This document shows positions 1-35,471 of a stretch of DNA of 35,471 bases, in pieces; the first letter of the stretch is position 1; each line of letters opens with the position of its first letter. The notes under the pieces are model-generated. The model saw only the letters and a list, made by a program, of their open reading frames with translations. It was not told the DNA's origin and did not search any database. The position numbers were made by a program, and so were the translations under genes. The DNA is from Algoriphagus sp. (GTDB taxonomy: Bacteria > Bacteroidota > Bacteroidia > Cytophagales > Cyclobacteriaceae), in assembly GCA_024642365.1 (NCBI GenBank), contig JAHEBE010000005.1, positions 1 through 35,471 of the forward strand, read 5' to 3'.

Positions 1-468
1 GACTATCTGCTGAAACCGGTTGATCCGGAAGAATTAGAACGGGCTGTTTCTAAGTTCAAAGCTAATCAGCTAAAATCAACGCTGGATTTTGAACTTATTA
101 AAGACATGCTCATTCCAAAAACCAATTCGTACAAGTCTCGATTCTTGGTGCGTTATGGGGAGAAAATTCAAAGTATCAGCATCGAAGAAATATCTTTTTT
201 CTTCAGTGCTGAGCGCGTCACTTTTATACAGACCATCGAAGGCAAGCAATATGTCCTGGACCAAACACTGGAACAAGTAGAAAGCCAGGTGAATCCTGTG
301 ACGTTTTTTAGATTAAATCGAAAATACCTTTGTTCCTTTCCAGCAATTTCAGATATTTTTACTTACTCCAATAGCAGACTAAAAGTGAAATTGAGTAATT
401 GGGCTGATGAAGACATCTTAGTCAGTAGAGAAAAAACCAACGATTTTAAAACCTGGCTTGATGGCTAA
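1..468 (+). CDS. LytTR-family response regulator, C-terminal part (cut by window edge)
   Basis: The reading frame is open from base 1, so the start lies outside the window. The first residues (DYLLKPVDPEELERAV) are the end of a CheY-like receiver domain: the conserved Lys-Pro of the last beta strand followed by the final helix. From about residue 45 to the end comes a LytTR DNA-binding domain, with the typical run of short beta strands (VRYGEKIQSISIEEISFF, a segment with FFRLNRKYLCSF, and SNWADEDILVSREK near the end). Proteins of this class are phosphorylated by a membrane sensor kinase and bind promoter direct repeats. The stop is followed after 3 bases by a membrane-protein gene, so the two are probably co-transcribed. 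No histidine kinase is visible; it may lie upstream. Family call is firm; target genes are unknown. Confidence 0.9.
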   Translation, partial: DYLLKPVDPEELERAVSKFKANQLKSTLDFELIKDMLIPKTNSYKSRFLVRYGEKIQSISIEEISFFFSAERVTFIQTIEGKQYVLDQTLEQVESQVNPVTFFRLNRKYLCSFPAISDIFTYSNSRLKVKLSNWADEDILVSREKTNDFKTWLDG

Positions 469-471
469 CTT

Positions 472-1695
472 ATGATGGAAGAAAATACGCTGGACACAGA
501 CCGAAAACAGGAGCAACTCACCTGGCTGGAAAATCTCCAGCGAAACAGTTGGGAACCTGAGGTATTGATATCGGGGATCACACTTGCCTTCCTATTTGCC
601 TTCCCAAGTAAGATTTATGAGTTCTGTATTTACTTAAATCAGGAATTGGGGATCGGATATACATTCAGTCTTCTGCTCGTGTTTTACCTTACTTCGATCG
701 TCAGTGTGTTTAAGATATTTTTTGTAGTCCATCTAGGTTTGCGATTTATTTGGACTGGATTGTTGGGGTTGAGTTATGCCTTTCCAAAAGGTGCTGTAAA
801 TGAAAACTTATTCAAAGCAGCTCAAACATACAATTATCAAAAGCCTTCCTTGATGGTGCTGCGCTTAGAAAAAATCTGCAGCATGACCTTCGCCTATCCT
901 ATTTCACTGGTGATTACTTTTCTGGTTTTTACGATTTACCTAGGGATTCTAGTCGGCTTGTACACCTATTTTGACTTGAATTTTTTCGTGATTTACTTAA
1001 TCTTCATGGGCACGATGTTGATTTTTGCCAGCTTGATGATCGTCAAATCTAAATTCAAAATTAAAACCTGGTATGCCGAATCGATTGTAAGTTCTATTGC
1101 TGCGATTTACCAAAGTAACATTGGCAAATGGTTTACTCTTTTTTATGGTGTTTTTATATTTATCCTCGCCACTCCCATCATTCTCTCAGATGTTCGCGAT
1201 TTTTCCTTATTCCAAAGCGAGCGTGGGCTCAATGAATTTGAAGAAGAATGGCCTGCTAAAAACCATCATTATTTGGACCAGCATGATCCGGAAAAGCGGT
1301 TGCCTCGGGCGTTTATCTCTTCCGAAGAGATTTCAGATAATTACCTCCGCGTGGGAATTGCACGGTATGAAAGTGATCATAAGGTGATTGATGATTTGAA
1401 TTCCAATTTTCAGGTTTCCTTGGATACGCTGGGTTGGAAAGAAATCAAAAACTCCGGTGACTTGCATCGGGTCTACTTAGACGATTCTTTGATTCAGGTT
1501 AAGTCTTGGGCAAAGAACCGGCTCGCATTCAGCGGGCAAAAAGTATATCAATCAGGGATTGACATCTCACATCTTGAAAATGGAATCCACGAGATCAGAA
1601 TCGAAAAACTTCTACTGATTTATAGCTTAATGGACAATAAGCCTGAGATCCGACTTAGGGAAGATTGGTCCGTATTCTCCTTTGTGAAGAAGTAA
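472..1695 (+). CDS. Polytopic membrane protein of unknown function, paired with LytTR regulator
   Basis: I do not recognise this 407-residue protein. It starts 3 bases after the response regulator (tandem ATGATG; either may be used). After a charged N-terminus there are about five hydrophobic segments: around residues 30-50, 60-100 (long, probably two helices), 138-165, 170-195 and 220-240. The last about 165 residues are hydrophilic, rich in acidic and aromatic residues, and presumably form a soluble domain on one side of the membrane. There is no HisKA/HATPase signature, so it is not the cognate kinase in usual form. The tight spacing suggests a membrane partner or target of the LytTR regulator; this is inference from position only. 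The gene ends in a strong hairpin terminator. Confidence 0.75.
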   Translation: MMEENTLDTDRKQEQLTWLENLQRNSWEPEVLISGITLAFLFAFPSKIYEFCIYLNQELGIGYTFSLLLVFYLTSIVSVFKIFFVVHLGLRFIWTGLLGLSYAFPKGAVNENLFKAAQTYNYQKPSLMVLRLEKICSMTFAYPISLVITFLVFTIYLGILVGLYTYFDLNFFVIYLIFMGTMLIFASLMIVKSKFKIKTWYAESIVSSIAAIYQSNIGKWFTLFYGVFIFILATPIILSDVRDFSLFQSERGLNEFEEEWPAKNHHYLDQHDPEKRLPRAFISSEEISDNYLRVGIARYESDHKVIDDLNSNFQVSLDTLGWKEIKNSGDLHRVYLDDSLIQVKSWAKNRLAFSGQKVYQSGIDISHLENGIHEIRIEKLLLIYSLMDNKPEIRLREDWSVFSFVKK

Positions 1696-1710
1696 ATACT
1701 TAAAAAAAAA

Positions 1711-1730
1711 GCGAGACTAGTCAGTCTCGC
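1711..1730. terminator. Bidirectional intrinsic terminator
   Basis: Perfect 8-bp stem GCGAGACT/AGTCTCGC with a 4-base loop. It is preceded by a run of nine A (1702-1710) and followed by five T, so it works in both directions: for the membrane protein (+) and for the RNase G operon (-). It overlaps the last codon and stop of RNase G. Confidence 0.85.
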
Positions 1731-3288
1731 TTTTTACTTTTAGTTCTATTTCCTCTCCAGATTCATCTAAGAATCTGTATTCCGTCACCGGTAGGGAAGA
1801 ATCTTTGATCAGTTTAATCCATTTGTAATACTTGAAAAACCACTTCACTCGCTGGCTAATCATGCCTGTAGTAAAGTAAGCGTGCAGATAGGGATGCAGC
1901 CCAATTTGGATTTTGTCCACATTTTGGATAGTAGCCATATGCTCCAGATCTTTTTCCAACTTATCAGCTACCAAAATGGAAGCTTGAATTTTGCCGGTAC
2001 CGTTACAAGACGGGCAAGTCTCCTTGGTCACAATATTGACCTCAGGACGTACACGCTGACGGGTGATTTGCATGAGTCCAAATTTACTCAATGGCAAAAC
2101 AGTGTGTTTGGATCTGTCAGACTTCATTTCTGAATTCATCGCTTCAAAAATGACTTTTTTATTTTCGGCCCGCCTCATATCAATGAAGTCGACCACGATG
2201 ATGCCTCCCATATCTCGGAGGCGAAGTTGTCTGGCAATTTCTTTTACAGCTACCAAGTTTGTTTTCAACGCTGTTGATTCTTGGTCGCTTTCCTGATTGG
2301 ATTTATTTCCACTATTCACGTCGATGACGTGAAGTGCTTCGGTGTGCTCGATGATCACATATCCTCCTTGAGGGAGGCTGACCGTCTGTCCAAACAGGCT
2401 TTTGATCTGCTTTTCTATTCCAAAACTTTCAAATAACTTGGCTTTACCGTTGTAAAGCTTGACAATTTTTTCTTTTTCAGGGGCTATGGTCCTGATGTAG
2501 GATTTGATCTGATCGTAAGTGGATTCTTCTTCTACAGTGATTGCATCGAATGATTCATTAAGTAGGTCTCTCACAAGTGAGGAGGCCATACTCATCTCTC
2601 CAATGATCTTATCACGACTTTTCGCCTTCAGCAATTTTCCCATTCCCTCTTCCCAATTTGTGAGAAGATTTCGAAGATCTTTATCCAATTCTGTGACGGA
2701 TTGACCTTCAGCTACTGTCCGGATGATTACTCCGAAGTTGGCGGGTTTGATCGAGTTGATGAGTCTTAAAAGGCGCTTGCGTTCCTCTCCACTTCGAATC
2801 TTTTTAGACACATTGACTGAGTCTGAAAAAGGGACAAGTACGAGGTAGCGACCAGGTAGAGAGAGCTCACAGGATAGTCGAGGTCCTTTAGTAGATATGG
2901 GTTCTTTGACGACCTGAACCAGTATTTGCTGGTTTTTGGAAAGTGGATTGGAAATTTTTCCAATCTTTTCGATTTCAGGTTCGTTTACGAAACCCTTCAG
3001 CATGTAATTGCTGTAATTGTTGTTGCGAACTTGCTTGGTGAACTTAGTCAAGCTGTTGAAATTTGGCCCCAGGTCTTGGTAATGAAGGAATGCATCCTTC
3101 TCATATCCAACGTCAATAAATGCGGCATTAAGCCCATTGACGATTTTTTTGACCGTACCGAGGTAAATATCTCCAACTTTGAACTGGTTGTCCATCCCTT
3201 CGGAATGCAACTCAATCAAACTTTTATCTTGAAGGAGGGCAATGCGACTTCCATTCTGAGCAGAATCGATTAACAATTCCGTACTCAA
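1717..3288 (-). CDS. rng: Rne/Rng family ribonuclease (RNase G type)
   Basis: Endoribonuclease of the RNase E/G family, acting in rRNA maturation and mRNA decay. In the 523-residue protein the S1 domain covers about residues 36-140 (VGDIYLGTVKKI, AAFIDVGYEKDAFLHY). The catalytic metal-binding aspartates are D323 in HVIDVNSG and D367 in IIVVDFIDM. C425-P-S-C428 is the zinc-link cysteine pair that joins protomers. Length is typical of RNase G, with no long C-terminal degradosome scaffold as in RNase E. The start codon is TTG: an in-frame TAA lies three codons upstream, no ATG exists between, and the resulting N-terminus (STELLIDSAQNGSRIALL) matches where family members begin. It is the last gene of a minus-strand operon after HU, a TPR protein and the 29-residue protein. 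Confidence 0.93.
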   Translation of the reverse strand: MSTELLIDSAQNGSRIALLQDKSLIELHSEGMDNQFKVGDIYLGTVKKIVNGLNAAFIDVGYEKDAFLHYQDLGPNFNSLTKFTKQVRNNNYSNYMLKGFVNEPEIEKIGKISNPLSKNQQILVQVVKEPISTKGPRLSCELSLPGRYLVLVPFSDSVNVSKKIRSGEERKRLLRLINSIKPANFGVIIRTVAEGQSVTELDKDLRNLLTNWEEGMGKLLKAKSRDKIIGEMSMASSLVRDLLNESFDAITVEEESTYDQIKSYIRTIAPEKEKIVKLYNGKAKLFESFGIEKQIKSLFGQTVSLPQGGYVIIEHTEALHVIDVNSGNKSNQESDQESTALKTNLVAVKEIARQLRLRDMGGIIVVDFIDMRRAENKKVIFEAMNSEMKSDRSKHTVLPLSKFGLMQITRQRVRPEVNIVTKETCPSCNGTGKIQASILVADKLEKDLEHMATIQNVDKIQIGLHPYLHAYFTTGMISQRVKWFFKYYKWIKLIKDSSLPVTEYRFLDESGEEIELKVKSETD

Positions 3289-3347
3289 AGTCTCTTAATA
3301 ATAATGTAAATGAACGTTGTACTAAAATGAGAATAAGAAGAAGTGGA

Positions 3348-3437
3348 TTACTTCTTCTTATGTCTGTTTTTTCTTAGTCTTTTCTTACGCTTGTGCGTAG
3401 CGATCTTATGTCTTTTTCTTTTCTTTCCGCAAGGCAT
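3348..3437 (-). CDS. AURKAIP1/COX24-domain small basic protein (ribosomal type)
   Basis: A 29-residue frame, MPCGKKRKRHKIATHKRKKR continuing LRKNRHKKK, with 20 Lys, Arg or His among 29 residues. This matches from memory the tiny Bacteroidota proteins named AURKAIP1/COX24 domain-containing, related to mitochondrial ribosomal protein mS38 and presumed to be ribosome-associated. Start ATG and stop TAA are both clear, and the gene sits between the TPR protein (30 bases upstream) and RNase G (59 bases downstream) on the same strand, consistent with an operon of translation-linked genes. Automated gene callers often miss it because of its length. Family call is firm; exact location in the ribosome is not shown here. 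Confidence 0.88.
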   Translation of the reverse strand: MPCGKKRKRHKIATHKRKKRLRKNRHKKK

Positions 3438-3467
3438 AGTCTTTGGATTTAGATGTGATATACTAAT

Positions 3468-4295
3468 TTATAGCTTGTCGAGATAGCTTTGGATACTTCC
3501 AAGAATCATTTCATCCTGGGTCATTTCTTTTACTTTCTCAAACTGAGCTTTTGCTTTATTCTTTTGATCTGCTTCGAAATAGCTTACGCCCAAATAAAAC
3601 TGACCTTGGAGATTGTCGGGATGATATTGAATCAACTCTTCAAATCGCTCTGTGGCTCGCTTATATTGGCCGGATTGCATCGATAGGATTCCCATGTTGA
3701 ACAGTCCATCTTCATTGGTAGGATCTTCTGCCAAGACTTCTCTCAGCATTGTGATTCCTTGCATTGGATTGGACGAGGACACATAGGTCATCGCTATTTT
3801 TGTTTTCAAATCTAATCGGGTTGGATCTTTTTCCAACACCTGTCCTAAGTATTTCCGAGTTTGATCTGCGGTATAAGTTACTTTATCAGTATCTAAGGCA
3901 AAACCAAAAGCCTCATAAAAGGCATTCCCGGCATTTTCGGATAACTCTAACGCTGGGTAGCTTTCGGCTGCCAAACTTAGAAAATATCCAGCACTATCAA
4001 ATTTTGACAAACTCCTATAGATTTCTCCTAATCGCTCTGAAGCAGAAATAAAGTCCTGCTTGGAGGTGTTTTGGTCAATCTTAAGCTTTAAAGATGCAAT
4101 CTCCTCCGCTTGTTCAAGAGAGATCTCAGCCTCATGCATCGCAGTTGGGGCAGCGCTTTGAGCTGTTGAATCAGAATTTCCTTGAGAAATTTCTGCTCCT
4201 TTTGACTCATTATCTACCACCACTTTGGGAAGCGCGTACAATCCTACGATTGCGACGATCCCGATTACCACTAGAATGAGCTGAGATCTTTTCAT
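3468..4295 (-). CDS. Membrane-anchored tetratricopeptide repeat protein
   Basis: 275 residues. An N-terminal hydrophobic segment at about residues 6-25 (LILVVIGIVAIVGLYALP) acts as a membrane anchor or uncleaved signal. A low-complexity Ser/Ala/Glu-rich linker follows, then several TPR units from about residue 75 to the end, the clearest being the repeats around DGLFNMGILSMQSGQYKRAT and LQGQFYLGVSYFEADQKNKA. TPR domains bind other proteins, so a scaffold role at the inner membrane is likely, but the partner is unknown. It lies 18 bases downstream of HU and upstream of the small ribosomal-type protein and rng, all on the same strand. Confidence 0.85.
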   Translation of the reverse strand: MKRSQLILVVIGIVAIVGLYALPKVVVDNESKGAEISQGNSDSTAQSAAPTAMHEAEISLEQAEEIASLKLKIDQNTSKQDFISASERLGEIYRSLSKFDSAGYFLSLAAESYPALELSENAGNAFYEAFGFALDTDKVTYTADQTRKYLGQVLEKDPTRLDLKTKIAMTYVSSSNPMQGITMLREVLAEDPTNEDGLFNMGILSMQSGQYKRATERFEELIQYHPDNLQGQFYLGVSYFEADQKNKAKAQFEKVKEMTQDEMILGSIQSYLDKL

Positions 4296-4313
4296 GTCAA
4301 ATCCGCTCCAGGC

Positions 4314-4622
4314 TTAGTCCTGAGGAGCTAGTTCTTTAATCTTTTTGCTGCTTTTGATTTTCTCAATGAAAACCTTAGACGGCTTAAATGCTGGAATGTA
4401 ATGCTCGTCGATTACGATTGCAGTATTTTTTGAAATGTTTCTGGCGATTTTCTTAGCTCTCTTCTTGTTGATGAAGCTACCAAAACCTCTCACATAAATG
4501 TTGTCTCCGTCAGCCATTGACTCCTTCACTACTTTGAAGAACGCCTCAACTGTCTGTGTCACATCATCTTTCTGGATTCCGGTTTTGTCTGAAATCTTGG
4601 TGATTACTTCTGCTTTTGTCAC
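4314..4622 (-). CDS. HU-family DNA-binding protein
   Basis: Small nucleoid-associated protein that bends DNA as a dimer. The 102-residue sequence has the helix-turn-helix dimerisation part (residues 1-45, TKAEVITKISDKTGI), the signature GFGSFINKKRAKKIARN, the beta-arm, and a Pro-containing arm tip region leading into IPAFKPSK. The C-terminus carries about 10 extra residues beyond the usual 90. The start codon is GTG: the frame MTKAEVI matches the family start and no ATG lies upstream in frame. It heads a four-gene minus-strand operon. A consensus-type -7 element (TACATTTG on the minus strand) lies 66 bases upstream of the start. Confidence 0.93.
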   Translation of the reverse strand: MTKAEVITKISDKTGIQKDDVTQTVEAFFKVVKESMADGDNIYVRGFGSFINKKRAKKIARNISKNTAIVIDEHYIPAFKPSKVFIEKIKSSKKIKELAPQD

Positions 4623-4687
4623 TGTGATTTTATTTTAGAATTATGAAATAAGCTTAACAACCTATTAACCAAGTGTTTTTGGGACTG

Positions 4688-4722
4688 CAAATGTACAAGA
4701 ACCATCGCAATTAAAAAACAAA
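4688..4722 (-). promoter_or_regulatory. Candidate Bacteroidota promoter for the HU operon
   Basis: On the minus strand TACATTTG (4695-4688) matches the Bacteroidota sigma-ABfr -7 consensus TAnnTTTG exactly. A TTTG (4722-4719) lies 23 bases upstream as a possible -33 element, slightly further than usual. The leader to the GTG would be about 60 bases. Confidence 0.5.
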
Positions 4723-4766
4723 TTCAAAAAAATTAGCTTGGTTTGTATTATTAATTTTATTCGCCA

Positions 4767-5834
4767 ATGGCCCTTAATCCTACTGATTATCAACTCTTTT
4801 CTCATCAAATAATTAGCTGGTATAAAGCTAATCCAAGAGATTTGCCCTGGAGAAAAACCAAGAATCCGTACAAAATTTGGCTCTCTGAGATCATTTTACA
4901 GCAAACTAGAGTTGCTCAAGGATTACCTTATTATAATGCATTTGTAAGTGCCTATCCGACGGTGAAAGATTTAGCCATGGCCCCAGAGGAAGAAGTTTTG
5001 AGACTTTGGCAAGGATTAGGTTATTATAGTAGGGCCAGAAACCTTCACGCTTGCGCTAAAGTGATCTGGTTTGAGCTGGGCGGTAATTTTCCCAATACTT
5101 TTAATTCCTTATTAACGCTAAAAGGTGTAGGATCCTACACTGCTGCGGCGATTTCTAGTTTCGCTTTTGACGAAGTTCAAGCAGTTGTAGATGGCAACGT
5201 ATTCCGAGTGTTAGCGCGATATTTTGGGATAGAAACTGATATTGCAAGCGGCAAAGGAAAAAAAGAATTTGAAGCACTGGCCAATACCATCATCCCAAAA
5301 GATGACCCAGCTAGCTTTAATCAGGCAATGATGGATTTTGGAGCACGTTTATGTATGCCAAAAAACCCAAGTTGTGACATTTGCCCAATTCAACAAACTT
5401 GTTTTGCATTCAAGCAAGGATTAGTCAATTCACTTCCTGTTAAAATAAATAAAACCAAGGTCCGTGAGCGAAACATGCATTATTACGTCATCAGGTGTGG
5501 AAAAAATTGGGTTTGGAATAAAAGAACAGCTGGTGATATATGGGAAGGACTACATGATTTCCCTTCCTTCGAGGCAAATGAGGAGTCAAAAAGCTCAAAA
5601 TTTGAACTCCCAATCAATGAATCCATCCATCTATTCCCAAAGAAATACAGACATATTCTGTCGCATCAAAAGCTAAACGTACATTTCTCAAAAGTGGAAG
5701 TTCCTGAAAAAAATTACCCCCAACTGGCTGAATGGTGTGAAAATCAAGGCTATCTATTAGTCGAAGATGAAAAAATTGATCAGCTGGCTAAGCCAAAGTT
5801 AATCGTAAACTTTTTGAACGATGCGGAGATTTGA
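4767..5834 (+). CDS. mutY: A/G-specific adenine DNA glycosylase MutY
   Basis: Removes adenine mispaired with 8-oxoguanine in base-excision repair. In the 355-residue protein: DLPWR near residue 25; the catalytic Glu E41 in WLSEIILQQTRV; a helix-hairpin-helix LKGVGSYTAAA (118-128); the catalytic Asp D142 in VVDGNVFRV; and the [4Fe-4S] cluster cysteines C196, C203, C206 and C212 with the canonical C-x6-C-x2-C-x5-C spacing. The C-terminal about 120 residues form the NUDIX-like 8-oxoG recognition domain (from MHYYVIRCGKNWVW). It diverges from the HU operon and is followed by ssb and gldE, a gene order familiar from Bacteroidota. Confidence 0.96.
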   Translation: MALNPTDYQLFSHQIISWYKANPRDLPWRKTKNPYKIWLSEIILQQTRVAQGLPYYNAFVSAYPTVKDLAMAPEEEVLRLWQGLGYYSRARNLHACAKVIWFELGGNFPNTFNSLLTLKGVGSYTAAAISSFAFDEVQAVVDGNVFRVLARYFGIETDIASGKGKKEFEALANTIIPKDDPASFNQAMMDFGARLCMPKNPSCDICPIQQTCFAFKQGLVNSLPVKINKTKVRERNMHYYVIRCGKNWVWNKRTAGDIWEGLHDFPSFEANEESKSSKFELPINESIHLFPKKYRHILSHQKLNVHFSKVEVPEKNYPQLAEWCENQGYLLVEDEKIDQLAKPKLIVNFLNDAEI

Positions 5835-5878
5835 GTACCTTCATCATGTAATTTTTGAATACAAACAATAGAAAGAAA

Positions 5879-6340
5879 ATGGCAGGAGTTAATAAAGTAA
5901 TCCTTGTAGGAAATCTCGGTGCAGATCCAGAAGTTAAATACTTAGAAGGAGATAATGTAGTCGCAAATTTAAGTTTGGCTACAACAGAAGCATATAAAGA
6001 CAGGAGTGGAAATCGAGTTGAACAAACGGAATGGCATGATTTAGAACTTTGGGGTCAGCAAGCAAAAATAGCAGAGCAATACCTTAAAAAAGGAAGCCAA
6101 ATCTACGTCGAAGGCAAAATTAAGTCTGATAAGTGGACCGATGAGCAAGGGCAAAATCGGAAAAAAATGAAAATCAGGGTACTTAGCTTTACGATGCTGG
6201 GTGGTAAACCTGAAGGAAGTCCAATGGGTCAATCAAGCCCACAAACGCATAATGCTCCTCCAAAAGCAACTGCCTCAGCCCCATCTTCCAATCCTCCTGT
6301 AATGGAAGAAGATGGAGCAGATGACGATCTTCCGTTTTAA
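5879..6340 (+). CDS. ssb: Single-stranded DNA-binding protein
   Basis: 153-residue SSB. The OB-fold starts at once (MAGVNKVILVGNLGADPEVKYL) and runs to about residue 108. A Gly/Pro/Ser/Ala-rich linker follows, and the acidic tip DDDLPF, which binds replication and repair partners, ends the protein. The frame can be extended upstream to a TTG at 5855, but the ATG at 5879 gives the universally conserved SSB N-terminus, so it is chosen. The leader is A-rich (AATAGAAAGAAA) and lacks a Shine-Dalgarno. It lies 44 bases after mutY and ends in a strong terminator, so gldE probably has some independent transcription. Confidence 0.95.
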   Translation: MAGVNKVILVGNLGADPEVKYLEGDNVVANLSLATTEAYKDRSGNRVEQTEWHDLELWGQQAKIAEQYLKKGSQIYVEGKIKSDKWTDEQGQNRKKMKIRVLSFTMLGGKPEGSPMGQSSPQTHNAPPKATASAPSSNPPVMEEDGADDDLPF

Positions 6341-6346
6341 TATTCT

Positions 6347-6378
6347 ATCCCCTGAATTTGTTTTCAGGGGATTTTTTT
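6347..6378 (+). terminator. Intrinsic terminator after ssb
   Basis: Perfect 10-bp stem ATCCCCTGAA/TTCAGGGGAT (6347-6356 and 6363-6372), 6-base loop, followed by a run of seven T to 6378. Confidence 0.85.
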
Positions 6379-6407
6379 AATTTTGCACTAACCATTTTGG
6401 TTTATTC

Positions 6408-7757
6408 ATGGACGATCCCTACCCGAGTCTTTATTTTCTTTCGCAGATTAGCACACCTTCTACAAGCTATCTGGTATTGAATGGCTTGATTTTTATCTTA
6501 CTTCTGATTGGGTCTGCCCTTGTTTCAGGTTCTGAAGTTGCTTTTTTCTCACTCTCCAATGAAGATTTAGAAGAGCTCGAAGATTCTTCTAGCCCAAATA
6601 GCAAAAAGGTCATTACACTAATAGATTCACCAAAGAAGCTTCTTAGCACAATTCTCATTCTCAATAATATGATCAATATTGGGATTGTCACCTTGACTAC
6701 TTTTGTAGCTTGGTCCATATTTGGAACAAACGCCACGGGGATTGTCATTATTCTAGTTCAAACTATCGGGGTGACTTTTGCCATTGTATTCTTTGGAGAG
6801 ATCGTTCCGAAGGTTTACGCCAATAAGGCTCGAAAAGAGTTTAGCCTAATTATGGCTCCTTCAATTTCCTTTTTTTCAACTCTCCTCAAACCTGTTTCTT
6901 TTTTCCTGATGACCTTCAGTGATTTGTTGGAGCGAAGAATAGAGAAAAAGGGCTATTCGTTATCTGTAAATGAGTTGAATCAAGCACTCGAGCTTACTAC
7001 AGAAGACACTCCATCCGAGGAGAAGGATATTCTTAGAGGAATTGTAAATTTTGGGACGCTAACCGTAAAGCAAGTCATGCGGAGTAGAATGGACATTACT
7101 GCCATTGACGTCGAAATTGACTTCCATGAATTAATGGATCGAATCAATAAAAGTGGGTATTCCCGAATACCAGTTTATGAGGAGACCATTGACAATATTT
7201 TGGGAATTCTTTACATCAAGGATTTACTGCCTTTCATAGAAAAGGACGAAGATTTTCCTTGGAAGGATTTGATCCGAAAAAGTTTTTTTGTTCCTGAAAA
7301 TAAAAAAGTTGACACCTTATTAAAAGACTTTCAACAAAAGCGTGTTCACATGGCTATCGTAGTCGATGAATACGGCGGCACTTCAGGATTGGTAACATTG
7401 GAAGACTTAATTGAGGAAATTATCGGTGAAATCAATGATGAGTTTGACGATCGGGATGATATCTTCTTCCAAGAAATAGATCCTAGCACCTATATATTCG
7501 AAGGAAAGATCTCCTTAAATGATTTCTGCAAAAAGCTAGAACTCGATATTCAGCTTTTCGACGAGGTGAAAGGGGAAAGCGAATCCTTAGGTGGGCTTTT
7601 ACTTGAGATCAATTCCAAATTGCCAAAAAATGGGGCGAAAATTGTTTTTGAGGAGTTTGAATTCACTGTTTTGGCGGTAGATTCTCGCAGAATTAAAAAA
7701 GTCAAAGTGCACCTGAACTCAGGAAATAAGGAGCAAATCAATCCTTATACGGATTAA
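6408..7757 (+). CDS. gldE: GldE-like CNNM/CBS/CorC-domain membrane protein
   Basis: 449 residues with the CNNM (DUF21) transmembrane domain in the first about 190 residues (hydrophobic spans near 20-45, 82-105, 108-130 and 145-165), a CBS pair at about 215-340 (VKQVMRSRMDITAID; VHMAIVVDEYGGTSGLVTLEDLIEEIIGEI) and a CorC/HlyC C-terminal domain at about 360-440. Proteins of this architecture are linked to Mg2+/Co2+ transport; in Flavobacterium the family member GldE supports gliding motility together with GldD. The mutY-ssb neighbourhood favours GldE over a generic hemolysin-C-type protein. Downstream there is no gldD: the next gene is gltB. Gene symbol is by family and context. Confidence 0.82.
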   Translation: MDDPYPSLYFLSQISTPSTSYLVLNGLIFILLLIGSALVSGSEVAFFSLSNEDLEELEDSSSPNSKKVITLIDSPKKLLSTILILNNMINIGIVTLTTFVAWSIFGTNATGIVIILVQTIGVTFAIVFFGEIVPKVYANKARKEFSLIMAPSISFFSTLLKPVSFFLMTFSDLLERRIEKKGYSLSVNELNQALELTTEDTPSEEKDILRGIVNFGTLTVKQVMRSRMDITAIDVEIDFHELMDRINKSGYSRIPVYEETIDNILGILYIKDLLPFIEKDEDFPWKDLIRKSFFVPENKKVDTLLKDFQQKRVHMAIVVDEYGGTSGLVTLEDLIEEIIGEINDEFDDRDDIFFQEIDPSTYIFEGKISLNDFCKKLELDIQLFDEVKGESESLGGLLLEINSKLPKNGAKIVFEEFEFTVLAVDSRRIKKVKVHLNSGNKEQINPYTD

Positions 7758-7766
7758 TATTTTTTT
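7740..7766 (+). terminator. Possible weak terminator after gldE
   Basis: A 5-bp stem AATCC/GGATT (7740-7744 and 7751-7755) with a 6-base loop overlaps the stop codon and is followed by seven T (7760-7766). The stem is short, so confidence is low. Confidence 0.35.
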
Positions 7767-7785
7767 GTAAGACTTCCCTTAGGCC

Positions 7786-7858
7786 AAATTTTATTTTTAA
7801 TTCCGGGCATTGACTAACTCAAACTGCAGGGTTTTTATCCTGTGGGAAAATAAAATTT
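7786..7858. repeat. Nested inverted repeats in the gldE-gltB intergenic region
   Basis: The 367-base gap (7758-8124) has no convincing gene. It contains a perfect 12-bp inverted repeat, AAATTTTATTTT (7786-7797) and AAAATAAAATTT (7847-7858). Inside its 49-base loop a second hairpin can form: CTGCAGG (7824-7830) with CCTGTGG (7839-7845), 7 bp allowing two G-U pairs. The structure could belong to the gltB leader or to the 3' end of gldE. It does not resemble a riboswitch class I know. Confidence 0.4.
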
Positions 7859-8052
7859 AAAAAAAATTTTACTCCCGAATCTGTCTTTTTCTGCGGAAAT
7901 TCTTTGAGAATATTTCAATTTAAAACCCTCACTATTCTTGAAAACCTTAAAATTCCTGAGATAAGGCATAAAAATTTACCTTCTTCTCAATTTACGGAAA
8001 AATTAAAAAACTGAATTCTAATAACTAATACCGCATCAATAAGGCTGTTTCA

Positions 8053-8094
8053 TTGCAATAATTTTAATAGGATAATTTTTTTTTGTAATTTTTG
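8053..8094 (+). promoter_or_regulatory. Candidate gltB promoter region
   Basis: TTG (8053-8055), 17 bases, then TAATTTTTTTTTTG and, further on, TGTAATTTTTGG (8085-8095). The same TGTAATTTTTG string stands about 32 bases before the ssb ATG. Both resemble, but do not exactly match, the Bacteroidota -7 element TAnnTTTG. Confidence 0.3.
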
Positions 8095-8124
8095 GAAATT
8101 TTAAACCTATTAAATTCTATACTA

Positions 8125-11100
8125 ATGCAAGAAGGTTTGTATCGATCGGAGTTTGAACACGACTCCTGCGGTATTGGTGCAGTTGTCGATTTAAGTGCAG
8201 AACCGTCTCATGAGACCATCAGTGATGCCCTTTATATGCTCAGTAATATGGAGCATCGAGGCGGACGTGGATCTGATCCTAAAACCGGAGATGGCGCCGG
8301 TATCTTAATTCAAGTTCCTCATCAGTTCCTTAAAGACATCACCGCTCGAACAGAGGTTAGCCTTCCTGAGGCTGGTTCTTATGGAGTAGGAATGACCTTT
8401 TTCCCAAAAAACAAACAGCTTTTTAAAAAGTCAAAGGAGCTCCTAAATGAAATCATAGATAAACTGGATTTTGAATTAATTGGATACCGTACGGTCCCAG
8501 TTGATGAGACCATTCCTGGCTCTGGTGCATTAGAAGTAATGCCAAATATTGAGCAACTTTTTGTGAAGCATAAAAAAGGCTTGACGGGAATTGATCTAGA
8601 AAGAAAACTTTACATTCTTCGGAATTATTCTTCCTCAGAGATCAACACGAAAATCCCGGGAGTCAACCATGCCTTTTATTTTGCCAGCTTAAGTAGTCAA
8701 ACACTTATTTATAAGGGCCAGCTACGAACAGATCAGGTTTTGCCATTCTTTAAGGATTTGCAAAATCCTAAAATAGAATCTGCTTTTGCGATTATTCACT
8801 CTCGATTTTCTACTAACACTTTCCCTAATTGGAGATTAGCGCAGCCTTTCCGTTGCCTTTCTCACAATGGAGAAATCAATACGATTCGAGGCAATTTGAA
8901 TAAAATGAAATCGAAGGAAAACTTGATGAAATCAAAGTTTTTCTCTGATGACGAGCTTGAAATGCTCATGCCAATCACCAATAAAATGAATTCGGATTCT
9001 GCGAATTTGGATGCTATGGCAGAGCTTCTTTCGCTTAGTGGTCGAAGTCTTCCACATGCTATGATGATGCTCGTGCCTGAAGCTTGGCAGGACAATGAGG
9101 TAATGGATCGAGACCGAAAAGCATTTTATAAATTTCATGCTTCACTTGTAGAGCCATGGGATGGTCCTGCTGCATTATTATTTACCGATGGCAAATCTGT
9201 AGGAGCGACTCTGGATCGAAACGGGTTGCGACCGCTTCGTTATTTCATAACGAAGGATAAGCGCTTAATCCTTTCTTCAGAAGCAGGTGCCCTGCCTATT
9301 CGCGAGGCGACAATCGAACAAAAAGGTCGAATTAGTCCTGGGCGAATGCTTTGGGCAGATTTGGAGAAGGGGAGAGTTCTTTTTGATGAAGAAGTCAAAA
9401 GCGAGATTTGTAAGAAGCAGCCTTATGAGCAATGGGTAAATGATCAACGAATCAAACTTCGATTAGAAGATGATCCCGAGACACTCTCTCATCCTTACTC
9501 TACCGAAAACATCAAGAAATGCCAAACAGTATTTGGTTATACTTCCGAAGAGCTTAAAGTGATCTTGGCTCCAATGGGTGGTACTGGCTACGAGGCCATA
9601 GGATCCATGGGAGCAGATACACCGCTTGCAGTGCTTTCTAAGCAAAGTCAGCATATCTCAAACTATTTCAAGCAACTATTTGCTCAAGTAAGTAATCCCC
9701 CGATTGATCCGATACGTGAGCGGATGGTGATGTCCTTATTTACCCGATTAGGGAATGGACAAAACATATTAGAAGAAAGTCCCAAGCATACCCGTCAAAT
9801 CCATATTTCTCAACCAGTTCTTTTAAATGAGAGCTTGGAAAAGATCAAAAACATGGAAGGTCAGGGATATCGATGCAAGACTTTAAACAGCCATTTTAAA
9901 GCAGATCATCAGCCGGGAAGGTTGCTAGAGGCTTTGGATTTACTTTGTGATGAAGCCGAAAAGGCAATCAACGAGGGTAAAAACATTTTGATTATTTCTG
10001 ATCGAAATAGTAACGAGGAATTTGCTCCAATCCCATCTCTACTGGCAATTGGTGCAGTGCATCATCACTTGGTAAAGAAAAAAATCAGGACTAGCGCTGG
10101 TTTAGTTTTGGAGTCCGGCGATATTCGGGAAACGCATCATTTTGCCACTGCCATCGGCTATGGCGTATCCGCCATCAACCCCTATTTGGCTTTAGAGTCC
10201 TTATTAGAAATGTGGGAAAATGGACAATTCCCAGAAATAAAAGACCAGAAAAAGCTTTTCTACAATTACCAAACGGCGATTGGAAAAGGTCTCTTGAAGG
10301 TGCTTTCTAAAATGGGAATCAGTACCCTTCAGTCCTACCAAGGCGCTCAAATCTTTGAAGCGCTGGGATTAGGTCCAGAGGTAATAGATCGCTGTTTCAA
10401 AGGTACTATCTCAAGAATTTCAGGTATTTCCTTCGATGAACTAGCTGAAGAAGTTTTGATACGACATCGTGCTGCCTACCAGATCAACTCTCCTAATTTA
10501 GAAACAGGTGGAGTTTATCAATGGAAACGTAGAGGAGAAAAACACTTATTCAATCCGGAGACAATTCATTTACTCCAAAAGTCAACTCGATTGAATGATT
10601 ATGCTCTATACAAGAAATTTGCGGCCAAAATCAATGACCAAAGTAGGGAAGCGCTAACACTTCGAGGATTATTTGAATTCAAAAAACGTATTTCTGTTCC
10701 AATTGAGGAAGTAGAACCAGCTTCTGAAATCATGAGGAGATTTGCGACTGGAGCGATGTCATTTGGGTCAATTTCCCATGAAGCCCATTCGACTTTAGCA
10801 ATCGCTATGAATCGAATTGGTGCTAAGAGTAACTCCGGCGAAGGGGGAGAAGATGAAATTCGATTTGAACGAAAGGAAAATGGAGATTGGGAGCGATCCG
10901 CTATCAAGCAAGTTGCTTCAGGTCGATTCGGAGTGACCAGCAACTATTTAACAAATGCGGCTGAACTCCAAATAAAAATGGCCCAAGGGGCTAAGCCTGG
11001 TGAGGGAGGACAACTTCCTGGTCATAAGGTAGACGATTGGATCGGCCGAGTAAGGCATTCTACTCCCGGAGTAGGCTTAATTTCTCCTCCACCACATCAC

Positions 11101-12615
11101 GACATTTATTCAATTGAAGATTTAGCACAGCTGATTTTTGACCTTAAAAATGCAAATAGAAAGGCGAGGATCAATGTGAAATTAGTGTCTCAGGCTGGGG
11201 TAGGTACTGTGGCCGCTGGGGTAGCCAAGGCAATGGCAGACGTAATTTTGATCTCAGGAGCAGATGGAGGAACTGGCGCATCACCACTCAGCTCGATCCG
11301 ACACGCGGGTCTTCCATGGGAGCTTGGGCTTTCAGAAGCACAGCAGACTTTGGTTAAAAACAACCTCCGAAGCCGTGTGACACTTCAGACAGATGGCCAA
11401 CTTCGGACCGGACGAGACCTTGCTATTGCTACTTTACTCGGGGCAGAGGAGTGGGGGATTTCTACGGCAGCACTAGTAGTAGAAGGCTGTATCATGATGC
11501 GAAAGTGCCACTTGAACACTTGTCCTGTTGGAATTGCTACTCAGAACGAGGAGCTCCGTAAGTTATTCACCGGTGATCCTGATCATGTGGTTAATTATTT
11601 CTATTTCCTAGTTCAGGATTTAAGAGAAATAATGGCATCACTTGGGTTCCGTACGATTGATGAAATGGTGGGACAAAGTCATGTCCTGCAATCTACCGGA
11701 CACTTGAACCATTGGAAATGGGATAAAGTTGATTTAAGTCCAATTTTCCACAAGGTGGAGGTTCCTGATCATGTTGGAATCTATAAGCAAATCGATCAGG
11801 AGTTTGACTTGAAGAATGTCTTGGATCGACAGTTGATCAAAGCTGCGCATCCTTCCTTGGAGCAAGCAATGGCCAGCGGTGGGAATTTCCAAATTAAAAA
11901 TACAGACCGTACGGTTGGGGCGATGCTTTCCAACGAGATTTCAAAAATATATGGCAGTACCGGTCTGCCGGAAGATACCGTTCACTTTAAATTCCATGGA
12001 TCTGCCGGGCAGACATTTGGAGGTTTCCTAGCCAAAGGAGTCAATTTCGAACTAGAAGGGGAAGCAAATGATTACTTTGGAAAAGGACTTTCTGGGGGTA
12101 AACTCATTATCTATCCAAGTAGAAATTCACGCTTTGTACCTGAGGAAAACATCATCATTGGTAACGTTGCATTCTACGGAGCTACTTCAGGGGAAGCTTA
12201 TATTAATGGAAAAGGCGGGGAAAGATTCTGTGTTCGAAACTCTGGGGTCAAAGCCGTCATCGAAGGAATTGGTGATCATGGCTGTGAGTACATGACAGGA
12301 GGCTTAGTAATAAATCTGGGAGAAATCGGAAGAAATTTTGCCGCGGGAATGAGTGGAGGAATAGCCTACATCCTCAATGATTACATTACCGAAATCAATC
12401 CTGAATTGGTGGATATTGATCCATTGCAAGAGGAAGATTTCCAAACCATAAAATCATATCTCAAACGACACGTAAAATTGACTCGCTCAGGTTTGGCCAG
12501 TCAGTTCCTTGAAAACTGGGATCAATCAAAGGGAAAATTCATTAAAGTGATCCCAAGAGACTACAAGGCTGTATTGCAAAAAAGAGCATTAGAACAAAGT
12601 AAAACATTAGTGTAA
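8125..12615 (+). CDS. gltB: Glutamate synthase large (alpha) subunit
   Basis: NADPH-GOGAT alpha subunit: makes two glutamates from glutamine and 2-oxoglutarate. With the ATG at 8125 the protein has 1496 residues, the normal size. Cys15 in HDSCGIGAV is the N-terminal nucleophile of the class II glutaminase domain after removal of a 14-residue propeptide (domain to about 410). The central domain covers about 460-740, and the FMN/2-oxoglutarate TIM barrel about 780-1160, with CIMMRKCHLNTC giving the C-x5-C-x4-C [3Fe-4S] ligands. The C-terminal GXGXG beta-helix covers about 1230-1430 (GEGGERFCVRNSGVKAVIEG type repeats). A TTG at 8092 would add 11 hydrophobic residues before the propeptide, which is less likely. 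gltD follows after one base. Confidence 0.96.
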   Translation: MQEGLYRSEFEHDSCGIGAVVDLSAEPSHETISDALYMLSNMEHRGGRGSDPKTGDGAGILIQVPHQFLKDITARTEVSLPEAGSYGVGMTFFPKNKQLFKKSKELLNEIIDKLDFELIGYRTVPVDETIPGSGALEVMPNIEQLFVKHKKGLTGIDLERKLYILRNYSSSEINTKIPGVNHAFYFASLSSQTLIYKGQLRTDQVLPFFKDLQNPKIESAFAIIHSRFSTNTFPNWRLAQPFRCLSHNGEINTIRGNLNKMKSKENLMKSKFFSDDELEMLMPITNKMNSDSANLDAMAELLSLSGRSLPHAMMMLVPEAWQDNEVMDRDRKAFYKFHASLVEPWDGPAALLFTDGKSVGATLDRNGLRPLRYFITKDKRLILSSEAGALPIREATIEQKGRISPGRMLWADLEKGRVLFDEEVKSEICKKQPYEQWVNDQRIKLRLEDDPETLSHPYSTENIKKCQTVFGYTSEELKVILAPMGGTGYEAIGSMGADTPLAVLSKQSQHISNYFKQLFAQVSNPPIDPIRERMVMSLFTRLGNGQNILEESPKHTRQIHISQPVLLNESLEKIKNMEGQGYRCKTLNSHFKADHQPGRLLEALDLLCDEAEKAINEGKNILIISDRNSNEEFAPIPSLLAIGAVHHHLVKKKIRTSAGLVLESGDIRETHHFATAIGYGVSAINPYLALESLLEMWENGQFPEIKDQKKLFYNYQTAIGKGLLKVLSKMGISTLQSYQGAQIFEALGLGPEVIDRCFKGTISRISGISFDELAEEVLIRHRAAYQINSPNLETGGVYQWKRRGEKHLFNPETIHLLQKSTRLNDYALYKKFAAKINDQSREALTLRGLFEFKKRISVPIEEVEPASEIMRRFATGAMSFGSISHEAHSTLAIAMNRIGAKSNSGEGGEDEIRFERKENGDWERSAIKQVASGRFGVTSNYLTNAAELQIKMAQGAKPGEGGQLPGHKVDDWIGRVRHSTPGVGLISPPPHHDIYSIEDLAQLIFDLKNANRKARINVKLVSQAGVGTVAAGVAKAMADVILISGADGGTGASPLSSIRHAGLPWELGLSEAQQTLVKNNLRSRVTLQTDGQLRTGRDLAIATLLGAEEWGISTAALVVEGCIMMRKCHLNTCPVGIATQNEELRKLFTGDPDHVVNYFYFLVQDLREIMASLGFRTIDEMVGQSHVLQSTGHLNHWKWDKVDLSPIFHKVEVPDHVGIYKQIDQEFDLKNVLDRQLIKAAHPSLEQAMASGGNFQIKNTDRTVGAMLSNEISKIYGSTGLPEDTVHFKFHGSAGQTFGGFLAKGVNFELEGEANDYFGKGLSGGKLIIYPSRNSRFVPEENIIIGNVAFYGATSGEAYINGKGGERFCVRNSGVKAVIEGIGDHGCEYMTGGLVINLGEIGRNFAAGMSGGIAYILNDYITEINPELVDIDPLQEEDFQTIKSYLKRHVKLTRSGLASQFLENWDQSKGKFIKVIPRDYKAVLQKRALEQSKTLV

Positions 12616-12616
12616 G

Positions 12617-14095
12617 ATGGGAGCGAAAGAAGGATTTATTCAATTTAAAAGAGAAACACCTGTTTCTCGTGATCCAAAAGAGCGGATTGGAGATTACAAG
12701 GAAATATATGAGCCGTTTTCTGATGAAAAATTAAATCATCAGGCAGCTCGATGCATGGATTGCGGTGTTCCATTTTGTCACAATGGTTGCCCTTTGGGAA
12801 ATGTGATTCCTGAATTTAATGATGCGGTTTATAACAAATCATGGGAAGAGGCAATTACAATTTTACGTAGCACTAATAATTTTCCAGAATTTACTGGAAG
12901 GATTTGCCCAGCACCTTGTGAAGCCAGTTGTGTATTGGGAATCAATAAAGATCCCGTGGCAATCGAACTCATTGAAAAAAATATTGCCGAAAAAGCTTAT
13001 GAACTTGGACTGATTAAAGCCAATCCGCCTAAAAGCAGAACGGGTAAATCTATCGCAGTAATTGGATCTGGTCCGGCTGGATTGGCAGCAGCAGACCAAT
13101 TGAATCAGGCAGGTCATGAAGTGACGGTTTTCGAGAAGGATTCGAAGCCGGGAGGATTACTTCGGTATGGGATTCCTGATTTCAAATTAGAAAAATGGGT
13201 AATTGACCGAAGAATTGAACTGATGGTTCAAGAGGGGGTCATTTTCACCTGTGACACAGAAATCGGTTCAAAAATAAAGGCTGAACATATTCTTCGGAAT
13301 TTTGATGCAGTAGTACTTTCTACTGGTGCTGCTCAGCCACGAGCTTTACAGATCAAAGGTGATGATTTAAAAGGAGTTCATTTTGCGATGGAATTCCTCG
13401 GGAAACAAAATCAGGTAATTGGTGGCGAAATTGATAAAAATCCGATTTCTGCTCACAATAAAAATGTAATTGTAATCGGTGGAGGAGATACAGGAAGTGA
13501 TTGTATTGGCACCTCGAACAGACATGGCGCTGCTTCGATTACCCAATTGGAACTTTTGCCAAAGCCCCCACAACAACGAAACACCCTTAATCCTTGGCCA
13601 GAGTGGCCGATGACTTTGAAAACTTCCAGCTCCCATGAAGAAGGGGTTGCGCGAATCTTTTCAATTTTGACCAAAGAATTTATCGGAAACGATGCTGGAG
13701 AAGTAACAGGCTTGAAATTGGTCGATTTGGTTTGGGTAGATAAAGGAGGTCGAATGGGTTTTGAAGAAATTCCAGGTACCGAGCGAATTGTACCATGTGA
13801 TTTGGCATTTATCGCCATTGGATATACAGGGCCTGCCCAAAATGGACTCTTGGAGGCATTCGGAGCAGAACTAATGGAAAACTCACTTCCAAAATCTAAA
13901 AACTATCAAAGTACCAATTCAAAAGTATTCCTTGCAGGGGATATGCGTCGCGGTCAATCTTTGGTGGTTTGGGCCATATCTGAGGGTAGGGAAACAGCTG
14001 TCAAAGTGGACGAATACTTGATGGGAACATCTAGTCTCCCTCAAAAAGACGAATCCTTTTTCCATGTAGAAGAAGGAATTCACCAACGGAGCTAA
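12617..14095 (+). CDS. gltD: Glutamate synthase small (beta) subunit
   Basis: 492-residue FAD/NADPH oxidoreductase that feeds electrons to GltB. N-terminal cysteines C46, C49, C54, C58 (CMDCGVPFCHNGC) and C97, C101, C105 (CPAPCEASC) hold two [4Fe-4S] clusters. The FAD-binding fold begins at about residue 145 (AVIGSGPAGLAAA) and the NADPH fold at about 283 (VIVIGGGDTGSDC). The conserved end FLAGDMRRGQSLVVWAI contacts FAD. The start ATG lies one base after the gltB stop, so the subunits are translationally linked and made in equal amounts. A strong bidirectional terminator follows. Confidence 0.96.
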   Translation: MGAKEGFIQFKRETPVSRDPKERIGDYKEIYEPFSDEKLNHQAARCMDCGVPFCHNGCPLGNVIPEFNDAVYNKSWEEAITILRSTNNFPEFTGRICPAPCEASCVLGINKDPVAIELIEKNIAEKAYELGLIKANPPKSRTGKSIAVIGSGPAGLAAADQLNQAGHEVTVFEKDSKPGGLLRYGIPDFKLEKWVIDRRIELMVQEGVIFTCDTEIGSKIKAEHILRNFDAVVLSTGAAQPRALQIKGDDLKGVHFAMEFLGKQNQVIGGEIDKNPISAHNKNVIVIGGGDTGSDCIGTSNRHGAASITQLELLPKPPQQRNTLNPWPEWPMTLKTSSSHEEGVARIFSILTKEFIGNDAGEVTGLKLVDLVWVDKGGRMGFEEIPGTERIVPCDLAFIAIGYTGPAQNGLLEAFGAELMENSLPKSKNYQSTNSKVFLAGDMRRGQSLVVWAISEGRETAVKVDEYLMGTSSLPQKDESFFHVEEGIHQRS

Positions 14096-14134
14096 CCTAG
14101 AGCGTAAAGAAACTCAGGAACTACTAAAAACAAA

Positions 14135-14168
14135 AACACCCTCAAATCAAACTTCGAGGGTGTTTTTT
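14135..14168. terminator. Bidirectional terminator between gltD and the Spy-like gene
   Basis: Perfect 9-bp stem AACACCCTC/GAGGGTGTT (14135-14143 and 14156-14164) with a 12-base loop. An A-run stands on the left and six T follow on the right, so both converging genes can use it. Confidence 0.82.
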
Positions 14169-14179
14169 GTGGTTAAAAA

Positions 14180-14611
14180 TTAATTTGATCCTCCGCCTTT
14201 TCGCTTTCGGTACTGCTCCCGATCTTCAATTTGTCCGCCTGGCCGGTGACCCCGATCTTTGGAACTGAGTTTAATCTCCTCCCATTTGGTCCGCTGTTCT
14301 TCTGTCAAGATGGCTTTGATCGAATCCTCTTGTTTTTTCATTTCCGCTTTTTTTGCTTCCATATCGGCTTTTCTTGCCTCGTTTTCTTTTTCTCTAAGCT
14401 CCATGTCTTGCTCTCTTTTTTTTGCATTCTCGAGATTAATTGCAAGAATTTGCTTTTTCTGGTCATCTGAAAGCTTTAGCTCTTCTGCCATTTTATCGGT
14501 CATTCGAGTTGCTCGCTGCTCAGGAGTAGGTCGTTCCCCTCCTCTTTGTTGTGCGAAGCTGCTTAGTCCGATCATAAGGACCAATCCGGAAGTTAAAATC
14601 CATTTTTTCAT
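14180..14611 (-). CDS. Spy/CpxP-like small periplasmic protein
   Basis: 143 residues with a signal peptide (MKKWILTSGLVLMIGLSSFAQ, cleavage probably near residue 20). The mature part is almost entirely helical and highly charged: repeated Lys/Glu/Met/Ala patterns from about residue 30 to 120, including RATRMTDKMAEELKLSDDQK and ILTEEQRTKWEEIK. The L-T/S-x-x-Q pattern (LSDDQ, LTEEQ) is the LTXXQ motif seen in the Spy/CpxP group of ATP-independent periplasmic chaperones and in related Bacteroidota proteins (DUF4890 type). The C-terminus is Gly/Arg-rich. It is convergent with gltD. Function as chaperone or stress sensor is inferred from family only. Confidence 0.72.
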   Translation of the reverse strand: MKKWILTSGLVLMIGLSSFAQQRGGERPTPEQRATRMTDKMAEELKLSDDQKKQILAINLENAKKREQDMELREKENEARKADMEAKKAEMKKQEDSIKAILTEEQRTKWEEIKLSSKDRGHRPGGQIEDREQYRKRKGGGSN

Positions 14612-14748
14612 GTTTTAATTGGTTTGTTATGCACTTTAGACATGAAGAATGCCGAGGGGTTTAACCAGCAAAAAGATTTGAAATGTTAATTGGAGTTAAT
14701 TGGTTAGTAAGCGCTTATCACCTCAACTTAGAGATAGCGATCCTTATG

Positions 14749-16080
14749 CTATTTCTCTTCAATGAGTTCTTTTCGTTCACTTTCCCGTACGTATTTGGGC
14801 TTGATCAATAAGCGAAGACTAGGATCAAAACTTAAATAATTCCAGGACCAATTAATAAAAACAAACAGGCGATTTTTGACTCCTAAAATGGCCATTAGAT
14901 GCACAAAAAGCCATGTTAGCCAGGCAAATAACCCTTGAAACTTAATAAATGGCAAGTCAACTACTGCAAGCTTTCGGCCTACAGTCGCCATAGAGCCAAG
15001 ATCCTTGTATTGGAAAGCATGCTGCTCCTGGCTTTTTTCACGGTGAATTAAGTTATGGGAAAGTGTCACCGCTTGTTGGAGAGCAACTTGAGCGACTTGA
15101 GGATGACCTTTTGGATATTTTTCATTGGTCATTAAGCTAATATCTCCTATCGCAAAAATACCATTGTTCCCTTTCACTTCAGAAAATTCATTGACGAGCA
15201 ATCTTCCGTTTGGGGCATAATGAGCTTGTTCAAAGCCCTCGATCAAATTTGGTTTGATACCGGCCGCCCACAGCAACGTTTGAGTTTCCAAAAAAACATC
15301 CCCTTCCAACGTCACGATTTGCCCATTATAATCCTTGACAAGAGTACTGAGCATCACTTCAACACCCAGCCCTTCTAAATACTTGAGTGCATGAGATTGG
15401 GATTCCTTTGACATTGGTCCCAAAAGGACCGGCCCCGCTTCAATAAGGACTACCTTCATATTATGAAAATTGAGTTGCGGATAATCCTTTGGAAGGACAT
15501 TATTCCGCAATTCTGCAATCGCACCAGCGAGTTCTACTCCAGTTGGCCCACCGCCTACGATTACTACATTCATCAAATGCTTGCGATTTTCTGGTCGTTC
15601 GATATTGATGGCACGTTCGTAATTTGAGATGATTTTATTTCTGATGTAAAGGGCCTCAGAAACAGTTTTCATTGGTGTGGCGAAGTATTCAATATTCTTA
15701 TTCCCAAAGTAATTGGTGTCTGCACCCATCGCTAAGACTAAATAATCATAATCCACATAACCTTCGCTTGTGAAAAGTTTCTTAGAAACAGAATCAACGC
15801 TGGCTACTTCAGCCATTCGAAAAGTCACATTGTTAGTATTATGAAAAATCTTTCGTAGGGGAAATGAAATAGCGCTTGCCTCAAGTCCAGCTGTAGCTAC
15901 CTGATAAAAAAGGGGTTGAAATTGATGGTAATTATTCTTGTCAAGCAGAATTACCTGGAAATTCTTTTTGATTAATTTTCTTGCAAGCTTAAGTCCAGCG
16001 AATCCAGCACCCACAATGACTACTTTTGGAAATTTAGAAGCAGGAATATTTGGAATAGGGTGATTTTTTGGAGAATTCAT
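14749..16080 (-). CDS. Type II NADH dehydrogenase (NDH-2)-like FAD oxidoreductase
   Basis: 443 residues counted from the ATG at 16080; the frame can be extended 31 codons upstream, but the added stretch is unlike the family. The FAD-binding fold is at about 19-50 (KVVIVGAGFAGLKLARKL), followed by NNYHQFQPLFYQVATAGL, which is diagnostic of NDH-2. The second dinucleotide fold, for NADH, is at about 172-190 (VVIVGGGPTGVELAGAI). The C-terminal part has hydrophobic, aromatic segments (LFAWLTWLFVHLMAILG) that anchor the enzyme to the inner face of the cytoplasmic membrane. It passes electrons from NADH to menaquinone without pumping protons. It diverges from yebC. Confidence 0.88.
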   Translation of the reverse strand: MNSPKNHPIPNIPASKFPKVVIVGAGFAGLKLARKLIKKNFQVILLDKNNYHQFQPLFYQVATAGLEASAISFPLRKIFHNTNNVTFRMAEVASVDSVSKKLFTSEGYVDYDYLVLAMGADTNYFGNKNIEYFATPMKTVSEALYIRNKIISNYERAINIERPENRKHLMNVVIVGGGPTGVELAGAIAELRNNVLPKDYPQLNFHNMKVVLIEAGPVLLGPMSKESQSHALKYLEGLGVEVMLSTLVKDYNGQIVTLEGDVFLETQTLLWAAGIKPNLIEGFEQAHYAPNGRLLVNEFSEVKGNNGIFAIGDISLMTNEKYPKGHPQVAQVALQQAVTLSHNLIHREKSQEQHAFQYKDLGSMATVGRKLAVVDLPFIKFQGLFAWLTWLFVHLMAILGVKNRLFVFINWSWNYLSFDPSLRLLIKPKYVRESERKELIEEK

Positions 16081-16270
16081 AGGGTAATGAGTATGAAAAA
16101 TTAAACGAAAAATCTTAGAAAAAGATGGTTGAAATTTTCCACAACCAGCAATTCGCCCCGCTGATTCATCCAAAGAGACAGCGATAAGACAAAATATTTC
16201 GCAACAGAGGAAGCATTTCCGCCCAAATGAAAAGATTTACTATTTTTACCAAGCAAAAATAAAGAGACGC

Positions 16271-16978
16271 ATGGGAAGAGCATTTGAATTCCGAAAGGAG
16301 CGTAAATTCAAAAGATGGGACAAAATGTCCAAAGTCTTTACCCGCCTGGGTAAGGAAATCGTGATGGCAGTTAAATCCGGCGGCCCGGATCCAGCCTCCA
16401 ATCCCCGCCTTCGAACCATCATGCAAAATGCCAAGGGTGCTCAAATGCCCAAGGATAGAATCGAAGCGGCCATCAAAAGGGCTTCGAACAAGGATGAGAA
16501 GGATTTCGAAGAAATGGTTTATGAAGGTTATGGCCCCTTTGGAATCGCTGTAATTGTAGAAACCTCCACAGACAATATCAACCGAACTGTTGCTAATATC
16601 AGAAGCTATTTTTCAAAAGCTGGAGGATCATTAGGGACCTCAGGCTCGGTGAGTTTTATGTTTGATCGTAAAGCAGTTTTCAGATTTGAAAAAGGTGCTT
16701 TCGATCTCGAAGAATTAGAATTTGAATTAATTGACTTTGGCTTAGTCGATATTGATGAAAATGAAGGTGAAATTTACGTTTACACTGAATTTGAAGATTT
16801 TGGAACCATGCAAAAAGCATTGGAGGAAAAAAGCATCGAAATCGTAAGTGCAGATTTTCAACGATTCCCAACTACCTTAACCGAACTAACGGAAGAGCAG
16901 GAAGAGATCATCAACAAAATGATCGAGAAAATGGAAGAAGATGACGATGTCAACCAAATATTTACCAACATGGCCTAA
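16271..16978 (+). CDS. YebC/PmpR family (TACO1-like) protein
   Basis: 235 residues. The start MGRAFEFRKERKFKRW is the standard N-terminus of the family in Bacteroidota. Conserved blocks are KVFTRLGKEIVMAVKSGG, NPRLRTIMQNAK, MPKDRIEAAIKRA and YEGYGPFGIAVIVE. The acidic beta-alpha C-terminal domains follow. Family members have been described as transcription regulators and, more recently, as ribosome-associated factors that help translation of proline stretches; which role applies here cannot be told. The gene lies 23 bases before the NTP phosphatase gene on the same strand. Confidence 0.93.
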   Translation: MGRAFEFRKERKFKRWDKMSKVFTRLGKEIVMAVKSGGPDPASNPRLRTIMQNAKGAQMPKDRIEAAIKRASNKDEKDFEEMVYEGYGPFGIAVIVETSTDNINRTVANIRSYFSKAGGSLGTSGSVSFMFDRKAVFRFEKGAFDLEELEFELIDFGLVDIDENEGEIYVYTEFEDFGTMQKALEEKSIEIVSADFQRFPTTLTELTEEQEEIINKMIEKMEEDDDVNQIFTNMA

Positions 16979-17001
16979 GCAGTACGCTTGGACCAACACC
17001 T

Positions 17002-17580
17002 ATGAATTTTCCAAAAAGACAAAATTTTCAAGCAGCGGCAGCCGATAAGCCACTTATCATTGTTGGAAGTAAAAATCCTGTAAAAATAGCTTGCACAGAA
17101 AGTGCATTTACGGAAGTTTTTAAACAAAACTTTTTAGTAAACGGCATCAATGCGAGTTCCTTGGTATCTGATCAGCCAAAAGGAGATCAGGAAACTTTTA
17201 AAGGGGCAAAAAATAGAGCTTTAAATTCTAAATCGATTTTCCCTGAGGCAGATTACTGGGTTGGAATTGAAGGTGGAATTTCAGAAGATGATTTGGGAAT
17301 GTGTGCTTTTGCTTGGATTTATGTCGAAAACAAAAATGGCTTAAGTGGAAAAGCCAAAACCGGCACTTTCTATATTCCTGAGGGAGTGGCAAAGCTTGTT
17401 CGTGGAGGAATGGAACTCGGACATGCTGACGATCAGTTCTTTACAAAGGAAAATTCTAAGCAATCTGGTGGCTCGGTTGGATTATTGACACAAGGTGTAT
17501 TGGATCGAGAGCGGTACTATCATCAAGCGATTATTTTGGCTTTAATCCCATTTTTGAACGAAAAACTTTACTTAAGTTAA
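17002..17580 (+). CDS. Inosine/xanthosine triphosphatase (YjjX/DUF84 family)
   Basis: House-cleaning enzyme that hydrolyses ITP/XTP so that damaged purines do not enter RNA or DNA. The 192 residues contain the family blocks IIVGSKNPVKIACTESAF (about 19-36), GDQETFKGAKNRAL (about 53-66), YWVGIEGGISE (about 77-87) and a C-terminal SGGSVGLLTQGVLDRERYY. The first about 17 residues (Gln/Ala-rich) are not conserved, so the true start could be slightly later, but no better start codon is seen. Probably co-transcribed with yebC. Confidence 0.85.
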   Translation: MNFPKRQNFQAAAADKPLIIVGSKNPVKIACTESAFTEVFKQNFLVNGINASSLVSDQPKGDQETFKGAKNRALNSKSIFPEADYWVGIEGGISEDDLGMCAFAWIYVENKNGLSGKAKTGTFYIPEGVAKLVRGGMELGHADDQFFTKENSKQSGGSVGLLTQGVLDRERYYHQAIILALIPFLNEKLYLS

Positions 17581-17749
17581 TGACATCTATAAAAAAAAAT
17601 TATAAGATGAGTTTCGTAGAATATTATTTTGATTTAGATGAATTATTCAAAAGAAATTTTCTATTTTAGCAGGAAGCTTAGAAATAAGTTTTAACAGATC
17701 AAAAGTTGAAATAATAGTTGCTTCAATCACCCAAAACCCCAAGTAACGG

Positions 17750-17778
17750 TAGACCTTCAGTATGAAGGTCTATTTTTT
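17750..17778. terminator. Bidirectional terminator downstream of the ITPase gene
   Basis: Perfect 10-bp stem TAGACCTTCA/TGAAGGTCTA (17750-17759 and 17763-17772) with a 3-base loop (GTA), then seven T. It overlaps the stop codon of the converging secreted-protein gene, with only scattered A on the left side. Confidence 0.8.
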
Positions 17779-18753
17779 TATGTTCACTAGGAATTTTCGA
17801 AGTGCAATTCTCCAGTCTGGATCTGCATCCCATTCTGTTCCAATATACAATTCATCCCGTACCAATAATTTGATGTAATACTTTACGACGGTTCGAGAAG
17901 AAGCATTTGAAGGGTTTACTTCCAAGCCCATACTTTGCATCAAATCTGCCTCTCTTCCTTCCACCCGCATCAAAATAAACTGAACTCGATCCCGGATCAA
18001 TTCCTGGTTTGTCTTTGCGGTTGTAAGCCATTCGACTTGGTAAGGATATTCTTGCTTTAGGATTTCCTCAATTCCCGATTTCTGATTTGCTTGCTCTGCA
18101 AGAATGGTTTCTTGGGATTTACCGTAATTGTCATATTTAAAATAACTCAATAAACCGGTTTGAGCGGAAGACCCTTCAATGGGTATACCAAGTTTGAAAA
18201 CATCTAAATTCAATGGATTTCTAGGTAAAAATTTCAAGGTAGCCGCAGCCTCCTGAGCACTAATGGTCAAGAATTCTGGGACATCCAAGACAAGTAAATT
18301 CTTCGATTTAGTTCCTACTCCAATCGCGGCAAACTGGCTTCCGGCTTCCGAATAATCCTGCCCAACTCTTCCAAACAGCGCTGTAGAAGGAATAATTTTT
18401 CCATCATTTGTAAAAGGGCCTGTGTGAATACTCATTTGATTTTTTTGTCTCGTTACCAAAATGATATTCTTGATTTGGCGAGCACTAAATGCTTTTGCAT
18501 AATCCGCCTGAATTTCTTCCGAAACGGTGACTTGTTCCATTTCAAAATAGGCAACTGGATCTGCTCCAGCCTTGACCAAACTTGTATGAACGCTATCAGC
18601 AATTTGCCTCCAAGTCATACTTGGTCTTGCTCCAGGATCTGCAGATACCAAGACTACAGATTTGCCATTAAAAAAAGACTCTGGAAGTGTTCCCTGAGCT
18701 AGGCTTGTTGAAAATAAAATAAAGAATAAAAATAAAGTACTTATAAATTTCAT
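17770..18753 (-). CDS. Secreted protein of unknown function
   Basis: I do not recognise this protein. From the ATG at 18753 it has 327 residues and a clear signal peptide (MKFISTLFLFFILFSTSLAQ, with a typical Bacteroidota A-Q cleavage). An ATG at 18843 would add 30 residues ahead of the signal and overlap the divergent peptidase, so the later start is preferred. The mature part begins with a Rossmann-like beta strand (KSVVLVSADPGARPSMTWRQ) and a helix, then IKNIILVTRQK and SKNLLVLDVPEFL, suggesting an alternating alpha/beta fold. The C-terminal half is helical, with a final YYIKLLVRDELYIGTEWDAD-type segment. No catalytic signature is evident. Location is periplasm or outer membrane. Confidence 0.7.
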   Translation of the reverse strand: MKFISTLFLFFILFSTSLAQGTLPESFFNGKSVVLVSADPGARPSMTWRQIADSVHTSLVKAGADPVAYFEMEQVTVSEEIQADYAKAFSARQIKNIILVTRQKNQMSIHTGPFTNDGKIIPSTALFGRVGQDYSEAGSQFAAIGVGTKSKNLLVLDVPEFLTISAQEAAATLKFLPRNPLNLDVFKLGIPIEGSSAQTGLLSYFKYDNYGKSQETILAEQANQKSGIEEILKQEYPYQVEWLTTAKTNQELIRDRVQFILMRVEGREADLMQSMGLEVNPSNASSRTVVKYYIKLLVRDELYIGTEWDADPDWRIALRKFLVNIKK

Positions 18754-18821
18754 CAATTCAGAACGTAGTTTGACAGGGCTTACTAAATTTACCAATATAC
18801 AAACGCAAAATACTATCCGAG

Positions 18822-19751
18822 ATGATAAGTTCAAGCAAATCACTAGTAAGTCTCCTTCTCTTTTTTATTACTTCGGTAGGATTTTGTCAAAAAATAGAAA
18901 GCAACTCACTCTTATCCGATCTTAAATTTCTTTCTGCTGATGAATTAAAAGGCAGGAAAACACTAAGCGAAGGAAACTTAAAAGCACGAAAACATATCCA
19001 GTCGAAATTTGAAAGCATGGGTTTAAAAACTCATTACAACGATTTCCTCCAACATTTCACTTTTGAGAGTAGCCGCGAAGGGAAAACATATGAGCGTGCT
19101 GCTAATGTAGTTGGCTTTCTGCCGGGACTGGATTCCAGAAAAATTATAGTTATCACAGCACATTATGATCATATAGGAATCGGGAGAAAAGATTCCAAAG
19201 GAGATTCCATTTATAATGGTGCCGATGATAATGCTTCAGGAACTGCAGCACTAATCGCGTTAGCAGCATATTTTTCTAAAAACCAACCCCAGCACCCGAT
19301 TATGTTTGCTGCATTGGATGGTGAGGAACTTGGCCTTCAGGGTGCAAAGGCATTGCTAAAGGATTTTCCATTTCCTCTCGAGAATATTCTCCTCAATATT
19401 AATATGGACATGATTAGTCGTAATGAAAACGGCGAATTATATGCCTCTGGAACTTATTATCATCCAGAGTTAAAGGCCATTTTGACTAATGCCGCGGTAG
19501 GCATGAAGCCAACTTTGAAATTTGGACATGACTTACCTGACACGGGAAAAGATAACTGGACACAGTCTTCCGATCATGGGCCGTTTTTTGATCAAAAAAT
19601 AAAACACATCTATTTTGGAGTTGAAGATCATGAGGATTATCATCGGCCGGGTGATTCATTTGAAAACATTAATCCCGATTTTTATGTCAATGCGGTTAAT
19701 TTAATTTTGAAATGCACACTTGCATTGGATGAAAAATTACCAAATCAATGA
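18822..19751 (+). CDS. M28-family zinc peptidase, secreted
   Basis: 309 residues with a signal peptide (hydrophobic residues 8-21; cleavage probably at C22-Q23; F at -1 argues against a lipobox). The M28 zinc site is complete: H114 in TAHYDH, the bridging Asp D136 in GADDNASG, the catalytic Glu E168 and ligand E169 in DGEELGLQG, D196 in NMDMI, and H274 in DYHRPGD. A short protease-associated-like region precedes the catalytic core. Such enzymes are periplasmic or extracellular aminopeptidases or glutaminyl cyclase relatives. The HEDYHRPGD ending and dimetal set point to an aminopeptidase. Its start lies 68 bases from the divergent secreted-protein gene, so they share a short control region. 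Confidence 0.9.
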   Translation: MISSSKSLVSLLLFFITSVGFCQKIESNSLLSDLKFLSADELKGRKTLSEGNLKARKHIQSKFESMGLKTHYNDFLQHFTFESSREGKTYERAANVVGFLPGLDSRKIIVITAHYDHIGIGRKDSKGDSIYNGADDNASGTAALIALAAYFSKNQPQHPIMFAALDGEELGLQGAKALLKDFPFPLENILLNINMDMISRNENGELYASGTYYHPELKAILTNAAVGMKPTLKFGHDLPDTGKDNWTQSSDHGPFFDQKIKHIYFGVEDHEDYHRPGDSFENINPDFYVNAVNLILKCTLALDEKLPNQ

Positions 19752-19820
19752 TTCAAAAATTTCTATTTGGATTGATCTTGAGTAATTTAGAATTGAACCT
19801 TTTCTTATACCCAATTACTT

Positions 19821-21599
19821 TTGGCTAAATCAGATTTCATAACCAAGCTGCTCATTTGGAGGCTACGGCATATGAGCAACCAAAATTTTATCCTGATTCT
19901 CAGCGGAATTATTGGTGTCATTTCTGGATTGGCAGCGGTTATACTCAAAGAATCTGTACATGCTATTCAGCACTTTCTTACTGAAGATTTTTATACCGAG
20001 TATGCGAATTTCTTATACATCCTTTACCCGATCATTGGTATAACAGCAGCTTTCTTATTAGGAAAATATCTATTTAAAGACTTTGGCGGACACGGGATTC
20101 CCGATGTTCTATTTACGATTTCAAAAAAACAAAGCATCATCCCTTTAGTGAAAACTTACAGTAGAGTCTTCACTTCTGCCTTAACAGTTGGCTTTGGAGG
20201 ATCTGTAGGTCTAGAAGCCCCCATGCTTGTCACTGGATCCGCGATAGGTTCTAACGTAGGCCTTTTGGTTCACTTGAATGCCAAAAAACGAACCTTATTA
20301 ATTGGATGTGGTGCTGCTGGAGCCATTTCGGCTATTTTTGGAGCGCCAATTGGAGCAGTTATTTTCGCGATTGAAGTTATTTTAATGGAAATCAGTACGG
20401 GATCATTCATCCCATTATTGATTGCTTCAGTGACTGGTTCTTTGACTTCCATGATCCTCATAGGCAATGATCCTGTATTTACATTTGATCTAGAAGGATC
20501 ATTTGCTGCGGGTCATATGCCTTACTACTTAGCTTTAGGCATGGTTTGCGGTGTAGTTTCTCTCTATTTCAGCAGAACCGTTCGAAGCACAGAAAGACTA
20601 ATGGATGGCTTGGAGTCTCAAACTTTAAAATTGCTGTATGGTGGTGCCTTAATCGGTTTTATGGTCTTTTTCTTTCCCCCTATTTATGGTGAGGGGTACG
20701 ATACATTGAACCTGTTGATCAATGGAAACTCTGACCAGCTATTAAACAAAAGCCCCTTTTTCTCTTCTAGCGAAAACCCTTATTTGATTATCATCTTTTT
20801 ATCCTTAATCATATTGGTAAAGCCAATCGCTGCAGCTTTGACCCTAGGAAGCGGTGGAAGTGGTGGTATTTTCGCTCCATCACTCTATGTAGGCGGTATT
20901 GTTGGTTTTGTGTTTGCTTATTCCAAAAATCAACTTGGCTTTCACATCCCCCTCCCTTTGGCACACTTTACCCTTGTGGCCATGTGTGGGGTAATGGCAG
21001 GAGTACAGCATGCCCCACTTTCAGCAATATTCTTAATCGCAGAAATTACGGGTGGATACGAACTATTTGTTCCATTGATGTTTGTGTCAGCAATCTCATA
21101 CATCACTACCACGTATTTTCAAAAAGACAGCCTCTATGTCATGCAACTTAAGGAGAAGGGGCGTCAACTTCCAGAGTCAAAAGATCAAGAGTTGCTTGAC
21201 CTAATTACTATAACCCATGTAATCGAGCGAGACTTAATCCCGATTCATCCAGATGCCAAACTCAGGGATTTAATCGACTTGGTAAAAATATCAAAACGGA
21301 ATATTTTCCCGGTCGTGGATGAAAATGAAGTCCTTAGAGGTATTATCACTTTAGATGATATCCGAGACATCATGTTTGATCGAGAAAAACAGGAACAGGT
21401 TCACATCAACTCCCTAATGCACAGCCCACCAGAAATCCTATTAGATACAGAAAATATGCAAAAAGCGATGGAGAAATTTGAACTTTCCGGCGCTTGGAAT
21501 TTACCTGTTATTGCGGATGGGCGCTATATTGGCTTTGTATCCAAGTCCAGAATCTTTAATGCTTATCGTAAAAGGTTGATCAAAGAACGAACGGATTAA
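19821..21599 (+). CDS. ClC-family chloride channel/antiporter with CBS pair
   Basis: 592 residues if TTG at 19821 is the start. The first ATG in frame (19872) would cut off KLLIWRLRHMS, which looks like the conserved cytoplasmic helix before the first membrane span, so TTG is preferred; the frame closes upstream at 19794. About ten to twelve membrane helices cover residues 22-430. Selectivity motifs are GGSVGLEAPMLVTG (the Glu is the external gate, equivalent to GREGP), GSGGSGGIFAPSLYVGG (GxFxP) and CGVMAGVQHAPLSAIFLI. Two CBS domains follow at about 465-585 (IFPVVDENEVLRGIITLDDI; WNLPVIADGRYIGFVSKSRI), which usually sense nucleotides. The gating Glu suggests either a Cl-/H+ exchanger or a gated channel. 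The gene ends at the edge of the DnaA-box region. Confidence 0.9.
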   Translation: MAKSDFITKLLIWRLRHMSNQNFILILSGIIGVISGLAAVILKESVHAIQHFLTEDFYTEYANFLYILYPIIGITAAFLLGKYLFKDFGGHGIPDVLFTISKKQSIIPLVKTYSRVFTSALTVGFGGSVGLEAPMLVTGSAIGSNVGLLVHLNAKKRTLLIGCGAAGAISAIFGAPIGAVIFAIEVILMEISTGSFIPLLIASVTGSLTSMILIGNDPVFTFDLEGSFAAGHMPYYLALGMVCGVVSLYFSRTVRSTERLMDGLESQTLKLLYGGALIGFMVFFFPPIYGEGYDTLNLLINGNSDQLLNKSPFFSSSENPYLIIIFLSLIILVKPIAAALTLGSGGSGGIFAPSLYVGGIVGFVFAYSKNQLGFHIPLPLAHFTLVAMCGVMAGVQHAPLSAIFLIAEITGGYELFVPLMFVSAISYITTTYFQKDSLYVMQLKEKGRQLPESKDQELLDLITITHVIERDLIPIHPDAKLRDLIDLVKISKRNIFPVVDENEVLRGIITLDDIRDIMFDREKQEQVHINSLMHSPPEILLDTENMQKAMEKFELSGAWNLPVIADGRYIGFVSKSRIFNAYRKRLIKERTD

Positions 21600-21602
21600 T
21601 CC

Positions 21603-21623
21603 AATTTAGAAGAATATTTGGCG
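21603..21623 (+). repeat. 21-nt direct repeat, copy 1
   Basis: Identical over 21 bases (core TTTAGAAGAATATTTGGCG) to 21904-21924. It starts 4 bases after the ClC stop. Flanks differ, although both copies are followed within 65 bases by TTTCAAT, TTTTTGATG and CTTGAA. Confidence 0.85.
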
Positions 21624-21903
21624 AACGGAATTATCCACGATTTCAATCTATTTTTGATGCGCTCTACTTGAAGTTACGAACTATTATCCACAAATCTTAG
21701 TCTTGCCAAACCATCATAACTTCCTTATTATCAATGATTTGATTATCGTTATAAAATCAATGTGGATAAATAATTGATTTTGTGGATAAAAAATACTTGC
21801 ATTTTTTAATCCTTAAAATTGGCTCAAAAACGAACTTTTTTTCTAGAAGTGTCCTATTACAATTAAAAGAAAAAGCCCTGATCCGAAAGCTGATAAACGC
21901 TAA

Positions 21904-21924
21904 AATTTAGAAGAATATTTGGCG
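21904..21924 (+). repeat. 21-nt direct repeat, copy 2
   Basis: Second exact copy, 301 bases to the right of copy 1, in the same orientation and on the mtgA side of the DnaA-box cluster. It is followed by GGCGCGC. Confidence 0.85.
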
Positions 21925-22025
21925 CGCTAAAAAATCTTTCAATTTCTACTTATTTCTTTTCTCAATTTTTGATGAAACTTCAAAAGTGACTTGAAAATGT
22001 CCCATTTTAACAGGCTAAATTCAAA

Positions 22026-22721
22026 CTATACTCCATAACCCAAAGGAGCCAGATTGCTCATTTGGCGTAATATCCATCCTTGCCTACCGACTATATAAGG
22101 AGTGGGTCTGGCTGGTGTCCATCTTCGAGGGTTTGGAAGTACCGCTGCGATCATTGCGGCTTGGCTTCGATTAAGTTTAGCAGCAGGTTTGTTGTAGTAA
22201 GTTTGCGCCGCTGCCTCAATTCCATAAATACCCTCGCCCATTTCAATCACATTGAGATAAACTTCCATGATTCGCTCTTTGGACCAGATCAATTCCACCA
22301 AGACGGTAAAATAGGCCTCCAGTGCTTTTCTCACATAACTTCTTTCAGGCCATAAGAATACGTTCTTCACCGTTTGCTGCGTAATCGTACTTGCTCCTTT
22401 AATCCGTTTTCCTTTTTTATTTCCTTCCCAAGCTTTTTCCATGGCTTCGAGATCAAAACCATGATGGTCTAGAAATTTCTGATCCTCTGCACCATAGACT
22501 GCCTGTGGTGCATTTTTGGAAATCTGAGACATAGGAACCCAGTCTTTATACAGTCTCATTTCTTTTTTCTCATCGGTAGCCTGCTCTACAAGTCTGATCA
22601 CCATCAATGGGGTGATTGGTACTGGGACAAAACGATAAATAATCGTAAGGCCAATCGATAATCCGAAAAACCAAAGTGCTGATTTCCACAAAAATCTCCA
22701 GATCAGTTTAAGAAATTTCAT
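22026..22721 (-). CDS. mtgA: Monofunctional biosynthetic peptidoglycan transglycosylase
   Basis: Polymerises lipid II into glycan strands without a transpeptidase domain. 231 residues: one N-terminal membrane helix (about 12-31), then the GT51 domain. Catalytic Glu E79 lies in GAEDQKFLDHHGFD; further GT51 motifs are GASTITQQTVKN (about 109-120), RKALEAYFTVLVE and WSKERIMEVYLNVIEMGEGIYGIEAA. Length matches MtgA. The enzyme acts on the periplasmic side of the inner membrane. It starts 9 bases after the methyltransferase stop, so the two form an operon. No terminator hairpin is visible downstream, where the DnaA-box region begins. Confidence 0.95.
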   Translation of the reverse strand: MKFLKLIWRFLWKSALWFFGLSIGLTIIYRFVPVPITPLMVIRLVEQATDEKKEMRLYKDWVPMSQISKNAPQAVYGAEDQKFLDHHGFDLEAMEKAWEGNKKGKRIKGASTITQQTVKNVFLWPERSYVRKALEAYFTVLVELIWSKERIMEVYLNVIEMGEGIYGIEAAAQTYYNKPAAKLNRSQAAMIAAVLPNPRRWTPARPTPYIVGRQGWILRQMSNLAPLGYGV

Positions 22722-22730
22722 AAAGAGGGG

Positions 22731-23522
22731 TTAGTAAGTCGCAAATGTCTGCACAAATTGATAGAAAAAAACTGCATTTTCATCTGATGCTATAAAATTT
22801 AAGTCCTCTTCCATCGCTTGAACTTCTTCAATGCTAAGCATTCCTGCTTCTAATAAGCCTGGGGCTCCACTTTTCAAAAGTATTTTCCAAAAGCCAATCA
22901 TTTTTTGCAATTCCTCTGGTTTTGATTGATCTAAATGAAATCCACCATGAAAAATCTCGATGGAATGGAAGCCAGCCTGATGAAGTAAGTTTCCCAATTG
23001 CGCACCAATATCAGGATTTCCTCCAAACGAAATCTGATGTTGATTATAGGCGTTATAGTATTTACGCTGATTGGGTAAGTCCGGAAAGACGTAATAGCTT
23101 GAGTTAAATACTTCAGTAAACCACAGCTTGGAGCCTGGCTTCAAATAGCTTTTCGTTTGCCTCAAGACTTTTAATGGCTCAGGAATATGCTCCAATGCCC
23201 AGCAAATAAACAATGCGTCGAATTGCTCATCGAGCTTCAAGTCCCGTGCATCTTGACAAATAAAAGTAACCCGATCGCCAGCAAAGGCAAGATTTTTTCT
23301 GGCTTCTGCAAGTTGAACCTCAGAATAGTCTACACAAGTAATTTTCAGATCCGGCCAAAGCTGAAGGAGCATTTTGGTTTGGGCTCCCACTCCAGAACCT
23401 ATTTCGAGCAAATTCCTACAACCTGAGAAATCAATTCTTGGGTATATTTTTGGGGCAAGAAAATCACCTTGATCGAGCAGGCGCTGCTGCTCTTCGGGAA
23501 TAAATCCGTGTAAATAGGACAT
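22731..23522 (-). CDS. Class I SAM-dependent methyltransferase
   Basis: 263 residues. Motif I is LLEIGSGVGAQT at about 38-49, binding S-adenosylmethionine. The acidic residue closing strand 2 is D in ITCVDYSEVQ (about 80), followed by ICQDARDL (motif II region) and ALFICWALEHIPEP (motif III/IV). The C-terminal half is probably the substrate cap, with many Gly, His and aromatic residues. The substrate cannot be told; the sequence resembles the UbiE/small-molecule group rather than rRNA methylases. Upstream of mtgA in the same operon, 171 bases from the divergent MaoC gene. Confidence 0.82.
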   Translation of the reverse strand: MSYLHGFIPEEQQRLLDQGDFLAPKIYPRIDFSGCRNLLEIGSGVGAQTKMLLQLWPDLKITCVDYSEVQLAEARKNLAFAGDRVTFICQDARDLKLDEQFDALFICWALEHIPEPLKVLRQTKSYLKPGSKLWFTEVFNSSYYVFPDLPNQRKYYNAYNQHQISFGGNPDIGAQLGNLLHQAGFHSIEIFHGGFHLDQSKPEELQKMIGFWKILLKSGAPGLLEAGMLSIEEVQAMEEDLNFIASDENAVFFYQFVQTFATY

Positions 23523-23640
23523 GGGTTAGCTTTTGATAAAAGTATAAAATTGACTTGAAAAATGCTGGTAACAGCGAAATCTATTTGTAGTTAGCGGTTT
23601 CGGAGAAAGCAAGAAATGAAGCTTTCTGTCATCTTTCAGG

Positions 23641-23671
23641 TTGTAAATTCCACAAAAACTTTCCTAATTTG
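23641..23671 (+). promoter_or_regulatory. Candidate promoter of the MaoC-type gene
   Basis: TTG (23641-23643), 21 bases, then TAATTTG (23665-23671), close to the Bacteroidota -33/-7 pattern. The ATG follows 22 bases after it, so the leader would be very short. Confidence 0.35.
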
Positions 23672-23693
23672 ATTTTTACCAAATCGAATTTAA

Positions 23694-24161
23694 ATGTCGC
23701 CAGTTAGAATAGGGAGCTTTGCCGAGTTTGAACAATACAACGGACAAGAATTAGGCTCTTCTGATTATTTTAAAATCACACAAGAACAAATCAATCAATT
23801 TGCAGTAGCTACGCTGGACCATCAATGGATCCATACCGACCCTGATCGGGCAAAAGTAGAGGGGGCATTTGGCAATACGATTGCTCACGGGTACCTCACC
23901 TTGAGTATTGTTCCTTATTTGTGGGAGCAAATTGTGGATGTGCGAAACCTAAAAATGATGATCAATTACGGCATTGAATCGCTTCGTTTCGCCAATCCCG
24001 TATTGGTGGATAGTGAGGTCCGGCTCGTAGCAAAACTTCATGCAATAGCCAATCTTCGCGGCACTGTAAAAGCAGAAGTGGAAGTCAAGCTTGAAATCAA
24101 GGATCAAAAAAAACCAGCTTTCACCGGAATCCTGATTTTCTTATATCATTTCCATTCTTAA
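23694..24161 (+). CDS. MaoC-family dehydratase (R-specific enoyl-CoA hydratase-like)
   Basis: 155-residue single hot-dog domain. The hydratase-2 signature is present: D42 and H47 in LDHQWIHTDPDRA form the catalytic dyad, and GNTIAHGYLTLS (about 60-71) carries the conserved His-Gly. Closest in pattern to NodN/PhaJ-type R-specific enoyl-CoA hydratases that act on CoA or ACP thioesters in lipid metabolism. It stands alone, divergent from the methyltransferase and convergent with the outer-membrane receptor gene, from which a strong hairpin separates it. Confidence 0.88.
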   Translation: MSPVRIGSFAEFEQYNGQELGSSDYFKITQEQINQFAVATLDHQWIHTDPDRAKVEGAFGNTIAHGYLTLSIVPYLWEQIVDVRNLKMMINYGIESLRFANPVLVDSEVRLVAKLHAIANLRGTVKAEVEVKLEIKDQKKPAFTGILIFLYHFHS

Positions 24162-24178
24162 TGGGATCAAGTCAAAAG

Positions 24179-24206
24179 AAAAGCCGAAGTGAACACTTCG
24201 GCTTTT
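24179..24206. terminator. Bidirectional terminator, MaoC gene and outer-membrane receptor
   Basis: Perfect 13-bp stem, AAAAGCCGAAGTG (24179-24191) with CACTTCGGCTTTT (24194-24206). The formal loop is 2 bases, so the last pair opens to give GAAC-like loops. The A/T ends serve both directions. Confidence 0.85.
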
Positions 24207-24226
24207 CTGTTATTTAATAGGTTGGT

Positions 24227-26659
24227 TTAGTTTAATCTATTTCGTTCTTCTGTACTTCCTGAACTGCTATTCACTCGGAAACTGTCTCCTTTGGCAAATC
24301 GGTATCGAAGTGTAAATCGAACCCCCTGATTACTTCTATATTGTTCGAAGGAGGTATCAATATCCGCAAAATCCACATTGGCCCGGATAAGCTGGGTTCT
24401 GAATAAATCAGTCCCATTTACAGCTATTGTCAATTTATCCTTCATAATCGTTTTGGTGACTCCGGCATCTACCCATCCGAAACCGGCAATCGATCCTTGA
24501 CCCCAGATTTGAGGTCCGAGATACATCCCCATCACTTCCAGTTTAAACCCTTTTGGCAAGTTGAAATTATGCTGAGATCGAACCATGAAAGAGGTCTGTG
24601 CATTGTCTAGGTAATCGTCTCCAATCTGAGATTTGAATCGATTATAGCTCACCTGTACCATGTTGGAAGTTCCCCACCACTCCTTGATTTGGACAGGAAT
24701 AATTGCTCTAAAATTGGCATTCCTGGTTTTGTCAAAATTATCCGTAAAAGTCGTAGTCGTACGATTCTCTTGGTCTTGAATGAACACCTGCATAAAAGCA
24801 TCAACTGTCTCCGTATAACTTAAAGAGAATTGATATGCCCCTTTCACCACATGATTCATTTCGAGATTAGTTGAATACTGTGGTTTCAAGTTAGGATTTC
24901 CTCTTTCCGAAGTCAAAGGGTCGATGTAATACACAAATGGATTTAACAATCGGTAGTTCGGTCGCGTGATTCGCCGATTAGCTGAATAGACAATTTGGTA
25001 GTCATCGCTTACTTTATGCTGGATAAATGCACTTGGGAAAAGGTTGAAGTAATTTTGGGTATTGACCTGATTTAAGGTTACTGAATTACCGGATATATCT
25101 GAATATTCGCCTCTCAGACCAGCCTGGTAAGACACCTTCTTTGAAAACTCTCCTTTGTAAGACGCATAGGCTGCCAAGACATTTTCATGATAGATAAATT
25201 GGTTGCTACTTGGGTCAGGCATAAAAGGCCCATCTTCATTGGATCTACTCAGGTCCAGATTATTATCCGATTTCACCCAAGAACCTTTTAACCCCGTTTC
25301 TAGTGTGCTTCCATTTTTTAACGGTTTCAAATAATCTACTTTGGCTGTCAGAATGGTGTAATACATGTCATTCAGGGTAAGAATTCTATCACGCATTCCT
25401 CCAGAAGGGTCTTGACCTGTCCAACTCAAATTGTTCAATAAGGATTCGCTATCCGAATTCATTCGAGTGAAGTCTAAATCAGAAGTAATCTTAGCCCCTA
25501 ACGTATCCAATTTTCCCTCATAATGGAGATTGGCAAAAACTCGATCGCTATGACCTGTAGCATTGTTGTCTGAGTTGAGGTAGCTGTTTTCTGCAATTCC
25601 TGGGTTTTTTATTTCCGTAAAGGAACTATTACTATTGCTGGAGTTCGAATTTGAGGCCTGCACATTCAACCCGAGATTATGTTTTTCATTGATTTCATAA
25701 TTCGCAGCACCACTGAAAAACAAGTTCTTGTCCCGTGTTTTAATCCTCGAATCCTGATTGAAATTTGAAATCCCCTCAGGCAAAGCAAAGTTTCGTTCTA
25801 TAATTAGATCGTTATAGATTGCGTACTCATTGAAATTCAGGTTCGCATTTGTAGTCCACTTTCCCTTCTTCACATTCAAAGCTACACCACCAATTGGCGC
25901 CCAGAGGCCATTGTACTGTCCTCCTGCTTGGACATTTCCGAATACTCCGTCAACAGTATTCTTCTTTAAAATGATGTTAATCACACCTGCTGAGCCTTCG
26001 GCATCAAACCGGGCAGAAGGGTTCGTAATCACTTCCACGCTTTTAATGTTATCTGCAGGCATTGCCCGGAGAAAGTTTGCCAAATCCACTGCACTCATGT
26101 AGGTCTGACGATCATTAATCATGACCACGACTCCTGCACGCCCATTTAGATTGATGATCCCGTCTTGGTCGACATAGATCCCAGGAGACCTTCCAAGAAC
26201 ATCAAGGACGTTTGATCCCTCGGCCATAACCGTTCCCTCTACATTGACGATTGTTTTGTCAGGCTGAATGATGATTTCTGGACGCGTAGATTGTACAGTC
26301 ACTTCTTTCAGCCCGGTCATTTCATCTTCAATTGTAATCGTCCCCATTTCTTTGATGAGTCCAGGAGTCAATTCAAAGGTCGTTGATTCAAAAGCAGTAA
26401 ACCCGATCGAAGAAATCACAAGTTTAACCTCACCCGTTTTCAACGTTTCAATTAGGAACTCGCCATCTTCATTCGATACAGCTCCATCTACTAGTCCCCC
26501 TGCGGCAGCTTGGATCAGCGCAATATTTGCATAAGGGACAGCTTGCCCCTTCTGATCCAAAACTTTTCCCGAGATCTTAGTGACCTCTTTTGCTGCAAGT
26601 GTACTTATTCCCAAAAGGTAAATGAGAATGGTAAAAAAGATAATGTTGGTAGTTTTCAT
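24227..26659 (-). CDS. TonB-dependent-type outer-membrane receptor (OMP_b-brl_3 family)
   Basis: 810 residues from the ATG at 26659; another ATG nine codons upstream (26686) is possible but the later one gives a normal signal peptide (MKTTNIIFFTILIYLLG, cleaved after LAA). A carboxypeptidase-regulatory-like domain follows (about 28-110: ISGKVLDQKGQAVPYANIAL), then a plug domain (about 120-215: SNVLDVLGRSPGIYVDQDG, VEVITNPSARFDAEGSAGVINII) and a 22-strand-like barrel to the end. The plug contains the sequence pattern common to TonB-dependent receptors without a visible TonB box. No SusD partner is adjacent, so it is not a classical SusCD glycan importer. Substrate unknown; convergent with the MaoC-type gene. 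Confidence 0.85.
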   Translation of the reverse strand: MKTTNIIFFTILIYLLGISTLAAKEVTKISGKVLDQKGQAVPYANIALIQAAAGGLVDGAVSNEDGEFLIETLKTGEVKLVISSIGFTAFESTTFELTPGLIKEMGTITIEDEMTGLKEVTVQSTRPEIIIQPDKTIVNVEGTVMAEGSNVLDVLGRSPGIYVDQDGIINLNGRAGVVVMINDRQTYMSAVDLANFLRAMPADNIKSVEVITNPSARFDAEGSAGVINIILKKNTVDGVFGNVQAGGQYNGLWAPIGGVALNVKKGKWTTNANLNFNEYAIYNDLIIERNFALPEGISNFNQDSRIKTRDKNLFFSGAANYEINEKHNLGLNVQASNSNSSNSNSSFTEIKNPGIAENSYLNSDNNATGHSDRVFANLHYEGKLDTLGAKITSDLDFTRMNSDSESLLNNLSWTGQDPSGGMRDRILTLNDMYYTILTAKVDYLKPLKNGSTLETGLKGSWVKSDNNLDLSRSNEDGPFMPDPSSNQFIYHENVLAAYASYKGEFSKKVSYQAGLRGEYSDISGNSVTLNQVNTQNYFNLFPSAFIQHKVSDDYQIVYSANRRITRPNYRLLNPFVYYIDPLTSERGNPNLKPQYSTNLEMNHVVKGAYQFSLSYTETVDAFMQVFIQDQENRTTTTFTDNFDKTRNANFRAIIPVQIKEWWGTSNMVQVSYNRFKSQIGDDYLDNAQTSFMVRSQHNFNLPKGFKLEVMGMYLGPQIWGQGSIAGFGWVDAGVTKTIMKDKLTIAVNGTDLFRTQLIRANVDFADIDTSFEQYRSNQGVRFTLRYRFAKGDSFRVNSSSGSTEERNRLN

Positions 26660-26813
26660 TTCAATACTGGTTGGTGTTGTTTTCATACCAGCTTATGAAA
26701 AGAAAATGCCAAGGAGTCAAATCGGCCTAATTTTGACGAAGACGCCATTTTATAGGATTGTTCCAAAAAATCCTGTTGCGAAACCGTACACTTTTTGCGT
26801 TCGGTTTTAAGAC

Positions 26814-26846
26814 AAAAAAAATCCCCAAACCTTTCGGAATGAGGAT
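26814..26846 (-). terminator. Terminator of superoxide dismutase
   Basis: On the minus strand an 11-bp imperfect stem (ATCCTCATTCC with GGTTTGGGGAT, two U-U mismatches and one G-U pair) is closed by a GAAA tetraloop and followed by eight T. It lies 20 bases after the sodA stop. Confidence 0.65.
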
Positions 26847-26866
26847 CATTTTATGAATTGTTACCC

Positions 26867-27472
26867 TTATTTGGCAGCTGCGTAGTTTTTACTTACTTCC
26901 TCCCAATTGATCACATTCCAGAAAGCAGAAATGTAATCAGGTCTTCTATTTTGATAATTCAAGTAGTAAGCATGCTCCCAAACGTCAAGGCCCATAATCG
27001 GTGTGCCAGGACATTCTGCAATATCCATAAGTGGATTATCTTGATTAGGAGAAGAACAAACACAAAGCTCTTTTTTAGTGTCTACACAAAGCCAAGCCCA
27101 GCCCGAACCAAATCGAGTAGCTGCGGCTTTGTTAAAAGTTTCTTTGAAAGCATCAAAAGATCCGAACTTAGCATCAATTGCTGCAGCTAGTTCCCCTTTA
27201 GGAGATCCGCCGCCAGTTGGAGAAAGGATTTTCCAAAAAAGACTGTGATTGTAGTGGCCACCACCATTATTTCTTACAGCAGTATTTGATCCGGCTACTT
27301 TTAAAAGTTCTAGAAGAGATTTTCCTTCTAAGTCAGTGCCAGCAATGGCATTGTTCAAATTAGTGACATAACCATTATGATGCTTGCCATGGTGGATTTC
27401 CATTGTTCTCGCGTCAATATTTGGTTCTAATGCAGTTGTTGCATAAGGAAGAGCAGGTAGTTCAAAAGCCAT
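26867..27472 (-). CDS. sodA: Superoxide dismutase, Fe/Mn family (Mn type)
   Basis: Converts superoxide to oxygen and hydrogen peroxide in the cytoplasm. 201 residues; no signal peptide. Metal ligands are H27 ([11 protein letters not shown]), H76 ([10 protein letters not shown]), D163 and H167 ([18 protein letters not shown]). The GGGHYNH motif and the absence of the AAQxWNH iron-type motif favour manganese or cambialistic use. Starts ATG; 103 bases separate it from the tadA stop, so it probably has its own promoter, though I see no exact -7 consensus. The sodA symbol follows the Mn-type call. Confidence 0.93.
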
Positions 27473-27575
27473 TTTCTTAAATTTTAAAGGTTATACAATG
27501 AGTTAAATTGATTCAAATAATCTGTCTTGAAAACCCGCCCTCTTTCAAAAAGGTTCTTAAAAATTGAATTTTCGT

Positions 27576-28019
27576 TCAATTTCTAAGCTTTTTGAAAAAA
27601 GAATTAAGTAGGAGTTCGGATTCCTTTGCTAAAGTCCCTGCAAAAATTTTCGTTTTTGGATGTAGAATAGATGGGTCCGATTTCATACATCCTCTTTTAG
27701 GATCGGAAGCGGCAAAATGAATTTCACTTATCTGTGACCAAAATAGTGCTCCCCCACACATGATGCAGGGCTCTAGCGTGACATATAGTCTACAATCGAC
27801 AAGGTATTTAGCCCCAAGGTAATTCGCTGCGGAAGTTATTGCGAGCATTTCTGCATGAGCAGTGACATCGTTAAGGCGCTCAGTTTGATTATAGCCCTTT
27901 GCAATGATTTTATTTTTTGAGACGATGACTGCTCCAACTGGTATTTCACCTTCTTCAAAAGCATTTTGAGCCTGCTTCAAGGCTTCATTCATAAAATATT
28001 CGTGGCTAAAAAGCTCCAA
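27576..28019 (-). CDS. tadA: tRNA adenosine(34) deaminase
   Basis: Converts A34 to inosine in the anticodon of tRNA-Arg(ACG). 147 residues with the zinc site HAEMLAI (His ligand and the proton-shuttling Glu) and PCIMCGGAL (two Cys ligands), plus the N-terminal GEIPVGAVIV. The start is probably TTG at 28019: an in-frame TAA lies 12 bases upstream, and the residues before the first in-frame ATG (27992), FSHEYFMNEAL, align with E. coli TadA FSHEYWMRHAL, so they are coding. The TTG lies 2 bases from the stop of the upstream permease, so the genes are coupled. A general nucleoside deaminase is the alternative, less likely given the match. Confidence 0.87.
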   Translation of the reverse strand: MELFSHEYFMNEALKQAQNAFEEGEIPVGAVIVSKNKIIAKGYNQTERLNDVTAHAEMLAITSAANYLGAKYLVDCRLYVTLEPCIMCGGALFWSQISEIHFAASDPKRGCMKSDPSILHPKTKIFAGTLAKESELLLNSFFKKLRN

Positions 28020-28021
28020 GA

Positions 28022-29158
28022 TTAAAAGTTAAGCATCTCCAGAATCTCATTTCGCACCCCTTCATTGATCACTACAGCGAGAATCAAAGATACCACTAGA
28101 CCAATGAAAGCTTTAACCACATCATTTTTTGCCAATCGATAGGCCCGAAATGCTAGCATTTTTCGTTTTCTCTCTTTGCCCACTTTACCCAGTGCTATGG
28201 CTAATTCTCGACCTCCCAACAATCCAATAAAGACCCAAGTGGTACTCATCGGCACATTACTGTAAATCTTGAAATAGAATAGAATAATAGCATAGACAAA
28301 ATCCACAATAGTAGCAGCACGAACATCCGTCACATTGGATTTTTCATTTACAATGCCTTGGATTTTATCCCCTTTGAGGTAAAACAAAAAGCCAATCCCC
28401 AGAAACACAAATCCTGTATAAGCGATAAATTCTACTACTGATAATTGACGAGGTAGAAAAACGGCAATATTTGCAGCATCCTGCATAATCCACACTGCCC
28501 AAAGTGTACCAGAGGTTATCCATTGCAAGACAATCCAATAAGGTTTTGCTTGTCCTTTGAGGTAATCTTTAACTAATCGCTCGATAGCATACCAAACAAT
28601 TATTGCTACAAAAAAAGCAAGAAGGTAGCCCAAAAAGCTCTTTTTCATCACATCTATGATGGTTCCTGCTTTGTAGGTAAATACATTTAAAAGCAAGAAG
28701 GTTGTTGATACAGGCATTCTAAGCCTAGTCATAATCAACAATACAATAGGTGCAGCTAACTGAAGGAACACAAAACTTTCGGGGGCTTTTTCTAGCCCTG
28801 GCACACTCAGACGTTCGTAGCTTACATCACCATTGAAAGTAAACCAGCTGTAAGTCACCGTGGCGACGAAAATCAAGCCCATAAACAGCCATAGCCAATA
28901 CCACTTTCGGTTTTGGTTTGAGGCGATGAAAGTACCGATAGTCTGAATACTATCATTGGCAATAGCCGAATATGCTGCCAAGCCAAACCCAAACCACATC
29001 GCGGCATAGGTATATGGCGTAATCAGTCCTGCAATGGATACAAGAACACAAACCATAATCAAGAATGGCTTTTCCTTTTTGGTAAAATCAAAAAGTGAAT
29101 AAGCGCCTTTCGAGAGCTTATCTTGATTTATGTTCTGGTCAATTGTTTTCTTTGCCAT
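28022..29158 (-). CDS. PiT-like inorganic phosphate transporter (divergent)
   Basis: 378 residues with about nine to ten membrane helices. The two half-repeats of the PiT family are visible: AANDSIQTIGTFIAS (about 66-80; compare GANDxANxxG) in the first half, and MPVSTTFLLLN (about 147-157) and VPMSTTWVFIGLLGG (about 304-318), which correspond to the PVSTTH motif. The sequences deviate enough that substrate specificity is uncertain; phosphate or a related anion is likeliest. It diverges from a second phosphate transporter family across a 238-base region, which supports a phosphate role. tadA follows 2 bases after its stop. Confidence 0.75.
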   Translation of the reverse strand: MAKKTIDQNINQDKLSKGAYSLFDFTKKEKPFLIMVCVLVSIAGLITPYTYAAMWFGFGLAAYSAIANDSIQTIGTFIASNQNRKWYWLWLFMGLIFVATVTYSWFTFNGDVSYERLSVPGLEKAPESFVFLQLAAPIVLLIMTRLRMPVSTTFLLLNVFTYKAGTIIDVMKKSFLGYLLAFFVAIIVWYAIERLVKDYLKGQAKPYWIVLQWITSGTLWAVWIMQDAANIAVFLPRQLSVVEFIAYTGFVFLGIGFLFYLKGDKIQGIVNEKSNVTDVRAATIVDFVYAIILFYFKIYSNVPMSTTWVFIGLLGGRELAIALGKVGKERKRKMLAFRAYRLAKNDVVKAFIGLVVSLILAVVINEGVRNEILEMLNF

Positions 29159-29181
29159 TTGGCAATGGGAGTTTGGTAGGC

Positions 29182-29230
29182 CAAAAATAGAAAAGATAAA
29201 TCGGGTAGCATATTAACAAATTGTTAAGGA
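29182..29230. promoter_or_regulatory. Divergent phosphate-transporter control region: -7 element and TTAA repeat
   Basis: The 238-base gap (29159-29396) between the PiT-like (-) and Na/Pi (+) genes holds CAAAAATA (29182-29189), which on the minus strand is TATTTTTG, an exact TAnnTTTG -7 element, 23 bases from the ATG. Next to it TTAACAAATTGTTAA (29213-29227) is a 15-bp palindrome; read another way, TTAACAA and TTAAGGA (29213, 29224) are two 7-mers 11 bp apart, the spacing of PhoB-type direct repeats. Binding factor unknown; a PhoB-like regulator is inference. Confidence 0.42.
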
Positions 29231-29396
29231 GGCCATAAAACCGTGCTTTTGAGAAGTATGGTCTTGTATTCCGAAAAATATTTTCAACTTTTACTGCTCA
29301 AATAAACCAAGAATCTAAATAAGTACCAAAAGACTGTTCTCTACACAAACTATTCAATAATTAAAAAAAGTCCTCAGCTACAGTCTCACTGATCAA

Positions 29397-30506
29397 ATGG
29401 AATCGCTAGAAGAACCGAAAAAGAAGCAAAGTAAATTCAGCAGCTACATCATCATGTTGCTCGCCTTGCTTTTATTCATTTTTGCAATTGACCTCCTGGC
29501 GGTGGCGATGAGTCAACTGAACAATGATGTCGCAGAAGATATCTTAAAAGCTACCCGAAATCCGTTTGTGAGTTTATTCATAGGTCTATTGATGACTGCT
29601 TTAATTCAAAGTAGCTCTACCGTGACGGCTAGTATTGTGGCGGTTGTTGCAGCTGGAAATCTATCCTTGGAACAGGCGGTTCCGATGGTAATGGGGGCCA
29701 ATATAGGTACCACTTTAACCTCCACTTTGGTCTCGCTTTCCTATATCATGAATAAAAAGCAGTTTAAGCGCGCTTTATCTGCAGGAATTCTACACGATAT
29801 CTTCAATATTTTCACAGTATTAATTCTTCTCCCTTTAGAAATCTATTTCGGCTTTTTGTCCAAAATGGCCATTTCTATCGCTCACATTTTTGCGCCAGAT
29901 GAGAATTACATGGGTCCGATTGTTTACAATAAAGTATTCACCAGACCGGTTACTGACTGGATAACAGAGACCATCAACATTCCATTTTTGACAATGCTAT
30001 TGTCTGTTTTTCTGGTATTTGGTGCGATTAAATTACTTTCCACTTCCGTTTATCGAGCTTTTGTAGTGGATTCATTCAATGAAATAAATAATTTCATTTT
30101 TAAGAATCCGTACATGGCTTTAATCTATGGCACCTTCTTCACTGCAGCCGTACAATCCAGTACTGTGACCACATCGCTGGTGGTTCCTTTAGTAGCTAAC
30201 AAAAAAGTATCGCTGAAAAAATCCTTCCCTTTTATCATCGGCGCAAATATTGGTACGACTATTACGGCAGCGATTGCGGCGATTTACAAAACCGAAGCTG
30301 CCATTGCATTGGCTATCGTTCACTTCCTGTTTAACTTTTTTGGAGCACTTCTTTTCATGCCTTTTCCGTTGGTCCGAATGATCCCGGTGAGACTTGCATC
30401 ATGGATGGGAAAAAAATCTGTGAAAAGCCGCTTTGTTGGTTTTGCCTATATCCTCTTGACCTTTTTTATAATTCCTTTTCTTCTGATTTATTTCAGCAAG
30501 GATTAA
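29397..30506 (+). CDS. Na/Pi cotransporter family protein (PNaS, PF02690)
   Basis: 369 residues of hydrophobic helices, no PhoU tail. Two inverted signature repeats are present: LIQSSSTVTASIVAVVAAG with MVMGANIGTTLTSTLV (about 60-105), and AAVQSSTVTTSLVVPLV with FIIGANIGTTITAAIA (about 247-300). The paired QSSS/QSST and GANIGTT motifs form the substrate pathway. Members import phosphate (or other oxyanions) with sodium. It diverges from the PiT-like permease. At its 3' end the stop codon overlaps, tail to tail by 3-4 bases, with that of deoC, with no terminator between. Confidence 0.9.
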   Translation: MESLEEPKKKQSKFSSYIIMLLALLLFIFAIDLLAVAMSQLNNDVAEDILKATRNPFVSLFIGLLMTALIQSSSTVTASIVAVVAAGNLSLEQAVPMVMGANIGTTLTSTLVSLSYIMNKKQFKRALSAGILHDIFNIFTVLILLPLEIYFGFLSKMAISIAHIFAPDENYMGPIVYNKVFTRPVTDWITETINIPFLTMLLSVFLVFGAIKLLSTSVYRAFVVDSFNEINNFIFKNPYMALIYGTFFTAAVQSSTVTTSLVVPLVANKKVSLKKSFPFIIGANIGTTITAAIAAIYKTEAAIALAIVHFLFNFFGALLFMPFPLVRMIPVRLASWMGKKSVKSRFVGFAYILLTFFIIPFLLIYFSKD

Positions 30507-31165
30507 TTAGCGTCCGCTTTCCAAGCCTCAATTTGCCGAAAAGTATTGGTGCTACAGACGCGATCTGCCCCTGCCTGGATCAGCATCAAACTTTCTTCCA
30601 AGCTTTCTGAACCTCCGGCAATGAGCCCTAAATTTGAAGAAATAGAACTTCGTAAAGTCCTGAGTTGACTAGGACTTGTCTTCTGATTAGAGATTCCTGT
30701 AGTCATTTTGATGAAATCTGTACCCGCATCCTGACAGATCATTCCGGCCTCCAAGAGCTGTGAGTCGTTTAAAAATTCTGCTTCAATAGTTACTTTGAGT
30801 AGCTTCCCTTCCTCGTGGCAAATTTTAGCAAGCTGGGCAAGCTCAATTTTTGGCCAGTTCATCCCACTGTGAAATGCCGTCTGAGACCATACCACATCAA
30901 TTTCATCTGCACCCTGTCGAATAGCTTCTTTAGCTTCAAACACTTTTGAACTGGTGTCTTGAAAGCCAAAAGGATAACCAACATAAGCTGAAACTTGAAT
31001 CCCGCTTTCTCTAAGTTCTCGCGCGGCTTTTTTTACCCAAAAAGAAGGAAGCACGCATGTAATAATCCGGGTTTGAATGGCCGATTGGATAAAATTATCT
31101 ACATCATTTGCGGTCATCCTAGGTTGAAGAAATTGAGCTTCTAGAAACTGATTGAGATTATTCAT
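30503..31165 (-). CDS. deoC: Deoxyribose-phosphate aldolase
   Basis: Cleaves 2-deoxyribose 5-phosphate to acetaldehyde and glyceraldehyde 3-phosphate in deoxynucleoside salvage. 220 residues from the ATG at 31165; an upstream TTG (31177) adds four residues. Motifs: CVLPSFWVKKA (substrate loop), AYVGYPFGFQDTSSK, ADEIDVVWSQTAFHSG, LKVTIEAEFL and the Schiff-base region DFIKMTTGIS, whose Lys is catalytic, and a phosphate loop IAGGSESLEE. It overlaps the upstream dehydrogenase by 8 bases (ATGAATAA), so translation is coupled. Length and motifs match DeoC. Confidence 0.9.
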   Translation of the reverse strand: MNNLNQFLEAQFLQPRMTANDVDNFIQSAIQTRIITCVLPSFWVKKAARELRESGIQVSAYVGYPFGFQDTSSKVFEAKEAIRQGADEIDVVWSQTAFHSGMNWPKIELAQLAKICHEEGKLLKVTIEAEFLNDSQLLEAGMICQDAGTDFIKMTTGISNQKTSPSQLRTLRSSISSNLGLIAGGSESLEESLMLIQAGADRVCSTNTFRQIEAWKADAN

Positions 31166-32366
31166 CCCCGTGGACAAAATCCGACAGGTACATAAACTCT
31201 AAAGTCAAATCCCCATCACGGGCGATAGTTGCGCGCTCAAGCATGGGTGAACTTTCCTTCAATAATTCAGGAATTATTAATTTGCTTAGCTGCTGTCCAA
31301 ACTCACGGCTAGCTTCGCGGGGAAGTTCGCAAGGAAGATTGTCAATCGCCATGACCGAAATACTGGTTTGGCTACCAAATGCTTCAATTGCCAAGCCTGT
31401 TTGCCGATCTATATCAAAAACAGGCTCCACAATTGTAGAAGATTTTACTGTCGTAGGAACGGACCCGTTGATATCACAGGAAATATCAGCAATCACTGAA
31501 ATCTGAAAGTCATCCGTTGCAATATCCTCTAATTGGAACAATCGGGGAGCTTTCGGATCCCAATAAGCTGCTGCAACCAGAATTTCCGCAACTTCAGTAA
31601 ATTTCTGAAAATGACTTTCGTACCGCTCGGGAAATTCATAAAACTCTTTTTTGTCAAAGCCTCCATCAGATTTCCTGCGGTTATAGTCTTCTGTCCTTAG
31701 CATCACATAAACAGGCTCCTCAAAATATTGAAATAGAAACTCCTCCACGGTGACTTGCTTGATTTCGAGCTTAGCCATGATTTCTGCTGCTCCTTTTGCC
31801 ACTCGGCCTGTTCCAGTGATGGCAAGTTTGATTGGAGGTAATTGGACTTTTTCGAGCTCTTGATCTAACTCTTTTAGATCATAGCATTCGTGAGCTCGCT
31901 TTAAGTCAAAGAGGTCAGTTTTTTTACCATATGTCCAAAAAGCATTATAAGCCCCTACTATTCCAGCCCATCTTCCGAAAGCAACCACACGATTTCCTGA
32001 GTCATCAGTTAGTACTTCATAGTCAATCAATCGAATATTTTTCTCTAAGACCGATTGTAGTAATTTTCGATTGTAGGGTTGTTTTTTCATCGTATGGGAA
32101 AAGAAAAAATAGGTTTTCCCCTCAAGAAGTTGCGGAATAGGCACTTCCTTTACCCCAAAAAGCACCTCACAGCTTGAAACATCTTCCACGATCAACAGCC
32201 CATGATCTAAGTATTCTTGATCATTGATAATTCGTACTTCACTCGACTGCACTTCTATCCCTACTTCTTCACCATAAGTAGACTGGATTTCTTGCAATTG
32301 GAAAGGAGTAAATGGTACGCGTTTGTCGGGAGGATTTTTTCCCTCACGGATTATTCCGATTTTCAT
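31158..32366 (-). CDS. Lysine-ketoglutarate-reductase-like/alanine dehydrogenase-like NAD(P) oxidoreductase
   Basis: 402 residues from the ATG at 32366; a TTG upstream (32390) is less likely. The N-terminal half is an AlaDH/PNT-type domain (KIGIIREGKNPPDKRVPFTP; later YFFFSHTMKKQPYNR, IRLIDYEVL and VVAFGRWAGIVGAYNAF). These segments resemble the LKR domain of alpha-aminoadipic semialdehyde synthase and LYS1-type saccharopine dehydrogenase more than classical alanine dehydrogenase. The NAD(P) fold follows (KLAITGTGRVAKGAAEIM, about 186-203). There is no C-terminal saccharopine-cleaving domain. Reaction unknown; a lysine-linked reductive amination or its reverse is inferred. Coupled to deoC downstream and 33 bases from the divergent membrane methyltransferase. 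Confidence 0.72.
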   Translation of the reverse strand: MKIGIIREGKNPPDKRVPFTPFQLQEIQSTYGEEVGIEVQSSEVRIINDQEYLDHGLLIVEDVSSCEVLFGVKEVPIPQLLEGKTYFFFSHTMKKQPYNRKLLQSVLEKNIRLIDYEVLTDDSGNRVVAFGRWAGIVGAYNAFWTYGKKTDLFDLKRAHECYDLKELDQELEKVQLPPIKLAITGTGRVAKGAAEIMAKLEIKQVTVEEFLFQYFEEPVYVMLRTEDYNRRKSDGGFDKKEFYEFPERYESHFQKFTEVAEILVAAAYWDPKAPRLFQLEDIATDDFQISVIADISCDINGSVPTTVKSSTIVEPVFDIDRQTGLAIEAFGSQTSISVMAIDNLPCELPREASREFGQQLSKLIIPELLKESSPMLERATIARDGDLTLEFMYLSDFVHGDE

Positions 32367-32399
32367 AGCTGCAAATTCTTTGGGTCTCAACTTAAATAC

Positions 32400-32975
32400 A
32401 TGGATTATTTACTACTTGCCCTCAGTTGGGCGCTCTTTTATAGCCTACATTCCATTTTCGCTGCATCGAAGTTAAAAAGATTTTTTCGGCGAAAAATTAG
32501 AAGTGGAATTAAATGGTATCGTCTTTTTTATTCAATTGGATCCACTGCTTTTATACTGGGAATTTTGATTCAATCCATATTGATTCCAGCATTTCCTCTA
32601 TTCGCCAAAGGATCGATTACAGATTACATTGCTTATGTATGTGCCGGCTTTGGAACAATTATTTTTGTGAAATCAACCAAACAGATTTCAATCAAAAAAT
32701 TTCTGGGTTTAACCGCAGAGTCCAATGCACCGGAACCGTTGGTTACATCCGGAATCTATTCAAAAATCAGACATCCACTTTATGCCGGACTGTTTTTGAT
32801 TTTTACAGGCTATTTGTTCTTTGCCGGGACATTGGCAGCGGTAGTCCACTTAGGCTGTTTGGTTTGTTACCTTCCAATCGGGATTTATTTTGAAGAAAAA
32901 AATCTTCGTTCGATTTATGGCGAAGCATATCAAGATTACCAGTCCAAAGTCCCCCCAATTTTGCCATGGATATAA
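32400..32975 (+). CDS. Isoprenylcysteine methyltransferase-like membrane protein
   Basis: 191 residues from the ATG at 32400. The frame is open further upstream, but that part is antisense to the dehydrogenase gene and lacks any sensible sequence, so it is rejected. Four to five membrane helices; the cytoplasmic signature of ICMT/PEMT-type enzymes is at the C-terminus: SGIYSKIRHPLYAGLFLIF (about 118-136) and FEEKNLRSIYGEAYQDYQSKVPPILPW (contains E-E and the Y-x-Y-x-x-x-V-P box). These bind SAM in the membrane-embedded fold. Substrate unknown in bacteria. A bidirectional terminator follows. Confidence 0.82.
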   Translation: MDYLLLALSWALFYSLHSIFAASKLKRFFRRKIRSGIKWYRLFYSIGSTAFILGILIQSILIPAFPLFAKGSITDYIAYVCAGFGTIIFVKSTKQISIKKFLGLTAESNAPEPLVTSGIYSKIRHPLYAGLFLIFTGYLFFAGTLAAVVHLGCLVCYLPIGIYFEEKNLRSIYGEAYQDYQSKVPPILPWI

Positions 32976-33001
32976 AAAAAGAGGGCCTAAGCCCTCTTTT
33001 T
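32976..33001. terminator. Bidirectional terminator between the membrane methyltransferase and FKBP genes
   Basis: Perfect 11-bp stem AAAAAGAGGGC/GCCCTCTTTTT (32976-32986 and 32991-33001) with a 4-base loop CTAA. It overlaps the stop codon of the converging FKBP gene. Confidence 0.88.
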
Positions 33002-33554
33002 AATCTATTCCTTTGAAATCCACATCAAAAACCAATACTGAATTTGGTGGGATTCTAGAGTTATTTGTTGCCGATCGATACCCATAAGGTGACGGGATAA
33101 TAAATACTGCTTTGGATCCAGGGCGAAGTCTTCTAAAACCAATATCCCAACCCGTGATCACCGCGCCTGTACCCAACACAAAGTTAAATAAGACATATTT
33201 TCTTCCTTCGACAAAAATGTCATTTTCTCTAGCGATTGTTTCACTGCTAGTATCAAAGACTGACCCATCACTCATCAAAGAGCCCGTATAGTCAGTATAG
33301 ACTACATTACCACCAGTTGGACGTGATCCATTGCCATCTCGTTGTACTATCACCACCACACCACTTGGATCGTGGATTCGATAAAGACTATCAATTTTGG
33401 CTGTAGCCAAATACGTATCAATCAATTTTCGATCGATCTCCAAGTTTGCATCTGGATCATAAGTCGGTCCAGTGGCGAACGGATTAGTCGGCTCACAACT
33501 TGCAAAGGCAATGAGTACTGCAAAAAGAAGAAATCGGTAGCTTTTGTTTTTCAT
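33000..33554 (-). CDS. FKBP-type peptidyl-prolyl isomerase lipoprotein (1)
   Basis: 184 residues from the ATG at 33554. The lipobox is in LIAFASCEP; Cys is residue 20 of the precursor. The FKBP domain runs from about residue 65 to the end: VVYTDYTGSL (Tyr26-like), SVFDTSSE (Phe36/Asp37-like), VITGWDIG (Val-Ile, Trp59-like), IPSPYGYRS (Tyr82-like) and SVLVFDVDF (Phe99-like), so the active pocket is complete. It contains the insert IARENDIFVEGRKY before the Val-Ile-Trp segment, shared with its two upstream neighbours. It starts one base after the stop of the next FKBP gene. Confidence 0.88.
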   Translation of the reverse strand: MKNKSYRFLLFAVLIAFASCEPTNPFATGPTYDPDANLEIDRKLIDTYLATAKIDSLYRIHDPSGVVVIVQRDGNGSRPTGGNVVYTDYTGSLMSDGSVFDTSSETIARENDIFVEGRKYVLFNFVLGTGAVITGWDIGFRRLRPGSKAVFIIPSPYGYRSATNNSRIPPNSVLVFDVDFKGID

Positions 33555-33555
33555 A

Positions 33556-34110
33556 CTAGAGGGTAGGCCCATCTTTTACTTCTACTAAATTCATTTCGAA
33601 AATCAGCGGAGAGTTTGCGGGAATATTTCCATTGGCCTGATTGCCATAACCAAATATCGAAGGGATAAAGACGGTAGCCTTATCTCCCTTTTCTAATTGT
33701 AGAACTCCATATTCAAACCCAGGGATCAAAAGCGCAATTCCCAATCTAAATCTTAAAGGAACATATTTTCTGCTCTCTGTATAGATGTTGTTCGCTTTCG
33801 CCACGCTTTCAATCGAAGTGTCAAAGATTCGATCATTGATAAGCCTTCCGGTATAATTCACAGAAGCGGTATCTCCATTAGCAATTTTAATCCCGCTGCC
33901 TGAAACTTCCTGCCAAATAATAGTAATTCCACTCACTGCATCTTTTACCTCTTTTACATTGACTAGGTTTGCACTTGCGATGTAATCATCAATGGCTTTC
34001 TGGTCTTTAACGAAGATCACCTCATCTGTGGCATCTTTGTCTATGCATGAAGAAAGTCCTGAAAATGCCAGCACTAGTAAAGCAAGAAGTTGGATTGGTT
34101 TAAGTTTCAT
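33556..34110 (-). CDS. FKBP-type peptidyl-prolyl isomerase lipoprotein (2)
   Basis: 184 residues; lipobox in FSGLSSCIDK (Cys at residue 22). FKBP domain: ASVNYTGRLIN, RIFDTSIE, LIPGFEYGVLQL, FIPSIFGYGNQ and PLIFEMNL. The aromatic floor residue equivalent to Trp59 of human FKBP12 is Phe here (LIPGFEYG), and Asp before it is changed, so catalytic efficiency may be lower or substrate range different. It shares the VAKANNIYTESRKY insert with its neighbours. Sits between two paralogues, 31 bases after the third and one base before the first. Periplasmic, anchored by lipid; some members (GldI) serve gliding motility. Confidence 0.86.
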   Translation of the reverse strand: MKLKPIQLLALLVLAFSGLSSCIDKDATDEVIFVKDQKAIDDYIASANLVNVKEVKDAVSGITIIWQEVSGSGIKIANGDTASVNYTGRLINDRIFDTSIESVAKANNIYTESRKYVPLRFRLGIALLIPGFEYGVLQLEKGDKATVFIPSIFGYGNQANGNIPANSPLIFEMNLVEVKDGPTL

Positions 34111-34141
34111 TTCTAGAATTCGAAATTAAAAGGCTATCAAA

Positions 34142-35068
34142 TTATTTTTGAACGTCTGTCACTTCTACGTCAAATACCAAAATTGAGTTCGGGCCGATCA
34201 TTCCACCAGCGCCAGTTTCTCCATATCCTAGAGGAGATGGAATCAAGAATTTACCTTTTGAACCTTTTTTCAAAAGCATCAATCCTTCGTCCCAACCTGG
34301 AATAACCTGTCCCATACCTACATTCACTGGAAGTGGGCCATATTCTCTACCCTCATTGAACATGTTATTTGCTTTAGCAATTTCAGGGTTAGAAGTGTCG
34401 AAAAGTGTGCCGTCAAGAAGGTATCCCGCATAGTTTACATACATCGTAGTACCTGGGGTAGTAGCTTCGCCAGTACCTTCTGTCTCGATGATGTAATACA
34501 AGCCATTTTCAGTTTTCTGAAGGCTAAGTCCTTTTTCAGCAGCATACGCCTCAATTACTTTAGCCTCTTCAGCAAGTAATTCAACAGCTCTATCAGCTCT
34601 TTTAGAATCTTCTGCAGCCATCATTTTCTCAAAGTATGCTTGAATAGCCGTCTCGTCCATCACTTCGAAAGCGCCAAGATTTACTTTCACGACATCTTCA
34701 GCTTTCAAGAAAGGAGGTACATTTTCTCCGAAAATAATTTTTGCGGTAGACTGGAAAGCGATACTATCACCTTTTCTTAGATTCAAGAAGATTTCATCCA
34801 TTCCATTAGTTGCAGGCATGGAATCGTTTGCCATCAAATAACCTGGCATAGGCTGGCCTGCTGTAGTATAGATTACAGAATCAGTACCGTTAGTGATTTG
34901 TAAATTGTAAAGCAAAAAATGTCCGTTTGGTGCTTTTTCGGAACCTTCTTTGATGTACGTATATTCTATTCCATCTTTCTCAGTCACTTTTGTTTTTTGA
35001 CAAGAGGACATGGTTGTTGCTCCCAAAAGGGCAACTACAAGTGCCAAAAGGCTTTTTGTGTTTTTCAT
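34142..35068 (-). CDS. FKBP-type isomerase lipoprotein with N-terminal extra domain (3)
   Basis: 308 residues from the ATG at 35068; extending to a TTG at 35137 would run into the upstream gene. Lipobox ATTMSSCQK (Cys about residue 23). Residues about 30-135 form a degenerate FKBP-like domain (GIEYTYIKEG, FLLYNLQITNG, IFLNLRKGDSIAF, VVKVNLGAFEV). A charged helix (about 135-185) links it to an intact C-terminal FKBP domain (TMYVNYAGYLLDGTLFDTSN, VIPGWDEGL, IPSPLGYGE, SILVFDVEV). The layout resembles a dimerising trigger-like or FkpA-type isomerase with a helical linker; dimerisation is inference. First of the three-gene tandem. Confidence 0.87.
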   Translation of the reverse strand: MKNTKSLLALVVALLGATTMSSCQKTKVTEKDGIEYTYIKEGSEKAPNGHFLLYNLQITNGTDSVIYTTAGQPMPGYLMANDSMPATNGMDEIFLNLRKGDSIAFQSTAKIIFGENVPPFLKAEDVVKVNLGAFEVMDETAIQAYFEKMMAAEDSKRADRAVELLAEEAKVIEAYAAEKGLSLQKTENGLYYIIETEGTGEATTPGTTMYVNYAGYLLDGTLFDTSNPEIAKANNMFNEGREYGPLPVNVGMGQVIPGWDEGLMLLKKGSKGKFLIPSPLGYGETGAGGMIGPNSILVFDVEVTDVQK

Positions 35069-35111
35069 AAAGGTTATGTGATTGTTCAAAGTAATTCTTA
35101 AGAATTGGGGT

Positions 35112-35471
35112 TTAGGCTGAAACTGGGCTTGGTTCAAACAACTCTAACTGATGCTCTTCGACAAGCGATTCAAATAATTCTACAGTTTCTTTTAGACCTG
35201 CGGCGGATTTACCTCCGGCAGCATTTTTATGACCTCCTCCATTAAAGTAAGTTGCGGCAAATTTATTCACTGCGACTTCAGTACATGATCGGAAAGAAAT
35301 TTTGATGCCATCCTCGCGTTCTGAAAACAAAGCTGCAAGCTTTATTCCCTCCAAAGATAAGGCATAATTGACCAAACCTTCGGTGTCTCCAGTTCGGCTT
35401 TGATATTTTTTAAGATCTTTTTTGCTGATAGCAAAGTAGGCTAAGTGAAGATCTTCACGGACTACCAATCT
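35112..35471 (-). CDS. DHH-family phosphoesterase (NrnA-like), C-terminal fragment
   Basis: About 119 residues are visible; the gene continues past the right edge, so the apparent start is not real. The visible part is the DHHA1 substrate-binding domain, with GGGHKNAAGGK (glycine loop that binds the phosphate end) and FAISKKDLKKYQ and LFSEREDGIKISFRS preceding it. This is the end of a bifunctional oligoribonuclease/pAp phosphatase (NrnA); the N-terminal DHH catalytic domain lies outside. It lies 43 bases upstream of the FKBP lipoprotein cluster on the same strand, suggesting co-transcription. RecJ-like paralogues are possible alternatives. Confidence 0.85.
   Translation of the reverse strand, partial: RLVVREDLHLAYFAISKKDLKKYQSRTGDTEGLVNYALSLEGIKLAALFSEREDGIKISFRSCTEVAVNKFAATYFNGGGHKNAAGGKSAAGLKETVELFESLVEEHQLELFEPSPVSA

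Follow-up and report, generated by a model that had tools for sequence, protein, structure and literature searches.

In this study, a cluster of DnaA boxes was investigated in the window, the whole stretch of 35,471 nucleotides from a draft genome of Algoriphagus sp. (3.4 Mb, 483 contigs, 83% complete). Judging from the boxes and their conservation, we consider that the locus is probably a single-copy, non-coding regulatory element that would bind DnaA together with an IHF/HU-type protein, and that would lie near the true replication origin (oriC) and apart from it. The origin is most likely found elsewhere in the same genome and not at this cluster.

DnaA boxes between a ClC channel gene and mtgA

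A sequence-only reading of this DNA had reported three exact DnaA boxes, two of them co-oriented and 20 bp apart, together with a near-exact copy at 21631, and we found all four at the positions given in Table 1. It had also held the cluster to be beyond chance, which our counts bear out: boxes 2, 3 and 4 are the only exact boxes in the whole window, where 100 dinucleotide shuffles gave a mean of 0.32 and a largest count of 2, and finding at least three exact boxes within 426 bp has a Poisson probability of 2e-8 given the gap's composition and of 6e-8 given the genome's own rate. The AT block from 21721 to 21840 does contain 27 G or C as was counted, though the block alone is not special, because the window has two further intergenic stretches that fall below this, with counts of 22 and 24 over 120 bp. 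The neighbours had been named correctly as a ClC channel and mtgA, as shown by their family matches, and the gap bearing the boxes sits between the two convergent gene ends.

Near both ends of the gap, an exact 21-nt direct repeat was noticed (21603-21623 and 21904-21924); its reading as a dispersed repeat was dropped, since the genome of the window has these two copies only. Similar GAATAAAATTT-like motifs are present at either end of the gaps in the same genus.

Table 1. Features of the locus, the candidate binding protein and the candidate origin (window positions unless a contig is named)
Feature	Position	Strand	Remarks
HU/IHF-family (DNABII) protein gene	4314..4622	-	PF00216, 3e-24; only such gene in the window
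ClC channel gene, left neighbour	19821..21599	+	PF00654, 6e-80
DnaA box 1, TTATCCACG	21631..21639	+	one mismatch
DnaA box 2, TTATCCACA	21684..21692	+	exact
IHF-like dyad, family form TAAN4TTGATWATCAAN4TTA	21717..21741	.	window copy degenerate in the left half and intact in the right
Perfect match to the E. coli IHF consensus WATCAANNNNTTR	21729..21741	+	letters TATCAATGATTTG
DnaA box 3, TTATCCACA	21761..21769	-	exact
DnaA box 4, TTATCCACA	21781..21789	-	exact; 20 bp from box 3
AT-rich flank past box 4	21790..21840	.	weakly conserved CTTG..TTTTT; without an AT spike comparable to that of the oriC candidate
mtgA, right neighbour	22026..22721	-	TIGR02070, above its cut-off; convergent with the ClC gene
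Candidate oriC	own genome, C104:23220-23640 (L003:2720-3140)		upstream of AMP-ligase gene; about 7 DnaA boxes with at most one mismatch

A conserved module in Cyclobacteriaceae

As judged from sequence comparison, the box cluster is real and conserved across the family Cyclobacteriaceae, in the form of a module consisting of one TTATCCACA(+), a spacer of 67-69 bp and two reversed boxes 20 bp apart. The search pattern was TCCACA, a gap of 66-71 bp, TGTGGAWAA, 11 bp and TGTGGAWAA, which permits lengths of 101-106 bp. One copy each was observed in 82 of the 148 family genomes, with 0 for the reversed-pattern controls, and the exact pattern was absent from 66 of the 148. The sample of the class yielded the pattern in 4 of 295, all of the same genus, and in 0 of 288 outside the family, while the sample of the order, searched with a wider gap, yielded 33 of 291, comprising 12/12 of the same genus, 15/30 of the rest of the family and 6/249 outside the family.

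The 149 module loci (30 from the family search and 119 among the matches listed in the named scan) were reduced to 134 distinct modules, and removal of 17 modules whose loci carry the label of another lineage (six Rubrobacter-type, Lewinella-type, Chitinophagales and others) left a set of 117. Among the loci removed, L189 has the ClC gene as neighbour and is possibly a relative with a wrong label. Among the matches listed, all 117 distinct modules are 102-104 bp long, and the first three bases of box 2, which lie outside the search pattern, are TTA (88), TTG (19) or ATA (10) in 117/117. Among the matches listed, 51 of the 117 modules (29+14+8) carry a box 1 in + orientation with at most one mismatch, its distance upstream from box 2 being 52-54 bp. 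The gap sequence has diverged in relatives and the boxes keep their register; among the matches listed, an ORF of at least 120 aa containing the module was found for 0 of 117.

With respect to the neighbourhood, the ClC gene is the immediate left-hand neighbour in 74 of the 119 named-scan loci among the matches listed and in 15 of the 30 family-search loci, and mtgA stands to the right of the module in 37 of the 119 among the matches listed and in 3 of the 30. The keeping of the ClC neighbour, together with five promoter-like matches at 21500-22150 where shuffles have a mean of 2.7, would suit an unrelated role, in which DnaA controls the transcription of a neighbour or the module is a nucleoid or segregation site. 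We nevertheless consider such a role very improbable: the module form is retained where the neighbour genes differ, convergent neighbours occur here and at 60 of the 117 modules among the matches listed (of the rest, 38 have the two flanking ORFs on the + strand, 4 have them on the - strand, 6 have them divergent and 9 lie at an edge), and an Rfam search of 21500-22150 returned no family at its gathering score. A promoter role is possible at some modules among the matches listed because of the 38 with both neighbours on the + strand and the 6 with divergent ones. A non-coding RNA at the locus was considered and dropped, as no Rfam match came near the gathering score in 21500-22150.

The spacer dyad and comparison with datA, DARS and B. 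subtilis clusters

The spacer harbors a single conserved element other than the DnaA boxes, and this element fits the E. coli IHF consensus as given in the excerpted text of PMC4585315. Further perfect matches to the consensus were detected at 21732-21744(-) and 21767-21779(-), the total for the whole window being 5. Among the matches listed, perfect matches occur in 51 of the 134 spacers, compared with a mean of 1.67 and a maximum of 6 in mononucleotide shuffles, and 105 of the 134 show one mismatch or none (shuffles: mean 28.8, maximum 41); without the 17 loci labelled as other lineages, the counts among the matches listed are 49/117 and 99/117, respectively. These matches fall mainly at two fixed positions on opposite strands, which together form the dyad of Table 1, and its best placement is at the same position, near the middle of the spacer, in 109 of the 117 modules among the matches listed. 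We infer that an IHF/HU-type protein would bind this dyad, and the symmetric 25-bp site would suit a homodimeric protein of HU/IHF type. The DNABII protein encoded at 4314-4622, whose best NCBIfam matches are IHF beta/alpha at scores below the curated cut-offs, is a possible candidate for the binder of the module.

According to excerpts of PMC4585315 and PMC5742627, datA of E. coli is an intergenic region near oriC that needs DnaA boxes on either side of an IHF site at a set spacing. The same scan applied to the E. coli datA region recovered two + boxes, a perfect IHF match and then further boxes, and the module, also non-coding, displays the same order of two + boxes, an IHF-consensus site and more boxes, with boxes on both sides of a site that is assigned to IHF by consensus only and at set spacing from it. 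Like datA, it is a single locus near the oriC candidate, the C104-type site described below being taken as oriC, and as datA lies between glyVXY and queG in the excerpted sources, the module lies here between convergent genes; sequence homology with datA is not expected. The two differ in that the spacer of the module is shorter and constant and its IHF-like element palindromic, and above all in direction, as box 2 (+) opposes boxes 3 and 4 (-) across the IHF-like site, whereas the essential datA boxes all share one direction in the excerpted text of PMC5742627. The same excerpt states that HU is no substitute for IHF at E. coli datA.

An opposed box is a character of DARS, where box I of the core opposes boxes II and III (PMC5742627, in excerpt), and box 2 of the module likewise faces against boxes 3 and 4. 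In orientation, this trio of boxes fits the core of DARS1 and DARS2; the long spacer and the IHF-like site inside it do not. DARS2 uses IHF in the excerpted account. That the module is a DARS-like site reactivating DnaA by ADP release appears rather improbable to us all the same, since its IHF-like site is placed between the boxes as in datA, with the opposed boxes 77 bp apart and the whole origin-proximal, whereas that of DARS2 is sited in a separate regulatory region according to the same excerpt. Because the plan is datA-like except for direction and the opposed box is DARS-like, we take the module, on this evidence, as one that would work like the datA/DARS class, and we do not file it as datA. 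A datA- or DARS-like site had been the second suggestion of the sequence-only reading, and it is this suggestion that fits best, given the single copy, the fixed geometry, the IHF-like site between boxes, the nearness to the oriC candidate and the non-coding position.

Passive titration, by which the cluster would hold DnaA with no catalysis and no bending protein as the oriC-proximal clusters of B. subtilis do, is in our view unlikely. Several points would agree with titration: the module groups consensus boxes in non-coding DNA close to the candidate origin, coding sequences in that zone of the chromosome are likewise enriched in exact boxes, and titration near oriC is described for E. coli in the excerpted PMC12371093; the constant spacing and the conserved IHF-like dyad, however, are not needed for it. 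The module resembles a B. subtilis DnaA-box cluster (DBC), termed analogous to datA in the excerpt of PMC5742627, in lying outside but near the oriC candidate, and it is unlike the six clusters without IHF reported in the excerpt of PMC13220808 in being one fixed unit.

The probable replication origin and the proposed role of the module

The module was initially read as oriC, and this was not favoured once the genome-wide box list led to three exact boxes in one gap of contig C104. A search for another intergenic region carrying the main DnaA-box array had been advised with the sequence-only reading, and such a region was thus found in the same genome; with this denser array and the skew of relatives in 5 of 6, the reading of the module as chromosomal origin lost its favour. 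From its array and core, C104:23220-23640 is likely the oriC of the window's genome. It lies between an Ig-like-domain protein gene and the AMP-ligase gene, and within 500 bp it holds 7 boxes with at most one mismatch versus 4 at the module. Adjacent boxes are followed there by TTAATAAC and a 45-bp stretch with 91% AT, compared with 84% at most in the window gap. In five other genomes the orthologous ligase has this array upstream of it; in a sixth, G116, it does not.

Across the family, the C104-type core consists of two adjacent boxes, TTAATAACnnTAATA, a block of 90-96% AT and then an opposite-strand box, and its upstream boxes recur at similar distances. A sequence model of the core (R1), built from 15 of the sites it afterwards found, recognised 83 of the 148 family genomes at E <=0.01 (own genome 1.9e-10; in G107 the best of six weak matches was used). 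The 15-bp AT means are 60-77% around box 4 (117 modules among the matches listed) versus 96% and 90% at the C104-type site, and an AT-rich unwinding element was not found beside the boxes of the module. The module thus shares DnaA boxes, AT-rich DNA and conserved geometry with a bacterial oriC of the C104 type, and differs from it by fewer boxes, no AT spike and a position off the skew switch of G047. A DnaA-trio motif was looked for by eye only, and none is claimed.

Both sites are present in 52 genomes, on one contig in 23 of them, 37-370 kb apart in all (median 131 kb), and on separate contigs in the other 29, own genome included. In the single-contig genomes with both sites, they lie within 264 kb in 7/7; the value of p = 1e-7 for independent uniform placement is overstated because the genomes are related. 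The dnaA gene of the window's draft genome was located on a different contig, C406, and the distance between module and dnaA is 6-32% of the genome in 8 complete genomes. An origin that is not beside dnaA, as the sequence-only reading suggested, seems right for the family, and its place would be at the C104-type site, not here. In G047, G085 and ten other family genomes, dnaA was observed far from both sites.

The advised skew check was run on relatives. In 8/8 complete genomes the sampled skew has lower values to the left of the module than to its right, weakly so in G107, and the module is therefore in the origin half. The best skew split is at the module in G114 and G036 and level with it in G047 (3/8), and in the other five it is 5-7% of the genome off; the module lies near the GC-skew minimum of complete relatives and usually off it. 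The left-right contrast and the three splits at or level with the module would also agree with the module as the chromosomal origin and the C104-type array as an auxiliary site, as would the C104-type sites being no more widespread (83/148) than the module (82/148). That reading is, in our judgement, very improbable, given the missing AT spike together with the skew that follows. In fine samples of G047 the skew is mostly below zero as far as 1.40 Mb, zero at 1.42-1.44 Mb and above zero from 1.46 Mb on, with the exception of -0.036 in the stretch holding the module (1.557 Mb). The switch falls at the C104-type core (1.4334 Mb), 123 kb from the module, with -0.057 to the left and +0.125 to the right within one 20-kb stretch that also includes some opposite-sign 2-kb windows.

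An interval-skew test, in which the sign between the two sites should be opposite under the rival origin readings, covered six genomes, the orientation of G130 itself being taken from skew. It favours the C104-type site in five (G047, G096, G114, G036 and G130; small samples) and the module in G120, where the interval is negative as the module reading predicts and the switch is beyond both sites. Coarse samples do not separate the two sites in G114 and G036, and G120 fits neither. The skew contrast at dnaA is greater than at the module in G107 and G120. Within the window, the local skew resembles that of a terminus, being positive on the left and negative on the right, which also speaks against an origin at the module.

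Other candidates for oriC were rejected. A minimum of G047 at about 1.0-1.1 Mb appeared in coarse skew; in finer samples the skew is about zero at 1.10-1.16 Mb, after which it turns negative once more up to 1.40 Mb. In G047, the box groups at 1.35, 1.39 and 1.42 Mb are located inside ORFs, and an exact-box hotspot near a photolyase-like gene (G130 C7:281-295 kb, G085 622-631 kb) has nearly all its boxes in ORFs, with no array in the gaps within it. Crowding of boxes in coding DNA of the origin-side zone was observed at G130 C7:281477-294614 (14 in 13 kb), G085 C1:622592-631341 (12 in 9 kb) and own C387 (5 in 4.5 kb), by eye around the photolyase-like gene in two genomes, and this zone is possibly a titration zone.

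Under the preferred reading of a regulatory element for DnaA and an IHF/HU-type protein, DnaA would occupy box 2 and the weaker box 1 to the left of the mid-spacer dyad and boxes 3 and 4 to its right, and the protein on the dyad would fold the DNA and thereby bring both groups of DnaA together. The site would be replicated soon after initiation, and once doubled it would reduce the amount of active DnaA, either through ATP hydrolysis promoted in the manner of E. coli datA or, at a minimum, by retaining DnaA. The sequence itself shows the boxes with their fixed spacing, the single copy, the dyad, the location outside coding DNA and the proximity to the oriC candidate, all of which support this reading; binding by proteins, folding of the DNA and the sense in which the site acts are what we infer from it. 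The opposed box 2, the 4314-4622 protein below the IHF cut-offs and the 66 of 148 family genomes lacking the exact pattern count against this reading.

More tentatively, and as a proposal that may well fail, Cyclobacteriaceae and some neighbouring Bacteroidota might possess a counterpart of datA that was built independently, namely one switch near oriC with opposed boxes flanking a symmetric 25-bp site; DnaA inactivation by DNA looping would then not be confined to proteobacteria, and the same loci would reveal a family oriC that is not beside dnaA. Replication timing in Bacteroidota is little studied in the literature searched, and neither a datA-like element nor a mapped oriC in Cyclobacteriaceae was found in the open-licence full-text literature. 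A conserved plan near that of datA would show that a switch of DnaA and a bending protein has arisen or persisted outside proteobacteria. The module offers a concrete 103-bp target for deletion tests, and the C104-type site a testable family oriC, useful for oriC plasmids.

Among loci labelled as other lineages, Lewinella-type L175, L177 and L179 and Chitinophagales L200 display a similar layout with extra inverted boxes around a TGATnATCA-like centre, and the arrangement adjoins apparent ribonucleotide reductase genes in L175 and L179. In Rubrobacter-type L117, L122, L123, L147, L206 and L229, the box pattern matches and the dyad is absent; L123 resembles a dnaA-dnaN origin with about 20 boxes.
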